The translations under genes and the position numbers were made by a program. A stretch of DNA of 64,000 bases, taken from NCBI GenBank assembly GCA_947501695.1, contig CANMWO010000001.1, positions 1,550,001 through 1,614,000 of the forward strand. The letters run 5' to 3'. The notes under the pieces are model-generated. The model had not been told where the DNA came from, ran no database searches, and saw nothing but the letters and a program-made list of their open reading frames with translations. Source of the DNA: an uncultured Sphingomonadaceae bacterium (GTDB lineage: Bacteria > Pseudomonadota > Alphaproteobacteria > Sphingomonadales > Sphingomonadaceae). Below are positions 1 to 64,000 of this stretch, piece by piece; position 1 is the stretch's first letter, and every line of letters begins with the position of its first letter.

Positions 1-198
1 AATCTTGGATCGGTCGAACGTCTCCCGACGGTCCTCGCTTTTCACCACAGTGATCTCGCGAAGCTGGATCCGCTCAAAGGTCGTGAACCGGGCACCACAG
101 CCTTCGCATTGCCGCCGGCGGCGGATGGTTGTGCCATCTTCAGTCGGACGACTATCTTTTACCTGGCTATCATCATGAGCACAAAAGGGACAACGCAT
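1..198 (-). CDS. nrdR: Transcriptional repressor NrdR (N-terminal part, cut by window edge)
   Basis: NrdR is the zinc-ribbon and ATP-cone repressor of ribonucleotide reductase genes. Translating the minus strand from the ATG at 198 gives 66 codons that run off the left edge. The first residues, [10 protein letters not shown], followed by an arginine run and a [13 protein letters not shown] segment, form the four-cysteine zinc ribbon (CPFC and CEGC) typical of the family. The ATP-cone domain should follow outside the window. The gene starts 15 bases after the glyA stop, so it is the third gene of rpiB-glyA-nrdR; glyA-nrdR adjacency is common in alphaproteobacteria. No strong ribosome binding site is seen before the ATG, so expression may depend on coupling to glyA. 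Confidence 0.93.
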
Positions 199-213
199 AA
201 GAGGTTTGTTCGC

Positions 214-1521
214 TTATTCTGGGTAAATCGGAAAACGGTTGCAAAGCGTTTGAACACGGTCACGGACGTCAGCTTCCACGGCAGGATCACCGCTCTCACC
301 TTTTTCGCGAAGACCATCCAACACATCAGCCACCATATCGCCAATCATTTGAAATTCCGCCGGGCCAAAGCCGCGCGTTGTTCCAGCCGGTGAACCAACA
401 CGAATACCACTGGTTTTCATCGGTGGCTGAGGATCATTGGGAATGCTGTTCTTGTTGCAGGTAATACCGGCGCGTTCGAGCGCTTCATCAGCATCACGAC
501 CAGTGATGCCCAGAGGTGAAAGGTCAACAAGCGCAAGGTGGGTATCGGTCCCGCCAGCGACGAGATTGGCGCCACGTTCTTTCAGACGCGCAGCCAAAAT
601 TTTAGCATTTTCGATCACTGCTGCAGAATAGCTTGCAAATTCAGGCCGCAACGCTTCACCAAAAGCGACAGCTTTTGCCGCGATCACATGCATCAACGGA
701 CCGCCCTGTAGACCAGGAAAAACTGCCGAATTTATTTTCTTAGCAATGACTTCATCATTGGTCAGCACCATACCGCCACGTGGGCCGCGTAAGGTTTTAT
801 GCGTTGTTGTCGTCACTACATCGGCATATTCTAGCGGGCTGGGATGATAGCCGGCGGCCACCAATCCAGCGAAATGAGCCATGTCGACCATGAAGAGCGC
901 GCCTACTGCATCGGCAATCTCGCGAAACTTGGCAAAATCAATTTGGCGTGGATAGGCGGACCCACCAGCAATGATCAGTTTCGGCTGATGCTCTTTAGCA
1001 AGCGCTTCAACTTCTTCATAGTTGATCAGATGATCATCTTCATTCACGCCATATTGAATAGCGTTAAACCATTTGCCCGATTGAGCAGGTTTCGCGCCAT
1101 GGGTCAAATGTCCGCCAGCATCCAATGACATACCAAGAATGGTGTCACCCGGCTTGGTCAATGCGAGCATCACAGCACCATTGGCCTGTGCACCTGAATG
1201 CGGTTGCACATTGGCAAAGCCGCAATTGAACAACTGTTTCGCTCGCTCAATGGCCAAGGTTTCAACATCGTCAGATGGCGCGCAGCCCTGATAATAGCGG
1301 CGGCCCGGATAGCCTTCTGCATATTTGTTGGTAAACACCGAACCCTGCGCCTGCAACACAGCCTTGGACACAATGTTTTCAGAAGCAATCAGCTCAATCT
1401 GATTTTGTTGGCGCGACATTTCCGCATTAATCGCTCCCGCAACCGCTGGATCGCTCTCATCTACCGAAAAGTCAAAAAATCCTGTCTGGCGGATATCCTG
1501 CATATCTGCGACGTTACTCAT
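214..1521 (-). CDS. glyA: Serine hydroxymethyltransferase
   Basis: This PLP enzyme interconverts serine and glycine with tetrahydrofolate and supplies one-carbon units in the cytoplasm. The 435-residue product has the usual family length. The PLP lysine lies in the [14 protein letters not shown] motif (Lys242), and the substrate-binding LIASEN and [13 protein letters not shown] motifs are present near residues 44-77. The ATG at 1521 overlaps the rpiB stop by four bases (ATGA) and has an AGGAG ribosome binding site eight bases upstream. It sits in the minus-strand operon rpiB-glyA-nrdR. Confidence 0.98.
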
Positions 1522-1970
1522 GAGGCTGCTCCTTCTATTTGTGGGGCGGAAAGCTTATCGACGCGGCGCTGATGCCGATCTCCGCCAAAATCTGTGTTCA
1601 AGAAATTATTCAGGCAATCTTTCGCTATTTCGATCCCGACCAAACGCGCGCCTATGGCAATCACATTCGCGTCATTATGTTCGCGAGCGAGTTTAGCCGA
1701 AAGGCCTTCAGAAACCAAAGCGCAGCGACAATCAGGATTGCGGTTGACGGCAATGGATATGCCGATACCGGAACCGCAAAGCGCTACGCCGCGTTCCGCA
1801 TCGCCAGAAGCCACAGCATTAGCCAGCTTGTATCCATAATCTGGGTAGTCGACGCTTTCGGTTGTCATCGGTCCCAAGTCATTCACATCATGCCCGGCAT
1901 TGGAAAGCCACTCGACCAAAGCCGTTTTCATTTCAATTGCTGCATGATCAGAAGCAATAGCAACGCGCAT
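1518..1970 (-). CDS. rpiB: Ribose-5-phosphate isomerase B
   Basis: RpiB interconverts ribose 5-phosphate and ribulose 5-phosphate in the pentose phosphate pathway. The 150-residue product begins [15 protein letters not shown], has the catalytic Cys65 in [10 protein letters not shown] and the partner His98 in AREHNDAN, both at the positions known from E. coli RpiB. A TTG six codons upstream (1988) is in frame, but an AAGGA ribosome binding site lies ten bases before the ATG at 1970, which decides the start. First gene of the operon with glyA and nrdR; its promoter must lie in 1971-2111, which it shares divergently with a methyltransferase. Confidence 0.95.
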
Positions 1971-2111
1971 AGACAGGTTTTCCTTCAATCAATGTAAGAA
2001 TCGTTGATCCGGTATCTAGTGGAGCAGTTTGGCTTAGGCCACCAAATATTGCGCCTGTGGGCGATAAATTTACGATAGACATATACAAGGCTTCACAACA
2101 GACTGGTATGC

Positions 2112-2732
2112 ATGAAAAACAATATCATTAGCGGCACGGAAGGCTATGCTAGCCAAGCCCCTTTTCTTTTAGAGCAATATGAGAAGTTATCATTTGAAGA
2201 GAGCTATGCGACGGCAATGTCGCATTTCCCTTCCGAGCCATGCAAAATATTAGACATTGGTTCGGGCACGGGAAGAGATGCGGCATGGTTCGATGACAAG
2301 GGACATGAGGTGGTCGCCGCTGAACCGACAAAAGAGATGCGGGAGGGAGCGATGCGGCTTCATCCCTCACCAACTATCAGATGGTTGGACGACAGCTTGC
2401 CTGGTCTAGAAAAAGTCAGAAATTTGAATGAACAGTTCGATTTCATATTTATGAACGCTGTATGGATGCATCTCGACAAAGATCAGAGAGACATAGCCAT
2501 GCATTGCTTAGCCGTCCTTTTAAAAAAAGGGACTCGCATGTTCATTTCATTAAGGCATGGCCCCGTTCCAAAGAGCAGACGGATGTTTGCGGTTTCAGCC
2601 GAAGAAACGATCGAGCTAGCGTCCCGATACAAACTCGTCACACTTTACAATGAGCGGACCGGTTCCATTCTACCCGGCAACAAAGCTGCAGGCGTTAACT
2701 GGACCAAATTGATATTTGAACATCAGACTTAA
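2112..2732 (+). CDS. Class I SAM-dependent methyltransferase, substrate unknown
   Basis: The 206-residue protein has SAM-binding motif I (ILDIGSGTGRDAAWF, about residues 46-60), an acidic end of strand 2 (VVAAEPTKEM), and a motif IV-like FIFMNAVWMHL segment around residues 116-126. This is the Rossmann fold of small class I methyltransferases, but nothing shows the substrate. No partner gene is next to it: it is divergent from rpiB and convergent with kup, with only two bases between the two stop codons. The base composition looks slightly more AT-rich than its neighbours, so it may be a later insertion, though no repeats or mobile genes flank it. Confidence 0.85.
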   Translation: MKNNIISGTEGYASQAPFLLEQYEKLSFEESYATAMSHFPSEPCKILDIGSGTGRDAAWFDDKGHEVVAAEPTKEMREGAMRLHPSPTIRWLDDSLPGLEKVRNLNEQFDFIFMNAVWMHLDKDQRDIAMHCLAVLLKKGTRMFISLRHGPVPKSRRMFAVSAEETIELASRYKLVTLYNERTGSILPGNKAAGVNWTKLIFEHQT

Positions 2733-2734
2733 CG

Positions 2735-4675
2735 TCAAATTTCCATCTGGCTGCCGAGTTCGACCACACGATTGCTGGGAAGCTTGAAAAATTCCATCGC
2801 TGTGGCGGCATTGCGTAACATCCACGCGAATATTTTCTCTCGCCAGATCATCATCTTCGGTTTCTCCGACGGCAGCAACGTCTGCCGCGATAGGAAGAAG
2901 CTGGTCGTCATCATGTCAAAATCCATGCCGCATTCTTTGACCTTTTTCAGAGCGGCCGGGACATCTGTCTCCTGCATGAAGCCATAGTTCAGGATGAGAC
3001 GATAGAAGCCATCCCCGAGATCTTTGACCTCAATGCGGTCTTCAAACTCCACATAGGGCACATCTTCAATGTTCACCGTCAACACCACGACTCGTTCGTG
3101 GATGATCTTGTTATGCTTGATATTGTGGAGAAGCGCTGATGGTACACCCACAGAGTTCGATGCCATGAATATCGCGGTTCCGGGCACCCGGGTCGCGCTG
3201 TTTTTGGCGGATTTAGTGAATATCTCAATCGGCATGGCCGCTTCAGCCATGTTTTCGCGCATGATCTTTCTACCCTTGGCCCAAGTCGTCAACAGCAAAA
3301 AGGCGAATCCGCCAACCATCAGCGGGAACCAGCCGCCTTGCGGAACCTTCGTCAGATTGGCCGCGAAGTAAGCACCATCGACGATGAAGAACAGGCTGAG
3401 CAATGGAACAGCATACCACCATTTCCACTTCCACAGGGTGAAAACCAAAACCGCAAGCAAACAGGTATCGATCAGCATCGCACCGGTAACGGCAATACCA
3501 TATGCCGAAGCGAGACTGCTGGAACTTTGGAAGGTGAGAACGAGGATCAGCACCGCAATCATAATCGTCCAGTTGATCACTGGAATATAAATCTGGCCTG
3601 CTTCCGATGCGCTGGTATGTTTGACCGTCAGCCGAGGAATGAAACCAAGTTGGATCGCCTGATGGGTGACCGAAAACGCACCCGAGATAACAGCTTGGCT
3701 AGCAATGAACGTAGCCATAGTGGCCAGTATCACGAGCGGCAAACGCAGCATTTCTGGGGCTAATAAGAAAAACGGGTTTTGGATCGCCGCCGCTGCGCTA
3801 GCGTCGTCCATACCAATGATCATCGCGCCCTGACCAAAATAGTTGCAGAGCAAGGCGGGCATGACGAACCCGAACCAGGCAATCCGCATCGGTTTACGGC
3901 CGAAATGCCCCATGTCGGCAAATAAAGCCGCAGAGCCCGTCACCGCCAACACCACGGAACCCAAAGCCAGAAAAGCCTTAAATCCATCTATCAGGAAGAA
4001 TTGAAAAGCATACCAAGGATTAAGCGCGAGCAAAATTTCTGGGGTCTGAACAATCTGTGTCAGTCCCAAAATTGCAATAACAACAAAGTAAACGAACATA
4101 ACGGGAGCGAACAAAGCCCCGATTTTTGCAGTTCCCCGCGACTGGATCATAAACAGGAAGACCAGCAATCCCACTGCAATTGGAATAACCATAGGCTGCA
4201 AACCGCTATTCACGACCGTTAAGCCTTCGACGGCGGATAACACCGAGATCGCCGGAGTTATCATGCTGTCGCCATAAAAAAGCGAAGTCGCGAAAACGCC
4301 TAATAGTATAGCGACCCAACCGAATTTCGATCGCCGTAATGCGCCCGATAACAGAGCAACCACGGCCAAACTGCCGCCCTGCCCTTTATTGTCCGCACGC
4401 ATCAATATGGTCACATATTGGATCGCAACCACCAGCGTCATTGACCAAAATATAAGGCTGACAACACCCAAAACATGGAGCTTGTCCAGTTCCAGCGGAT
4501 GCGCGCCCACAAAGGTTTCGCGAAAAGCGTAAAGCGGGCTCGTACCAATATCGCCAAATACAATACCAATCGCGCCAGCAGCAAGCTTTGCTACTGCACT
4601 ACCCTCTTGGCGAGAGCCATGCGGTTGGATCACGCGACTGCGTTTCCGTTTCGGTGATGACGTCGATTCAGACAT
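2735..4675 (-). CDS. kup: KUP/HAK/KT family potassium uptake protein
   Basis: Kup is a proton-coupled potassium importer of the inner membrane. The 646-residue product has the family signature [19 protein letters not shown] near residue 37, about twelve hydrophobic segments up to roughly residue 450, and a cytoplasmic C-terminal domain of about 170 residues. The N-terminus is basic ([13 protein letters not shown]). The length agrees with bacterial Kup proteins. The gene stands alone on the minus strand between the ccm operon and the convergent methyltransferase gene. Confidence 0.96.
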
Positions 4676-4822
4676 TGGTTGCCGTTTTGGCCGTCCCCTA
4701 TTGGGTTAAAGCAAAGTCATAACACATCTGCTTCAACAAGCGCGCGCGACTAGCATGAGCATTTCGCATACGCAACAAAGCCTGTAGGTGCTGCAGTCAA
4801 CCCACTGTTAATGTTCGCCTTT

Positions 4823-5476
4823 TTACTCCTCGACAGGATCTTGAGGCGGGGACGGCAGCGTGGGCTGCATTTTCTCCATAGTTGCCAAACGCGACTCGAG
4901 GTCCTTGCGCCACGGGGCTTCTTCTGGGCTGCGCTCCAACAATTCGGTCCATATCGCCCGCGCTTGATCAATTTTTCCAGATTGGGCGTAAGCCATGCCG
5001 AGAAAAAATGGCGGACCTGGATGTTCTGGCGATATATCTGCCGCTTTCTGAAAGGCGAATTGGGCGGCCGGCGTGATAATGCCATCCGCATGCACAACAA
5101 GCGCATTACCAAGACCAACCCATAGATCAGGATCAGTGGGATGTTCTTTAACGCCGTTGCGCAGATAATTGGCAGCCGCGCCATGCTTCCCGCTGCGATT
5201 TAACGCGTCCGAGAAGACTAACCACTCCCGCGCACTACCAAATCGCTCTCCCATTTCGTCGCGTGACGAAATGCTGTCGTCATCAAAGCTATTGGGTTTC
5301 TCGATTGGCTCGATCGATACCCCTGCCATGCCAGGATTGCCCTGCCACGCATAGCCGGCAACACCGAGCAAAAGCGCCGCACCGGTCAATTCATAAGCAC
5401 CACGCGGCAGTTTGCCCAGCCAGATCAAGCTACCAAATAAGAGCACCAGAAAGCCCAAGAGGATCAACCAGCCCAT
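4823..5476 (-). CDS. ccmI: Short CcmI/CycH-like tetratricopeptide protein of cytochrome c maturation
   Basis: CcmI presents apocytochrome c to the haem ligation complex. This 217-residue protein starts with two membrane segments (residues 2-18 and about 29-43) and continues with TPR-like helices (about 75-200), for example WLVFSDALNRSGKHGAAANYL and PPFFLGMAYAQSGKIDQARAIW, split here by an acidic linker. It is much shorter than CcmI of enterics or Rhodobacter, so only the TPR core is retained. Its ATG overlaps the ccmH stop by one base (TAATG), and it is the last gene of the ccm operon. Assignment as CcmI rests mainly on TPR content and position. Confidence 0.8.
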   Translation of the reverse strand: MGWLILLGFLVLLFGSLIWLGKLPRGAYELTGAALLLGVAGYAWQGNPGMAGVSIEPIEKPNSFDDDSISSRDEMGERFGSAREWLVFSDALNRSGKHGAAANYLRNGVKEHPTDPDLWVGLGNALVVHADGIITPAAQFAFQKAADISPEHPGPPFFLGMAYAQSGKIDQARAIWTELLERSPEEAPWRKDLESRLATMEKMQPTLPSPPQDPVEE

Positions 5477-5889
5477 TAGCTTTTATCCTTTTTGCGGCGA
5501 AAGCGACCGCGCGCCAACCACGCAGCAGCAATCAACATAAAAATTGGCGCAATCCAAAGCGGCCATGTCATCGGCGTCACGGGCGGATCATAGGTCACCC
5601 AATTGCCATAACGGTCAATCAGCCAATTCCGGATTTGCTCGGGTGTTTCACCAGCGGCTATGCGCTCGCGGACCTGACTGCGCATGTCGCCAGCCATCGG
5701 GGCATTGCTGTCCGCGATCGACTGGCTCTGGCATTTCAGGCAGCGCAATTCTTCCATCAACTCGCTTGCGGCGGCCTCTTTCGCTGGATCCGCCAGTTGC
5801 TGGTTGGCATAAGGAGCTGGCGGCAATCCGGTTTGAGCGGCAGCGGACCATGCAGCGGTTAAGAAAATAAAGAAGACCAGATATCTCAT
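5476..5889 (-). CDS. ccmH: Cytochrome c maturation protein CcmH (CcmL type)
   Basis: CcmH is a membrane-anchored periplasmic thiol-disulphide protein that keeps apocytochrome cysteines reduced for haem attachment. The 137-residue protein has a signal peptide (about residues 1-19), the LRCxxC redox motif (LRCLKC, Cys50 and Cys53) followed by QSQSIADSNAP, and a C-terminal membrane anchor near residues 108-126 (WPLWIAPIFMLIAAAWLA). It is the single-domain form, without a fused TPR domain. It overlaps ccmG by four bases and ccmI by one base. Confidence 0.95.
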   Translation of the reverse strand: MRYLVFFIFLTAAWSAAAQTGLPPAPYANQQLADPAKEAAASELMEELRCLKCQSQSIADSNAPMAGDMRSQVRERIAAGETPEQIRNWLIDRYGNWVTYDPPVTPMTWPLWIAPIFMLIAAAWLARGRFRRKKDKS

Positions 5890-6413
5890 TCAGCTTCCTT
5901 TAGCATCTTCAGCAATTCCGGAACATTTTCTTTCCGGATATCGCCAATATGCTGATGAACAATGATACCCTTGCCATTGATCACAAAAGTCTCCGGTACA
6001 CCCGATGATCCAAGTTCCAGTTGCACCGAGCTGGTCGCGTCGGAACCAATCCGACTATAGGGGTTACCCCAACGATTGAGGAAATTGGCGATGTCTCCGG
6101 GAGTATCGCGGCTCGCAATCGCGTGGATCTCAGCGCCTGCTTGTTGCAGTTCCAACAATTGCGGGGCTTCGGCGATACATGGCACGCACCAGCTTGCGAA
6201 TATATTGAGCAGCTTGGGCTTGCCATCAACCAGGTCATTGCTGCTTAAACCCGGGCGCTGTTCAATAGCCGCGGGAAGCGAAAATGCAGGCATTGGTTTG
6301 CCGATCATTTTCGATTCGATGATATTGTCTTTTGGCGTCATCAAACCCACCGCAACCGCGACGAAAAATAGTGCAAATAAACCCAAAGGCAGCCAGAGAA
6401 CCCAGCGCCTCAT
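5886..6413 (-). CDS. ccmG: Thiol:disulphide interchange protein CcmG (DsbE)
   Basis: CcmG is a thioredoxin-fold reductant of the cytochrome c maturation pathway, tethered to the inner membrane and facing the periplasm. The 175-residue product has an N-terminal membrane anchor (residues 4-25) and the active site NIFASWCVPCIAEAP (Cys76 and Cys79). The cis-proline side is represented by GSSGVPETFVING. The start overlaps the ccmF stop (ATGA) and its stop overlaps the ccmH start in the same way, so the genes are translationally coupled. Confidence 0.96.
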   Translation of the reverse strand: MRRWVLWLPLGLFALFFVAVAVGLMTPKDNIIESKMIGKPMPAFSLPAAIEQRPGLSSNDLVDGKPKLLNIFASWCVPCIAEAPQLLELQQAGAEIHAIASRDTPGDIANFLNRWGNPYSRIGSDATSSVQLELGSSGVPETFVINGKGIIVHQHIGDIRKENVPELLKMLKEAE

Positions 6414-8347
6414 AGGACCAATTCCGCATATTCTTTTTGTTTGCGCTGCAAATATTTACGCCGCAACCGGCCGACTAGAGCAAGGGTACCGCCCAGTGCC
6501 ACCAATATGCCCCCATACCAGATCAACGTCACAAATGGTTTCCACCAAGTCCGAATCTGCCAGCGCCCTTCGGCGTCGCCATCACCTAGCACGACATATA
6601 GTTGCCCGTTCCACCGTGTTAGCAAAGCGGCCTCGCTTGTCTGCGTCTGAGCAGAGGCAAACATCCGGTTCTGCGGTGCAATTTCGGTAATATTACCATT
6701 TTCATATTGCACGGTCATGCGTGCTTCCAAGGCGGTCCAATTGGGACCAGCAACAGGCTCGATCGCTTCAAACTTTAATTTCCATTTGTTGAGCGTAATT
6801 TCGTCACCGGGCTTTGCGGCAACTAGCCTTTCCTCGGTAAAGCTGCTTTCCGAAGCCATTCCGACCAATGCCACGGCAATTCCGAAATGCGCGATAACCA
6901 TGCCATAAGTGTGCAGCGGCGTCCGGCGCAAATTGCGCTTCCACAAAGGGGCCAGGCTTGCCACCGCGATACCAGCGGCTAGCGCCATACCCAGCAACGA
7001 CAGTACCGACATAGATGTTGTCAGCAAAACCAAAAGAAAAAGCGCACCAGCTGTAATCACAATCGGGATCGATATCCGGTTCAACAAAGTCTTGGCGCTA
7101 TCCCGCCTCCATCTTAGCAACGGCCCAACCGCCATAATGGCCACCAATATAAGCGCAACTGGCCCACTCGCGAGGTTAAAATATGGAGGTCCAACCGACA
7201 GTTTTTCGTTGGTTAGCGCCTCCACCACCAAAGGATAAAGTGTCCCGACAAAAACAATACCCAATATCGCCGAAAGGAGCAGGTTATTCGCGACCAATGC
7301 GCCTTCGCGACTAACAAGTTCAAAGCGCGTGCCTTCTTTGACGGTTCCCACTCTTAGCGCAAACAGCGCCATCGCGCCCCCAATATAGATCGCGAGCAGC
7401 GCCAGAATGAAGCTGCCCCGCTCCGGATCGACAGCAAAAGCATGAACGCTCGTCAAGATTCCTGAACGCACCAGAAATGTGCCGATCATCGACATCGAGA
7501 ACGCAACGACCGCCAGCATTACGGTCCAGGCCCTGAGACCATCTCGCGTAGCAAGAACCGTTACCGAATGCAGCAAAGCCGTCGCTGCCAGCCAAGGCAT
7601 GAGGGATGCATTTTCAACCGGATCCCAAAACCACCAGCCGCCCCAGCCTAGCTCATAATAGGCCCAATAGCTGCCGGCTGTGATCCCAAGTGTCAGGAAT
7701 ATCCAAGCGCCCAATACCCATGGCCGCATCGCTCGCGCAAAGGCAGGGCCGACATCACTGGTAATCATTGCGCCGACCGCAAAGGAGAATGCGACCGATA
7801 GCCCGACATAGCCGAAATAGAGAGTGGGTGGGTGGAACGCGAGGCCGGGATCCTGTAACAGCGGGTTAAGCCCCTGACCATCTGGTGGAACCGGGAACAT
7901 CCGCTCAAACGGATTGGAGGACACTAGCAGAAAGGCATAGAATCCAAGGCTGATAAAAGCCTGCGCCGCCAATGTTGTAACCAGCGTTTTGACCTTCAAA
8001 CTGCGCTCGAACAGGGCAATACAGGCTCCGGCCATGCCCATGACCGTGACCCACAGCAGCATCGAGCCTTCATGATTGCCCCAAGTTCCGGCAAATTTAT
8101 AGAGCAGCGGTTTTACCGACGCGCTGTTCTTCACCACCAAGGCGACAGACATATCTGAACGCAAGAACAGCACGATCAGAAGTAGGAAAGATATTGCGAC
8201 CAGCGCGCCTTGCGCAACTGCTACTGGCCGGATCGCGGCATAATAATCCTCACGGCCAAAGCGCACCCCAACGGCGCCCAGCGCGAATTGCAGCAACGCC
8301 AGTCCAGCGGCCAGCCACAACGCAATCAGACCTGCCTCTGCAATCAT
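6410..8347 (-). CDS. ccmF: Haem lyase subunit CcmF
   Basis: CcmF is the core of the haem ligation complex with CcmH and CcmI. The 645-residue, multi-spanning protein contains the tryptophan-rich haem-handling motif WGGWWFWDPVENASLMPWL, the conserved WGNHEGSMLLW segment near residue 90 and the periplasmic histidine segment PGLAFHPPTLYFGYVGL. The C-terminal part has a soluble periplasmic domain and a last membrane segment. Length and motif order match full-length CcmF. Four-base overlaps join it to ccmE upstream and ccmG downstream. Confidence 0.97.
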   Translation of the reverse strand: MIAEAGLIALWLAAGLALLQFALGAVGVRFGREDYYAAIRPVAVAQGALVAISFLLLIVLFLRSDMSVALVVKNSASVKPLLYKFAGTWGNHEGSMLLWVTVMGMAGACIALFERSLKVKTLVTTLAAQAFISLGFYAFLLVSSNPFERMFPVPPDGQGLNPLLQDPGLAFHPPTLYFGYVGLSVAFSFAVGAMITSDVGPAFARAMRPWVLGAWIFLTLGITAGSYWAYYELGWGGWWFWDPVENASLMPWLAATALLHSVTVLATRDGLRAWTVMLAVVAFSMSMIGTFLVRSGILTSVHAFAVDPERGSFILALLAIYIGGAMALFALRVGTVKEGTRFELVSREGALVANNLLLSAILGIVFVGTLYPLVVEALTNEKLSVGPPYFNLASGPVALILVAIMAVGPLLRWRRDSAKTLLNRISIPIVITAGALFLLVLLTTSMSVLSLLGMALAAGIAVASLAPLWKRNLRRTPLHTYGMVIAHFGIAVALVGMASESSFTEERLVAAKPGDEITLNKWKLKFEAIEPVAGPNWTALEARMTVQYENGNITEIAPQNRMFASAQTQTSEAALLTRWNGQLYVVLGDGDAEGRWQIRTWWKPFVTLIWYGGILVALGGTLALVGRLRRKYLQRKQKEYAELVL

Positions 8348-8793
8348 TCGACCAGCGTATCCGTTTTCGTCATGTTGCCGGTCATATCAATTCCTTCAAG
8401 CTCCCGTGGGATATAGTTTTCGTCATGTTTGGCGAGCAGGCTTTCCGCCATAAAAGTGCCGTCAGTGGTCAGCTTGCCATCCGCAACCACGCCTGATCCT
8501 TCGACGAACAGGTCTGGTGTGATGCCGGTGTAAATAACCGGCTGCTGCGCGGTCCCATCATGGACTATAAAATTGACTGTTACCCCATCCGCTTCGTGAC
8601 GAATCGAGCCTTCCTCAACCATACCGCCCAAACGAATGGCTTTTCCAGCAACAGGCTTTTTCTCGACGATGTCCGATGGTGTATAGAAATAGTTAGCTTG
8701 GTCCTGCAGCGCAAAGGTTGCGAGCAAGCCTGCGCCGACAAGCGCGACCAGAGCTAGAATGGCCAATGTCAGCCTTTGATGTTTCGCCTTCAC
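8344..8793 (-). CDS. ccmE: Periplasmic haem chaperone CcmE
   Basis: CcmE binds haem covalently and hands it from CcmC to CcmF. An open frame continues upstream to 8937, but that part overlaps ccmD; the GTG at 8793 gives the family-typical N-terminus VKAKHQRLTLAILAL with an AAGAAAGA stretch just upstream, and a 149-residue product, the usual length. A membrane anchor covers about residues 7-27, followed by an OB-fold domain. The haem-attaching histidine lies in SLLAKHDENYIP. It starts 25 bases after the ccmD stop and overlaps ccmF by four bases. Confidence 0.94.
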   Translation of the reverse strand: MKAKHQRLTLAILALVALVGAGLLATFALQDQANYFYTPSDIVEKKPVAGKAIRLGGMVEEGSIRHEADGVTVNFIVHDGTAQQPVIYTGITPDLFVEGSGVVADGKLTTDGTFMAESLLAKHDENYIPRELEGIDMTGNMTKTDTLVE

Positions 8794-8818
8794 GGGTGGA
8801 TCTTTCTTATTTTTTTGT

Positions 8819-8953
8819 TCATTTCCGAACCTTTTTAAGCTGGTCCGCCTTGGCTTCCGATTTGCGCATCGCCGCATAGCTTCCCGCAATAACAATCGCT
8901 GTGCCAAGCAGCACAATCGCATAGGATGCAATGACAAAAGGCCAATGGTTCAT
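8819..8953 (-). CDS. ccmD: Haem exporter accessory protein CcmD (44 residues)
   Basis: CcmD is a tiny single-pass protein needed to release holo-CcmE from CcmC and the CcmAB ABC transporter. Translation from the ATG at 8953 gives 44 residues: MNHWPFVIASYAIVLLG, a continued hydrophobic helix to about residue 28, then a basic tail rich in lysine (KSEAKADQLKKVRK). Size, single helix, basic tail and position between ccmC and ccmE all match CcmD. Its ATG overlaps the ccmC stop (ATGA). Confidence 0.92.
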   Translation of the reverse strand: MNHWPFVIASYAIVLLGTAIVIAGSYAAMRKSEAKADQLKKVRK

Positions 8954-9666
8954 TCCGCCGCCATCCGTTTCAATCTTGCCTCAACCTTGGTCTCCGCCAA
9001 TATTCCGCGCATCCTCATCAAGACGATTGCGCCAAACACCAGACTAAAGCCAATTACATTTATAGCGAGCGGCCATAGAAAAGCGGCATCGATCGACGAC
9101 CCGCTTACGGTGATGCTCGCCTTTTGATGCAGGCTGTTCCACCAAACAACCGAACGGTTGATAATCGGAATATTAACTGCGCCGACGATACCGAAAATCG
9201 CAGTTACACGGGAAACGCCGCCTTTTTCACCACTCGCATTGGCCAGCGCTATATAGGCCAGATAAAGGAAGAACAAAACCAACACGGATGTTACCCGGCC
9301 GTCCCATACCCACCATGTACCCCACGTGGGTCGCGCCCAGATGGAGCCGGTGATCAATCCCAGCGCTGTAAAAAGGGCTCCGGGAACAGCAACCGCTCGA
9401 GCAGCAACTGCGGCTAAAGGATGCCGCCATGCAATTTGTACAATGCTGGCAATCGCAATCGCGGTCCAACCGCCCATGGCAAGCCATACGGTTGGGACAT
9501 GAATGTAAAGAATGCGGACGCTATCGCCCATTAACCGGTCCGCGGGAGCAAAGAATAGCCCAAAGGCTGATCCAACAACGACCAACAGCAAACCGATCAC
9601 TAGAAACCAAAGCGTCAACGGCCTGGCAAGCGATAGAAAGCGAGTAGGATTTGCGTAAGCGTGCAT
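8950..9666 (-). CDS. ccmC: Haem exporter membrane protein CcmC
   Basis: CcmC loads haem onto CcmE. The 238-residue protein has about six membrane segments and the tryptophan-rich motif RPTWGTWWVWDGRVTS (about residues 122-137), with flanking conserved histidines in YIHVPTVW and NSLHQKAS. First gene of the minus-strand ccm operon; no ccmA or ccmB precedes it, so the CcmAB ABC transporter genes must be elsewhere if present. The promoter should lie in 9667-9889. Confidence 0.96.
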   Translation of the reverse strand: MHAYANPTRFLSLARPLTLWFLVIGLLLVVVGSAFGLFFAPADRLMGDSVRILYIHVPTVWLAMGGWTAIAIASIVQIAWRHPLAAVAARAVAVPGALFTALGLITGSIWARPTWGTWWVWDGRVTSVLVLFFLYLAYIALANASGEKGGVSRVTAIFGIVGAVNIPIINRSVVWWNSLHQKASITVSGSSIDAAFLWPLAINVIGFSLVFGAIVLMRMRGILAETKVEARLKRMAAE

Positions 9667-9913
9667 TTAAAAAACGGTCATTGCCTCTGGCTACTGTGCG
9701 ACCAGTAAAATCTGATTTTTTGATGGCAGAACTGTTGCAAAGCGACAAGTGTTTTTCTGAACGATTGTCACCCCAACAAATTTACAACGGAAGATAGGCC
9801 CTCGAAATCCAAGGTGAACGACTGGCGTTAGCGCTATGTAAACCATGTGCCGCTAAACCTGAAATCTGTAGACCAAAATTAACTCTTCGGTGGGGCTGAG
9901 GTTAAAAGATATT

Positions 9914-12103
9914 ATGGCAGTAAAAGGCTTATTGAAGGCATTTTCCAATGGTTCATCAGGCGGATCTGTGTCGGTTATTACGTCCGACAATCATACCAAG
10001 CGCTTGGAAGTTCTGGATGATTTTGAACAGGCTGGGATAAATTGGCTGTGGGCCACAGATGCTGACGGCCGGTTTGTATATATTTCCGAAAAAGCAGCAG
10101 AAAACCTTAACAAACCAGTCGATGAAATACTGGCCCAGCCATTGACGGCTTTGTTCGAGAACGACCCTGACAATCCGGACGAAAAATCCGATCGCCCCCT
10201 TCATTTCCAGCTAAGTAAGCGCAGCAAACTAAATGATCTGGTTGTCCGCAGGGTACCGACAACATTAGACCGCGACGACCGTCCGACATGGTGGTTGATT
10301 TCTGCGCATCCGAAATTTGATGATTCGGGCAATTTTCAAGGTTATCGTGGCAATGCCAAGGATGTTACGGTCGAATATCAGCGTAAACTGGAAGATTCCC
10401 GGCTCGCGGAATTTGACTCACTAACCGGACTTGCCAATCGCCACCGCATGGATAACCATTTGAACGGTATCCTCGGCGCATTCAAAGCAGCTGGTCGTAG
10501 TTGTGCCATCATGATGCTCGATCTTGACCGGTTCAAACAGGTCAATGACACGATGGGGCATCCCGCTGGAGATGAGTTGCTTAAACAAGTAGCGAAACGG
10601 ATGCGCACTATTATAGGCGATCGCGGCGAAATCGGACGACTTGGCGGCGACGAGTTCCAAGTCATTTTGCCCGATATTGATGATCGCGGAAAACTTGGCG
10701 AAATTGCTGAAAAAATAGTGAAAATTGTTTCCCAACCTTATCCCATTGACGACAAGAGCGCCATTATAGGAACGTCAATCGGCGTCGCTGTGGCCCCCTA
10801 TGATGGAGTCGAGAAGGAGGAACTCGTCCGCAGTTCGGATCTCGCTCTATATGCAGCCAAAAACTCGGGCCGCGGTCAATTCCGTTTCTATTCCGCTGAC
10901 TTGAAGGACGAAGAGGAAGAACGCCGCCTATTGGTAGAAGACCTGCGCGATGCACTTGAGAAGGATCAGTTGGAGCTGCACTATCAACCAGTAGTGCGCA
11001 CAGATGATCATATGGTCGTCGGGTTTGAGGCGTTGATGCGCTGGGTTCACCCTGAGCGGGGCGCGGTTAGCCCCGGTGTGTTTATTCCGATTGCCGAAGA
11101 ACTAAATCTTATCAATCAGCTAGGCGAATGGGCCCTGCGCAAAGCTTGTACAGATGCTCTGCAATGGCCGAACTCGGTTCGTATTGCAGTCAATGTATCA
11201 GCCGTACAATTTGCCAATAGCGGTTTTCCTGAAATTGTCATGAACGCCCTTGCTGCGAGTGGCCTCGACCCTGAACGACTTGAGCTCGAACTGACCGAGA
11301 GCGTTTTCATGGGTGACAGTGAAACAACCGACAACACTTTCAGAGTGTTAAAAGAGCTGGGCGTAAGACTCGCGCTCGATGATTTTGGTACAGGCTATTC
11401 GTCGCTCAGCTATTTGCGATCCGCCCCCTTCGACAAGATCAAGGTCGATAAGAGCTTCGTCGATTCTTGTACGCAAAAGGACAAGAACAGCGCCAAGATC
11501 ATTGCAGCCATCGTCAGCCTGTCAGAAGCACTCGGTATGGAAACAACGGTTGAAGGCGTCGAAGCATTCGACCAATTCAGCCTCGTTTGCTCCAAAGGCG
11601 CGCGATATATCCAAGGATGGATATATTCCAAGGCTCTCAGACTTGAAGAAATCGGAGAAAAACTCGGAAGCGGTGAATTTCGGATCGAACCCGATGGGCC
11701 GGACTTATACCGGCAAGATCGCCGGACTGTGTTTCGCCGTATTGGCGCTATCCACGAAGATCATCGCTATGAAGTGGTCATGCGCGATTTATCCAAAACT
11801 GGCGCTCGGTTTGAAGGCATGCTTGGCGTTCCATTGGGAACTCCACTTGTACTCGACCTCGGTGGCGGACAGCTGGTCATCAGCACCGTTATACGAGTAA
11901 AAGAAGCAATGGTAGCAACCGAGTTTGAAACATCTCTGGTCAATGATGGAGCCGGCGGATTATGTACGCGCCACCGGGTATCGCCTTATGACCTTGCCGC
12001 CGCCGGAATGCCCCTTGCCGCCTTGCCACCTGGAAATTATCCGCTTGCACAAAGTGCTTCTGACGAGATGAGTAAACCTAAGTTTATGCAAGTCGTCGTC
12101 TGA
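9914..12103 (+). CDS. PAS-GGDEF-EAL-PilZ cyclic di-GMP signalling protein
   Basis: The 729-residue protein, counted from the ATG at 9914, combines domains that make, break and bind cyclic di-GMP. A PAS domain covers about residues 30-160. The GGDEF domain has an intact GRLGGDEFQVIL active site (residues 244-248), but no RxxD inhibitory site five residues before it. The EAL domain keeps FEALMRW, LELTESVF, DDFGTGYSSL and VEGVEA motifs expected of an active phosphodiesterase. A C-terminal PilZ domain shows a DRRTVFRR arginine motif and DLSKTG. A GTG at 9890 is an alternative start; GAGG 12 bases before the ATG makes 9914 the better choice. No membrane segment is seen, so it is probably cytoplasmic. 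Stands alone. Confidence 0.95.
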   Translation: MAVKGLLKAFSNGSSGGSVSVITSDNHTKRLEVLDDFEQAGINWLWATDADGRFVYISEKAAENLNKPVDEILAQPLTALFENDPDNPDEKSDRPLHFQLSKRSKLNDLVVRRVPTTLDRDDRPTWWLISAHPKFDDSGNFQGYRGNAKDVTVEYQRKLEDSRLAEFDSLTGLANRHRMDNHLNGILGAFKAAGRSCAIMMLDLDRFKQVNDTMGHPAGDELLKQVAKRMRTIIGDRGEIGRLGGDEFQVILPDIDDRGKLGEIAEKIVKIVSQPYPIDDKSAIIGTSIGVAVAPYDGVEKEELVRSSDLALYAAKNSGRGQFRFYSADLKDEEEERRLLVEDLRDALEKDQLELHYQPVVRTDDHMVVGFEALMRWVHPERGAVSPGVFIPIAEELNLINQLGEWALRKACTDALQWPNSVRIAVNVSAVQFANSGFPEIVMNALAASGLDPERLELELTESVFMGDSETTDNTFRVLKELGVRLALDDFGTGYSSLSYLRSAPFDKIKVDKSFVDSCTQKDKNSAKIIAAIVSLSEALGMETTVEGVEAFDQFSLVCSKGARYIQGWIYSKALRLEEIGEKLGSGEFRIEPDGPDLYRQDRRTVFRRIGAIHEDHRYEVVMRDLSKTGARFEGMLGVPLGTPLVLDLGGGQLVISTVIRVKEAMVATEFETSLVNDGAGGLCTRHRVSPYDLAAAGMPLAALPPGNYPLAQSASDEMSKPKFMQVVV

Positions 12104-12168
12104 ACAATTTATATCAATGGACGAAGCAAACGAAAGTTTTCGCGTAGCGCATAGAGTATTAAAATAGT

Positions 12169-13218
12169 TTAGCGTCCGATCAGGGCCCGTGCCATATTAT
12201 CGGCGACTTCCGCCGACGGTAATTTGCTCGATGCACTTTCTTCCCAAATCTCGGTCAGGCGCGCCGGAATCTTGTCAATCCGGCGGTTAACTTCATCAAC
12301 ATTGCTATCACCAAGATATTCCAGACCAACATTGATGATGCCGCCCGAGTTGATCACATAGTCGGGTGCAAAGAGAATATTGCGGTCGAAAATCCGTTGA
12401 CCGTCTTCTGGAGTTGCGAGCTGATTATTCGCCCCGCCGGCAACGATCGGTACGTTGAGGTGGGCAATAGAAACTTTATCCAATATTGCACCTAATGCAT
12501 TGGGACTAAACACATCTGCTTCCAGACGCATTACATCATCGAGACCAACGACACTGGCCCCTAACTCTGCTGCCAACTGAGTCGCATGATCCCTATCAAT
12601 ATCGGCGATGCTAAGCCGTGCACCGTCTTTAGCAAGCAACCGAGCCAATCCGCCACCGACACTGCCAACGCCCTGAATCGCCACATGGACATCTTCCATG
12701 CTGTCACGGCCCAGTTTATGCTTCACGGCGGCCTTAACGCCCAGATAGACGCCCGTGGCCGTGAACGGTCCCGGGTCGCCACCAGCATCACCCTGATCAC
12801 TGACCGGCAAGCCAGAGACATAATTTGTCTGTCTGGAGACTTCGACCATATCGGCAGTGCTGATGCCGACATCTTCTGCGGTAACATAACGTCCACCCAG
12901 CGAATCGATCATCCGTCCGAATGCCGCGAGCATTTCTGGAGATTTCGTCCGATTGCGATCCGCCAAGATAACGGCCTTACCCCCGCCTAAAGGCAGTCCT
13001 GCCATTGCATTTTTGAAACTCATTCCACGGGAAAGCCGCAGCGCGTCGGTTACCGCTGTCTCGCGATTCTCATAATGCCAGAACCGGGTGCCACCGGCAC
13101 CGGGTCCCAAATGGGTAGAATGCAGAGCAATAATCGCGCTGAGGCCGGTTTCGATATCATGAAAAAAATGGACAGCTTCATGACCATCAAAATCTGGCAG
13201 ATCCCACATTACCGACAT
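12169..13218 (-). CDS. Leucine dehydrogenase-type Glu/Leu/Phe/Val dehydrogenase
   Basis: Enzymes of this family oxidatively deaminate a branched-chain or aromatic amino acid to its 2-oxo acid with NAD. The 349-residue product carries the substrate-binding GPGAGGTRFW segment, the two active-site lysines at Lys69 (MSFKNA) and Lys81 (LPLGGGKAVI), close to Lys68 and Lys80 of Bacillus leucine dehydrogenase, and the nucleotide-binding motif IQGVGSVGGGLA. Length and motif spacing fit leucine rather than glutamate dehydrogenases; valine or phenylalanine specificity cannot be excluded. Single gene on the minus strand, downstream of tRNA-His. Confidence 0.92.
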   Translation of the reverse strand: MSVMWDLPDFDGHEAVHFFHDIETGLSAIIALHSTHLGPGAGGTRFWHYENRETAVTDALRLSRGMSFKNAMAGLPLGGGKAVILADRNRTKSPEMLAAFGRMIDSLGGRYVTAEDVGISTADMVEVSRQTNYVSGLPVSDQGDAGGDPGPFTATGVYLGVKAAVKHKLGRDSMEDVHVAIQGVGSVGGGLARLLAKDGARLSIADIDRDHATQLAAELGASVVGLDDVMRLEADVFSPNALGAILDKVSIAHLNVPIVAGGANNQLATPEDGQRIFDRNILFAPDYVINSGGIINVGLEYLGDSNVDEVNRRIDKIPARLTEIWEESASSKLPSAEVADNMARALIGR

Positions 13219-13351
13219 TTGGAAAAACCCTTTGCTCGCTGAGTAACAAAATTTGTTATAAGCGTAATAATATTACAAAACACTTTTGTCACCCCAAGAT
13301 ATCTCGGGAACCACCAACTATTTGAATATACTGAATATGTGGTTTTTAAAA

Positions 13352-13429
13352 TGGGGCGACCGAGGGGTCTCGAACCCCCGACCTCCGGTACCACAAACCG
13401 GCGCTCTAACCAACTGAGCTACGATCGCC
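13352..13429 (-). tRNA. tRNA-His (anticodon GTG)
   Basis: The minus strand folds into a full cloverleaf: a seven-pair acceptor stem (GCGATCG with CGGTCGC), D arm, an anticodon stem CCGGT/ACCGG with loop TTGTGGT and anticodon GTG, a T arm with TTCGAGA, and an encoded CCA end. The extra 5' G at position -1 opposite C73, the identity element of histidine tRNAs, is encoded at 13429. It lies alone between gspK and the leucine dehydrogenase-type gene. Confidence 0.97.
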
Positions 13430-13532
13430 ATAGTCACGCATCAAGCAAATAGGCCTGCTGCGCCGCGCTGCATAGGGACGCTTGGGGGCCGCCGTCAAGT
13501 ATTTAGCGCACCCATAAGGCATGAATCAATCA

Positions 13533-14522
13533 TCACAGCGCATCGCCCCGCTGGCGGTGGACCAGCCGCGCGGGTTGGCGTGCAGCATCGACCAGCGCGC
13601 GCTCCTCAACCAGAGCGCTTTGCATCTCCACCGCCATGTCGAGTCGGAACCAACGCGTCTTCAATTTGACTTGGCCTTGGACCTGCGATGGTGCCAAAAA
13701 ACTGGCCGGAAAAGGCTCGGCCCAAAAATCGTTGAGACTGCCATAGCCGGTCTCTGTCCGCCGCCCCAGAAACTGGCGAGATTGGACAATGTCGGGATTG
13801 TTGGAGAGCATCGCCAGCAACACGGCTTGTTCCGGTCGCAAGGTATTGATGTTGATTGGCGATAAATCAGTGGTCGGCAAAGCACAAAGCCATGGGGCGA
13901 TGCGGGCATAGATATCACTGGTCACCCCCTTGATCGTGCGCAGTTCGCTGATATCGACCATGATCGCATTGGCTGTACGATAGGGCGTCTCTAGCTGGAC
14001 ATAATATTCATCTTCAGCACCGCGCGGCGATGGGGCGATATCGCTGTCGATCCAGTCCGTGACAGATTCCGCAATGTCCGCCGCCTCCCCTTGCGGGATT
14101 TCCAACAAGGTCATCAAACGAACAAACTGGGTCTGGCCATCGGGCCGTGCTGACAACAGGGCATCATTCTGGTTCACGAGACTGTTGATGTTGAAACAAT
14201 TGCCGCCATCTCTAAGCGCTGCGGTGATCAAACCGCCGGGTACTGGGAAGCGCCGCTCCTGTCCGTTCCAGCCGCCGAGATTGGTGGTGCGCCCTGGAGA
14301 CAGGCTGACAATTTGCTCAGCCGACTGCATGCCGATGGATTCGGCTGCGATCAAATAAGCCTTGGCCTGACTGAGTTCACGAGCATTGGACGCCAGTTTG
14401 GTGGCGCCGGCCAGCCGGTCAATTCCATGGGCCGCCAGCACGGCGATGACTGCCACCAGTAGCAAAACCGTCAACAGAGCCGCCCCGCGTTCGCCTTTTC
14501 TTATGGATGGAGCCCGCTTCAC
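13533..14522 (-). CDS. gspK: Type II secretion minor pseudopilin GspK
   Basis: GspK is the tip subunit of the type II secretion pseudopilus. The 329-residue protein has a basic leader ending in ERG, then the prepilin-type helix AALLTVLLLVAVIAVLAAHG (about residues 14-33) with no glutamate at mature position 5, as expected for the tip subunit. The large domain that follows includes the conserved NINTLRPEQAVLLAML helix-hairpin-like segment. It overlaps gspJ by four bases (ATGA). No other secretion genes are in the window. Confidence 0.93.
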   Translation of the reverse strand: MKRAPSIRKGERGAALLTVLLLVAVIAVLAAHGIDRLAGATKLASNARELSQAKAYLIAAESIGMQSAEQIVSLSPGRTTNLGGWNGQERRFPVPGGLITAALRDGGNCFNINSLVNQNDALLSARPDGQTQFVRLMTLLEIPQGEAADIAESVTDWIDSDIAPSPRGAEDEYYVQLETPYRTANAIMVDISELRTIKGVTSDIYARIAPWLCALPTTDLSPININTLRPEQAVLLAMLSNNPDIVQSRQFLGRRTETGYGSLNDFWAEPFPASFLAPSQVQGQVKLKTRWFRLDMAVEMQSALVEERALVDAARQPARLVHRQRGDAL

Positions 14523-15145
14523 AAATAACCCGTCCCGACGAGGAAGACATGGCGATAGTTGCGGCCATTTTGTTCGAATTGCAGTTCAACCGCGCGTGGC
14601 AAGTCGTTTAGCCGCTCGGTCTGCCAATTGCTCAGCCACTGCCCCCTTTTATCGCGGAAACGCAAGTCCAGTTCGCTTATCCCCTCCAGCAGCAGGGCTG
14701 GCTCGCTAATCGCACCGCCATCGGTCATCTCATATTGCAAGCGTTCGAACCGGCCATCATTCAATTGGTATGATACACGCTGCATATTGGAACGCGGTTT
14801 GTTGTTGATATTGCTCTGTCCGCCCCGGGTAAACGATAGAAATCCGCGCCCGCCACTGCCGCTCTCGCTTATAAAGGCAGCCATCTTGTCACCCTGCTGG
14901 TCACGATGAGGCCTGGGAAGAGCCTGGCTTAAATCCGCTTCCATCAGGGACACCAGACGTTGCATCTGCGCCATATCGCTCAGCTTGGCATCGGTAACCT
15001 CATTGCTGTTGACCGCACCGCGCAGCAAGGCAACACCGGCGACCGACAATAGCGAAAATATGAACAAGGCTACCATCATCTCGACCAGCGTAAACCCGCT
15101 TTGCCTGATTTTGCTATCGCCGCTATGGGGTTTTCGACCTGTCAT
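14519..15145 (-). CDS. gspJ: Type II secretion minor pseudopilin GspJ
   Basis: GspJ forms the pseudopilus tip with GspI and GspK. The 208-residue protein has a prepilin peptidase site RQSG/FTLVEMMVALF near residue 17 with the required glutamate at +5, a hydrophobic helix to about residue 40, and a GspJ-like C-terminal domain (SMEADLS-type segment LVSLMEADLSQALPRP and the LDLRFRDKRGQW strand). gspK follows with an ATGA overlap. gspG, gspH and gspI, which usually precede gspJ, are absent; upstream is a divergent oxygenase gene. Confidence 0.92.
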   Translation of the reverse strand: MTGRKPHSGDSKIRQSGFTLVEMMVALFIFSLLSVAGVALLRGAVNSNEVTDAKLSDMAQMQRLVSLMEADLSQALPRPHRDQQGDKMAAFISESGSGGRGFLSFTRGGQSNINNKPRSNMQRVSYQLNDGRFERLQYEMTDGGAISEPALLLEGISELDLRFRDKRGQWLSNWQTERLNDLPRAVELQFEQNGRNYRHVFLVGTGYL

Positions 15146-15253
15146 AATGTATTTTCTATATCCCCATTATCCCCGACCGCAAAGAGCAGTTGCAGCCTAA
15201 AGATTTTCATCTAATCTAAAGACCCGACATTAGGAGTGATATCGGACCATTTG

Positions 15254-15895
15254 ATGACAGATCAAAACACCACTACTGCAGATTATCTGGTCGCGCTGGG
15301 CCAGGTACAGCGATACCCCAATAAGAGCATAGAGCTGTGCTTGCTGAAAAACTTCCTGAAAGCAGAGGAATGCGAACAGCTCATCCAGCGCATTGACGAA
15401 AAGCGCCGACCATCAACCATAGCGGACGCCAACGGCGATGATTATTTTCGCACCAGTGAAACCTGCGATCTCGATCATGATGATCCCTTTGTCGCTGAGA
15501 TAGATGCGAAAATCTGTAACTTCGCAAATATCAATCGGAAATTTGGCGAGCCGCTGCAGGGGCAACGCTATGCGGCGGGACAAGAATTCAAAGCGCATAC
15601 TGATTTTTTTGATCCCAATGGCGAGGATTTCAAAAAATTCTGCTCAATCTCGGGCCAGCGGACCTGGACATTCATGATATATTTGAACGATCCGGATGCG
15701 GGCGGCGCAACCCGTTTTGTAAAGCTGAACAAGAAATTCGTTCCAAAAACCGGCCATATATTATGCTGGAACAATATGCAGCCAAACGGTGACGTCAACA
15801 ATTTGACGCTCCATCATGGAATGAAGGTGCGCAGCGGCACAAAATATGTGATCACAAAATGGTTCAGAGAACGCGCTTGGCCATGGCCGGAATAA
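15254..15895 (+). CDS. 2-oxoglutarate/Fe(II) oxygenase, prolyl 4-hydroxylase type
   Basis: The 213-residue protein matches the P4Hc family, which hydroxylates prolyl or related residues. The iron ligands are His115 and Asp117 (KAHTDFFD) and the distal His187 in LHHGMKV; the 2-oxoglutarate-binding lysine is Lys197 in GTKYVITKWF. The stretch FMIYLNDPDAGGATRF is the characteristic double-stranded beta-helix strand. A GTG at 15236 is in frame, but it sits inside the AGGAG stretch, so the ATG at 15254 with GGA seven bases upstream is preferred. It lies 33 bases before the NRAMP-like gene and may be co-transcribed with it and pxpABC. Substrate unknown. Confidence 0.9.
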   Translation: MTDQNTTTADYLVALGQVQRYPNKSIELCLLKNFLKAEECEQLIQRIDEKRRPSTIADANGDDYFRTSETCDLDHDDPFVAEIDAKICNFANINRKFGEPLQGQRYAAGQEFKAHTDFFDPNGEDFKKFCSISGQRTWTFMIYLNDPDAGGATRFVKLNKKFVPKTGHILCWNNMQPNGDVNNLTLHHGMKVRSGTKYVITKWFRERAWPWPE

Positions 15896-15928
15896 ACCAA
15901 CAGGGATGATCATATTGCAGCAAGTTCG

Positions 15929-17149
15929 ATGAAGATTACCAGCTATCGCCCCGGTCCCGGCATGATGGTCTCCGCAGCCTTCATCGGCCCCGGCACCGTC
16001 ACCGCCTGCACACTTGCGGGGGCCAATTTCGGGTTTGCGCTGATCTGGGCACTCGTTTTCGCGACGGTGACGACGATCATATTACAATCCATCGCTGTCC
16101 GGGTTGCACTAGTATCGCGTATGGGTCTTGCCGAGGCAATGATGCAGACCATCGTATCACCGCCGCTGCGATGGCTGGCCGCCGCGCTACTAATCGCCGC
16201 TTTGGCGCTGGGCAATGCCGCTTATGAAGCGGGCAATATTTCCGGTGCTGTTTTGGGATTGGAAGCCCTGAATGGCAAGCTCGCCGATAGCAAAACTCTG
16301 GTAATTTGCGGGATTGCTCTGTTGGCCGGAGCGTTGATCCTGTTTTCAAAACCGCGCTGGGTTGAACGGATACTAATTGCGATGGTGCTCTTCATGTGCC
16401 TGTCTTTCCTTGCGACCTTCCTAATCACTAAACCGGATTTTGGTGCCATTTTTGGTGGCTTCATTCCTAGCATTCCAGATGGCGGGCTTTTGACCGCTAT
16501 TGCGTTAATCGGTACAACCATCGTCCCCTATAATCTGTTTCTGCACGCTGCGAGCGCACGGGAACGGTGGAGCGAAGAAAGCGGCTTGGCTGAAGCACAA
16601 GCCGATAGCGCTATTTCCATCGGCATTGGCGGACTCATCTCGATCACCATATTGGCTACAGCCGCCGCAAGCCTGTTTGGCAGCAGCAAGGAAATTAGTA
16701 GCGCGGTCGATATGGCCGCACAGCTTGATCCCCTCTTCGGATCTTTTGCGAGCGCCACATTGGGAGCGGGCTTTTTTTCCGCAGGTTTGACATCCGCCAT
16801 TACCGCCCCGCTAGCCACCGGCTATATTGTGCAAGAAATATTTGGCAAAAACGGAACAAAAGCCTCGCGCATGCCATTTAACATCGGCGCTTTGTTGGTC
16901 ATCCTGTCGGGTACATTTGGCGCCCTGCTCAACTATAAACCTGTTGAAATCATATTCGTGGCCCAGATTGCCAACGGGCTTTTGCTACCCATCATCGCAT
17001 TTTTCCTGATCAAACTGGCCAATGACAGCGCTCTGCTCGGTCGCCATGTCAACGGATGGAAAGGAAATGCCGCCGGAGCCATTATATTGCTAGTCACCAG
17101 CATGCTCGGCTTCCGCCTTATCGCCAGAGCTTTGGGATGGTGGCCGTGA
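15929..17149 (+). CDS. Atypical NRAMP-family transporter in the 5-oxoprolinase operon
   Basis: A 406-residue membrane protein with about eleven hydrophobic helices and the NRAMP fold signature at its start (GPGMMVSAAFIGPGTVTACT). In metal-transporting NRAMP proteins, helix 1 carries DPGN and helix 6 carries MPH, which bind the metal. Here helix 1 reads GPGTVTA (residues 20-26) and helix 6 reads VPYN (199-202), so the usual metal ligands are missing. A similar NRAMP-like gene (ycsG) sits beside pxpABC in Bacillus subtilis. I infer uptake of 5-oxoproline or another organic substrate rather than a metal; the sequence does not prove it. pxpA starts six bases after its stop codon begins to overlap candidate starts. 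Confidence 0.85.
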   Translation: MKITSYRPGPGMMVSAAFIGPGTVTACTLAGANFGFALIWALVFATVTTIILQSIAVRVALVSRMGLAEAMMQTIVSPPLRWLAAALLIAALALGNAAYEAGNISGAVLGLEALNGKLADSKTLVICGIALLAGALILFSKPRWVERILIAMVLFMCLSFLATFLITKPDFGAIFGGFIPSIPDGGLLTAIALIGTTIVPYNLFLHAASARERWSEESGLAEAQADSAISIGIGGLISITILATAAASLFGSSKEISSAVDMAAQLDPLFGSFASATLGAGFFSAGLTSAITAPLATGYIVQEIFGKNGTKASRMPFNIGALLVILSGTFGALLNYKPVEIIFVAQIANGLLLPIIAFFLIKLANDSALLGRHVNGWKGNAAGAIILLVTSMLGFRLIARALGWWP

Positions 17150-17154
17150 ATCGC

Positions 17155-17904
17155 ATGATCGATCTAAACGCCGATTTGGGCGAGGATGAAAGTGCCGACG
17201 GCATGGCTCGCGATATTGCCATTATGGATGTCGTTTCCAGCTGCAACATAGCCTGTGGCGGCCATGCTGGATCTGATGAAACAATGCGGGCCATGCTGCT
17301 CGCAGCCAAGGCCAAAAACATATCAGCAGGCGCGCACCCCTCTTATCCCGACCGCGCCAATTTCGGTCGGACGAGCATGGCCATAGCCACAGAGGCCTTA
17401 CAAGACACTTTGCGAGAACAAATAAAAGACATCAGAAAAATAGCAGCGGAAGTCCAAACGGAAATAACCCATCTCAAACCACACGGTGCGCTCTATAATG
17501 ATGCGCAGGATGATGCGATTCTGGCAGACATTCTAGTGACCATCGCGCGCGCGGAAAATCTGGCATTGGTTGGAATGTCGGGTTCTCATGTTGAACAGAA
17601 AGCAAATGAGAGTGGCGTAACCTTTATCGCCGAAGCCTTTATTGATCGCCAATATACGCAGCGTTCCCGCCTCGTCAGCCGCGCCGAGAAAGGCGCGGTC
17701 ATCGCCGATGATGGAGATCGGCTAAAACAGGGACTCGCCCTTGCACAGGGTCAACCAATTGTTGCGTCGGGAGGCCATTTGAAAACTATTCCCGCACAAA
17801 CGCTATGCCTCCATTCCGATAGTGACGGAGCGCTCGCAACGGCAAAGGCTATGCTGCGCGCTTTGGAGCTTGAAGGCATATCCGTCGCTCCACCGACCGC
17901 ATGA
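17155..17904 (+). CDS. pxpA: 5-oxoprolinase subunit A (LamB/YcsF family)
   Basis: PxpA, with PxpB and PxpC, hydrolyses 5-oxoproline to glutamate using ATP. The product begins MIDLNADLGED, the normal start of the family, and shows SCNIACGGHAGSDETM, GAHPSYPDRANFGR and HLKPHGALYND, the conserved segments of LamB/YcsF proteins. Other in-frame starts exist at 17137 and 17146 (the latter overlaps the transporter stop as GTGA); the ATG at 17155 gives the family-typical N-terminus and about 249 residues. The stop overlaps the pxpB start (ATGA). Confidence 0.95.
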   Translation: MIDLNADLGEDESADGMARDIAIMDVVSSCNIACGGHAGSDETMRAMLLAAKAKNISAGAHPSYPDRANFGRTSMAIATEALQDTLREQIKDIRKIAAEVQTEITHLKPHGALYNDAQDDAILADILVTIARAENLALVGMSGSHVEQKANESGVTFIAEAFIDRQYTQRSRLVSRAEKGAVIADDGDRLKQGLALAQGQPIVASGGHLKTIPAQTLCLHSDSDGALATAKAMLRALELEGISVAPPTA

Positions 17905-18566
17905 ACAAAGTTGCCATTCATGCTTGCGACGATTGGCTGTCATGTCCCCTGCACAGCCTCGAGGCCGTTCACATGGCCAGCGCTACGATCAGAGGACATA
18001 ATATATGGCGCGAAGTTGTTCCTGGACTCGATAGTATCGCCGTACAATTTGATCCGGCGCGCCTTACTCCGAGTGAAGCCATAAATTTGCTACAGCAACA
18101 ACTACAAAACCCGCAGGTCGCTGCTGCTGCACCGTTTAAACCTGCCACTATTCCGATATGCTATGATAGCGAATTAGCTCCGGATGGCGACTATATCGCC
18201 GAAAAAATGGGCCTGTCGAGCGCGGCGCTGAAGATATGGCATGCTAGCCAGGAATTCACTGTAACAATGCTCGGCTTCATGCCAGGCTTTGCCTATTTGC
18301 AATGTCCCGAAAGCGTAACTGCAATAGGCAGACTGTCAAAACCTCGGCAAAAAGTGGCCGCAGGTTCGATTGGCATTATTGGCAATCAAAGCTGTATCTA
18401 TTCGTTCAGTAGCCCCGGCGGCTGGCCTATTATCGGGCGAACACCAGCAAGGCTGTTCGATCCTGAAAGGCCTCAACCCGCCTTGCTCGCAGCCAATCAG
18501 ATAGTCTCTTTCCGGGTTATAGGCAGAGCCGAATTTGATCACATTGCGCAAGACCCCAGCGCATGA
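17901..18566 (+). CDS. pxpB: 5-oxoprolinase subunit B (KipI family)
   Basis: The 221-residue protein has the family hallmark GFMPGFAYLQ (about residues 127-136), followed by LSKPRQKVAAGSIGIIGNQ and SPGGWPIIGRTP. PxpB forms a complex with PxpC to activate 5-oxoproline for hydrolysis by PxpA; Bacillus KipI is the same family and was first described as a kinase inhibitor. Four-base overlaps on both sides (pxpA and pxpC) indicate one translationally coupled operon. Confidence 0.96.
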   Translation: MNKVAIHACDDWLSCPLHSLEAVHMASATIRGHNIWREVVPGLDSIAVQFDPARLTPSEAINLLQQQLQNPQVAAAAPFKPATIPICYDSELAPDGDYIAEKMGLSSAALKIWHASQEFTVTMLGFMPGFAYLQCPESVTAIGRLSKPRQKVAAGSIGIIGNQSCIYSFSSPGGWPIIGRTPARLFDPERPQPALLAANQIVSFRVIGRAEFDHIAQDPSA

Positions 18567-19510
18567 CGCTCACGGTCATCAAACCCGGGCTGCAAACCAC
18601 GATACAAGGCGCGCCGTTTTCCGGCCATCGGCATTTGGGTATGCCCGCTGCCGGAGCGGCCGATTGCCTTTCTCTTATCTTGGCCAATCATCTGGTCGGA
18701 AATACGCCCGACGCAATAGCATTAGAAATTACTCTGGATGATGCCAAATTCACCGTCGACCAGATTTCTAGTCTAGCCCTTACCGGTGCCGCCAGCTTTT
18801 TGCGTTTGAATGGCGAAGACATGCCTTTACACGCCACGATTGAGGCAGCACCGGGAGACGAAATTCATATCGGACCGGCCAAAAAGGGGTGTCGCTCCTA
18901 TCTCGCTTTAGCGGGAGATATAGAGGCCCAGTCTCTGCTCGGTGGTCGATCCACCTATATGGGTGCCGCTCTTGGCGGATATCACGGGCGCGCTTTACAA
19001 GCCGGTGATATTATTAAATGGAAAACGGCGACCCCGTCGAAACAGTTGGTCCGGCAAACACCAGAAAATCTGATCCCGATTCAGTCTGATCAATATATCA
19101 TCCGAGTTATGGTTGGGCCCGAATTTGCTGATCTACCAATTGATCAACAAGAATGTTTTTTCGCAGAAAAACATAAGGTTGGGCGTAGAAGCAACCGTAT
19201 GGGTCTGAATTTGACAGGCCTGTCGCTGAAATCTGGGGATAAACAACCGATGCAAAGTGCACCGGTTTTCCCCGGTACAATTCAGTGCCCGCCCGATGGC
19301 GAGCCTTTCCTGTTGGGGCCCGATGCCCAGACAACCGGTGGCTACCCCCGAATTGCACAAGCCATTCGGGCAGATCGCCACCTGATCGGGCAATTACGCC
19401 CGGGGGCTGACATGCAATTCGTCAAAGTCACCAATGATCGGGCAACAGCTATTTACCGTCAGAAACTCTTGCTTCTCACACCTTGGCTTGGAGCCATCAG
19501 TCTATGGTGA
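18563..19510 (+). CDS. pxpC: 5-oxoprolinase subunit C (KipA family)
   Basis: The 315-residue protein starts MTLTVIKPGLQTTIQ and continues with GHRHLGMPAAGAAD, the N-terminal signature of the biotin-dependent carboxylase-like PxpC family. SYLALAGDIE and SNRMGLNL are further conserved blocks. It completes the ATP-dependent 5-oxoprolinase. It is the last gene of the plus-strand operon and converges with rpmE, with 30 bases between the stops. Confidence 0.96.
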   Translation: MTLTVIKPGLQTTIQGAPFSGHRHLGMPAAGAADCLSLILANHLVGNTPDAIALEITLDDAKFTVDQISSLALTGAASFLRLNGEDMPLHATIEAAPGDEIHIGPAKKGCRSYLALAGDIEAQSLLGGRSTYMGAALGGYHGRALQAGDIIKWKTATPSKQLVRQTPENLIPIQSDQYIIRVMVGPEFADLPIDQQECFFAEKHKVGRRSNRMGLNLTGLSLKSGDKQPMQSAPVFPGTIQCPPDGEPFLLGPDAQTTGGYPRIAQAIRADRHLIGQLRPGADMQFVKVTNDRATAIYRQKLLLLTPWLGAISLW

Positions 19511-19540
19511 GCAGAAGACTTTGCCCTCTGCCAACACAGC

Positions 19541-19771
19541 TTAGCTTTTCTTGAGAGACAATCCGCCAAAACGCTTGTTGAAGCGAGCCACTTGACCGCC
19601 AGCATCGAGAAGGCGTTGGTTACCGCCGGTCCATGCTGGATGCGATGAAGGATCAATATCAAGCTGCAGCGTTTCGCCCTCTTTACCCCAAGTGGAGCGG
19701 GTTTCGAATACAGTGCCATCGGTCATCTGGACCTTGATCATGTGGTAATCGGGATGCGTATCTTTTTTCAT
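19541..19771 (-). CDS. rpmE: Ribosomal protein bL31, cysteine-free form
   Basis: The 76-residue protein begins [15 protein letters not shown] and contains RSTWGKEG and [14 protein letters not shown], the bL31 landmarks. The zinc-binding cysteines of the C-plus form are absent (for example VQMTDG where TCTCG would be), as is usual in alphaproteobacteria. The ATG at 19771 is chosen over an upstream in-frame start because of a GGAG ribosome binding site six bases before it. It follows fabZ on the same strand at a distance of 110 bases. Confidence 0.96.
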
Positions 19772-19881
19772 TTTTTGCTCCAAAATGGGCTGGTTTCCGA
19801 CCAGGTCCCTAAGCGTATAATAATATGTGAAGCGGCGCATTAAACGCCGCCACCCAAAAGTGCAAGATTCTTTTAAATTTC

Positions 19882-20340
19882 TTATGCTGCCGGCGGATCG
19901 GCAATCATTGCAGTAAAACCAGCTTCCGCAGCAACTTTATCACCGATCATCGCCTGCCCAAAGAACTTGCAAACCCGCGCGCGTTTCTGAACAAATTTGA
20001 CGTTAAGCGACAACAAACAGCCCGGCTCAACCGGATTGCGGAATTTCGCCCCGTCAATGGCCATGAAATAGACTAACTTTCCAGACCCCACGAGACCAAA
20101 GCTTTCCATCGCCAATACCCCGGCAGCTTGAGCAAGCGCTTCAACGATCATAACGCCTGGCATGATCGGCCGTCCGGGGAAGTGACCCTGAAAAAACCCT
20201 TCGTTCATCGACACGGCTTTCACCGCGCAAATGGATTCGTCCTTGATCAGCTCTTCCACACGGTCGACCAGCAACATGGGATAGCGGTGCGGTAACACCG
20301 CCATCACTTTGGTAACGTCGTAATCTAACGGTTCAGACAT
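19882..20340 (-). CDS. fabZ: 3-hydroxyacyl-ACP dehydratase FabZ
   Basis: FabZ removes water from 3-hydroxyacyl-ACP in fatty acid elongation. The 152-residue product has the catalytic His53 in [12 protein letters not shown] and Glu67 in EALAQA, and the upstream [12 protein letters not shown] block. The ATG at 20340 gives the family-typical N-terminus [13 protein letters not shown]; a longer frame would overlap ompH. It lies eight bases after the ompH stop. In most Gram-negative bacteria fabZ sits among lpxD, lpxA and lpxB; here these are absent. Confidence 0.97.
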
Positions 20341-20348
20341 TGCGTTTA

Positions 20349-21002
20349 TTAACGGCCGGAAGGCTGCTGTGCCGCAGCTGGCTGCTGTGCCTGCTGTTGC
20401 GATTGACCAGGCTTCCAACCTGCTGGCGGTGTAATGGAAGCAGAAGGAACCAGCTTGTTGAGTTCGAGAACAATGGCATCCGTGATATCAACATAAGGCT
20501 CACGCGCGATCACGGCCTGTGGCTGCAATACCAAATCGACTTTTTTCGCCTTCATCGCGGCTTTTATGGCGTCGTTCAATTTCATACCAACCTGCTCTTC
20601 GACATAGCCGGTTGCCAATGTCACGCGCTGTTGCAAGCGAGCCAGCTCCTGTTGACCGGATTGGCGCTTAGCCTGAAGAGCCTGTGCCTGTGGTTGAACA
20701 GTTGCCTGCGTGGCACCAGGTTGTTGAACTGCTGCATTATAGGCATCGACCAGCGGCTTGATTTCCGTCTGCAAAGCAGCAGCGCGCGCATTGGTCGCGT
20801 CGATATCAGCTTTATAGGTCGTTTTCATCTGGTTCACTGCTGTCTGATAAGCCTGAGCCTTAACGACGGCAGCTTCATAGTTCGCCACCGCGATACTGGT
20901 TCTGGACTGCGCGGCCGCTGGTGATGCAACCATCGCTGGAACAGACAGAGTAGCAAGGGCCAAAGCGGCCGATTTCAAAAGTGTCTTTGTTGAAATAGTC
21001 AT
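20349..21002 (-). CDS. OmpH/Skp-like periplasmic chaperone
   Basis: Skp-family proteins hold unfolded outer-membrane proteins on the way to the Bam complex. The 217-residue protein has a signal peptide ending near residue 31 (SPAAAQ), long alanine- and glutamine-rich helical stretches typical of the coiled-coil tentacles (about 40-140), a basic [20 protein letters not shown] block split here from [11 protein letters not shown], and a proline- and glutamine-rich tail. Its ATG overlaps the bamA stop by one base. The tail is longer than in E. coli Skp. Confidence 0.88.
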
Positions 21003-23761
21003 TAGAATTGTGTTCCTACATTGAAAGTGAATAGCTTGGTATCATCACCAGGCTCTTTTAACAGAGCGCGCGCTACATCGATCCTAAACGGACCGAATGG
21101 AGAGTTCCAGTTGACACCAATGCCAACGGACAGGCGGGGCTTGGCGCTATCGCCAAAGAAACGTTCGACAAAGCTGGTGGAAATTGTGTTAGGGTTTCCA
21201 GCTGCATTAACAGCATCGACAACTTGAACGACAGCACCAGTGTTATCGGTGCTAAGGAAAAGAGGCCCGGTTGCGGTTACCGTAGTCACCGCCCCAGTCG
21301 TCGGATCTGTTGTCGTCACCACAGCACCAGTTGCGTCTCTAACCGCAACCGTTCCAACAGCTTGTGGGTTCTGCAAAATAGGAGTGGTGACGTTGAATAC
21401 CGCCCCTGCATCAACAAAGATTGAAGGCCTTAAGCCCAGTTCACGGATGCCGGAACCGAGAGGAATTTCAAGTTCAGCACGCGCCAGATAATAAGCGCGT
21501 CCGCCAATAGCATCATCCGTTCGCTGATTTTCATTAATGATCAGCTGATTAAATGGCGTACCATTTTCATCAAGCGCAGGCTGCGTGAAGTTACGAACAA
21601 CCCGAGGACCAACCCCGCGGATATCAAATCCCCGAATTTGAGGCTCACCCAGGAAGAAACGGTCGGTCAATCGAACATCATCAATACCGTCTGCTGCACT
21701 GCCGCGATTTTCCAGCGGATGGATATATCCCGCTTCGCCGCTCACTGAGAAAATGAATTGACCAAAGGGCTTCCAGTATTTTGCTGCGTTAACTCGCCCT
21801 TTGAGATATTTTACGCTTCCGCCCAAACCGGCAAAGTCCAAGCTACCGACTATAGTTTGCCCGCGTGTTGGTCGAACGCGATTATCACGATCATCGTAGA
21901 TCAACGATGCACCAATAGATGACGTCGTTCGCTTGCCAAGAGCATCACAAAGAAAACGACCGGCAATCAAAGGATCACAAGTATCTTCTGTGCTATTTCC
22001 TCGGGCACCATCACCGTCAAAATCAGTAAAGAACAGATTTCTATCCAATGTCACATCGTCAAAACTAAGGCCATATCGAAGCGAAGCCGACAGATATTCT
22101 GTTATAGGAACCCCGGCACGAACTTGAAAGCCGGTGGTCAGCTGTTCAAATGTCGTTTCACGATCATTGCCGACAAAGTTAAAGCTGTTCAAATCACGCC
22201 GGAAGAGATCGACCCCAACCGCAATATTCCGGTCGAAAAGATAAGGTTCGGTAAAACCAAGCTCAATCGACTGCGAAAAGCTGGAATAGCTCACGCTGGC
22301 CCGCAATTCCTGACCCTTGCCGCGGAAGTTGCGTTGGCGGACAGAGGCTTGCAGAATGAAATTCTCGACGCTCGAGAAACCGGCGGAGAGCTGCAATTCG
22401 CCTGTCGCGCGTTCTTCTACATTCGCTTCGAGAATGATCCTGTCTGGCGCGCTGCCCTGTTTCTGTTCAATTTCCAGTTCATCCTGGAAAAAGCCCAGCG
22501 ACTTAATTCGATTGGCCGAACGCTTAACCTGGAAACTGTTAAAGGCATCACCCTCGTTCAAACGAAATTCACGGCGTACAACTTTGTCGACCGTAAGGGT
22601 GTTACCGTTAATATCGATACGCTCAACATAAACACGATCACTCTCTGCAACCTTGAACGTTATGCCCATGGTCAGAGTTTCTTTGTCGCGATTAAATTCC
22701 GGACGAACATCTGCAAAAGCGTAGCCAAATAATCCGGCCGTTTCTGACAAGCGTTCTACTGTATCCTCAACCTGTTTCGCATTATAAAAGTCGCCGTCCT
22801 TCATTGGTAGCAACGGCGTCAGGGTTTCGGCCGTGAAATCGCGGATCTCACTTTCAACGGTTACATCGGAAAACTTATATCGATCGCCCTCTTCCACCAC
22901 ATAGGTAATGATGAAATCTTTTTTATCGGGTGTAAGTTCCGCTACCGCCGAGATAACCCGAAAATCAGCATAGCCTTCGGTCAAATAAAATTGGCGTAAT
23001 TTTTGTTGATCAAAAGCCAGCCGGTCAGGATCATAGGTCGCGCCAGAGCTGAAAAAGCGATAGAAACGTGCTTGTTTTGTCGCCATTTCGCCGCGTAACT
23101 TACCATCGGAGAATATCTCGTTGCCGATGATGTTGATTTGCTGGACTTTCGATTTCGGGCCTTCATTTACCTCGAAAACAATATCCACACGGTTCTGGTC
23201 CAACTGAACCATTTTCGGTTCGACACTAGCAGCAAAGCGACCCTTGCGTTTGTAGAGCTCGACAATACGGGCAACATCAGCGCGCACTTTCGAACGGGTA
23301 AATATCTGGCGAGGAGCAAGGCGAATTTCCGGACGAATCTTGTCTTCCTTGATCCGTTTGTTACCTTCCAGCAAGATACGATTGATGACCGGATTTTCGA
23401 TAACGTCAATAACCACTGCACCGGCATTGTTGCGGATGCTGACATCTTTGAATAATTCCGTCTCGAAAAGATCCTTGAGCGCTTGGTCAGCTGATTCCTG
23501 GGTATAGGTCTGACCCACACGCAGCTTCATATATGATAGCACCGTGTCCGATTCCAACCGCTGCGATCCGTTCACCACGATTGATCTGATCGTATTGTCC
23601 ACTGCCATGGTCGGTTGAACCGCCGGTGGTTGAGACGCAGGAGGTTGAGTCACTGGCGTGTCCTGGGCATGGACTGGCACCGCGATGCCTGCCAGAATTG
23701 TACCACTCATCAAAATGGGCAGGAGCCGTTTTTTATGCTTCACAGACAAACTCGCTTTCAC
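21002..23761 (-). CDS. bamA: Outer membrane assembly factor BamA
   Basis: BamA inserts beta-barrel proteins into the outer membrane. The 919-residue protein has a signal peptide (to about residue 32, VPVHAQ), five POTRA domains (about 55-460) and a C-terminal 16-stranded barrel ending in NVGTQF, with the terminal phenylalanine needed for insertion. The barrel contains FFLGEPQIRGFDIRGVGPR, which has the conserved VRGF-like tetrad as IRGF. About 70 extra residues rich in threonine and valine (roughly 795-865) are inserted between late strands. It lies between rseP and ompH in the envelope operon. Confidence 0.97.
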   Translation of the reverse strand: MKASLSVKHKKRLLPILMSGTILAGIAVPVHAQDTPVTQPPASQPPAVQPTMAVDNTIRSIVVNGSQRLESDTVLSYMKLRVGQTYTQESADQALKDLFETELFKDVSIRNNAGAVVIDVIENPVINRILLEGNKRIKEDKIRPEIRLAPRQIFTRSKVRADVARIVELYKRKGRFAASVEPKMVQLDQNRVDIVFEVNEGPKSKVQQINIIGNEIFSDGKLRGEMATKQARFYRFFSSGATYDPDRLAFDQQKLRQFYLTEGYADFRVISAVAELTPDKKDFIITYVVEEGDRYKFSDVTVESEIRDFTAETLTPLLPMKDGDFYNAKQVEDTVERLSETAGLFGYAFADVRPEFNRDKETLTMGITFKVAESDRVYVERIDINGNTLTVDKVVRREFRLNEGDAFNSFQVKRSANRIKSLGFFQDELEIEQKQGSAPDRIILEANVEERATGELQLSAGFSSVENFILQASVRQRNFRGKGQELRASVSYSSFSQSIELGFTEPYLFDRNIAVGVDLFRRDLNSFNFVGNDRETTFEQLTTGFQVRAGVPITEYLSASLRYGLSFDDVTLDRNLFFTDFDGDGARGNSTEDTCDPLIAGRFLCDALGKRTTSSIGASLIYDDRDNRVRPTRGQTIVGSLDFAGLGGSVKYLKGRVNAAKYWKPFGQFIFSVSGEAGYIHPLENRGSAADGIDDVRLTDRFFLGEPQIRGFDIRGVGPRVVRNFTQPALDENGTPFNQLIINENQRTDDAIGGRAYYLARAELEIPLGSGIRELGLRPSIFVDAGAVFNVTTPILQNPQAVGTVAVRDATGAVVTTTDPTTGAVTTVTATGPLFLSTDNTGAVVQVVDAVNAAGNPNTISTSFVERFFGDSAKPRLSVGIGVNWNSPFGPFRIDVARALLKEPGDDTKLFTFNVGTQF

Positions 23762-23852
23762 GCCTTAAACTCAAAAAATACTAACCAGTGCAAAATATGC
23801 ATCAAGTTTTGCGAAACCCCTGCCCCAACCGGACCTATCAATCAATGGGCAA

Positions 23853-24977
23853 TCAGCCTGAAAACACACTGAATAGACCGAAAGAGACCAAATCATTAAA
23901 CGTCACCACCAACATGAACACTACCACCAGTGCAAAACCCGATTGAAAGGCCCATTGCTGAACCATAGGACTTGCCGGCTTTCTCCGTACCGCTTCTATG
24001 GCATAGAACATCAAATGCCCTCCATCGAGCATGGGGATTGGCAGGAGGTTGATGAACCCTAAGTTAATTGAGATTAACGCTACAAAGAATATAAACTGGT
24101 TCAACCCGGCGACGAATTGCTCACCAGAAACTTGCGCTATTTTCAGTGGCCCGCCGAGTTCCTTTACAGACCTTCTTCCACTTATAACCTGACCCAATGT
24201 CGTAACGATCAGGTCGACAATCTCCACAGTTTGACGCGTTGCGACGACCGGGGCTTCCCACAGCGAAACATCACGGCGTTCAATACTGCCGGGAGAAATT
24301 CCCAATAGGCCAATCTTAAATTGATTGCCGAAACGGTCTTCCTCGATCCGGAATCCAATTATCGCCTCTTTTGCTATAGTTGATCCATCACGTTCAAACT
24401 TAATCTCTACTTTTTCTTCTGGAATAATAGAGATTTCACGCGATAAATCAGAAAAACGACTTATGTCATCGCCATTTATTTCCAGAATTTTGTCGCCATT
24501 TTTCAAGCCTATTTTCTCAGCAGTGGAGTTTTCCGCAACGGTTCCGACAACGGGGGCAGTAACACTTTCACCATATGCCAAAGCGAAACCTGCCAATATC
24601 AATATAGCAAACAAGAAGTTGATCGCTGGCCCAGCAAAAACGATCGCGGCACGCTTCAAAAGCGATTTCGATTGAAACGTCTGATTGCGCTCCTCTGGCG
24701 GCAGCTTTAACCACTCTTCACTAGCAGAGCTGGACGGATCCATATCTCCGGCAAATTGCACATATCCACCTAAAGGCAGGGCGCAAATTTTCCATCGGGT
24801 GCCTCGTTTATCATTCCAACCTATAATCTCTTTTCCGAAACCAATCGAAAATTTATCTGCTTTGACACCGCACCAGCGCCCAACCAGATAGTGTCCCATT
24901 TCGTGAATAAAAACGAGCACTCCGATTGTGACCAGAAAAGCAAATAAGGTTATCAATATACCGGGATTTTCAGTCAA
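23853..24977 (-). CDS. rseP: Site-2 membrane protease RseP
   Basis: RseP cuts membrane-anchored regulators such as anti-sigma factors and clears signal peptide remnants. The 374-residue protein has the zinc-binding HEMGH motif in the first membrane segment (His25, Glu26, His29), a PDZ domain (about residues 125-200, GLKNGDKILEINGDDI), and the third metal ligand region LPIPMLDGGHLMFY near residue 315. It has one recognisable PDZ domain. It overlaps dxr by four bases (ATGA). Confidence 0.96.
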   Translation of the reverse strand: MTENPGILITLFAFLVTIGVLVFIHEMGHYLVGRWCGVKADKFSIGFGKEIIGWNDKRGTRWKICALPLGGYVQFAGDMDPSSSASEEWLKLPPEERNQTFQSKSLLKRAAIVFAGPAINFLFAILILAGFALAYGESVTAPVVGTVAENSTAEKIGLKNGDKILEINGDDISRFSDLSREISIIPEEKVEIKFERDGSTIAKEAIIGFRIEEDRFGNQFKIGLLGISPGSIERRDVSLWEAPVVATRQTVEIVDLIVTTLGQVISGRRSVKELGGPLKIAQVSGEQFVAGLNQFIFFVALISINLGFINLLPIPMLDGGHLMFYAIEAVRRKPASPMVQQWAFQSGFALVVVFMLVVTFNDLVSFGLFSVFSG

Positions 24978-26146
24978 ACTTTAACATCCTCAATCATGGC
25001 TATGGCCCGCTTACGCGTTTCTTTATCAATAGCAAAAATATCCGCAAGGTCGTTCGGTTCTGGCGGGCTATAGCTGTCAACTATGCGTGATACAATCTCG
25101 GTGATTTCCAGAAACTGAACATCGTCATTTAGAAAAGCAGCAACCGCAATTTCATTGGCTGCATTCAAAATTGCCGGAACCGCCCCGCCCGCCTCAATAG
25201 CCCCGCGCGCCAACTTTATTGCCGGGAAGCGATCATCGTCGGGAGCTTCAAAGTCAAGCTTACCAATATTGGCCAAATCAAGCGGCACACAATCGGTATG
25301 CATACGCTCGGGCCAAGCCAACGCGCTGGCAATCGGAATACGCATGTCCGGCGATCCGAGCTGCGCCAGCGTTGACCGGTCATGATATTCTACCATCGAA
25401 TGGATCACGGATTGCGGATGTACCAATATGTCGATATTTTCCAAACCAACAGGGAAAAGGTGATGGGCCTCAATCAGCTCCAATCCCTTATTCATCATGG
25501 TGGCGCTATCGACGGAAATCTTTGCGCCCATATCCCAATTGGGATGCGCCACTGCTTGTTCAGGAGTAACCGAAGCCATTTGTTCTTTGGACCATGATCG
25601 GAAAGGCCCGCCGCTAGCAGTCAACGTGATTTTGCGAACCTGATCAATTCTACCGCCCTGCAGACATTGAAAAATCGCGTTATGTTCGGAATCAACGGGT
25701 AGCAGCGTTGCACCGGCTTCACGGGCCTGCGCCATCATCAGCGCGCCCGCTGAAACCAAAGCCTCTTTATTCGCGAGTGCAACCGTTTTTCCACATTTCA
25801 GTGCAGCCAGCGTCGGTGGCAATCCAGCACATCCGACAATAGCGGCCATCGTCCAATCCACACCCAAGGCAGCGGCGGCGACAAGTTGATCTGGTCCAGC
25901 AGCTGCTTCGGTTTTCGAACCAGCAAGCAGTTGCTTCAACAGCGCATATTGTTCGGGGTCCGCAACAACCGCCACTTCAGCGTTAAATTCCATTGCCAGT
26001 GCGGCCAGCGCGGCGGCATTGCTGTAAGCAGTCAACGCAACGACACGATATTTTTCACGATCCAACCGTATCAGATCGAGCGTGGACGTGCCGACGGATC
26101 CGGTCGCGCCGAATATCGAAACTGTTCTGATCTTCGCGCCTTTCAT
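24974..26146 (-). CDS. dxr: 1-deoxy-D-xylulose 5-phosphate reductoisomerase
   Basis: Dxr makes 2-C-methyl-D-erythritol 4-phosphate, the second step of the non-mevalonate isoprenoid pathway, using NADPH and a divalent metal. The 390-residue product has the NADPH-binding IFGATGSVGTSTLDL near its start, the ALANKEALVSAG block, the metal-binding PVDSEHNAIFQ (Asp and Glu ligands) and TASGGPF and MNKGLELIEAHHLF substrate loops. Four-base overlaps join it to cdsA and rseP. Confidence 0.98.
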   Translation of the reverse strand: MKGAKIRTVSIFGATGSVGTSTLDLIRLDREKYRVVALTAYSNAAALAALAMEFNAEVAVVADPEQYALLKQLLAGSKTEAAAGPDQLVAAAALGVDWTMAAIVGCAGLPPTLAALKCGKTVALANKEALVSAGALMMAQAREAGATLLPVDSEHNAIFQCLQGGRIDQVRKITLTASGGPFRSWSKEQMASVTPEQAVAHPNWDMGAKISVDSATMMNKGLELIEAHHLFPVGLENIDILVHPQSVIHSMVEYHDRSTLAQLGSPDMRIPIASALAWPERMHTDCVPLDLANIGKLDFEAPDDDRFPAIKLARGAIEAGGAVPAILNAANEIAVAAFLNDDVQFLEITEIVSRIVDSYSPPEPNDLADIFAIDKETRKRAIAMIEDVKV

Positions 26147-26949
26147 AGGCTGCCAAACAAAACTATGATCGCAACCACCGGTGCCACAGGGATCAGGCCG
26201 TCCAATCGGTCCATAACCCCGCCATGGCCTGGGAATACGGTCCCGCTATCCTTAACCCCTGCACCGCGCTTCATCTGACTTTCAAACAAATCTCCCATCT
26301 GGGCCAAAACGGCAAGCGGCATGCTAAGGAGCACCAGCTTAAAGGGTAGTTGAAAATAGACATGCAACGCAAAGCTGAACAAGCCTGTGACAATCACGCC
26401 TCCAATCAATCCAGCCCAAGTTTTGTTTGGGCTAAATGCCGGTGCCAGCTTGGGCCCGCCTATAGCTCGCCCTGAGAAATAGGCTCCGATATCGGTCGCC
26501 CAAACCAGCGCAAGCGTCCAGAATACAAGCAATAAACCATTGTCTGCACCGCGAAGATAAAGAATGGATAGCGCCGGTAATCCGGCATATAATATACCTA
26601 TGGCGAGTTTATGGGAGCGATCAAATACGGCGGTAAACATCGCTGCACCCAAAATCATTCCGAGCGCCAGAAAAGATGGTCCTGCTGCCAGATAGGACAT
26701 AATCGCGAGCGGAACGGACAACGCATATAAGGCTAGTCGCTTGTTCTCTAACCGTCCCGTAAGACCAGCCCATTCTGACAATATGCCCAATGACATAAGC
26801 ACGACCAATAACCACAATGCATGTCGGCCAATTTCATGATTACCAATGACAAGCGTAGTCACTGTCGTCGCAACCAAGGCGACACCGACAATGATCCGGG
26901 TTACAAGCTCGTTCGGAGCTTTTTTCATAGGACTGGCCGGATCGCTCAT
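26143..26949 (-). CDS. cdsA: Phosphatidate cytidylyltransferase
   Basis: CdsA makes CDP-diacylglycerol, the precursor of all phospholipids, in the inner membrane. The 268-residue protein has about eight membrane segments and the CDP-diglyceride synthetase signature spanning FSPNKTWAGLIGGV and the C-terminal SQMKRGAGVKDSG plus PGHGGVMDRLDG, with the catalytic aspartates. It starts three bases after the uppS stop in the minus-strand order and overlaps dxr by four bases. The products feed pssA and psd elsewhere in the window. Confidence 0.97.
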   Translation of the reverse strand: MSDPASPMKKAPNELVTRIIVGVALVATTVTTLVIGNHEIGRHALWLLVVLMSLGILSEWAGLTGRLENKRLALYALSVPLAIMSYLAAGPSFLALGMILGAAMFTAVFDRSHKLAIGILYAGLPALSILYLRGADNGLLLVFWTLALVWATDIGAYFSGRAIGGPKLAPAFSPNKTWAGLIGGVIVTGLFSFALHVYFQLPFKLVLLSMPLAVLAQMGDLFESQMKRGAGVKDSGTVFPGHGGVMDRLDGLIPVAPVVAIIVLFGSL

Positions 26950-26952
26950 AAT

Positions 26953-27720
26953 TTAACGACCACCGAAACGGCGATCTCGGTCACCAAATGACTTCAGAGC
27001 GCGCTGTAATTCCCGTTTATCAAAATCAGGCCATAATGTATCGGTAAAATAGAGCTCTGAATAGGCGGCTTGCCACAGGAGAAAATTGGATAGCCGAAGT
27101 TCACCCGATGTGCGGATCAATAGATCAAGTGGAGGCAATCCAGCTGTATCAAGTGCGTCTGATACGTGACTGACATCAATCTCGTCAGGTTCAAAATCGC
27201 CTTTTTTGACAGCTGCAGCAATGCTTTGTACCGCGCGTAGCATTTCGTTCTGCGCACCATAGTTGAGCGCAATCGCTAACGTCATGCGGTCATTTTTTGC
27301 CGTACGTTCCAAGGCACCTTCGATTAGCTGCACAATATCGCTATCAAGCGCCTTATAGTTGCCGATCACCTTCAATCGGATTCCGTTTTCATCAAATTCA
27401 TCAATGTCTGATTGGATATATTGGCGCAGCAAACCCATCAAATCGGTGATTTCGTCTGCTGGACGGTTCCAATTCTCTGATGAGAAAGCATAGAGGGTCA
27501 TCGCCTCGATGCCCATTTCACCAGCAACACGGACGATATCACGAACCGCTTCAACACCCTTTTTATGGCCCAGCGCACGCGGTAGATGTTTCTTTTTGGC
27601 CCAGCGACCATTGCCATCCATAATGATTGCGATATGGCGCGCACCGTGAGTGGGGTCAGCCACCTGCGCCATATCTGAATCAGGATCTCCCGACCCCTTC
27701 TTTGTGGGCATCAGCCTCAC
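26953..27720 (-). CDS. uppS: Undecaprenyl diphosphate synthase (isoprenyl transferase)
   Basis: UppS extends farnesyl diphosphate with isopentenyl units to the C55 carrier for peptidoglycan and polysaccharide synthesis. The 255-residue product has the active-site Asp35 in IIMDGNGRWAKKK, followed by LYAFSSENWNRP and the C-terminal IRTSGELRLSNFLLWQ. The frame opens with GTG at 27720, which overlaps the frr stop as GTGA; an ATG three codons later (27711) is the alternative. The upstream extension of about 27 residues before HIAIIMDG is longer than in E. coli. Confidence 0.97.
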   Translation of the reverse strand: MRLMPTKKGSGDPDSDMAQVADPTHGARHIAIIMDGNGRWAKKKHLPRALGHKKGVEAVRDIVRVAGEMGIEAMTLYAFSSENWNRPADEITDLMGLLRQYIQSDIDEFDENGIRLKVIGNYKALDSDIVQLIEGALERTAKNDRMTLAIALNYGAQNEMLRAVQSIAAAVKKGDFEPDEIDVSHVSDALDTAGLPPLDLLIRTSGELRLSNFLLWQAAYSELYFTDTLWPDFDKRELQRALKSFGDRDRRFGGR

Positions 27721-28274
27721 TGTGTTAAGATTTCCTGTTCTTTGGCGGAAGACAGTTTGTCCGCTTCCTCAATCATCTCATCGGTCAGCTTCTGCACTTC
27801 GGTTTCCAGACGCTTCTTGTCATCTTCACCGATTTCTTTCTTATTTTCATCAGCTTTGATGTCATCCATCCCATCGCGCCGGACGTTACGAATCGCAATC
27901 CGTGCTTTTTCGGCGAACTGACCGGTAAGCTTGGCCAATTCTTTGCGCCGTTCTTCTGTTAGATCCGGAATAGGCAAACGGATATTGGGACCATCAACAA
28001 TCGGATTGAGGCCCAGACCAGCAGTTCGCACGGATTTTTCCACCGGCTGGATATTACCTTTGTCCCAGACTTGAATAGATAACATCCGCGGCTCTGGTAC
28101 AGAAACAGTCGCTACCTGATTAAGCGGCATTTTTGCGCCATAGACTTCGACAGTAATATTATCGAGCAAAGCCGTGTTAGCGCGGCCAGTCCGTAATCCG
28201 CTCAGATCGTGCTTCAATGCTTCGAGCGACGCCTTCATGCGCTTCTCAAGGTCGCTCTTGTTATATTTAGCCAT
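27717..28274 (-). CDS. frr: Ribosome recycling factor
   Basis: RRF splits post-termination ribosomes together with EF-G. The 185-residue protein has the usual length and blocks: KHDLSGLRTGRANTALLD near the start, the PLNQVATVSVPEPRML hinge region and the C-terminal three-helix segment KKRLETEVQKLTDEMI. It is 21 bases after pyrH and overlaps uppS by four bases, part of the rpsB-to-fabZ cluster. Confidence 0.98.
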   Translation of the reverse strand: MAKYNKSDLEKRMKASLEALKHDLSGLRTGRANTALLDNITVEVYGAKMPLNQVATVSVPEPRMLSIQVWDKGNIQPVEKSVRTAGLGLNPIVDGPNIRLPIPDLTEERRKELAKLTGQFAEKARIAIRNVRRDGMDDIKADENKKEIGEDDKKRLETEVQKLTDEMIEEADKLSSAKEQEILTQ

Positions 28275-28295
28275 GACTTATGTTCTCCCAAATAT

Positions 28296-29018
28296 CTATT
28301 CTGTAGCGCCAACAATGGTCGCCGTCCCGCCCCCGCCAAGAACGGTAGCGAGGTTGCCCTGCTCACGGATTGTAAACACCACAATCGGTATATTGTTTTC
28401 CCGGCAAAGCGCTACAGCACTGGCATCCATTACTTTCAGATTGTCGGTCAGCACCTGATCAAAGCTCAGCGCTTCATAGCGAACTGCATCCGGATTGGTC
28501 TTAGGGTCAGCATCATAGACACCATCGACGCTTGTTCCTTTGAACAATGCTTCGCAGCCCATTTCAGCGGCCCGTAGTGCGGCTGCCGTATCGGTTGTAA
28601 AATAGGGATTGCCCGTTCCAGCAGCAAAAATAACAATCCGGCCCTTGTCTAAATGCCGGACAGCTTTACGGCGGATATAGGGTTCGCAAACACTGGCCAT
28701 CGGAATGGCAGACAACACGCGTGTGTCGCAGCCCATTTGCTCAAGTGCATTCTGTACAGCCAGAGCATTCATCACCGTCGCCAGCATGCCCATATAATCG
28801 GCGCTGGTCCGATCAAATCCTTTGGCCGCTGCCGCTAGTCCGCGGAATATGTTACCGCCGCCAACGACCAGACACAGCTCGTAACCGGCTTCTTTGGCTG
28901 ATTTCACCTCTGCGGCGATCCGATTCACAGTTTCCGGATCGATTCCGAATTCTCCCGAGCCCATCAGAGCCTCACCCGAGAGCTTGAGCAAAATGCGCTT
29001 AAACGCTGGTCTTTTCAT
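28296..29018 (-). CDS. pyrH: Uridylate kinase
   Basis: PyrH phosphorylates UMP to UDP and is an amino-acid-kinase-fold hexamer. The 240-residue protein has [13 protein letters not shown] at the start, [10 protein letters not shown] for nucleotide binding, and [17 protein letters not shown], a family hallmark. It follows tsf after 139 bases that contain a stable hairpin, so its expression may be partly independent of rpsB-tsf. Confidence 0.98.
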
Positions 29019-29075
29019 GCAAAATCCATCCCACTAACTGTCACGCGTCAGCGCCTAATTAGTCCCAAATACGAC

Positions 29076-29107
29076 AATGGCGCAGACCATAGATAGTCCG
29101 CGCCATT
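29076..29107 (-). other. Stable RNA hairpin in the tsf-pyrH spacer
   Basis: On the minus strand the arms AATGGCGCGGAC and GTCTGCGCCATT form a 12-pair stem with one G-U pair around an eight-base loop. No clear run of T follows, so an intrinsic terminator is less likely than a processing or stability element. Three GCGCCA hexamers (29100, 29108 and 29123 on the plus strand) lie in and beside it. Its position 58 bases before pyrH suggests a role in setting the ratio of tsf to pyrH. Confidence 0.5.
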
Positions 29108-29157
29108 GCGCCAAGTGTTAATGCGCCAAACCGAAATTAGGCTGCAGATTTGGTTTT

Positions 29158-30081
29158 TTAGTTTCCGAGCGTTGCAGCCACTTCTGCTGCAAAGTCTTCT
29201 TCTTTCTTCTCAATGCCTTCACCAAGCTGATAACGAACATATTCGGTCAGTTTAATCTCAGCGCCCGCATCTTTACCGGCCTGTTCAACAACCTGAGCGA
29301 TGGGTGTCTTGTTATCCATCACGAAAATTTGGCTCAGGAGAGCGTTTTCTTTGGCAAATTTTGCCATCGCGCCATCAACCATTTTTTCGACGATATTGGC
29401 CGGCTTACCAGATTCTGCTGCTTTTTCTGCTGCAATAGCGCGCTCTCGCTCCATTGTGTCTTGATCCAGACCTTCAGCGTTCAAAGCTAATGGGAAGGCT
29501 GCCGCAATATGCATGGCAATCTGCTTGCCAAGCGGTTCAAGAACATCTGCACCAGCGGTGCTTTCGAGAGCAACCAGCACACCGATTTTACCCATTGTGG
29601 ATGTCACAGCATTATGGATGTAAGGTACAACAACGCCGCTGCTGACCGCCACGGTTTTCATCCGGCGAATAGCCTGATTTTCGCCAATGGTTGCGATGTT
29701 ATTCGTCAAGGTTTCCTGAACCGTGCCGCCGGATGGATAGTCCGCCGCCGACAAAGCTTCGACATCATCGCTACCAAGGCCAAGCGCTACATTGGTCACA
29801 CCGCTGACAAAGCCCTGGAATTGTTCGTTCTTGGCAACAAAGTCGGTTTCGCTGTTTATTTCAACAGCAACGCCTTTGGTACCTGATACAGCAACACCAA
29901 CCAGACCTTCAGCTGCCGTACGGCTAGATTTCTTCTGAGCGGCAGCCAGGCCTTTGGTGCGCAGCAAATCTACTGCGGCTTCCACATCGCCATTTGTTTC
30001 GCTCAATGCTTTTTTGCAATCCATCATGCCAGCGCCGGTGCGCTCACGCAGTTCTTTCACTGCCGCTGCTGTAATAGCCAT
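29158..30081 (-). CDS. tsf: Translation elongation factor Ts
   Basis: EF-Ts exchanges GDP for GTP on EF-Tu. The 307-residue protein begins with the UBA-like domain ([20 protein letters not shown], split at the family signature) and contains the EF-Tu contact motif ETDFVAKN near residue 79, then the dimerisation-type C-terminal domain. Length is typical of alphaproteobacteria. It follows rpsB, separated by 126 bases with a terminator-like hairpin. Confidence 0.98.
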
Positions 30082-30136
30082 TTTCTATGTTCCTCAATTT
30101 TCGTGTGCGAGAATTTAATATTCTTTATAAAATGAA

Positions 30137-30158
30137 GGGGCAGCAACTTTGCCGCCCC
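30137..30158 (-). terminator. Terminator-like hairpin (attenuator) between rpsB and tsf
   Basis: Minus-strand arms GGGGCGGCA and TGCTGCCCC form nine pairs, one of them G-U, around the loop AAGT, followed by TTCATTTTAT. The shape fits an intrinsic terminator, but the T-tract is interrupted. Because tsf lies downstream in the same direction, partial read-through would lower tsf expression relative to rpsB. Confidence 0.6.
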
Positions 30159-30207
30159 GCCATTTTCTTATGCGTTCAATATATGGCTGAACGAAGACGC
30201 TTCAAGC

Positions 30208-31218
30208 TTAGGCTTTTTCGTCGGCTTTCTTGTCATCGTCTTTTTTGGCAGCAGCCTTCTTGGCAGGAGCCTTTTTCGCAGCAGCTTTTTTCGCCGGTGC
30301 TTTTTTAGCAGCTGGCTTCTTGGCTGGTGCTTCTGCTTCAGCAGGCTTGGCTTCTTCAGCAGCCTTCGGTGCTTCTGCAGCAGGCGCTTCCGCGGCTGGA
30401 GCCGCTTCAACAATCTCTGCAACCGCGGCCGCTTCACCAGCAGCCATCGCGCTGGCATTGGCTTCGCTTGAAACAATTGCTTCAACCGGTGGTGCTATCT
30501 CTGCGCCGAGATCTTTGCCCGATGCGACAGCCGCTTCCTGGCCACCTTTTGTTGCAGCCGCTGCCACGGATTCGCAATAAAGACGAATTGCGCGAGCCGC
30601 ATCATCGTTGCCCGGGACCGGGAACGCGATGTTGCTGGGGTCAACATTGGAATCAAGGATCGCAACAACCGGAATACCAAGAACATTGGCTTCTTTAATC
30701 GCAAGTTCTTCTTTGTTTGCGTCAATTACGAACATTACGTCCGGAATTCCGCCCATATCGCGGATACCGCCCAGAGAAAGTTCCAGCTTGTCACGCTCGC
30801 GTGTCATCTGAAGCGCTTCTTTCTTGGTGAAACCAGCCATATCACCGGACAGCTGCTCTTCGAGCGTTTTCATCCGGCGGATAGAGTTGGAAATGGTTTT
30901 CCAGTTGGTCAGCATGCCGCCGAGCCAACGGTGGTTGACGAAATGCTGCCCGCTTGCACGGGCTGCTTCTGCGATAGGCTCTTGCGCCTGACGCTTCGTA
31001 CCAACGAAAAGGACCTTGCCGCCGGAAGACACTGCATTGGCAATGAAATCAAGCGAGCGAGCGAACAACGGAACACTCTGCGACAGATCAAGAATATGGA
31101 CGCCGTTACGGGCTCCAAAGATGTATGGTTTCATCTTTGGGTTCCAACGGTGAGTTTGGTGGCCGAAATGAACTCCGGCTTCAATCAATTGCTGTAGGGT
31201 GACGACAGGGGCCGCCAT
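30208..31218 (-). CDS. rpsB: Ribosomal protein uS2 with long Ala/Lys-rich C-terminal tail
   Basis: uS2 binds the small subunit near uS1 and the mRNA exit region. The product starts [20 protein letters not shown] and contains the family blocks [14 protein letters not shown] and [13 protein letters not shown]; the folded core ends near residue 230. About 100 further residues follow: an acidic Ala/Glu/Pro stretch, then tandem PAKK and AAKK units resembling histone H1 or topoisomerase tails, ending in [10 protein letters not shown]. The ATG at 31218 has an AGGAG ribosome binding site; the longer open frame (to 31311) lies in the leader. First gene of the large minus-strand cluster. Confidence 0.97.
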
Positions 31219-31420
31219 AATATTTCTCCTTATCCGGTTATGCCTCTGGAAAGCTGAGAACCTTGGGCGACCTGAAAGATCGCCTTTGGCACCGGTATGA
31301 GTGCTTTCCATGTGGAATGAGCGTGCCGTTAAAGCGGAGCGAGACGAAATGCAAGCCCAAACTGGCGGCTATTGTAAAACTTGCACACTGAAAAAGCGAA
31401 AAGCCTCCTGCCTCTCTTTA

Positions 31421-32311
31421 TCAGAAGCCAAAAATTAGAGTTGCGCGTGACAAGGTATCGGTCTTTTTAAGGCCAGCTGGTGGATTGGTCTCGTGATCAA
31501 CTTGATAGGATAGTCGCGCAGTCAGTTTATCGCTTAGCTTGGCGTTCAATGCCGAGAGCGAATTATAGCTGCTATTTCCCGATTGGATATAGGCAGACAG
31601 ATCTTGATTGAACGTTATCGCCGGTGATATCTTCCAGGCGTAATTTACAGCCGCCAAACCTGCGATGCTTGAATCTGAGCCACCGCCGACAAGATTGGTT
31701 TTGCGCCATGCAGGGCCCGCTTTGACATCCAATTGCATCGAGTCACTATTGATAACCTTGTATCCCAAGCCGCCAGACAAGGTATAGCGCGAGGAGAAAC
31801 CTTGGAACCGGTCACGCTCATATTGCGCCAAACCAAATGCATAGAGCCGTTCATTAAATTTGTAATTGGGCTCCAGTGTGACAACGCCCTGCTCTCTCAC
31901 AGTCGCACCATTAGTGCGTTGATAATCGGCCAAAGCGTTAAATTTGAAACGCCAACGCTCCGTTTCCTTGGTCAGTTTTACGCCAGCCGTCACACCCACA
32001 GAGGTTGTATTCCCGCCGGACTGGAACGCCCCCAGTTCACCTGTACCTTCCCAGTTAGCGAAGAAACCGGCTTCATTTTTCTCAGCCATTCCTGCGGCTT
32101 CTTTTGCCGCCAGATCGGCCTTATAAGCATCGACTTTGGCTGTAACTGTTTCGCTCTTGGCATATTTCGCAATTGCATCAACTGCAGCCGTGTCGCCACT
32201 GGCAATGGCAGCGTCGATCATCGATTCTGCCGACAGTGACTCTTGTGCGATACCAGTGGAAGGCAGCATGCTAGCGCCTAATAATAGCGGTGCAAAAATT
32301 TGTTTTTTCAT
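31421..32311 (-). CDS. DUF481 (YdiY-like) outer-membrane beta-barrel protein
   Basis: A 296-residue exported protein. The signal peptide MKKQIFAPLLLGASMLP ends near GIAQ (residues 21-23). Residues 25-80 form an alanine-rich helical region, and from about residue 85 the sequence consists of amphipathic strands (GTGELGAFQSGGNTTSVGV, WRFKFNALADYQRTNG and so on), finishing with TLIFGF, a barrel-type terminal phenylalanine. This is the DUF481 family, often called YdiY, of unknown function. The ATG at 32311 is set by AAGGA five bases upstream; an open frame continues upstream without support. Transcribed alone. Confidence 0.85.
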   Translation of the reverse strand: MKKQIFAPLLLGASMLPSTGIAQESLSAESMIDAAIASGDTAAVDAIAKYAKSETVTAKVDAYKADLAAKEAAGMAEKNEAGFFANWEGTGELGAFQSGGNTTSVGVTAGVKLTKETERWRFKFNALADYQRTNGATVREQGVVTLEPNYKFNERLYAFGLAQYERDRFQGFSSRYTLSGGLGYKVINSDSMQLDVKAGPAWRKTNLVGGGSDSSIAGLAAVNYAWKISPAITFNQDLSAYIQSGNSSYNSLSALNAKLSDKLTARLSYQVDHETNPPAGLKKTDTLSRATLIFGF

Positions 32312-32557
32312 CTTAATCCTTGATGCAAATGAGGTGACGAGCATTTTTAACTGGGAGTTACAATGGTCGCCCGCTATCATGAAGGGAGCTGGATTAGCGC
32401 GCAAAATCACGTAAATTTGCAAGAGTTTACTAAGAGAGTCGTGGGTCAAAGAGGCCGCTAAACCACCCAAAGCCAAGGCTGCCAAAAGCCGTAAACACGT
32501 GCGTTGTGCATTGTCGTTGGAAGCTTATAGTAACACGTCAAAGGTGGAGGAACATCA

Positions 32558-32935
32558 ATGTCCAAATTCGCAGTTATCATGATCGGCGCAATTGCCGTTT
32601 TGCATTCCTATATTGCTTGGTTTGAAATATTTGCCTGGACAACCGTTGGACCAAAAGTTTTTGCGAATTTTGCACCCGACCTATTTGAACCCACAAAGGC
32701 AATTGCCGCCAATCAAGGAATCTACAACGCTTTTCTTGCAGCTGGTCTGCTCTGGTCCTTATTCATTCGCGATATCAAATGGCAAAAACGGATCGCTACA
32801 TGTTTTTTGTTATTTGTCGCCATTGCTGGAATTTTTGGCGCCATGACCGTGTCCCCTCGTATTGCACTGGTGCAGACCGTGCCTGCCGTCGTTGCAATGG
32901 CATTGTTATTGTTGAAGCGGAAAGAGACAATCTAG
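32558..32935 (+). CDS. DUF1304 family small membrane protein
   Basis: A 125-residue protein with four predicted membrane helices (about 5-25, 58-72, 78-96 and 101-119). The blocks HSYIAWFEIFAW and NQGIYNAFLAAGLLW match the DUF1304 family, whose function is unknown. A GGAGG ribosome binding site lies seven bases before the ATG. It is a single plus-strand gene; the 246-base spacer before it (32312-32557) holds no recognisable element beyond this ribosome binding site. Confidence 0.85.
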   Translation: MSKFAVIMIGAIAVLHSYIAWFEIFAWTTVGPKVFANFAPDLFEPTKAIAANQGIYNAFLAAGLLWSLFIRDIKWQKRIATCFLLFVAIAGIFGAMTVSPRIALVQTVPAVVAMALLLLKRKETI

Positions 32936-32984
32936 CTTCGCGTAAAATCTGATCGTGTAACCATTTCACTTCCCGATGCGTATT

Positions 32985-33060
32985 TCCAGTATGTTCCAAT
33001 TAACATTTGACATGAGAACATTATTAGAACATTAATGGTTCATAGAAAGAACATACTGGA
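32985..33060. promoter_or_regulatory. Cluster of five LexA (SOS) half-sites with an outer 12-base inverted repeat
   Basis: Alphaproteobacterial LexA binds GTTC-N7-GTTC. Here GAAC-N7-GAAC (the reverse complement) spans 33016-33030, and GTTC-N7-GAAC spans 33038-33052, so half-sites start at 33016, 33027, 33038 and 33049, exactly 11 bases apart. A fifth GTTC is at 32993. The ends form a perfect inverted repeat, TCCAGTATGTTC (32985-32996) and GAACATACTGGA (33049-33060). The recA promoter in this window has the same box. The cluster overlaps the promoter of the 80-residue membrane protein gene at 33068. Confidence 0.75.
33007..33036 (+). promoter_or_regulatory. Sigma-70-type promoter inside the LexA half-site cluster
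   Basis: A perfect -35 element TTGACA (33007-33012) is followed after 18 bases by ATTAAT (33031-33036), a moderate -10 element. Two LexA half-sites fall inside the spacer and two just downstream, so bound LexA would block RNA polymerase. Transcription would begin near 33043, which rules out the upstream in-frame ATG at 33035 as the start of the next gene. Confidence 0.55.
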
Positions 33061-33067
33061 TTTTGAA

Positions 33068-33310
33068 ATGCTAACTATCGCTATTACCTCCTTTTTTGCC
33101 CTTACACTCGTTGGTGCACTTTTAACCATCGGGATGATGTTTCATGCCTATCAGGGCAAAATAAGAGCAGTGATTATGGCTGAGCTTGGAGATAGAGCGG
33201 CGTCTACAACGGTGATCTCGCAGCGCAATCGCAACGCGGTGGTCAAGTCCTATCGGACTAATGCGCGCCGTCACTCTTTTCAGCAGATTCCATTGCGCGC
33301 TGCCGCTTAA
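33068..33310 (+). CDS. Small basic single-pass membrane protein under probable SOS control
   Basis: I do not recognise this 80-residue protein. It starts MLTIAITSFFALTLV; residues 3-25 form one hydrophobic helix, and residues 30-80 are a strongly basic region (nine arginines and two lysines) with little acidic content, so the tail probably stays in the cytoplasm. A TGGA ribosome binding site lies seven bases upstream of the ATG. The promoter just upstream is embedded in LexA half-sites. SOS-induced division inhibitors in other bacteria (SidA of Caulobacter, YneA of Bacillus, DivS of Corynebacterium) are small membrane proteins in this kind of setting, so a checkpoint role is a reasonable inference only. 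Its last 53 bases overlap the convergent pssA 3' end. Confidence 0.72.
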   Translation: MLTIAITSFFALTLVGALLTIGMMFHAYQGKIRAVIMAELGDRAASTTVISQRNRNAVVKSYRTNARRHSFQQIPLRAAA

Positions 33311-34052
33311 CCTTTGCATAGCTTCGGATGCTGAGTGGAATTAGAATAATATAACCTATGCTGATAGCGCTGAGGGTGATCCACGGATTGGTGATCACAG
33401 CAACGCCAAGCAGGGCAAAACCTGCAAGCGCCTCCAGGCGGATATTTTTGCGTAAGCGAAGCGAAGACCAGCTATAGGTAGCGGTGTTAGATATCATTAA
33501 GAAAGCGATCAAGACGATCCACGGTCCGACAACAAAATAGTGTCGGAACAACTCTTGGTCCGTGATCACCCACAGATAAAGTGGAAGCATAACCAGTCCG
33601 GCAGCCACCGGTGCCGGAATGCCGGTAAGGAAGCCTGCTGATTTATGCGGCTGCTCCTCATCATCAATATGAGCATTGAATCGAGCAAGGCGCAAGGCAC
33701 AGCCAACCGCCATGGTCAGTGAGAGGACCCAACCAAATTGGGGCATATGTTGCAAGGACCAGAAAAACATCACAACAGCCGGCGTCACGCCGAAGGCTAT
33801 AACATCGGAGAGAGAATCTAGCTCGGCACCAAAACGGCTTTGCGCATTAAGCAAACGGGCGATCCGGCCATCAAGCCCGTCTAATATACCGGCCAATACA
33901 ATGGCAGCCGCAGCCAATACCCAATTTTCCATGAACGCAAACCGGACGCCACTCAGGCCAACACATAAAGCCAGTGCGGTAACGGCATTGGGCGCAAAGG
34001 CTCGAAGCGGAATGCCGCGTTCAGGCTTTTGGATGGGCTTTTTATCTGCCAT
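33258..34052 (-). CDS. pssA: CDP-diacylglycerol-serine O-phosphatidyltransferase
   Basis: PssA makes phosphatidylserine from CDP-diacylglycerol and serine in the inner membrane. The 264-residue protein has the full CDP-alcohol phosphotransferase motif (DGLDGRIARLL, then FGAELDSLSD) near residues 60-88 and about seven membrane segments. The ATG at 34052 is preferred; an in-frame ATG at 34109 would overlap psd by 20 bases. psd lies 37 bases upstream on the same strand, so the two phosphatidylethanolamine steps are co-transcribed as psd-pssA. Confidence 0.95.
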   Translation of the reverse strand: MADKKPIQKPERGIPLRAFAPNAVTALALCVGLSGVRFAFMENWVLAAAAIVLAGILDGLDGRIARLLNAQSRFGAELDSLSDVIAFGVTPAVVMFFWSLQHMPQFGWVLSLTMAVGCALRLARFNAHIDDEEQPHKSAGFLTGIPAPVAAGLVMLPLYLWVITDQELFRHYFVVGPWIVLIAFLMISNTATYSWSSLRLRKNIRLEALAGFALLGVAVITNPWITLSAISIGYIILIPLSIRSYAKVKRQRAMESAEKSDGAH

Positions 34053-34089
34053 TAGTTGAAATTGGCAACCTGGATCATGGATATTGAGA

Positions 34090-34824
34090 TCATTGGCCGA
34101 TGCCTTCAATTTCTTTCATTTGTCCGATTTCGGCAATTACGGTTTCACCAGCGATGGTTCGCTGGCCCAAAACAACATTTGGAGTTGTTCCTTTGGGCAG
34201 ATAGACATCCACTCGGCTGCCGAACCGAATAAGCCCGATACGCTGTCCGACAGCAACAAAATCACCTTCTTTGACAAAAGACATGATCCGCCGCGCCACA
34301 AGTCCGGCAATCTGCGTGAAACCGACTTTCAAACCATCATTCCGCTCGACCATGAAATGCTGCCTTTCATTTTCGTCACTGGCTTTATCAAGATCAGCGC
34401 TCAAGAATTTGCCGGAGATATAGGCCTGTCGCTTAACCGTACCCTCAATTGGCGTTCGATTGATATGCACATCAAAGACGCTCATAAAAATGGAAACACG
34501 GATCAGCTCTTCATCGCCGAGACCGCCCTCACCTTGCAGTTCGATCGGCGGCACAACCGGCATGATCAAATTTATTAGTCCATCCGCTGGTGCCACAATA
34601 TATTTATCATCCAATGGCGTAACCCGTTTCGGGTCCCGAAAGAAGGCTAACACCCAAATCGTGATACCCGCCATAGGCCAAGCCAATGTCTCCCATGCAA
34701 AAAATGCAAAAACTGCAGTAATTGCAGCAGAAATAAGTGCGAATTTTCGGCCTTCAGGGTGGATTGGTGGAACGGCCCATTTGACTTCGCCAAGGCCTTT
34801 GTTTGAATATTTTTCTATCGCCAT
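34090..34824 (-). CDS. psd: Phosphatidylserine decarboxylase (short form)
   Basis: Psd converts phosphatidylserine to phosphatidylethanolamine with a pyruvoyl group made by self-cleavage. The 244-residue protein is the short, archaeal-like form common in alphaproteobacteria. The cleavage serine is in [12 protein letters not shown] near residue 202, with the [13 protein letters not shown] block before it. Two membrane segments occur at about residues 25-62. Divergent from icd with a 181-base spacer (34825-35005). Confidence 0.96.
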
Positions 34825-35005
34825 ATGTGATCCTTAGGAGCAGTGTCCTGTTCTGACAATACTCCTACTTCAGTTTTGCAGCTTCAATCGCGAGAGTTTT
34901 GAACAGATGGTTGAACATATTGCGATCTTTGCTAAGAGATCATCATCTTAGATTCCTCCCACTGAGTGCATCGATCCACATTGCTTCCAGGAAAGAACAA
35001 TTTCT

Positions 35006-36226
35006 ATGTCAAAAATTAAGGTCAAAAACCCGGTCGTCGAACTTGATGGCGACGAAATGACGCGGATCATCTGGCAGTGGATTCGCGAGAAGTTGATTGA
35101 ACCTTATCTGGACGTTGACCTGCACTATTACGATCTCGCCATCGAAGTGCGTGACGATACCAATGACAAGATTACCGTTGATGCCGCCAATGCAATCAAA
35201 AAGCATGGTGTTGGCGTAAAATGTGCGACCATCACACCTGATGAAGATCGGGTTGAAGAATTCGGCCTGAAGCGCATGTGGAAATCACCTAATGGTACGA
35301 TCCGTAACATCCTGGGCGGGGTTGTGTTCCGTGAACCCATCGTGATCGACAACGTTCCGCGTCTTGTTCCTGGCTGGACGGACCCTATCGTGGTTGGCCG
35401 TCATGCTTTCGGCGATCAATATCGCGCGACGGATTTCAAGGTTCCCGGTCCCGGTAAACTTCGTTTGGTCTTTGATGGTGACGATGGCACCAAAATTGAT
35501 GAAGAAGTCTTCCAATTCCCATCACCGGGCGTTGCCATGGCGATGTACAATCTAGATGATTCTATTCGCGATTTCGCGCGCGCATCAATGAATTACGGCC
35601 TAAATCGCAATTGGCCGGTCTATCTCTCCACCAAAAACACAATCATGAAGGCCTATGACGGGCGCTTCAAAGATCTGTTCGAAGAGATATTCGAGACAGA
35701 ATTTAAGGACAAGTTTGAGAAAGCGGAAATAACTTACGAACATCGCCTGATCGATGACATGGTTGCATCCGCCATGAAATGGAGCGGTAAATTCGTCTGG
35801 GCCTGTAAAAACTATGACGGCGACGTTCAGTCTGACACCGTTGCGCAAGGTTTTGGCTCATTAGGCCTGATGACGTCAGTATTGATGACGCCCACCGGAA
35901 ATACCGTGGAGGCCGAAGCAGCACATGGTACGGTCACGCGGCACTATCGCCAACATCAGCAAGGCAAAGCAACCTCAACCAATCCTATTGCTTCGATTTT
36001 CGCATGGACACGCGGTCTGATTTACCGCGGCCAATTTGATGGCACACCAGACGTTACACGCTTTGCTGAAACGCTTGAAAGAGTATGTATTCAAACGGTT
36101 GAAAATGGCGATATGACTAAGGATCTCGCAATCCTTATAGGTCCTGACCAAAGCTGGATGACAACCGAGCAGTTTTTTGAAGCGGTGCGGTCTAATCTCG
36201 AAACAGAAATGGAAACTTGGAAATAG
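35006..36226 (+). CDS. icd: NADP-dependent isocitrate dehydrogenase (eukaryote-like homodimeric type)
   Basis: This TCA-cycle enzyme oxidises isocitrate to 2-oxoglutarate. The 406-residue product starts [20 protein letters not shown], and contains [13 protein letters not shown] for isocitrate binding and [15 protein letters not shown] near the cofactor site, matching the type II enzymes of alphaproteobacteria and eukaryotic cytosol rather than the E. coli type. It is followed after 57 bases by the antiporter gene on the same strand. Confidence 0.98.
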
Positions 36227-36283
36227 TATTCCTTTCGTTTTGGCATACTGACAAAAGGGATGTTTCGCGTATAGGTGTTTTCT

Positions 36284-38092
36284 ATGAACACACCTCTCGA
36301 TAATCCTGCATTTATAGACGCGATCGTCATTTTGGGTGCGGCAGGGCTAGTTATTCCTGCCTTCGCTCGCTTTAGGATAACACCAATAATCGGCTTCATA
36401 TTGGTTGGCGTTTTGCTGGGTCCTTCTGGACTGGGGTCATTATCGGGCCAGTATGACTGGCTTCAATTCGTCACCATCAGTGACCGCAAAGCAATAGAAC
36501 CCTTTGCGGAATTCGGCATCATCTTGTTGCTGTTTTCCATCGGCCTCGAGCTATCGTTCAAGCGCCTTTGGTCGATGCGGCGGCTTGTATTCGGAGTTGG
36601 TGCTGCCGAGCTGACAATTTCCGCGCTGATAATCGGCTTTGTCCTCTATTTAATCGGTCAAGATTCAGCGGGCGCTCTTGGCCTTGGCCTAGCCCTTGCA
36701 CTTTCATCGACCGCCCTAGTATTACCAATGTCGGGTACAAAAAGCCCCGTTGGACGAGCCGCACTCGCCATGCTTTTGTTCGAAGATGTCGCCATCGTGC
36801 CGATTATCTTTCTTCTTGGTGCGTTGGCGCCCTCTTATGCCAGTGGCTCGACCTGGGAAGAACTCGTAAACACCTTGGTCATTGGCGGCGCGGTCGTAAT
36901 TGGAATGCTGGTACTAGGCCGCCTTTTACTGCCGCGTATTTTTGCTCAAGCGGCCCGCACAAAAAGCCCCGAGCTATTTTTATCCGTAAGCTTGTTGGTC
37001 ATCATCCTTGCAAGCCTAGCAACCGCCGCAACAGGCCTATCACCAATTGTTGGCGCCTTACTTGCGGGCCTTTTGATCGCCGAAACGGAATATCATGGCG
37101 AAGTGGAAGTCATTACAGAGCCGTTCAAAGGGCTCGCCCTTGGCGTGTTTCTTATCACCGTTGGCATGCAAATCGATATCCGGGTTATCCTAGAAAACTG
37201 GGCTAGCTTGATCACAGCTGTCGTTGGCGTCGTATTTGTCAAAGCAATTGTTACTGGTGGCCTGCTAAGATTTGCGGGCGCACGACCAGGAACAGCGACA
37301 GAAGCCGGCGTCTTGATGTCGAGCCCGTCGGAAACCACCTTAATCGTGTTGGCAGCTGCCGCACAAGCGCAGTTGATCCAGCCTCAAACCGCAGCATTTT
37401 GGCAGATTGTGACGGCGATCGGCTTAACAATCACACCACTATTGGCAAGATTTGGCCATGACATGGCGCGACGCATAGAACTACGGGGTGAGAATATCGA
37501 AGCCACCGATGATCAGGTCATCGATGCAGAAAAGACTATCATTATCGGGTTTGGCCGAGTGGGTCGATTGGTGGCAGATATGATGGAGACACATAATCAA
37601 ACTTATCTTGCCATAGAGTCTAATATTGACGTTGTCGCGAACGCCCGGCGAGAAGGGTATCCGATACTCTTCGGGAATGTTGCCCGTAACGAAATGCTCG
37701 ACCGCCTGCGGCTAGGCCATGCCAGGGCACTAGTCCTCACTATGGATGAACCCGTTCTTTCGGTTCAAATCGTCAAGCGGGTGCGTGCTTGGGTCCCCGA
37801 TTTACCAATCATCGTTCGCGCTCGCGATACAGATCACGCTGCAGAACTCTATCAGGCGGGAGCCACTAATGCCGTACCCGAAGCATTAGAGGGGTCGTTG
37901 CAATTATCCGAAGCAATATTGGTCGAAAACGGGGTCGCAATGGGACCCGTTATTGCTTCAATACACGAAAAACGCGACCAAATCCGCCATCAGATCCAAA
38001 AAGACGGAAACCTAGCCGTCGAACCCAAGCTTAAGTCAGCGGAGTTGGACACCAATATGGCAGCGGACAATAAACTCAACCAGCAAGAATAA
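36284..38092 (+). CDS. KefB-like monovalent cation:proton antiporter with TrkA-N domain
   Basis: A CPA2-family transporter of about 602 residues. Residues 10-395 form about twelve membrane helices, with [15 protein letters not shown] and the FEDVAIVP block that carries the ion-binding acidic residue. A cytoplasmic RCK/TrkA-N domain begins near residue 420 with the nucleotide-binding [16 protein letters not shown]. The ATG at 36284 follows an AGG ribosome binding site by eight bases; an in-frame GTG at 36275 is less likely. It lacks an adjacent KefF/KefG partner. Its stop overlaps the convergent alaS 3' end by 17 bases. Confidence 0.92.
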
Positions 38093-40724
38093 CCTTAATC
38101 GCAGCAATGGCTTCATCGGCCTTGGCTCCATCAGGGCCACCTCCCTGCGCCATGTCAGGTCGTCCGCCACCGCCTTTACCGCCAACAGCGGAAACAGCAG
38201 ATTGTACTAGCTCAACGGCACTATGAGTGCCGGTGAGGTCATCGGTAATGCCAACTGCTACAGTCGCACGTCCTTCATTCACTGCAATCATTGCGCTAAT
38301 ACCGCTGCCCATTTTCTTCTTCCCCTCGTCGATCAATCCACGCAATTCTTTCGGATTCAAGCCATTAATAACCTGTCCGCTGAATGAGATTCCGCCAATC
38401 GTCTCCACGTCATTGGTTGCAGCAATGCCACCATCGCCCGCCAAGGCCAGAGCCCTTTTTGCTTCGGTTAACTCGCGGTCGAGCTTTTTGCGCTCTTCTA
38501 CCAATGCGAACACACGATCAGCCGCTTCGTCCGGAGAGGCCTTCAATGCCGTTGCTATGGATTTCAATTTGCTATCGCGGTTACCAAGCCACAGCCGGGC
38601 GGCTTCGCCGGTCAGTGCTTCGATACGGCGGACACCGCTAGATACCGCCGATTCAGAGATGATGACCATCAACCCGATATCGCCGAGAGCATTAACATGT
38701 GTGCCGCCGCAAAGCTCAACCGAATAGTCCAAACCATCTTCATTCCCCATGGAAAGGACGCGAACCTCATCGCCATATTTCTCGCCAAATAAAGCAAGTG
38801 CGCCAGCAGCAACCGCGTCATCGGGGCTCATCAAACGCGTCACAACGGCGCTATTTCCGCGGACCTGTTCGTTGACATCGGCTTCAACCGCTTTGATCTC
38901 AACATCGTTCAAAGCAGATGTATGTGAAAAATCGAAACGCAGACGGTCAGATGCGACCAAGCTACCTTTTTGCGTGACATGATCACCGAGATGGTGACGC
39001 AAGGCCTTGTGCAGCAGATGCGTTGCACTGTGATTGGCGCGAAGCTGATTTCGGCGGGTTGAATCAACAGCGAGATGGACCGTATCACCAACCGAAACCG
39101 AACCCTCGTCAATTGTCATATGATGCGCATGAAGACGGCCAAGTGGTTTGCTTGTGTCCGTAACATTGGCAGTGAACCCATCTTGACCTGTCACCAGACC
39201 GCTATCACCCATTTGACCACCACTCTCGCCGTAAAAAGGAGTTTGATTGGTTAGCAATATGATAGTGTCACCGTCCTTAGCAGACTGAATTTCTTCGCCA
39301 TCTTTGACTAGCCCGATTACCATGCCGTCACCTACTTCAGCGCTATAGCCGGTAAATTCGGTACTGCCTTCACGTTCCGCTAAATCGAACCAGATAGTTT
39401 CGGAGGCTTGATCTCCCGATCCCTTCCAGGCAGCGCGCGCTGCAGCCTTTTGTTCCGCCATCGCGACGTCAAAACCTTCACGGTCAACACCAAGGGATTT
39501 TGCGCGCAATGCATCTTCGGTAAGGTCGTAAGGAAATCCAAACGTATCATAGAGCTTGAAAGCCGTTGCACCCGGTAAGGTATCGCCTTCACTCATATCG
39601 ACAATTTCAGCGTCGAGCAGTTTTAGACCCTTATCGAGCGTCCGGCGGAAGTTGGTTTCTTCCCGTAACAAGGTTTCCTCGATTAGCGGCTTAGCGCGGA
39701 TCAATTCCGGAAAAGCATTACCCATTTCACCCGTCAACGCGCCGACCATACGGTGCATGAGGGGATCTTGCGCACCCAACAAATGCGCATGACGCATGGC
39801 GCGGCGCATGATCCGCCGCAGCACATAGCCGCGACCTTCATTGGCTGGCAGCACGCCATCTGCCACCAAAAAGGATGATGCGCGTAGATGATCGGCTATT
39901 ACACGGTGACTAGCTTGATTGTCACCTGTTGTCTCGGTACCGGTCAGAGAACCGGATTCCGCGATCAATGCCTTGAAAAGATCGATATCATAATTGTCGT
40001 GAGTGCCCTGCATAACCGCTGCGACGCGTTCTAATCCCATGCCGGTATCAATCGACGGTTTCGGCAGATCTATGCGATTTCCATCGGCATGCTGTTCATA
40101 TTGCATGAAAACCAGATTCCAGATTTCGACAAATCGATCGCCATCTTCATCAGGACTACCTGGAGGACCCCCGAAGATATGGTCGCCATGATCATAGAAT
40201 ATCTCGCTGCAGGGACCACAAGGGCCCGTGTCACCCATGGACCAGAAATTGTCATTGGTCGCGATGCGGATGATCCGTTCCTCAGGAAGGCCAGAAATCT
40301 TGCGCCACAAATCAAAAGCTTCATCATCAGTATGATAGACTGTTACGGTCAGGCGATCTGCCGCAATGCCCCAAGTTTTGGTGATCAACTCCCAGGCGTT
40401 ATGGATCGCCTGCTCTTTAAAATAATCGCCAAAAGAAAAGTTACCCAGCATTTCGAAGAATGTATGATGTCGGGCGGTATAGCCGACATTGTCGAGATCA
40501 TTATGTTTTCCGCCAGCGCGAACACATTTTTGGCTCGATGTAGCGGTCGGATATTTGCTTTTCTCTGTCCCGGTGAAGATATTCTTGAACGGCACCATGC
40601 CCGCATTGATGAACATCAAAGTTGGGTCATTATGCGGAATCAAAGGCGATGACGGAACTACTTCATGTCCTTGCGCCGCGAAATATTCCAGAAAAGAGCG
40701 TCTTATGTCGTTGGTTGTAATCAT
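38076..40724 (-). CDS. alaS: Alanyl-tRNA synthetase
   Basis: AlaRS charges tRNA-Ala and clears Ser- and Gly-tRNA-Ala. The 882-residue protein starts with [21 protein letters not shown], contains the class II motifs ([16 protein letters not shown] near residue 63), the editing domain with [12 protein letters not shown] and the CGGTHV zinc site, and a C-terminal domain ending with the glycine-rich [15 protein letters not shown]. Length is normal. It follows the glutathione transferase gene on the minus strand in reverse order (gst lies downstream of recA and upstream of neither shares an overlap). Confidence 0.98.
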
Positions 40725-40797
40725 GGATTCGACTTAGGCGAGGCCTACACAGTTTACAATCCCGTCAATGGGTCGCGTGACGAAATCGGTGGCTTGT

Positions 40798-41424
40798 TTA
40801 GGCATAGGCATAAGGCCCGCCTTTCTCCAAAGCTGCCCTATATTGCGGTCGATCATGGATTCGTTGGAGCCACGCCTGCAAATTGGGAAAGCGATCATCA
40901 AGGCCCGCCCGCGATTGGCTAGCCTCTAACGGGAAGCTCATCATGATATCGGCTGCGGTGAGCTCGCTTCCCGCAAAATAGGGGCGAAATGCGAGTTCGG
41001 TTTCTAACCAAGACAGCAATTCTTCCACCATGCCCATGATTGGCTTCTTCGCCGGTAAACCCAAAAAACCGAGGCGTTTCACCAACAGCGCACCGAACAG
41101 GGGTGGCATCATCGACCCTTCGGCAAAATGAAGATATTGTGTATAAAGTTGTGCACCAGTTTTATCCTCCGGTGCGCCTAATGTTCCGCCGGCTTTCCTA
41201 ACAAGATATTCGACGATCGCGGCCGTCTCGATAATCACTTGCCCATCATCTTCGATCATCGGCGATTTACCAAGCGGATGAACAGCCTTCAAGCTATCGG
41301 GCGCTCGCTGGGTTTTCGGGTTCCGTTCATAGCGCTTGATTTCATATGGTAGCGCTAACTCTTCAAGGAGCCAGAGGATGCGCTGTGATCGACTGTTTTC
41401 GAGATGATGGACGATGATGGTCAT
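40798..41424 (-). CDS. Glutathione S-transferase family protein
   Basis: The 208-residue protein has an N-terminal thioredoxin-like domain (MTIIVHHLENSRSQRILWL, with Ser11 or nearby as a candidate catalytic residue, and KSPMIEDDGQVIIETAAI forming the glutathione-binding turn around residue 52-69) and a helical C-terminal domain (about 85-208). The substrate is not evident. The ATG at 41424 has an AGGGG ribosome binding site five bases upstream; a longer frame to 41469 is not supported. It lies between the recA terminator and alaS. Confidence 0.9.
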   Translation of the reverse strand: MTIIVHHLENSRSQRILWLLEELALPYEIKRYERNPKTQRAPDSLKAVHPLGKSPMIEDDGQVIIETAAIVEYLVRKAGGTLGAPEDKTGAQLYTQYLHFAEGSMMPPLFGALLVKRLGFLGLPAKKPIMGMVEELLSWLETELAFRPYFAGSELTAADIMMSFPLEASQSRAGLDDRFPNLQAWLQRIHDRPQYRAALEKGGPYAYA

Positions 41425-41557
41425 AATGCCCCTATTCCAAATGTTCACTTGCGCGTCCGAAGTTGGCATAGTTCACGCGCAAAAGCCGTTGTAAGATGAA
41501 AAACCGATGAGATTTTTCCAACTTTTGCCAAGAATTCGCGCGATAGCAAATAAAAAG

Positions 41558-41594
41558 GGGCCGTCCTAACTATCGGGGGACAGAAGGACGGCCC
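41558..41594 (-). terminator. Intrinsic terminator after recA
   Basis: GGGCCGTCC (41586-41594 read on the minus strand) pairs perfectly with GGACGGCCC, giving a nine-base-pair stem over a 19-base loop, followed on the minus strand by CCTTTTTATTT. It ends transcription of recA before the glutathione transferase gene, which needs its own promoter in 41425-41557. Confidence 0.8.
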
Positions 41595-41599
41595 GGATG

Positions 41600-41681
41600 C
41601 CGAGGTCCGCCTCGGGGGAAACGGACCGGCAAACTAGAAATTTTGGAGACAGATGCAGAGGAAGGCCTAGCCTGCCCCTGC
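41600..41681 (-). other. Structured recA 3' untranslated region
   Basis: Between the recA stop and the terminator, the minus-strand transcript can form a hairpin from the arms at 41655-41666 and 41670-41681 (GCAG to CTGC ends, with mismatches), then either of two mutually exclusive hairpins: CCGAGG with CCTCGG (41600-41615) or GGTCCG with CGGACC (41604-41627). Together with the terminator this gives three stems in about 130 bases. It could be a stabilising 3' end or the source of a small RNA; no function is shown. Confidence 0.45.
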
Positions 41682-41688
41682 GTCTTAC

Positions 41689-42786
41689 TTACTCTTTATC
41701 GTCACCGTCATCGCTATCATCAGCGTTGCCAACCGGGCCTGTCATCATTTCTTCGGCAATTTCATCTTCATTGCCGCGAATTTGGCCTTCCAGTTTCGCC
41801 ATCATTTCCGGGTTTTCGAGCAGGAAGCGTTTTGAATTTTCACGCCCCTGACCAATGCGAACCGAGTCATAAGAGAACCATGCGCCGGATTTCTCCACCA
41901 CACCGGCTTTAACGCCAAGGTCGATAATCTCGCCAACCTTGGAAATACCTTGCCCGTACATGATATCAAATTCGACCTGCTTAAACGGTGGGGCAACCTT
42001 GTTCTTTACCACTTTCACACGAGTCGAGTTACCGACAATATCATCGCGTTCTTTGATCTGACCGGTACGGCGAATGTCGAGACGAACCGACGCATAGAAT
42101 TTCAACGCATTGCCGCCCGATGTGGTTTCAGGATTGCCGTACATCACGCCAATTTTCATCCGCACCTGGTTGATGAAAATCACCATGCATTTGGAACGGC
42201 TAATCGAACCGGTGAGCTTACGCAGCGCCTGGCTCATCAAGCGAGCCTGAAGGCCCACATGGGTGTCGCCCATTTCACCTTCAATTTCTGCACGTGGAAC
42301 CAGTGCGGCCACCGAATCAACAACCAGAACATCAATGGCGTTAGAACGCACCAATGTATCGGTAATTTCAAGTGCCTGCTCTCCGGTATCCGGCTGAGAG
42401 ATGATCAACTCGTCAATATCAACACCAAGCGCATTGGCATAGACGGGATCAAGCGCATGCTCGGCATCGACAAAGGCTGCGGTGCCGCCTGCTTTTTGTG
42501 CTTCGGCGATGACATGCAGTGCCAATGTTGTTTTACCTGAGCTTTCAGGACCGTAAATTTCCACCACACGACCCTTTGGCAATCCCCCGATGCCAAGCGC
42601 GATATCCAGTCCCAAACTACCGGTAGAGATCGATTCGACCTCCATCGCTTTGCGGGAGCCCAGCTTCATGGCCGAGCCTTTACCAAAAGCGCGATCAATC
42701 TGCGCCAATGCGGCGTCGAGCGCCTTTTGTCTGTCTGATGAGTTCAACTGATTATCCGATTCTACGACTTTTAAATTGCCGGCCAT
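41689..42786 (-). CDS. recA: Recombinase RecA
   Basis: RecA forms filaments on single-stranded DNA, drives strand exchange and triggers LexA self-cleavage. The 365-residue product has the Walker A motif [13 protein letters not shown], the [18 protein letters not shown]-terminal block, the [15 protein letters not shown] Walker B region, loop 2 [17 protein letters not shown] and an acidic C-terminus ([10 protein letters not shown]). The ATG at 42786 has AAGGGG just upstream; the frame open to 42828 is leader. A LexA box lies 76-90 bases upstream, and a terminator follows. Confidence 0.99.
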
Positions 42787-42861
42787 TTGCCTGTCCCCTT
42801 CGCTAAATGCTTGTACGTTATCAATCAATGATGGATATGATGTACCGCATTTGTTCTACTA

Positions 42862-42876
42862 GAACAAGAGTGGAAC
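42862..42876 (-). promoter_or_regulatory. LexA (SOS) box of recA
   Basis: In the direction of recA the sequence reads GTTCCACTCTTGTTC, an exact match to the alphaproteobacterial LexA consensus GTTC-N7-GTTC. A further GAAC half-site follows five bases later, so GTTC-N5-GAAC overlaps the box. Its position 76 bases before the recA ATG is right for SOS control. Confidence 0.88.
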
Positions 42877-42885
42877 AGAATTTTT

Positions 42886-42900
42886 TTAAAATTCCATTAA
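42886..42900. promoter_or_regulatory. CtrA-like TTAA-N7-TTAA motif between cckA and recA
   Basis: TTAA at 42886-42889 and at 42897-42900 are separated by seven bases, the consensus for the cell-cycle regulator CtrA. The motif lies 10 bases from the recA LexA box in an AT-rich spacer, so chance occurrence is quite possible. The kinase of the CtrA pathway, cckA, ends 39 bases away. Confidence 0.35.
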
Positions 42901-42938
42901 ATAACTATATTACAGTGACTTACTAGACATTTGATATG

Positions 42939-45377
42939 CTATTTAGCATGTTCGGCCAAAATTTCTCCGACCGCTTCGGCAATTTGCGCCACCGAAAATG
43001 GCTTAGGCAGGAAAGCAACATTGTCGAGATCGATGGATTTCCGCAATTGCTCCTCGGCATAGCCGGACATGAAAAGGATCGGCATATCAGGATATTGCTC
43101 GCGTACCTGCTTGGCCATCGCTGGGCCGTCCATGTTAGGCATGACAACATCCGACAGGATCATATCGAAAATTTCTTCGCCCTCGCCTAACGCATCAATC
43201 TGTTGCAGCCCTTCTTCACCATCGCTGGCGGTTACAACCGTATAGCCCTGCCGCGTCAGCGCCCGTTCGGCGACGGCACGGACCATATCCTCATCCTCAA
43301 CCAGCAAAATATGCCCGCTACCCCACAGCTCTTTCTTGGCGACAGCTTTGAGCGGCTCCATAGTCTGCGCCGCTTCCTGTTCGGACATAGTATGAACCGG
43401 AAAATAGATTGAGAAAGTCGCGCCCTCGTCCGGCTTGGAATCAGCAAAAATATAGCCGCCCGACTGTTTGACAATACCGTATACGGTGGAGAGCCCAAGC
43501 CCCGTTCCCTTGCCGACCTCCTTGGTTGTAAAAAACGGCTCGAAAATCTTGCCGATCAGTTCGGGCGCTATGCCTTTGCCAGTATCGGTTACAAACAGGG
43601 CCGTATAATCCCCTACCGGCAAGATATCACTCTTAAGTGCCCGCACATCAGATGCTGCAACCATTTGCGTGGTGATTGAAATCTTGCCGCGATTCGCACC
43701 ACTGGATTTGATCGCATCGCGCGCATTCACACCAAGGTTGATGATCACTTGCTCAAGCTGCCCCGGATCGGCGCGCACCAGCCCCAAATTGCGACCATGC
43801 TTCACTTCCAGCTCGATACTATCGTCCAGCAGGCGTTTTAACAGATTGGATACATCCGCCACCACGTCGGGCAGTTGCAATATCTGTGGCCGCAAGGTTT
43901 GCTGGCGCGAGAACGCCAATAGCTGCCGGGTCAGGCCAGCCGCACGGTTACTGTTGTTCTTGACCTGCTGAATATCATCATAGTCACTGTCGCCTGGCGC
44001 ATGGCGCAGCAGCATCAGATCGCAATGGCCGATAATGGCGGTCAGGATATTGTTGAAATCATGCGCGACGCCCCCAGCTAGTTGGCCAACTGCCTGCATC
44101 TTGGTGGCCTGAGCCACCTGACTCTTCAGTTTGGTCTCTTCGCTATTGTCCTTGATCGAAAGCAGAACCGCCGCATCACCCAACCCGCGAATACCGGCAA
44201 TACCCAGGGCCACAGGGTCTTCGCCGCCGGAGCGCAGTCGCACCGCAAGATCACCGGACAGAGAAGGACCGCTCGCATAACGCCGCACGGCGTCGGCTAC
44301 AGCAGACTTATCATCGCGGATCATAAGGTCGCCGGGGTATAGCGGTTTTTCGCCTTCACTGACGCCAGCCACCCGGCCAAAAGCATTGTTGAAGAACAAG
44401 AACCGACCATCACGATCTGTCAGCGCAAGCCCGAGGGGCAAAAGAGACAACATCGATTCGACCTGCTCAAGCGCTTTGCCGCGCTCAACCATACCGCCAT
44501 CATCATCGATCAGCAGGATCAGTGCGGGACCCTTTTCCTGATTGCGATCAAGCGGGACATGAAACAATCGCACCGGCGTACCATGACGACCATCGCGTTC
44601 GAAAAAGATCGTGCCTTTGTCATCAGACCGCATGAAATTGATGAAATTACGGCCTGATATATTGGCTTCTTCCCGGCCAGTCGCTCTGAGCGCGAAGCCC
44701 TGGTTGGATCCCCTGATCCTCCCCTCGCCGCCAATAACAGTGGCCAATACACCGGCTTCAGACAGGGCGCGGCCAGTAGCTCCACCAACCATGCGGATGG
44801 TATCTTCCAATATGTCGCTGCGCAGTTGCGGCTTGAATTGCCAAAGCAGATATTCATCACCCTGCCCGGCCCGGGTAACCTTTGCATTATATTCAGCTAC
44901 CCCGCGCTTCAAACCCTCGGCATAGCCGCGACCATCTCGCCATGCATTACGACCGGCGGTTGCGAGCAACTCATTTCCGCCATCCTGAAGCGGCAATTGC
45001 GGAGGAATAGCGGGACCATTAAACCATTTCGTGAACAGTTCGTTCGCGCAAACCAGTCGTCCGGCGCGATCTGTAATTGCCAGTCCAAGTTCAGATTGAT
45101 CTGCAACCAGACGGGTTACAGCCCAATCGGATATAGCAGAAGCCTCTTCGTCGGCGGTGATACTCTGAGGGCGCAGAAAATAGACAACCGCACCAGTCGT
45201 CGCTGCAAGCGCCAAAAAGGCGAATAACAGCGCGACATTTTGCACTTGCCAATAAAGCAGCCCTAGTGATCCTGCGATTGCGACAATTAACAATAGGCCC
45301 CGCAATCGCGCATCATTAGCCGTCTTTTGCGTGCTTTGGTTTAACAACCCGATATTGTCTCGTGCTTCACTCGCCAT
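42939..45377 (-). CDS. cckA: CckA-type hybrid histidine kinase
   Basis: CckA starts the phosphorelay through ChpT to the cell-cycle regulator CtrA. The 812-residue protein (ATG at 45377) has two N-terminal membrane helices (about 27-45 and 48-68), PAS domains (about 85-190 and 300-410), a HisKA domain with the phosphorylated histidine in GGVAHDFNNILTAI (His439), an HATPase domain with VIINLGVNARDAI and GKGTGLGLSTVYGIV, and a C-terminal receiver with Asp743 in ILSDVVMPNMDG and Lys792. Domain order and membrane anchoring match CckA. The start overlaps DUF2062 by 11 bases. Confidence 0.92.
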   Translation of the reverse strand: MASEARDNIGLLNQSTQKTANDARLRGLLLIVAIAGSLGLLYWQVQNVALLFAFLALAATTGAVVYFLRPQSITADEEASAISDWAVTRLVADQSELGLAITDRAGRLVCANELFTKWFNGPAIPPQLPLQDGGNELLATAGRNAWRDGRGYAEGLKRGVAEYNAKVTRAGQGDEYLLWQFKPQLRSDILEDTIRMVGGATGRALSEAGVLATVIGGEGRIRGSNQGFALRATGREEANISGRNFINFMRSDDKGTIFFERDGRHGTPVRLFHVPLDRNQEKGPALILLIDDDGGMVERGKALEQVESMLSLLPLGLALTDRDGRFLFFNNAFGRVAGVSEGEKPLYPGDLMIRDDKSAVADAVRRYASGPSLSGDLAVRLRSGGEDPVALGIAGIRGLGDAAVLLSIKDNSEETKLKSQVAQATKMQAVGQLAGGVAHDFNNILTAIIGHCDLMLLRHAPGDSDYDDIQQVKNNSNRAAGLTRQLLAFSRQQTLRPQILQLPDVVADVSNLLKRLLDDSIELEVKHGRNLGLVRADPGQLEQVIINLGVNARDAIKSSGANRGKISITTQMVAASDVRALKSDILPVGDYTALFVTDTGKGIAPELIGKIFEPFFTTKEVGKGTGLGLSTVYGIVKQSGGYIFADSKPDEGATFSIYFPVHTMSEQEAAQTMEPLKAVAKKELWGSGHILLVEDEDMVRAVAERALTRQGYTVVTASDGEEGLQQIDALGEGEEIFDMILSDVVMPNMDGPAMAKQVREQYPDMPILFMSGYAEEQLRKSIDLDNVAFLPKPFSVAQIAEAVGEILAEHAK

Positions 45378-45990
45378 CAATTTTGCTATCTAAACCTAAA
45401 TTTTTAATCCGCCGATTCCATTTCCTAGCCGTCCACCAACGCCAACCGAAAGAACTGATTAGATAGCCCAGCGATGAAAATGTGATCCCTAGCAAAAGAA
45501 AACCAAAGGCGGTCACACCCGCTTCACGGACAAACCAACTGAGCCAAATGCCAAACTCACCGCGTATCTGATTGTTGATCGGCTGACCATAGGTCATCGC
45601 ATCGATGCGCAGCGCAAATTTTCCGATCTGGTTGGCTATCGCGATCCAGAACGGATAAGTGAACGGATTGGTGATGAACGTGGTCAAAGCGGCTATCGGT
45701 ACATTGGCGCGAATCGGGAGAGCCAGAAATACGGCGCCAAAAATTTGTCCCACAGGAATCAGGAAAGCCGCCAGCATGCCCAACGCAACCCCGCGCGGCA
45801 CCGACCGGCGGGTAAAACGCCACAGGTCCGACCGCAGGAAACGATGGGCAATCGGTTTGAGATAGCGGTTTTCAGACATGCCCTTTCGCGTGGGCATTTT
45901 ATCTTCGAGCCAGCGGAAGATGCGCAAAATTGTCCGCGCACCCCAGTCTTTGTCTGAGGAATTTGGGCCCGATGAATTTGGATCAGCCAT
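45367..45990 (-). CDS. DUF2062 family inner-membrane protein
   Basis: A 207-residue protein with a hydrophilic N-terminus, then the DUF2062 core: [20 protein letters not shown] (split at the first helix), [15 protein letters not shown] and a last membrane helix near residues 165-190 ([18 protein letters not shown]). The family function is unknown. The ATG at 45990 overlaps the end of smpB by eight bases, and its end overlaps cckA, so it is expressed with both. Confidence 0.88.
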
Positions 45991-46465
45991 GTTCGCGCAA
46001 CAACCGTCCCTGCTGGCGTTTCCAGTCGCGATCTTTTTCGGTCGCGCGTTTGTCGGGGGCTTTTTTACCCTTGGCCAACGCGAGTTCGATCTTGGCTCGG
46101 CCCTTGCTATTAAAATAGATCGAGAGCGGTACAATTGTCATGCCCTTGCGCATCACCGCACCGTAAAATTTATTAATCTGCCGTCGGTTGAGCAGCAATT
46201 TACGAGGCCGTTTGGGTTCATGATTGTGACGGTTGCCGTGGCTCCATTCCGGGATGTTGGCATTAATCAGCCAGACCTCATCATCCTTCACCTCGGCATA
46301 GCTTTCGGCAATGGTGCCTGATCCAAACCGCAGGGATTTCACTTCCGTTCCGGTCAGCATGATGCCTGCCTCAAATTTCTCATCAATATGATAATCATAG
46401 CGCGCCCGCCGGTTCTCGGCGACGACTTTTTGTTTGTCATATTCAAGAGGACGCGGTTTCGCCAT
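45983..46465 (-). CDS. smpB: SsrA-binding protein SmpB
   Basis: SmpB delivers tmRNA to stalled ribosomes. The 160-residue protein has [18 protein letters not shown] with the conserved start of the beta-barrel, [19 protein letters not shown], and the basic C-terminal tail ([19 protein letters not shown]) that reaches the decoding site. Its ATG overlaps the dapA stop by one base. The tmRNA gene itself is not in the window. Confidence 0.97.
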
Positions 46466-47340
46466 TAAATCAAGCCGGCGCCTTCTAGCGCTGCATCGAC
46501 AGCTTTGCGCGCCGCATCTGAAGGCGGTGTCATCGGCAAGCGCAAATTGGTCGGAAAACCATCAATAACCTGCGACAAGGCGTATTTTACCGGTCCCGGA
46601 GACGCGTCAGAGAACATCGCCTTGTGGAGCGGATAAAGCTTATCATTTAGTTCCCGCGCTTTTGCATAATCTCCCGCCGCACAAGCCGCCTGAAATTCTG
46701 CGCATAATTTGGGCGCAACATTGGCTGTGACGGAAATACATCCGGCACCACCAGAGGCGTTAAATGCTAGCGAAAGTTCGTCCACACCAGACAACAGGCA
46801 GAAATCATCGTCACAGGCAAGACGGTGATCGGTAACCCGGTCAATTTCACCGCTCGCATCCTTGATTGCGATAACATTTGGTAATTTGGACAAAGCTGCA
46901 ACTGTCTCTGGCAAAATATCGGTTACGGTTCGCGCTGGCACATTATAAAGAACGAGCGGCAAGTCATTCCCTTTAGTTAGCGTCTCAAAATGCGCGTAAA
47001 TGCCTTCTTGATTGGGACGATTGTAATAAGGGGCAACAACCAATCCTGCCGTCGCACCACATTTCTTGGAAAAATTCAGATGAAGCAATGAGTTGGTGGT
47101 ATCATTGGAACCACAACCTGCAATAATAGGTACGCGCCCCGCCGCCTGCTCAACACAGACTTCGATCACACGATGATGCTCGGCATTGGACAAAGTCGAG
47201 GATTCACCGGTGGTTCCACAGGGAACCAAACCGCTACTACCTTGCTCGATTTGCCAGTCTACCAATGCCCGAAATTCCGCTTCCGCAAACGATCCGTCGC
47301 GAAAGGGAGTCACCAGGGCCGGAATTGAGCCGGAAAACAT
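46465..47340 (-). CDS. dapA: 4-hydroxy-tetrahydrodipicolinate synthase
   Basis: DapA condenses pyruvate with aspartate semialdehyde in the lysine and diaminopimelate pathway. The 291-residue product has the Schiff-base Lys160 in [10 protein letters not shown], Tyr132 in VLYNVPART, and the GTTGES motif near residue 42-47. Length is typical. It is the first gene of the operon dapA-smpB-DUF2062-cckA and is divergent from the lytic transglycosylase gene. Confidence 0.97.
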
Positions 47341-47443
47341 GGAAATACTCCTTTAAATTTAGCTAAGAAATTGCCAAGGCTTATTCAAGCTTAACAATCA
47401 TATAGTTTGTCGTTCAGCGCCTGATAAGGAGCCTACCCCCAAA

Positions 47444-49420
47444 ATGTCCAGTATGGTATCAAGAATTATTCTCGCAAGCCTGCTTTTAACGCCGGTAACA
47501 TGCATCGCAGCCGAACAAAGTGGCGGCGCCACCCTATCCGATCCGACCGGCGGAAATGCCGTGCTCGGCTTGCAGCGCTGGCGTGTACTGACCCAGTCCG
47601 ACAATTATTCCTTCGATGATTATGCCGGATTCCTGGTAACCTATCCCGGTTGGCCCGACGACACACGCATGCGGCGCAATGCGGAACAGGCGATCAACAT
47701 AAACAGCTTTTCTGCTAGCCGAGTCATTACCTTTTTTGACCAGTTTCCACCGCTAACTAATGCGGGCGCGGCAAAATATGCTGTCGCCCTGCAATCCCGG
47801 GGAGAGACCCTGAAAGCCAATGCTATGGCGAAACAGGCTTGGCGTGGCGGCACATTGACCAATGACGATGAGGCAGCCTTGCTTAGCCGATTTAGCTCTG
47901 CCCTGACGGTTGACGATCATGATGCGCGAATGGATGCGCTACTTTGGGCACGCGCAACCCGCGCAGCTGCCCGCCAACTTGGCTTTGCTTCATCTGGGCG
48001 CAGGTCTGTTTTTGATGCACGTCTTGCACAACTGACCGAAGCGCCGAATGCCGGTGCGAAAGCGAGCGCCGTCAATAGTCTGGCACAATATGACGCCGGC
48101 TACATCGCCGATCGCGCGCGCTATCTGCGTAACAAGGGGCAGAGCTACAACGCCCGCCAGTTGATGGCTAACCGGCCGGGATTGCGGATCCGGCCGACGA
48201 GCGATTCTCAGATTGCGACTTGGTATGAGGCCAATCTAATCAACGCAAAGGCCGCCGCCAATGACCGGCAATGGTCTGTTGCCTATAATATCGCATCGAA
48301 AGTCGACGACGCATATGACGGCCCTACCGACATTGCCGGCGAAAGCAGCCGTATTCGCGACAAATATTCTGATCTGACTTGGCTCGCGGGCAATGCGGCC
48401 CTGTGGGGTCAGCGCAATCCGGCCAAAGCGGTCGCGATGTTTGATCGCTATGCGCGCTCTTACAACAGCCCTAATATTCGCTCGAAAGGCTATTATTGGG
48501 CTGGCCGCTCTGCTGCTGAAGCCGGTCAAACCGCCGAAGCGACCGCGTATTTCGAAAAGGCCGCAGCCTTTCCGGCCTATTTCTATGGACAATTGGCGCA
48601 TGAGCGGCTTGGCCGCCCCTTGCCAGCCTTTGACCGCAAGCCGACTGTGGAAGTTACCGACCAAGATCGGCGGGCTTATGATCAGAGCCCTATCGTCATA
48701 GCGTCTAAAGCCTCAGCGCGAACCGGCCCGTGGAAAGAACAGATTCGTTTCTATCGCGCGCTTTCCTATAATGCTCAGACTGAAAAGGACTATGCCCTGA
48801 TTAGCGATTTATCCACCCGGATTGGTCAGCGCGATCTTGGCGTAATATCGGGCATTAGCGCGCAGGGACAAAAGCGAACGGCCACAGACTCGACCTTGTT
48901 CCCGACCCTTAGCGTGCCAAACGGCTACGAGAACAGCTGGACCAGCATTCATGCCATTACCCGTCAGGAAAGTCAGTTCGCGCAAGGCGCAATAAGCCAT
49001 GCTGGCGCGCGCGGCCTGATGCAGTTGATGCCCGGCACGGCTCGCGAACAATCTGGCAAAGCGGGACTACGCTATAATATGGCGTCGCTAACCAGCGATC
49101 CCCAATATAATATCCGCCTTGGCAGCGGTTATTTTGAGCGTATGTTGCGCTATTATGGCGGTTCTCGTCCACTAGCAGTAGCGGCCTATAATGCTGGACC
49201 AGGTAATGTGAACAAATGGCTACGCCGCAACGGCGATCCGCGTAAAGGCGGCATCGATTGGCTCAAGTGGATTGAGGATATTCCGATTTCCGAAACCCGC
49301 AACTATGTCAAACGTGTGCTCGAAAACGCGGTGGTCTACGACACACTCAATCCACGTGGTCCAAAGCTGAAAAGTGATACGCCACTGACCCGCTATATTG
49401 GAAAAAATTACAAGGGATAG
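47444..49420 (+). CDS. Soluble lytic transglycosylase
   Basis: This enzyme cleaves peptidoglycan to 1,6-anhydro-muropeptides in the periplasm. The 658-residue protein has a signal peptide (to about residue 23, TCIAAEQ), a long alpha-helical superhelix of repeats (about 60-480), and a C-terminal SLT domain with the catalytic Glu509 in ITRQESQF, GARGLMQLMPGTA and AVAAYNAGPGNVNKWL. The architecture matches Slt70. AAGGAG lies 12 bases upstream of the ATG; an in-frame ATG at 47453 would sit further away. dapA is divergent. Confidence 0.94.
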   Translation: MSSMVSRIILASLLLTPVTCIAAEQSGGATLSDPTGGNAVLGLQRWRVLTQSDNYSFDDYAGFLVTYPGWPDDTRMRRNAEQAININSFSASRVITFFDQFPPLTNAGAAKYAVALQSRGETLKANAMAKQAWRGGTLTNDDEAALLSRFSSALTVDDHDARMDALLWARATRAAARQLGFASSGRRSVFDARLAQLTEAPNAGAKASAVNSLAQYDAGYIADRARYLRNKGQSYNARQLMANRPGLRIRPTSDSQIATWYEANLINAKAAANDRQWSVAYNIASKVDDAYDGPTDIAGESSRIRDKYSDLTWLAGNAALWGQRNPAKAVAMFDRYARSYNSPNIRSKGYYWAGRSAAEAGQTAEATAYFEKAAAFPAYFYGQLAHERLGRPLPAFDRKPTVEVTDQDRRAYDQSPIVIASKASARTGPWKEQIRFYRALSYNAQTEKDYALISDLSTRIGQRDLGVISGISAQGQKRTATDSTLFPTLSVPNGYENSWTSIHAITRQESQFAQGAISHAGARGLMQLMPGTAREQSGKAGLRYNMASLTSDPQYNIRLGSGYFERMLRYYGGSRPLAVAAYNAGPGNVNKWLRRNGDPRKGGIDWLKWIEDIPISETRNYVKRVLENAVVYDTLNPRGPKLKSDTPLTRYIGKNYKG

Positions 49421-49461
49421 TCTTAGGTCAGCGGCATTTTGGGCGCAGCGCGAAGCCATTC

Positions 49462-50145
49462 TTACAAAGGATGCGCTTCGCCGTTCCAACGTTTAAAATC
49501 GCCAGTTTCCTCGATTGTCCAAGCATCCGCAACCGCACGCACGCCCTTGGCACTCTCTTCTGGTGTAATTTCCGCGCCCGGACCACCCATGTCGGTTTGA
49601 ACATATCCGGGATGAATCAAGCCTACGACAATACCGCGGTCTTTCAGATCAATTGCCACTGATCGCATCATGCGATTGAGACCAGCCTTCGCGGCCCCAT
49701 ATACGTAAAACCCGCCATAAGGCCACCATGATGCAGCAAGCTGGCTTGAAAAATTCATCACTTTTGAACCAGATTCCATTTTGGGGAGTAAGGCTTGCAG
49801 CACCCGAAGCGGCGCCATCAACAGAACATTTAAAACATCATTCCAGGCAGTCCAATCGGACTCTTCCAGTTCAGGGGTAAAAGGGCCAACATTCCCGGCT
49901 ACATTATATAAAATATCAACCTTGTCTTCCACCCGAGAGGCCGCTTCCTTGACCGAAGCATCCAGCCCTACGTCCATTGTAACAGGCACTATCAGGTCTT
50001 GATATTGTGCAATAATTGCGTTGAGTGCATCAGCACCATTGGGGTCACGCAAGAATGCGTAAACTTTATCGCCTTTTTCCGCATGTTGCCGCGTTAATTC
50101 CAATCCAATACCTCGACCCGCACCAGTAATTGCAACCACAGCCAT
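49462..50145 (-). CDS. Short-chain dehydrogenase/reductase, substrate unknown
   Basis: The 227-residue protein has the cofactor motif ITGAGRGIGLEL (about residues 6-17), a modified NAG block (LYNVAGNVG, residues 79-87), Ser133 or Ser134 in NFSSQL and the catalytic Tyr149 and Lys153 in YGAAK. The cofactor and substrate cannot be told. An AGGAG ribosome binding site precedes the ATG. It converges with the lytic transglycosylase gene; the 258-base spacer on its other side (50146-50403) shows no recognisable element. Confidence 0.92.
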   Translation of the reverse strand: MAVVAITGAGRGIGLELTRQHAEKGDKVYAFLRDPNGADALNAIIAQYQDLIVPVTMDVGLDASVKEAASRVEDKVDILYNVAGNVGPFTPELEESDWTAWNDVLNVLLMAPLRVLQALLPKMESGSKVMNFSSQLAASWWPYGGFYVYGAAKAGLNRMMRSVAIDLKDRGIVVGLIHPGYVQTDMGGPGAEITPEESAKGVRAVADAWTIEETGDFKRWNGEAHPL

Positions 50146-50403
50146 ATCATTCTTCTCCTGTTCTTTTGATATTGTGACTAAGCCTTGGACGCAGTCGAAA
50201 ATACTGATGATTATGGCAGTATGTGAACTCGTCTTTCAAATATCCAGGATGCCGCATCTGATATTCAGACATGCATTTGGACCCAGAAACAATATGTTCT
50301 CAAGCTCGAAGGAGCGAGATGTAATGCTATTTTGATTACCTAAAATTTTGATCGATCGAAGGCTAATGTCCGCAGTTGCGACTAAAGCAGACGCTGGTTC
50401 AAG

Positions 50404-51192
50404 TCACTCCGCCTCATACCCAAAGGCTTCTTCTGCTAGTTTAACCAATTCAGGATCTGCCTCCGGTAGATCATCCGGCAATGCGGCTTCCAGTGTTTCA
50501 GCCACATAGGTCATAGCAGCAATCCGAGCGGCTTTTTTATCATTGCCATCAATCACTTTCCACGGCGCCCAACGCGTGTCGGTCTGTTTGAACATATCTT
50601 CCATTGCGTCGAGATAGTCCGCGCGTTTGGAACGGTTGCGAAAATCATCCTTCGTTATTTTCCATCGTTTTTCCGGCGTGTTCAGGCGGTCGGCAAAGCG
50701 TTGGTCTTGCGCATCCTGTGTGGTGTGAAAGAATAGCTTTATGAGGTTCGTGCCACCATCAATTTGCTGCGCTTCAAATTCATTGATTTCATCATAGCCG
50801 CGCTTCCAGTCCGCCTTGCTGCAAAAGCCTTCCACCCGCTCGACCAATACGCGGCCATACCAACTGCGATCGAACACAGCGATCTCGCGACTACCCGGCA
50901 AGCGTTTCCAGAAGCGCCAGAGGAAGTGGCGATCCAGCTCTTCCTTCGTTGGTGCGCCGATTGGATAGACTTCAAAATAACGCGGATCCCATTCAGCCGT
51001 CATCCGCCGGATACAACCGCCCTTACCTGCCGCATCCCAGCCTTCGAAAACCAGAATCGTGCGGTTTCCATGTATGATATGTTCAAAATGGACACGTGCG
51101 AGGCGTTCCTGCACGTCTTTCAGCGCATCGGAATAGTCCCCATCAAATTTCTTGCCTGCCTCATAGTCCGATAGTTTGATATTCTTGCTCAT
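50404..51192 (-). CDS. ppk2: Polyphosphate kinase 2 family protein
   Basis: PPK2 enzymes transfer phosphate between polyphosphate and nucleotides, often making GTP or ATP from polyphosphate. The 262-residue, single-domain protein has Walker A FEGWDAAGKGGCIRRM near residue 49 and the lid and Walker B region AVFDRSWYGRVLVERVEGF. It is a class I-type, one-domain form. The ATG at 51192 has GAGG six bases upstream; a TTG at 51204 is in frame but less likely. A PPK1 gene lies 7 kb away in the same window. Confidence 0.95.
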   Translation of the reverse strand: MSKNIKLSDYEAGKKFDGDYSDALKDVQERLARVHFEHIIHGNRTILVFEGWDAAGKGGCIRRMTAEWDPRYFEVYPIGAPTKEELDRHFLWRFWKRLPGSREIAVFDRSWYGRVLVERVEGFCSKADWKRGYDEINEFEAQQIDGGTNLIKLFFHTTQDAQDQRFADRLNTPEKRWKITKDDFRNRSKRADYLDAMEDMFKQTDTRWAPWKVIDGNDKKAARIAAMTYVAETLEAALPDDLPEADPELVKLAEEAFGYEAE

Positions 51193-51284
51193 GCTTCGCC
51201 TCAAAATGTCCTTCGTCCCTGCACTCAGGCCCTCTCGACATACTATAGGACGGCAAAAAGAACGAATCGGTTAACTCTGTTTAG

Positions 51285-52265
51285 TTAGTTCGCCTTTTTG
51301 GCTACCGCGGCATCGGTGGCTACTCCCACAAGATCATAACGTAAAAACCAATCATCAATGGCGCGTTCACGGGCTTCGATGCGACGGATTGCTTGATCAA
51401 TTTCATTTTTGCGGCCACCCATTTGGTTAGCTTCGGTATATAACTTGATAGCCTCGCCCAATGTGCCTTTTTGCTCCGCGCAGAGACCGCGGTTAAACGT
51501 GATCGATCTATGTAGCGCTCTATTTGCCGCGGCTTCATCCCACATACGACAAGCTTCCAGCTCATCAGTCTTGGTCATCTTGACGGCTGACTTAAAAAAT
51601 TTTCCAGTGGCTTTGTCCATGCCTTTACGGCTTTCCAGCACCCGGATATTTTCGCGTCTTTCTATAGGCGCGAGATCGCGACGCACGGAATAGGCGGCAC
51701 TGTTGATCATCCCGCGAATGACTTCTTCACTGCTTGCGAAGCTTTCTTTGCGTCCACAGACTATTTGTTCATTCCCATTGGATTTGCGATCGGCATAGAT
51801 TGTCTGACCATCGCTAAAACGGGAAAGACGGATTTGTGCCTGAAAATCGATCACCCGTTTCAGACATTTTACTTCAACGCTTTTGCGCTTGACGCATTTG
51901 TCTTTATCATCCCGCTTCACACAGCGTTCCCGATAGCCTTTTGTTGGATATTCTTCGATGCCGGCTGTTGCGGTACCCGATAATGTTCCTTCAGGTTCAA
52001 TAGCAGATCGACCCGCCATGATTTTGAAATAGGGCGCACCATCAATCTCAACATCGCTGAGCTTATCTTCGATTTCAAAGGCCAAAGCTGTGCCATCATT
52101 ACCGCCAAAGCGATCTATCGCGATCGATTTGATTTCTGCGACATTATCTGCACGAGCCGGATATAGCCCGTTTATCTGCAGTGTTTCTGCCTGCGCTGTC
52201 GTTGTTAAACAAAGCGCCGTTAGCCCGATGGAAACTGCTTTTCCAATTGATAGAATTTGAGTCAT
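51285..52265 (-). CDS. Unrecognised secreted protein with cysteine-rich loop and TPR-like C-terminus
   Basis: I do not recognise the family. The 326-residue protein has a signal peptide (cleavage near TAQA, residue 26). Residues 44-85 (VAEIKSIAIDRFGGNDG onward) resemble the alpha/beta start of CsgG- or LpoB-like proteins, which are envelope-associated. A basic, cysteine-containing loop follows (Cys115, Cys124, Cys134, with Cys170 further on; RERCVKRDDKDKCVKRK). Residues 200-300 look like two TPR helical pairs (ACRMWDEAAANRALHRS and LGEAIKLYTEANQMGG). No lipobox is seen. Transcribed alone between ppk2 and the hydrolase gene. Confidence 0.72.
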   Translation of the reverse strand: MTQILSIGKAVSIGLTALCLTTTAQAETLQINGLYPARADNVAEIKSIAIDRFGGNDGTALAFEIEDKLSDVEIDGAPYFKIMAGRSAIEPEGTLSGTATAGIEEYPTKGYRERCVKRDDKDKCVKRKSVEVKCLKRVIDFQAQIRLSRFSDGQTIYADRKSNGNEQIVCGRKESFASSEEVIRGMINSAAYSVRRDLAPIERRENIRVLESRKGMDKATGKFFKSAVKMTKTDELEACRMWDEAAANRALHRSITFNRGLCAEQKGTLGEAIKLYTEANQMGGRKNEIDQAIRRIEARERAIDDWFLRYDLVGVATDAAVAKKAN

Positions 52266-52350
52266 ATTGCCCCTCTAAGTCGTTCAGCTGATGGACTTAT
52301 AATAGCTTATCTGAACCCGCAATTACGGGCTCGTTCATAGACCGCTATCG

Positions 52351-53247
52351 TCAAATTTGTGGGCCAAGACCGTGCGCAATATAGTCTGCAATACGCTTAG
52401 GGTCCTGCATCGGCATGAAATGGGAAAGCTCTGGAATATGCAGTTCTTGCGCGTTGGAAAACACGTCCACTAGACCGGGCCAAGTCGGGCTATTGGCAAA
52501 GTCGCGCGCAGCCGTCACATCGTCACTGCCCATTTGTGCGCGCAGTATAGTGACCGGCAATCCTATGCGTTTGACTATCGGATAGGGATCCACTGAACGA
52601 AAACCCTCATAAACGGACGCTTCCAGATAAGGCGGACAGGCCAAGACGAAGCCTTCCCCACTATCGGCAGGCAGCAGACCATATTGGCAATAGTCCATCA
52701 GAACATCGGGCTGCCAGAGACTGAAAGGATGGCGATCCTTAAATGCGGAAAACATAGCTTCAGGTGATTCCCAGCTATTGCGTCTCCGCGACACGGGATT
52801 TTGATTCGGATCGAGGTCCGCCAGCTTTGTGGGATTTATATAGGCTTCGGGCTCAGTAACCGTCGGATCAACCAGCACAAGCCGTTCGAAACGCTCTGGC
52901 ATGACATCCGCGACCTGTACTAGCGCATGTGCGCCCATACTATGGCCGACACCGATCACGTTCTTACAATCCAACCCCGCGACCAGCGCACCGACTGTCC
53001 GGCCCATTAAGGTCCAATCGCCTAAGCTATCGGGTTTCCCGCTACGGCCATGACCGCACTGATCAACGGCGATGATATGATAGTCAGACGGCAGCGCTGC
53101 GATAGTCTTATCCCAGCAACGCGCATGGAAACCGGTGGCATGGACCATCAGGATCGTCTGGTCGTCCGGATTGCCCCACTCGAAATAGCAGAGGTCTGTG
53201 TCGCCCTTTTGAAACCGCTTTTCTGTTGGTTGCCCCGCTTCGCTCAT
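52351..53247 (-). CDS. Alpha/beta hydrolase, substrate unknown
   Basis: A 298-residue alpha/beta-hydrolase-fold protein. The oxyanion segment [11 protein letters not shown] is near residue 36, the nucleophile is Ser103 in [13 protein letters not shown], and the histidine is likely in [13 protein letters not shown] near residue 280; the acid should follow strand 6. No signal peptide. The fold covers esterases, epoxide hydrolases and lactonases, so the substrate is open. Its ATG overlaps the aspS stop (ATGA), so it is translated with aspS. Confidence 0.9.
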
Positions 53248-55028
53248 GCCTCTTTCGGCGGCTCCACCACACGAATATGCAATTCACGCAATTGCTTGTG
53301 CGAAACACCGCTTGGTGCGCTCATCATCAAGTCTTCGGCTTTCTGGTTCATCGGGAAAAGCACTACTTCGCGGATGTTGGGCTCATCGGCGAGCAACATC
53401 ACGATCCGGTCGACGCCCGGTGCAGAGCCACCATGAGGAGGTGCACCATATTTGAGCGCGTTGATCATGCCAGAAAATTCACTGTCTACTGCCGCCTTGT
53501 CATAGCCAGCCAGTTCAAAGGCTTTGTACATGATGTCAGGGCGATGGTTCCGGATGGCACCAGATGACAGCTCAATCCCGTTGCAGACAATATCATATTG
53601 CCATGCCAGGATATCGAGCGGATCTTTATTCTCCAGCGCATCCATCTCCCCTTGCGGCATCGAGAACGGGTTATGTGAGAAATCGAGTTTCTTCAATTCC
53701 TCGTCATATTCGTACATTGGATAATCAACGACCCAGCAAAATTTGAACTCATCTTCGCTTATCAGATCAAGCTTTTCTGCTGCCCGGGTGCGAGCCACAC
53801 CAGCCAATTTGGCCGCTTCTGCTTCCTTGCCAGCGGCAAAGAAAACACCGTCATCAGGACCACAACCTAGGTCAGCAAGCAATTTCGCCGTGCCTTCTTC
53901 TCCGTGGTTTTTAGCAATCGGACCGCCAGCTGCACCCTCTTTCATGTTGATATAGCCGAGACCGGCAAAACCTTCGCTGCGTGCCCAGTTGTTCATGTCA
54001 TCAAAAAATTTGCGGCTGTTCTTACCGGCTCCTGGAGCGACAAAAGCCCTTACGGTACCGCCAGAAGAAGTGATCTTGTCAAACAAGCCAAAGCCGGAGC
54101 CTTTGAAATGATCCGACACGTCTTGAATGATGATTGGGTTACGAAGATCGGGTTTATCCGAGCCGTATTTCAGCATGGATTCTTTATATGGAATACGCGG
54201 AAATTCACCGGCAGGCGTAACGCTTTTGCCATTAGCAAATTCTTCAAACACGCCAGCAAGAACCGGTTCGAGTGCTTGAAACACATCTTCCTGCGTGACA
54301 AAGCTCATCTCCAGATCGAGCTGGTAAAATTCACCCGGCGAACGATCAGCCCGCGCATCTTCATCACGGAAACAAGGAGCAATTTGAAAATAGCGGTCAA
54401 AGCCCGCCACCATCAGCATCTGTTTAAACATCTGCGGTGCCTGTGGCAGCGCATAGAATTTACCAGGATGAACACGGCTTGGCACAAGATAATCGCGCGC
54501 GCCTTCTGGCGACGACGCGGTCAGGATCGGTGTCTGAAATTCCGTAAAGCCCTGCTCGGTCATGCGATTGCGCAAAGAGGAAATCACCTTTGAACGCAGC
54601 ATCATATTAGCGTGTACTTTTTCTCGCCGCAGGTCGAGGAAACGGTAACGGAGGCGGACATCTTCAGGATATTCCTGTTCGCCAAATACCGGCATCGGCA
54701 GCTCTTCGGCTGGCCCCTGCATATCAACCGTATCTGCCACCAGTTCCACTTCACCAGTCGGCAGGTTCGCATTTATTGTCTCGGTTGAACGCGCCGCTAC
54801 TTTACCAGTGACCGTTATAACGGACTCTTTGCGGGCGGCATCCAGCATCTTGAAAGCCTCGCTGCCTTCTTCGCTGACAATCTGGGTCAAACCAAAATGA
54901 TCGCGCAGGTCTACAAACATCAAATTGCCATGGTCACGGATATTGTGAATCCATCCGGACAGGCGAACTTCTTCACCAACATTAGCGGAGCGAAGCTGTG
55001 AGCAGTTATGGGAACGATATGCGTGCAT
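53244..55028 (-). CDS. aspS: Aspartyl-tRNA synthetase, probably non-discriminating type
   Basis: AspRS charges tRNA-Asp. The 594-residue protein has the OB-fold anticodon domain ([22 protein letters not shown]), the class II catalytic core ([19 protein letters not shown]) and the bacterial GAD insertion. His33 in RDHG corresponds to the histidine found in AspRS enzymes that also charge tRNA-Asn, such as that of Pseudomonas aeruginosa; I infer, but cannot show, that Asn-tRNA is made by amidation. The ATG at 55028 has AAAGG upstream and gives the usual N-terminus MHAYRSHNC. Divergent from rnd. Confidence 0.97.
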
Positions 55029-55228
55029 GATGAACCTTTGATATTTGAAATGTTTCTGATGGCGAAACTTATGAGGGCGTAACACAGGCCGAAAGGACAT
55101 TTGTCAAGGATGAAGCTTTTAATCTGTAAATCTTATTCCCCGCCCCAAGTCGGGACAAAATCGGCAAACCATAGAAATTGTCTATCAGAAATGTTTGCGA
55201 GCCTTGGCGTAGCTTGTATAGAACCTGT

Positions 55229-56419
55229 ATGAAAATTCATCCTTTACTGACTGATAGTCAGGATATTGCCGATATTTGCGAACGCTTTTCGACTGCCGAC
55301 TTCGTCGCGGTGGACACAGAGTTTATGCGCGAAAACACCTATTGGCCGATCCTCTGCCTGATCCAGATTTCAGATGGCAAAGAAGCCGCTGCGATTGATC
55401 CACTGGCGAAAGGCATTGATCTGAAACCACTGATGGACTTGCTGGTTGAAAATGAAGATGTCCTGAAAATCTTTCACGCCGGCGGTCAAGATGTAGAAAT
55501 TATCCACAATATGACCGGCAAGACCCCGCATCCGATATTCGACACGCAGGTTGCCGCCATGGCCCTGGGCCCTAGCGAGCAAATAGGATATGCCAATCTG
55601 GTCGATAGTTGGCTTGGCGTCACTCTGGACAAAGGCGCGCGCTTTACCGATTGGTCGCGGCGCCCTTTGAACGACCGGCAGATTGAATATGCCATTGGTG
55701 ATGTCACGCATCTGTCCAAAATTTTCTCGATGATGCTGGAAAAGCTGATCGAAACTGGCCGGGGTATGTGGATTAATGCCGAGATGGAAAAGCTCGCCGA
55801 TCCTGATAACTATGTGAACGATCCCGAAAATTCTTGGCGCCGCGTCAAGTTTCAAGGCCGCAATCTTGAAGCGCTAGGCCGTCTGAAAGCGCTCGCCGCC
55901 TGGCGCGAAAAGGAAGCCCAGTCCAAGGACATGCCGCGCGGGCGGATCATGCGCGATGAGACTTTGGCCGATGTTGCCGCCCATCCGCCCAAGGACCAGC
56001 ATAAATTATCACAGGTGCGCGGGCTATCATCGGGCTGGAAAAACAATGAAATTGGCGAACGGTTGATGGACGCTCTAGCCAATGCGGAGCCTCTTTCTAA
56101 AGATGAACTACCCGATCGCAGTGGACGGCGTCCCAAATTCAGCAAAGAAAACGCATTGGTTGCCGACTTGTTAAAGCTGCTACTCAAAATCAGGTCTGCA
56201 GAAATGAATGTCGCTTCGAAATTGCTGGCTCGTGCGGATGATTTGGAACGCATTGTCGGCGGCGAACGCGACGGTGTCGCATTGCTGCAAGGCTGGCGCT
56301 ACGAGGAATTTGGTCGCGATGCGATTGATCTGATCGAAGGACGCATGAGTTTCACTGTCAAAGACGGAAAATTAAAAATGACTCATCAACCAGAGACGGA
56401 AAGCGAAAAGACCGAATGA
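55229..56419 (+). CDS. rnd: Ribonuclease D
   Basis: RNase D is a 3'-5' exonuclease that trims tRNA and other small RNA ends. The 396-residue protein has the DEDD-type exonuclease core with Asp29 and Glu31 in AVDTEFMREN, the third acid in IFHAGGQDVE, and the Tyr-x3-Asp motif in EYAIGDVTHL, then one or two HRDC-like helical domains (KALAAWREKEAQSKDMPRG and so on). The ATG at 55229 gives MKIHPLLTDS; the longer frame to 55178 is not supported. It overlaps the next gene by four bases. Confidence 0.96.
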   Translation: MKIHPLLTDSQDIADICERFSTADFVAVDTEFMRENTYWPILCLIQISDGKEAAAIDPLAKGIDLKPLMDLLVENEDVLKIFHAGGQDVEIIHNMTGKTPHPIFDTQVAAMALGPSEQIGYANLVDSWLGVTLDKGARFTDWSRRPLNDRQIEYAIGDVTHLSKIFSMMLEKLIETGRGMWINAEMEKLADPDNYVNDPENSWRRVKFQGRNLEALGRLKALAAWREKEAQSKDMPRGRIMRDETLADVAAHPPKDQHKLSQVRGLSSGWKNNEIGERLMDALANAEPLSKDELPDRSGRRPKFSKENALVADLLKLLLKIRSAEMNVASKLLARADDLERIVGGERDGVALLQGWRYEEFGRDAIDLIEGRMSFTVKDGKLKMTHQPETESEKTE

Positions 56420-56724
56420 GAGTCCAGCTCGTTCTTGCGACCATAAGCTGTCCCACTTTGCTGGCTTGCTCGGCCACTAGCGGGGAGCCAGTGATTCCGG
56501 AACGCGGGGTTACGCCGGGATATACATGCCAGACAAATGGTCTCGATACATTCGTTGGACAACAAGCCAATAGTGAGACCGGGGCCACCGCTCTCAAACA
56601 ATCTGGAGCGAAAAGCCTGCGCTGGATTCCGCCGAATAGTGCAGTTACGATGGACTATCGTCAGGATCGTTTGAATATAGAATATAACGAAAATATGGAA
56701 ATCAAGCGCGTCAATTGCGGCTAA
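56416..56724 (+). CDS. I78 family peptidase inhibitor-like lipoprotein
   Basis: A 102-residue protein with a short signal peptide ending in a lipobox (LLAC, Cys18), so probably a lipoprotein. The rest matches the I78 inhibitor family: CQTNGLDTFVGQQAN, ALKQSGAKSLRWIPP, VTMDYRQDRLN and a final CG with a paired cysteine. I78 proteins are small serine-protease inhibitors in fungi and bacteria; the target here is unknown. Its ATG overlaps the rnd stop (ATGA), which places it in the same transcript. Confidence 0.88.
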   Translation: MRVQLVLATISCPTLLACSATSGEPVIPERGVTPGYTCQTNGLDTFVGQQANSETGATALKQSGAKSLRWIPPNSAVTMDYRQDRLNIEYNENMEIKRVNCG

Positions 56725-56731
56725 GAAGGGC

Positions 56732-58237
56732 CTATTCGGTCACCAATATAGGTTCCAGTCCCAGCATATTGGCAAGCTGCAAGTGCCTCTTGGCCACAGC
56801 ATCGCCGTAAAGCGGCTTCAAATCTTCGGCCATGATGATTTCCAGCCGTCCATCGATTTTGCGCAACTGTGTCTGTTCCAACGGATTACGCGTACCGCCA
56901 CTCAACCTCTGCCCCAGTCGCATCGCAAGCCCCCAGCAGATCGCACGCTGCGTAGCCTCTTCGCTTGCCAGCTTGCCGCCACCGGGGAAAATATTATTGC
57001 CACCACCAAAGCTGGTAAACAGCGCCTGACCCAATTGCTCCCGCTCAGCGCCAGTAATGCCAACCCAATTACCGTGCAGTCCCATAACCAAGCCGCGTTC
57101 AGCCCGGAAATTGGGATTTGCACGCCATGCGACATCACCCAAATTACACGCGGCTTGCCTTATGCGTTGCCATTCCGGCGGATCCTCTGCAAAAATCGGA
57201 GCAATCCATTTACCCAGCAGTTTACTGTTCGCCGGAAAGCGCGCTTGCGCCGCCCCGGAATCTTCCGTTGCTAGCAACAGAGGATCCCGCTTGCTCTCCG
57301 GCTTGCTAACATTCTGGAACAACAGCCCCTCGCGTGCGCCATAGGCGGACACAATCATTGTGCTGCTACCCAAATAGCGCACGACAAAGGAAAGCAGCCA
57401 AGCAGCGTCATCCAATGTCGGAATCCGGGATGTCGAAAGGCCGGGTACCGCTTTTAATTTTGCCTTATTCATGCGAGCCAATTGGCTCACCAACCGACGT
57501 GCGCGTCGTGGCTGCATTTCGTAATGGTGGATCACAGGCAGCGGATAGCCGCTGTCAAACATATCCAACCGGGCTAATGACCGCCATGAACCACCGACCA
57601 GATAAAAAGGTAAATTTTGCGCCCTTTGATCCCATCCGGTTTTCTTGAGCATTTTTCGAACCTGCCGCTTGAGCTTGTCTTTACCCTTACCGCGCAGATC
57701 GGCAACGCGAAGGACACCGAGCGGAAAGCTATAACGCTCCAGCACTTTACCTTTGTCGATCAATGCCAGTTCCAGACTACCGCCACCCAAATCACCAACG
57801 ATACCGCGCGCTTCGGGAATGGCAGATAGTACGCCCAATCCTGCCAGTTCGGCTTCTTCTTCGCCTTGTAAAACCTGTGTCTCAAAACCGATTTTTGCGG
57901 CGGCTTTAAGCAAATCCTTGCCGTTAGCAGCATCGCGCACCGCGGCGGTGGCGAAGCTCATGACTGAATCCACTTCCATCTGTGAACAAAGCCGGTAAAA
58001 ACGTTCCAACGCCTGTACCGCCAATGCCATAGAATCGTCAGCAATTAATCCGGTCGTTGCTAGTTCTTTGCCTAGTCCGGCCATCACTTTTTCATTGAAC
58101 AAAATCGCCGGAACGCGAGCTGGTCCCTGATAAACAACCAAACGAATAGAGTTGGAACCGATGTCAACAATCGCCGTCCGGCGGTTGGTCCGCGGTGATT
58201 TTCTCTTTCTGGTTATTTGCAATCCCCCGACCTGCAT
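56732..58237 (-). CDS. ppx: Exopolyphosphatase/Ppx-GppA family phosphatase
   Basis: Ppx removes phosphate from polyphosphate ends or converts pppGpp to ppGpp. The 501-residue protein has the actin-like ATPase motifs VDIGSNSIRLVVYQ near residue 24 and GDLGGGSLELALID, and a C-terminal HD-like domain (about 310-500). It lies 13 bases downstream of ppk1 in the same direction, so the enzymes that make and break polyphosphate are co-expressed. It converges with the I78 gene. Confidence 0.95.
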   Translation of the reverse strand: MQVGGLQITRKRKSPRTNRRTAIVDIGSNSIRLVVYQGPARVPAILFNEKVMAGLGKELATTGLIADDSMALAVQALERFYRLCSQMEVDSVMSFATAAVRDAANGKDLLKAAAKIGFETQVLQGEEEAELAGLGVLSAIPEARGIVGDLGGGSLELALIDKGKVLERYSFPLGVLRVADLRGKGKDKLKRQVRKMLKKTGWDQRAQNLPFYLVGGSWRSLARLDMFDSGYPLPVIHHYEMQPRRARRLVSQLARMNKAKLKAVPGLSTSRIPTLDDAAWLLSFVVRYLGSSTMIVSAYGAREGLLFQNVSKPESKRDPLLLATEDSGAAQARFPANSKLLGKWIAPIFAEDPPEWQRIRQAACNLGDVAWRANPNFRAERGLVMGLHGNWVGITGAEREQLGQALFTSFGGGNNIFPGGGKLASEEATQRAICWGLAMRLGQRLSGGTRNPLEQTQLRKIDGRLEIIMAEDLKPLYGDAVAKRHLQLANMLGLEPILVTE

Positions 58238-58250
58238 CTGGCAATCGCGA

Positions 58251-60434
58251 TCAGATTTTTTTCTTGCGCCGACGCAAAGATAGTCGCGGCACCGCTGAGC
58301 TTTTAGTCAAGGATTTACCGCGCCCGGACAGCGACGGATTTGTCATGAAATAACGATGCAAATTGAAAGGCTTATCGGACGGTTCAACCCTAGTATAACT
58401 GCCATCCGGATTAAGCTCCCAGCTCTGTTCATCGTCAATCAGGTTAGCAACCATGACCTGATTCAATATCTGGTCATGGACGGTCTCATTTGTAATCGGC
58501 ATCATATATTCCACTCGCCGGTCAAGGTTACGCGGCATCCAATCGGCTGAGCTGATATAAAGCGCCGCCCCATTATTCGGGAGATCGTTGCCGTTACCAA
58601 ACGCCCATATCCGACTATGTTCTAGGAAACGACCGACCACAGATTTAACGCGAATATGATCCGACATCCCCGGTACACCGGGACGTAAGCAGCAGATGCC
58701 ACGAATGACCAGATCAATTTCAACACCGGCATTGCTTGCGGCATAAAGTTTCTCGATCAGAGCAGGATCCACCAGAGAATTCATCTTCGCCCAGATCATC
58801 GCCGGTTTACCAGCCCGTTCATTAGCGATCTCTCGGTCAATCAAATCCATTAGGTCGCTCCGCATGTAGCGCGGAGACATGGATATCATTTCCAGTTTTT
58901 CCGGTTCAACATAACCGGTGATATAGTTAAACAGCTGCGCAGCATCACGTGCCGCCTTCGGATCAGCGGTAAAGAAGCTCAAATCTGTGTAGATTTTCGC
59001 GGTAACTGGATGATAATTTCCGGTACCGAAGTGGCAATAGGTACGATAACCTTCTTGTTCCTTACGCACGACCAAGGATATTTTGGCATGGGTTTTCCAC
59101 TCGATAAAGCCATAGACCACCTGTACCCCAGCACGTTCAAGCGCACTGGCCCAAAGCAGGTTTTGTTCCTCGTCAAATCTGGCCTTGAGTTCAACAACAG
59201 CGGTAACCGATTTTCCAGCCTCTGCCGCATCGATCAGCGCCCGGATCACAGCTGATTGCTTGCCCGCGCGATAAAGCGTCTGTTTAATTGCCACTACATC
59301 TGGATCAGCAGCGGCTTGCCTTAGGAATTCGATCACAACTTCAAATGATTCATACGGGTGGTGGACCAATATATCCTTATCCCGAATCGCCGCGAAACAA
59401 TCCCCGCCATGATCACGAATCCGTTCCGGAAAACGCGGACTATAGGGCGTGAATTTCAGGTCCGGACGATCCTCGTCCACCAACAAATCAAGGTCGCCAA
59501 TACCAACCAAGCCATCGATGCGGCTTTCGGTAGCGCCCTCAGTCAGTAAATTTTCGCGCAACATCGCCACGACCGGTTCAGACAAATCCGAACCCATTTC
59601 AAGGCGAATTACATCTCCCCGCCGCCGGCGTTTGATGGCGCTGCGAAAATAGCGGACAAGGTCTTCGGCTTCTTCTTCCACCTCGATGTCGCTATCGCGA
59701 ATGATTCGAAAAAGCCCGCTGTTCGTCACGTCATAGCCCGGGAATATCTCATCGGAGTAACATTGGATAACGGATTCTACCGAAACATAGGTCGTGGTTT
59801 TGCCGGGCATGCGGATGAACCGCGGTAAGCCAGAAGGAATCATCACCAGTTCACGGATACGCTGGCTATCGGATTGCCGAACCAAATCGAATACCAGACT
59901 CAAACCCTTATTGGGAATGAATGGAAAAGGATGAGCCGGGTCCAATGCTTGCGGTGTCAGGACCGGAAATATCTGATCCAGAAAATGCTGCTTGAGCCAG
60001 ACATCATTTGCATCATCCAATTCGGCTGCTGGCAGAACATAGATATCCTGTTCGGCAAGGGCGCTGGTAAGCTGATCCCATACTTTTTGCTGATTGGACG
60101 TTAGCATATTGCTTTGAGCAGCGATGGCCAACAGCTGCTGGCTCGCCGTCAATCCGTCTGCAGATCGTTCTTCAATATTTTGACGAAATTGGCCAACCAG
60201 TCCGGCAAATCTAACCATGAAAAACTCATCAAGGTTATTGCCAGATATGGATAGAAACCGAAGCCGTTCGAGCAAAGGGTGCGAGCGGTTTTGTGCTTCT
60301 TCAATCACACGCTCATTAAAACCCAGCCAGCTAATTTCACGGTTGAAATAGCGCTCTAGACCGCCTTCCTCAACATAGGTCAGGCTTTCGTTTTCATTGT
60401 CGGATTCTGGAGTCTGGGGGACAAGACTATCCAT
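58251..60434 (-). CDS. ppk1: Polyphosphate kinase 1
   Basis: PPK1 makes polyphosphate from ATP through a phosphohistidine. The 727-residue protein has the N-terminal YFNREISWLGFNERVIEEA block, the autophosphorylated histidine region YCHFGTGNYHPVTAKIYTD near residue 470, and the second histidine region in the C-terminal domains (HSRIWAFGNGNDLPNNG). Length is normal for the family. The ATG directly follows the hdaA stop, and ppx comes next. Confidence 0.97.
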   Translation of the reverse strand: MDSLVPQTPESDNENESLTYVEEGGLERYFNREISWLGFNERVIEEAQNRSHPLLERLRFLSISGNNLDEFFMVRFAGLVGQFRQNIEERSADGLTASQQLLAIAAQSNMLTSNQQKVWDQLTSALAEQDIYVLPAAELDDANDVWLKQHFLDQIFPVLTPQALDPAHPFPFIPNKGLSLVFDLVRQSDSQRIRELVMIPSGLPRFIRMPGKTTTYVSVESVIQCYSDEIFPGYDVTNSGLFRIIRDSDIEVEEEAEDLVRYFRSAIKRRRRGDVIRLEMGSDLSEPVVAMLRENLLTEGATESRIDGLVGIGDLDLLVDEDRPDLKFTPYSPRFPERIRDHGGDCFAAIRDKDILVHHPYESFEVVIEFLRQAAADPDVVAIKQTLYRAGKQSAVIRALIDAAEAGKSVTAVVELKARFDEEQNLLWASALERAGVQVVYGFIEWKTHAKISLVVRKEQEGYRTYCHFGTGNYHPVTAKIYTDLSFFTADPKAARDAAQLFNYITGYVEPEKLEMISMSPRYMRSDLMDLIDREIANERAGKPAMIWAKMNSLVDPALIEKLYAASNAGVEIDLVIRGICCLRPGVPGMSDHIRVKSVVGRFLEHSRIWAFGNGNDLPNNGAALYISSADWMPRNLDRRVEYMMPITNETVHDQILNQVMVANLIDDEQSWELNPDGSYTRVEPSDKPFNLHRYFMTNPSLSGRGKSLTKSSAVPRLSLRRRKKKI

Positions 60435-61085
60435 TTAACCTTCCTCAATATTCTGTGCTGCATCTGGCTCTTTATCAGGATTTTCGACCATCGCTTGGTG
60501 CTGCGATAACGCCTCCATAGCGATAGCACGCGTAATCGGCTTCTTCCTCTCTATAGCAAGATTATCCATTTGTTGCGCCAAAAGCTGAACATTCCGATAA
60601 CTGCGTTCCATTCTCTTGCGGAGATAAGATAAGGCGTCTTCGGAAATAGAAAGTCCACGCAGAGAAAAATACTTCTGCAACAAGCCTTCGATCATCGCCT
60701 CATCAGGCGAATCTATTTCGATAAGCAGGGATGCAGCCAAACGCGATTTGAGATCGGGCAGCTTTATGTTCCATTCGGAAATTGGTTTTGCAGAGGTCAA
60801 AAGCACAGGCTTACGCTCTTCCCTCCCACGATTCCAAAGATGAAACAAATCAGCATCATCCATCATCTCGGCATTGTCGACAATATAGCCGCTACTGTCT
60901 TGTTCAAACTGCAGGGCCATGGCGGATTTCCCGGAACCGGAATCACCCACCAATATGGCTGTTAGATTAGGCCAGCTTTTCCAGTTTTGCAGATATCCAT
61001 GCACCTGTGCATTCGCGTCCGTGACAATGTAACCATCATCTTTTGCAGACAATGCCGTGTCCAAAGGAAGAGCGATCTGGGTCAC
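60435..61085 (-). CDS. hdaA: DnaA regulatory inactivator HdaA-like protein
   Basis: Hda proteins, with the beta clamp, make DnaA hydrolyse ATP and so limit replication initiation. The 216-residue protein begins MTQIALPLD, with a clamp-binding QIALPL motif, and has an AAA+ Walker A GDSGSGKSA (residues 47-55), a degenerate Walker B region (VDNAEMMDD) and a lid domain (LRGLSISEDALSYLRKRM onward). It lacks the DnaA DNA-binding domain. It overlaps the DUF2066 gene by four bases (ATGA) and abuts ppk1. Confidence 0.92.
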   Translation of the reverse strand: MTQIALPLDTALSAKDDGYIVTDANAQVHGYLQNWKSWPNLTAILVGDSGSGKSAMALQFEQDSSGYIVDNAEMMDDADLFHLWNRGREERKPVLLTSAKPISEWNIKLPDLKSRLAASLLIEIDSPDEAMIEGLLQKYFSLRGLSISEDALSYLRKRMERSYRNVQLLAQQMDNLAIERKKPITRAIAMEALSQHQAMVENPDKEPDAAQNIEEG

Positions 61086-62410
61086 TGTTCCTGCTCATCA
61101 CTCCCGGAATCCGTTTCTTGCGCGGCTGGCGGGGCTCCGCCTCTGCTGATCCGCAACGCTCCAGAGCCTTGCTGAACCTGCCAACCTTTTGAGCGAAGAG
61201 CCGAAGCTAGATCAGATAGATTGCCAGTAAATGACACCCGCATGACTGACACACCGCCCAGCGCTAGACTGGATGTGGACGCAGAGGAAACGCCAGAGAC
61301 AGATCTTACAGAGGATTCGCCTCGGCCAACCGCACCGACATCGGGGGTGTCGAACTGAATACTGACCGTTATTGCCGAACTGGCTGGTGCGACTGCATTA
61401 CCGTCCGCTCCTGAGCCATTCTCGTCGCTACCGCTAGAAATTTCAGCGTTGCCACTGCCTGCTTCAGAAGCCAATTCCGCCTCTATTTCTTTCTCCAGCG
61501 CATCAAGATCAAATCCATCATCTTCGATGATCAGCGATTTGTCGGTCCGCAAAACGCCGCGCGATAAGGCGCTGGCATAAATTTTATCCAAACGCTCTAT
61601 CGCTTGGTCCATCATCGCTGAAATACCGTCACTAGACGGTGTCTTTAACGTGAAGCTCTCAATATATTTATTGTCCGGGCCATAACGCGCGCTGAATCGC
61701 CCTGTTACTGGTCCACCGGGATATTCATATTGCATCCTAACAATAGGTACGATGACATCAGCGGCTCCGAATTGATCCAATATCATGCGCCACCAGCGCC
61801 GATCGTGACGTTCCGCCTGTCCGGCTGTCAGCATCAGTGATTCGCTGTCAGAACCGTAGGCGCGGACATAATCGATCGCGCTATCGCCAGCGCGGAACCG
61901 TGCCCATGCTTTTTGCCATTCAGTCTTATTTTCAAATACCTGAGGAGAACCTTCGCTCCACATGATGGGCAGAACCAGCAAGGGCGGCGATCTCAGTCGT
62001 CTGCCGCCAACCCCCAAGATCTGTCCAGCGCGAGCGCGATCAAACATCACGCCCAATGTCGCTATGTAACGAGTCGGGCCTATCTGCTCTTCTTCTACAA
62101 TGATCGCGGAAACAATATTGTTTAGCGCTCCATCGGAAAGTCCGGCGGTTTTCCCGCCTTGCGTCCTAGCATAGAGCATGGTCCACGCTTTTCGCTGTGC
62201 TTCTTCCCAACCTTTTTGGCGTGCTTCAAAAGCATTTTTTCCGCGCGTATTCACCTCAACGCCAAACACCTCGAAATCGCCACTACTCGCCAGCGGCGCA
62301 ACGCCACGTTCTGTGCCCTCAAGTTGCGCATAGACGAGCCCGGCTGCTGCCAGTCCAAATAACGCAAATATGGCACCCAATCGGTATTTAATGCTGGTCA
62401 AAAATATCAT
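61082..62410 (-). CDS. DUF2066-type exported protein
   Basis: A 442-residue protein of unknown function, commonly found beside hdaA and purM in alphaproteobacteria. A signal peptide or anchor occupies about residues 8-27 (LGAIFALFGLAAAGLVYA). The middle contains the family blocks GWEEAQRKAWTMLYAR and PLLVLPIMW. Residues 310-380 are low-complexity, rich in Glu, Gly and Ser. The ATG at 62410, with GAGCGG upstream, is preferred over a GTG at 62446. It is divergent from purM, the two starts being 62 bases apart. Confidence 0.82.
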   Translation of the reverse strand: MIFLTSIKYRLGAIFALFGLAAAGLVYAQLEGTERGVAPLASSGDFEVFGVEVNTRGKNAFEARQKGWEEAQRKAWTMLYARTQGGKTAGLSDGALNNIVSAIIVEEEQIGPTRYIATLGVMFDRARAGQILGVGGRRLRSPPLLVLPIMWSEGSPQVFENKTEWQKAWARFRAGDSAIDYVRAYGSDSESLMLTAGQAERHDRRWWRMILDQFGAADVIVPIVRMQYEYPGGPVTGRFSARYGPDNKYIESFTLKTPSSDGISAMMDQAIERLDKIYASALSRGVLRTDKSLIIEDDGFDLDALEKEIEAELASEAGSGNAEISSGSDENGSGADGNAVAPASSAITVSIQFDTPDVGAVGRGESSVRSVSGVSSASTSSLALGGVSVMRVSFTGNLSDLASALRSKGWQVQQGSGALRISRGGAPPAAQETDSGSDEQEQ

Positions 62411-62472
62411 TTCCGCTCTTTTGACGATTATGACGTGGAAATCCACCCACGACTTGTCTAATCGCCTATTTT

Positions 62473-63579
62473 ATGAGTGACAAACGAAATGAACCGGAAT
62501 CTTACACTTATGCGAAAGCGGGTGTATCAATTGAGGCAGGCAACGCGCTGGTCAAGGCTATCGCTCCGCTCGCTAAGGCCACCGCACGTGCTGGGGCCAA
62601 TGCGGAGTTGGGCGGTTTTGGGGGGTTTTTCGACCTAAAGGCGGCTGGCTATGATGACCCGCTGTTGGTTGCCGCCAATGATGGCGTCGGAACCAAGTTG
62701 AAATTAGCGATAGATTACGATCGCCATGACAGCGTCGGCATTGATCTGGTCGCAATGTGCGTCAATGATTTGATTGTTCAAGGTGCAGAACCGCTATTTT
62801 TCCTGGATTATTTTGCGACTGGAAAATTGGAAAACGGAGTCGCTGAGCGAGTTGTTGCTGGCATTGCCGAAGGCTGCAAAATGTCCGGCTGCGCTTTAAT
62901 CGGTGGTGAGACTGCGGAAATGCCGGGTATGTATGCCGCTGGCGACTATGATTTAGCAGGATTTTGCGTCGGCGCCGTTGAACGGGAGAAAGCCTTAACC
63001 GGCGCTCAATTGGCAGATGGCGATATACTATTGGGCCTCGCCTCCTCCGGCATTCATTCCAATGGCTACTCTCTGGTTCGCAGACTGGCGGAAGACAAAG
63101 GCTGGAAATTGGATCGCCCTGCGCTGTTCGACCCCGACATACTGTTGATCGAAGCTTTGATCGCACCAACCCGAATTTATGTAAAATCGCTTTTGCCGCT
63201 CATGCAATCCGGCCAAATCAAAGCACTGGCCCATATTACCGGCGGCGGATTGCTGGAAAATATCCCGCGCGTTCTCCCAGATGGCCTGCATGCCCATGTC
63301 GATGCCAATAGCTGGGATCAACCACGCTTAATGGCTTTTCTGCAAGCACAAGGTAATATCGAGCCGGAAGAAATGGCGCGGACGTTTAACTGCGGTATCG
63401 GAATGATCTTGGCCGTGTCTGCGGATGAAGTGGCGTCCGTCACCGCCGATTTGGAAGCCGCTGGAGAAACCGTTCATCGGGTAGGTGTTATAGGATCAGG
63501 TACGAAGGGTTGCACGGTTTCCGGCAGTGCCGAGACTTGGTCGGCCCTGCGCGATTGGACCGCGACTCATAATGGCTGA
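62473..63579 (+). CDS. purM: Phosphoribosylformylglycinamidine cyclo-ligase (AIR synthetase)
   Basis: PurM makes aminoimidazole ribonucleotide with ATP in purine synthesis. The 368-residue protein has [18 protein letters not shown] at the start, [14 protein letters not shown] and [20 protein letters not shown] for ATP and substrate binding (split here around DHVG-type loops), and [11 protein letters not shown]. It is followed six bases later by purN. Confidence 0.97.
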
Positions 63580-63585
63580 CGCCTG

Positions 63586-64000
63586 ATGCCTGATCGGGTC
63601 AAAGTCGCCGTCTTGATATCGGGCCGTGGTTCCAACATGGCCGCGCTTATATACGCTGCGAAAACAAATGACTGCCCTTATGAGATCATACTGGTGGCTT
63701 CAAATGATCCCCAGGCAGCTGGTCTGATTTTGGCCGAAGCAGAAGGCATCGCGACATTTTCACATCCCCACAAAGGCTTGAGTCGTAAAGAGCATGATCA
63801 GATCATGCATGACGCCATAACGCAGGCCGGCGCTGATTATATCACTCTCGCAGGCTATATGCGGATATTGAGCGATGATTTTGTCAGCAAATGGCAGGAT
63901 CATATGCTGAATATCCATCCCAGCCTCTTGCCGAAATACAAGGGCCTCGATACCTATCAACGCGCCTTGGATGCAAGCGATAGCCACGCCGGTTGCAGCG
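63586..64000 (+). CDS. purN: Phosphoribosylglycinamide formyltransferase PurN (cut by window edge)
   Basis: PurN transfers a formyl group from 10-formyl-THF to GAR. The first 138 residues are present: VAVLISGRGSNMAALI binds the phosphate of GAR, and NIHPSLLPKYKGLDTYQRAL carries the catalytic histidine of the family (NIHPSLLP). The remaining C-terminal third, including the catalytic aspartate, is beyond 64000. The ATG at 63586 follows the purM stop by six bases. Confidence 0.96.
   Translation, partial: MPDRVKVAVLISGRGSNMAALIYAAKTNDCPYEIILVASNDPQAAGLILAEAEGIATFSHPHKGLSRKEHDQIMHDAITQAGADYITLAGYMRILSDDFVSKWQDHMLNIHPSLLPKYKGLDTYQRALDASDSHAGCS

Follow-up and report, generated by a model that had tools for sequence, protein, structure and literature searches.

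A small gene convergent with pssA

The window, by which we mean the whole 64,000-nucleotide stretch analysed here from an uncultured Sphingomonadaceae bacterium, carries a small open reading frame (ORF) on the forward strand at positions 33068-33310, stop codon included. Its conserved start is ATG 33068, found in 30/30 loci of the genus; the mechanical ORF opens earlier, at 33035. The ORF list and its translation give an 80-residue protein, for which hydropathy predicts one transmembrane helix at approximately residues 3-25 (33074-33142, forward strand). This single hydrophobic stretch lies at the extreme N-terminus, with no charge ahead of it and a basic tail behind it. The sequence-only reading had described a very basic, single-pass membrane protein of 80 residues, and this description holds for the in-frame ATG-to-stop length, the isoelectric point (11.8, with ten Lys and Arg against two Asp and Glu) and the one hydrophobic stretch. 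The protein ends in LRAAA (33293-33307, forward strand), which sequence comparison marks as a degron-like end.

Downstream lies pssA (33258-34109, reverse strand), a convergent gene for a putative phosphatidylserine synthase, named here from sequence features and from its neighbour psd. Its 3' end extends 53 bp into the small gene, an antisense overlap that might conceivably serve regulation of pssA. Immediately upstream is a gene for a DUF1304 membrane protein (32558-32935, forward strand; Pfam PF06993, E 3e-33).

LexA half-sites at the promoter

A promoter packed with LexA half-sites had been noticed just ahead of the frame, and our analysis confirms it, with four half-sites spaced 11 bp apart (GAAC at 33016, GAAC at 33027, GTTC at 33038 and GAAC at 33049). 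Half-sites 1 and 2 form the exact LexA box GAACATTATTAGAAC (33016-33030, forward strand), GAAC-N7-GAAC, which is the reverse complement of GTTC-N7-GTTC. Half-sites 3 and 4 (GTTC-N7-GAAC, 33038-33052, forward strand) keep the same 11-bp register as the box and are a putative LexA pair; they do not make a canonical direct-repeat box because half-site 3 is oppositely oriented. The alphaproteobacterial LexA consensus is of the GTTC-N7-GTTC type (PMC12700426), and this operator, taken on either strand, is present at the small-gene promoter.

A single exact box is by itself not above chance in 64 kb (2 found against 1.78 expected), and the only other one in the window is that of recA. Four half-sites in register, by comparison, occur once in the window and in 0/200 first-order Markov simulations, while a run of at least three arose in 5/200 simulations and the small-ORF promoter is the sole such run in the window. 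The hexamer TTGACA (33007-33012, forward strand), kept in 30/30 genus loci, is a candidate -35 element, and CATTAA, read from the sequence 17 bp after it (33030-33035, forward strand), is a weak candidate -10 element. The LexA box would thus overlie the core promoter. A simple sigma-70 scan called no promoter at this site, CATTAA failing its strict -10 rule.

About 97% of Caulobacter SOS promoters have a single box (PMC12700426), which makes the extra in-register half-sites an unusual promoter arrangement. Loci L079 and L091 have two boxes each, 25 bp apart (GAACATTTATGGAAC and GAACACAAGGCGAAC in L079), which shows that operators are doubled in another genus as well. The promoter is also flanked by a perfect 11-bp inverted repeat (32986-32996 and 33049-33059, CCAGTATGTTC and GAACATACTGG). 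We rejected this repeat as a family feature, as both arms were found only in the own genome and in L002 among the 30 genus loci.

The same operator type precedes other genes of this genome. The recA box, GTTCCACTCTTGTTC (42862-42876, reverse strand), lies upstream of the recA ATG at 42786, its distal edge being 90 bp from that ATG, and a further GAAC half-site follows 5 bp past the box; gene and box together occupy 41689-42876 (reverse strand), at a distance of 9.5 kb from the small gene. Scanned for exact matches, the genome gives 76 GAAC-N7-GAAC places against 112 for a reversed control pattern, so most of the 76 are expected to be chance occurrences. Genes closely behind box places include lexA, uvrA, rmuC and an mmcB-like gene, from a spot check of 16 chosen ORFs, several of them non-SOS by name, that does not amount to a regulon. 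The presence of boxes ahead of lexA, uvrA and recA argues that GAAC-N7-GAAC is the SOS operator of this organism.

Two further places in the same genome may be mentioned. A LexA-like box, GAACAAAAAAAGAAC, lies between divergent genes for radA (sms) and a patatin-like protein (contig C2, near 199703). In Sphingopyxis, radA is among the induced SOS genes (PMC6472365), which makes SOS control of radA plausible here. The other, GAACATAACATGAAC (contig C1, near 22102), lies at the start of a 272-residue ORF that neither Pfam nor NCBIfam matches.

Conservation in the genus and the family

The small protein occurs in the own genome and in 29/31 congeners at 31-91% identity; the two congeners in which it was not found are assemblies of 67% and 73% completeness. 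All 30 genus loci keep half-sites 1, 2 and 4, half-site 3 is kept in 25/30, and the box starts 52-53 bp ahead of the ATG in every one. A second sequence collection adds 19 loci, on named contigs with Parasphingorhabdus flavimaris and several Sphingorhabdus among them. Purifying selection acts on the first 60 codons: among 11 genus members, mean pS is 0.52 and mean pN 0.19, with pN below pS in 55/55 pairs. Codons 41-60 are weakly constrained (pS 0.57, pN 0.37; pN below pS in 49/55 pairs), and the tail accordingly shows no obvious conserved surface for binding.

Divergent homologues were collected by protein profile, the box playing no role in their selection. A first profile, built from 27 genus proteins and searched against 397 genomes of the family, matched in 34 of them, ten of the own genus, across 11/96 genera. 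Four of these 34 places were given no locus, and one (G245) was later read as L155. Among the 20 new loci read at this stage, 19 have a box no more than 200 bp upstream of the start, the exception being L089. A second profile (A2), which took in loci from the first and comprised 34 sequences, matched in 100/396 genomes of the order and 23/84 genera. We read 87 of its 105 places; the remaining 18 are eight already seen, nine re-finds in genomes read under other numbers (L097-L102 and L106-L108) and L104 (G415). A box lies within 200 bp upstream in 75/87 of these places and within 200 bp downstream in 2/87, a downstream control that is not composition-matched because it is mostly coding DNA. Both profile searches scored at most 14 candidates per genome, so that a missing match means little.

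The gene order is kept along with the operator. A pssA gene lies downstream on the opposite strand in 69/87 second-profile places, 67 of them with a box, and in 20/26 loci from the first profile stage; it is close to the small gene at these loci, apart from L190, where it is about 0.8 kb (822 bp) away. Eight of the 87 places have a box and no pssA in the flank. Ten have neither, several of them with internal stops or inside long frames, and these are probably false matches. Three pssA-linked members (L089, L109 and L111) have no exact box within 200 bp. Outside the family, the order-wide search gave one weak match, L212, with an internal stop and no box. In one genome (G158, contig C1, about 2190349-2191123), loci L148 and L202 are tandem copies about 600 bp apart, both ending in EAA and with no flanking pssA; an exact LexA box lies no more than 200 bp ahead of the second copy only, and GAAC-N8-GTTC precedes the first.

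The sequence-only reading had left conservation of frame and box in relatives to be checked, and the result is strongly positive (30/30 genus loci, then 19/20 and 75/87 divergent loci). It had also set the protein outside the named families, and for Pfam and NCBIfam this is borne out: neither library matches any of the 34 A2 members. PHROGs gives weak matches to two families, each with a single member (E about 0.0025), and a tblastn comparison of the window protein with phage and plasmid records gave no match at E up to 0.01. An origin in a phage or other mobile element thus finds no support in the PHROGs, phage or plasmid comparisons. A literature search by title and opening of the abstract, which took in few subscription journals and preprints, found no account of such a gene in sphingomonads.

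The pssA locus as an anchor

The locus can also be approached from pssA. Among the 35 family genomes in which PssA was matched, we read the 30 loci with the best matches; 26 of them have a box within 450 bp past the end of pssA, against 1/30 for the reversed motif, which is here a composition-matched control. One of the 26, L282, has no such ORF, and the gene of that genome lies elsewhere (L148). The other exceptions are L254, where the gene is again elsewhere (L178); L255, which has the ORF and no exact box; L260, at a contig end; and L277, which has nothing. Among the genomes of these 30 loci, 18 had given no profile match; in 16 of the 18, 14 from a first reading and two more from a second, the box at pssA precedes an ORF whose product has an N-terminal helix. 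All 16 ORFs end in AA and most overlap pssA. Sequence similarity alone therefore misses part of the family.

Outside Sphingomonadaceae the arrangement is different. pssA was found in 79/115 genomes of the class, and from the 80 resulting places we chose 40 by hand, mostly higher-scoring ones, one of which proved to be a family member. In 1.5 kb beside pssA, a box is present in 1/39 genomes of the class outside the family; the reversed motif occurs in 4/40 regions, one of the four being that of the family member. In 1.4 kb beside pssA in other families of the order (20 of 77 genomes sampled), box and control motif each occur in 1/20. Of the pssA loci read in the family and in these other families, L301 spans only 295 bases. 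In the regions read, then, the small gene was not found at the pssA locus of other Alphaproteobacteria, and the difference between 26/30 inside and 1/39 or 1/20 outside indicates that the pssA-linked arrangement belongs to Sphingomonadaceae. The link looks like old gene order, both because members away from pssA keep the operator and the C-terminus and because pssA outside the family occurs without the box.

Chance as the source of the box is rejected by the profile loci, the pssA loci and the simulations. SOS control of the small gene, as predicted from its operator, is strongly supported.

Topology and the Ala-Ala C-terminus

For the protein as a family we kept 127 of 137 rows, requiring a box at no more than 220 bp (124/127) or pssA at no more than 400 bp. 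These rows are not independent, since 30 belong to one genus, and 77 of the proteins were read from the start of the profile match with the start codon unchecked (63/77 begin with M). Their median length is 80 residues and, by hydropathy only, a hydrophobic 19-mer begins within the first eight residues of the match. No net charge precedes the helix in 126/127, and the tail has a median charge of +6, a pattern from which an N-out/C-in topology with a cytoplasmic tail is predicted.

The C-terminus is conserved among these proteins, with A as the last residue in 126/127 and AA as the last two in 119/127. AA ends are found in 30/30 members of the genus, 18/20 of the first distant set and 71/77 of the rest, as compared to 25/715 long control ORFs from the same DNA, a mechanical set that includes related copies (pssA, psd) and perhaps some false frames. 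Within the genus, pssA codons run antisense to those of the C-terminus, and there is a real risk that the apparent degron is their echo. The end is kept irrespective of overlap: it is AA in 102/108 members that overlap pssA, in 8/9 that are adjacent without overlap and in 8/9 with no pssA nearby, as well as in L190, which falls outside all three sub-groups. The 18 members free of overlap come from four genera (g105, g51, g97 and g116), and 16 end in AA and all 18 in A. As a general explanation such an echo is rejected, since the overlap-free members, though from these four genera only, keep the end.

The tmRNA tag of the own genome, ANDNEALAVAA, likewise ends in AA. In Caulobacter, CtrA needs its C-terminal alanines for degradation, and their replacement by aspartates stabilises the protein (PMC4433202). 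The Ala-Ala end of the small protein is likely to be a proteolysis signal of this kind, and ClpXP would be its most likely reader because the charge pattern puts the tail inside. The small protein family shares a C-terminal Ala-Ala with these ClpXP substrates (tmRNA-tagged proteins and CtrA), but unlike them it is membrane-anchored, and its degradation is putative. Were the tail outside, the end would naturally be read by a CtpA/Prc-type protease, in line with the proposal for SosA (PMC6851548). Together, the predicted cytoplasmic tail and the conserved Ala-Ala end, the latter not remarked on in the sequence-only reading, alter the first picture of this protein.

Relation to known damage-induced division inhibitors

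The small protein can be compared with several division inhibitors that are made after DNA damage. To our knowledge these share no sequence with each other, so the missing family match is uninformative about this role. SidA of Caulobacter has 29 residues against about 80 here, and the basic tail and Ala-Ala end belong to the small protein. SidA is likewise a small membrane protein controlled by LexA through a box of the GTTC-N7-GTTC type (consensus in PMC12700426). DidA, also of Caulobacter, has 71 residues and one transmembrane helix and is induced by DNA damage; it resembles the small protein in size class, single helix and damage induction, but its induction is SOS-independent (PMC4211646). 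YneA of Bacillus and ChiZ of Mycobacterium are damage-induced single-pass division inhibitors, and the helix of YneA binds FtsW (PMC13396833). Both carry an extracellular LysM domain, whereas the small protein is without any Pfam domain; membership in a LysM/YneA family is rejected, with no Pfam match for the protein at E up to 1 or for the 34 A2 members at E up to 0.01.

SosA of Staphylococcus, encoded beside lexA, has an extracellular C-terminus and is a proposed CtpA substrate (PMC6851548). SosA too is a small membrane protein under LexA control, and its turnover is governed by its C-terminal end (PMC6851548), as is likely here; it differs in gene position, the small gene lying by pssA, and in orientation, the tail being predicted inside. 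The C-terminal parts of YneA and SosA are both extracellular, opposite to the predicted topology of the small protein. SidA and YneA act at FtsW and DidA at FtsN, giving a late division stop, while for SosA and ChiZ contact with FtsW is only predicted (PMC4211646, PMC13396833, PMC6851548).

Likely role of the small protein

By analogy with SidA, DidA, YneA, SosA and ChiZ, the small protein is probably a division inhibitor; the sequence-only reading, which had proposed a division-checkpoint role, is in this sense partly supported. Our main reading, to which we give a probability of roughly 0.57, is that it is an SOS-induced brake on division or a closely related envelope process, cleared by cytosolic proteolysis. 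LexA would sit on the promoter at the GAAC-N7-GAAC box and repress the small gene; upon DNA damage, RecA would trigger LexA cleavage and the protein would be made. It would then insert by its N-terminal helix, in the predicted N-out/C-in orientation, and would most likely hold back division during repair through a membrane partner in the late divisome. Its cytoplasmic tail, with an Ala-Ala end like that of the tmRNA tag, would deliver it to ClpXP, so that the brake would be short-lived once LexA is restored.

A more specific proposal, which we hold tentatively, is that this is an undescribed checkpoint protein of Sphingomonadaceae with a new architecture, namely an N-out/C-in anchor, a basic tail that would work on the divisome from inside (or link nucleoid and membrane) and a ClpXP tag of its own. 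Loss of LexA (induction) and removal by ClpXP would then jointly time the arrest, and fast evolution would have spared little beyond the position of the helix, the charge of the tail, the Ala-Ala end and the operator. A protein evolving so fast would be missed by family libraries.

The same operator, single hydrophobic helix and basic character would also suit a peptide like TisB, an SOS-induced membrane-active peptide that lowers membrane potential; such a protein would slow the cell without binding the divisome. We consider this unlikely, as a protein of about 80 residues that has a charged tail and ends in a degron-like sequence is no bare hydrophobic peptide. The brake might also be turned the other way, with the tail in the periplasm and a CtpA/Prc-type protease cutting its end, much as has been suggested for SosA, and the preference of Prc/Tsp for small C-terminal residues would accommodate the alanines. 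The positive-inside pattern, with a basic tail and, in 126/127 members, no net charge ahead of the helix, speaks against this orientation and leaves it quite improbable.

The synteny itself, with pssA on the opposite strand downstream in 69/87 places and 20/26 loci, could be functional if the protein were an SOS-induced regulator of PssA/Psd or of membrane composition. Old gene order explains it equally well, however; eight places have a box with pssA missing from the flank, 8/9 of the members lacking such a neighbour still end in AA, and pssA is found in 79/115 genomes of the class, yet the box in only 1/39 regions outside the family. Such a regulator is, in our estimate, more doubtful still. 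As to box and ORF being a chance arrangement or a non-coding relic, one box is expected in a 64-kb window and the tail is weakly constrained, but the conservation of box and frame in many genera, with pN below pS in 55/55 pairs, contradicts this account and leaves it almost no probability. We thus retain the SOS-induced division or envelope brake as the main reading.

In anoxic Sphingopyxis, SOS genes are induced while ftsW, ftsN, ftsB, ctrA and ccrM are repressed (PMC6472365). The stop of division after DNA damage is little described in alphaproteobacteria outside Caulobacter. The gene described here is a candidate whose locus, convergent with pssA, can be predicted, and it comes with an operator and a putative degradation signal. 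If the reading is true, the protein would be a membrane-anchored DNA-damage brake that is both read and removed from the cytoplasmic side, and brakes of this type could be found by operator, synteny and C-terminus where sequence similarity fails.
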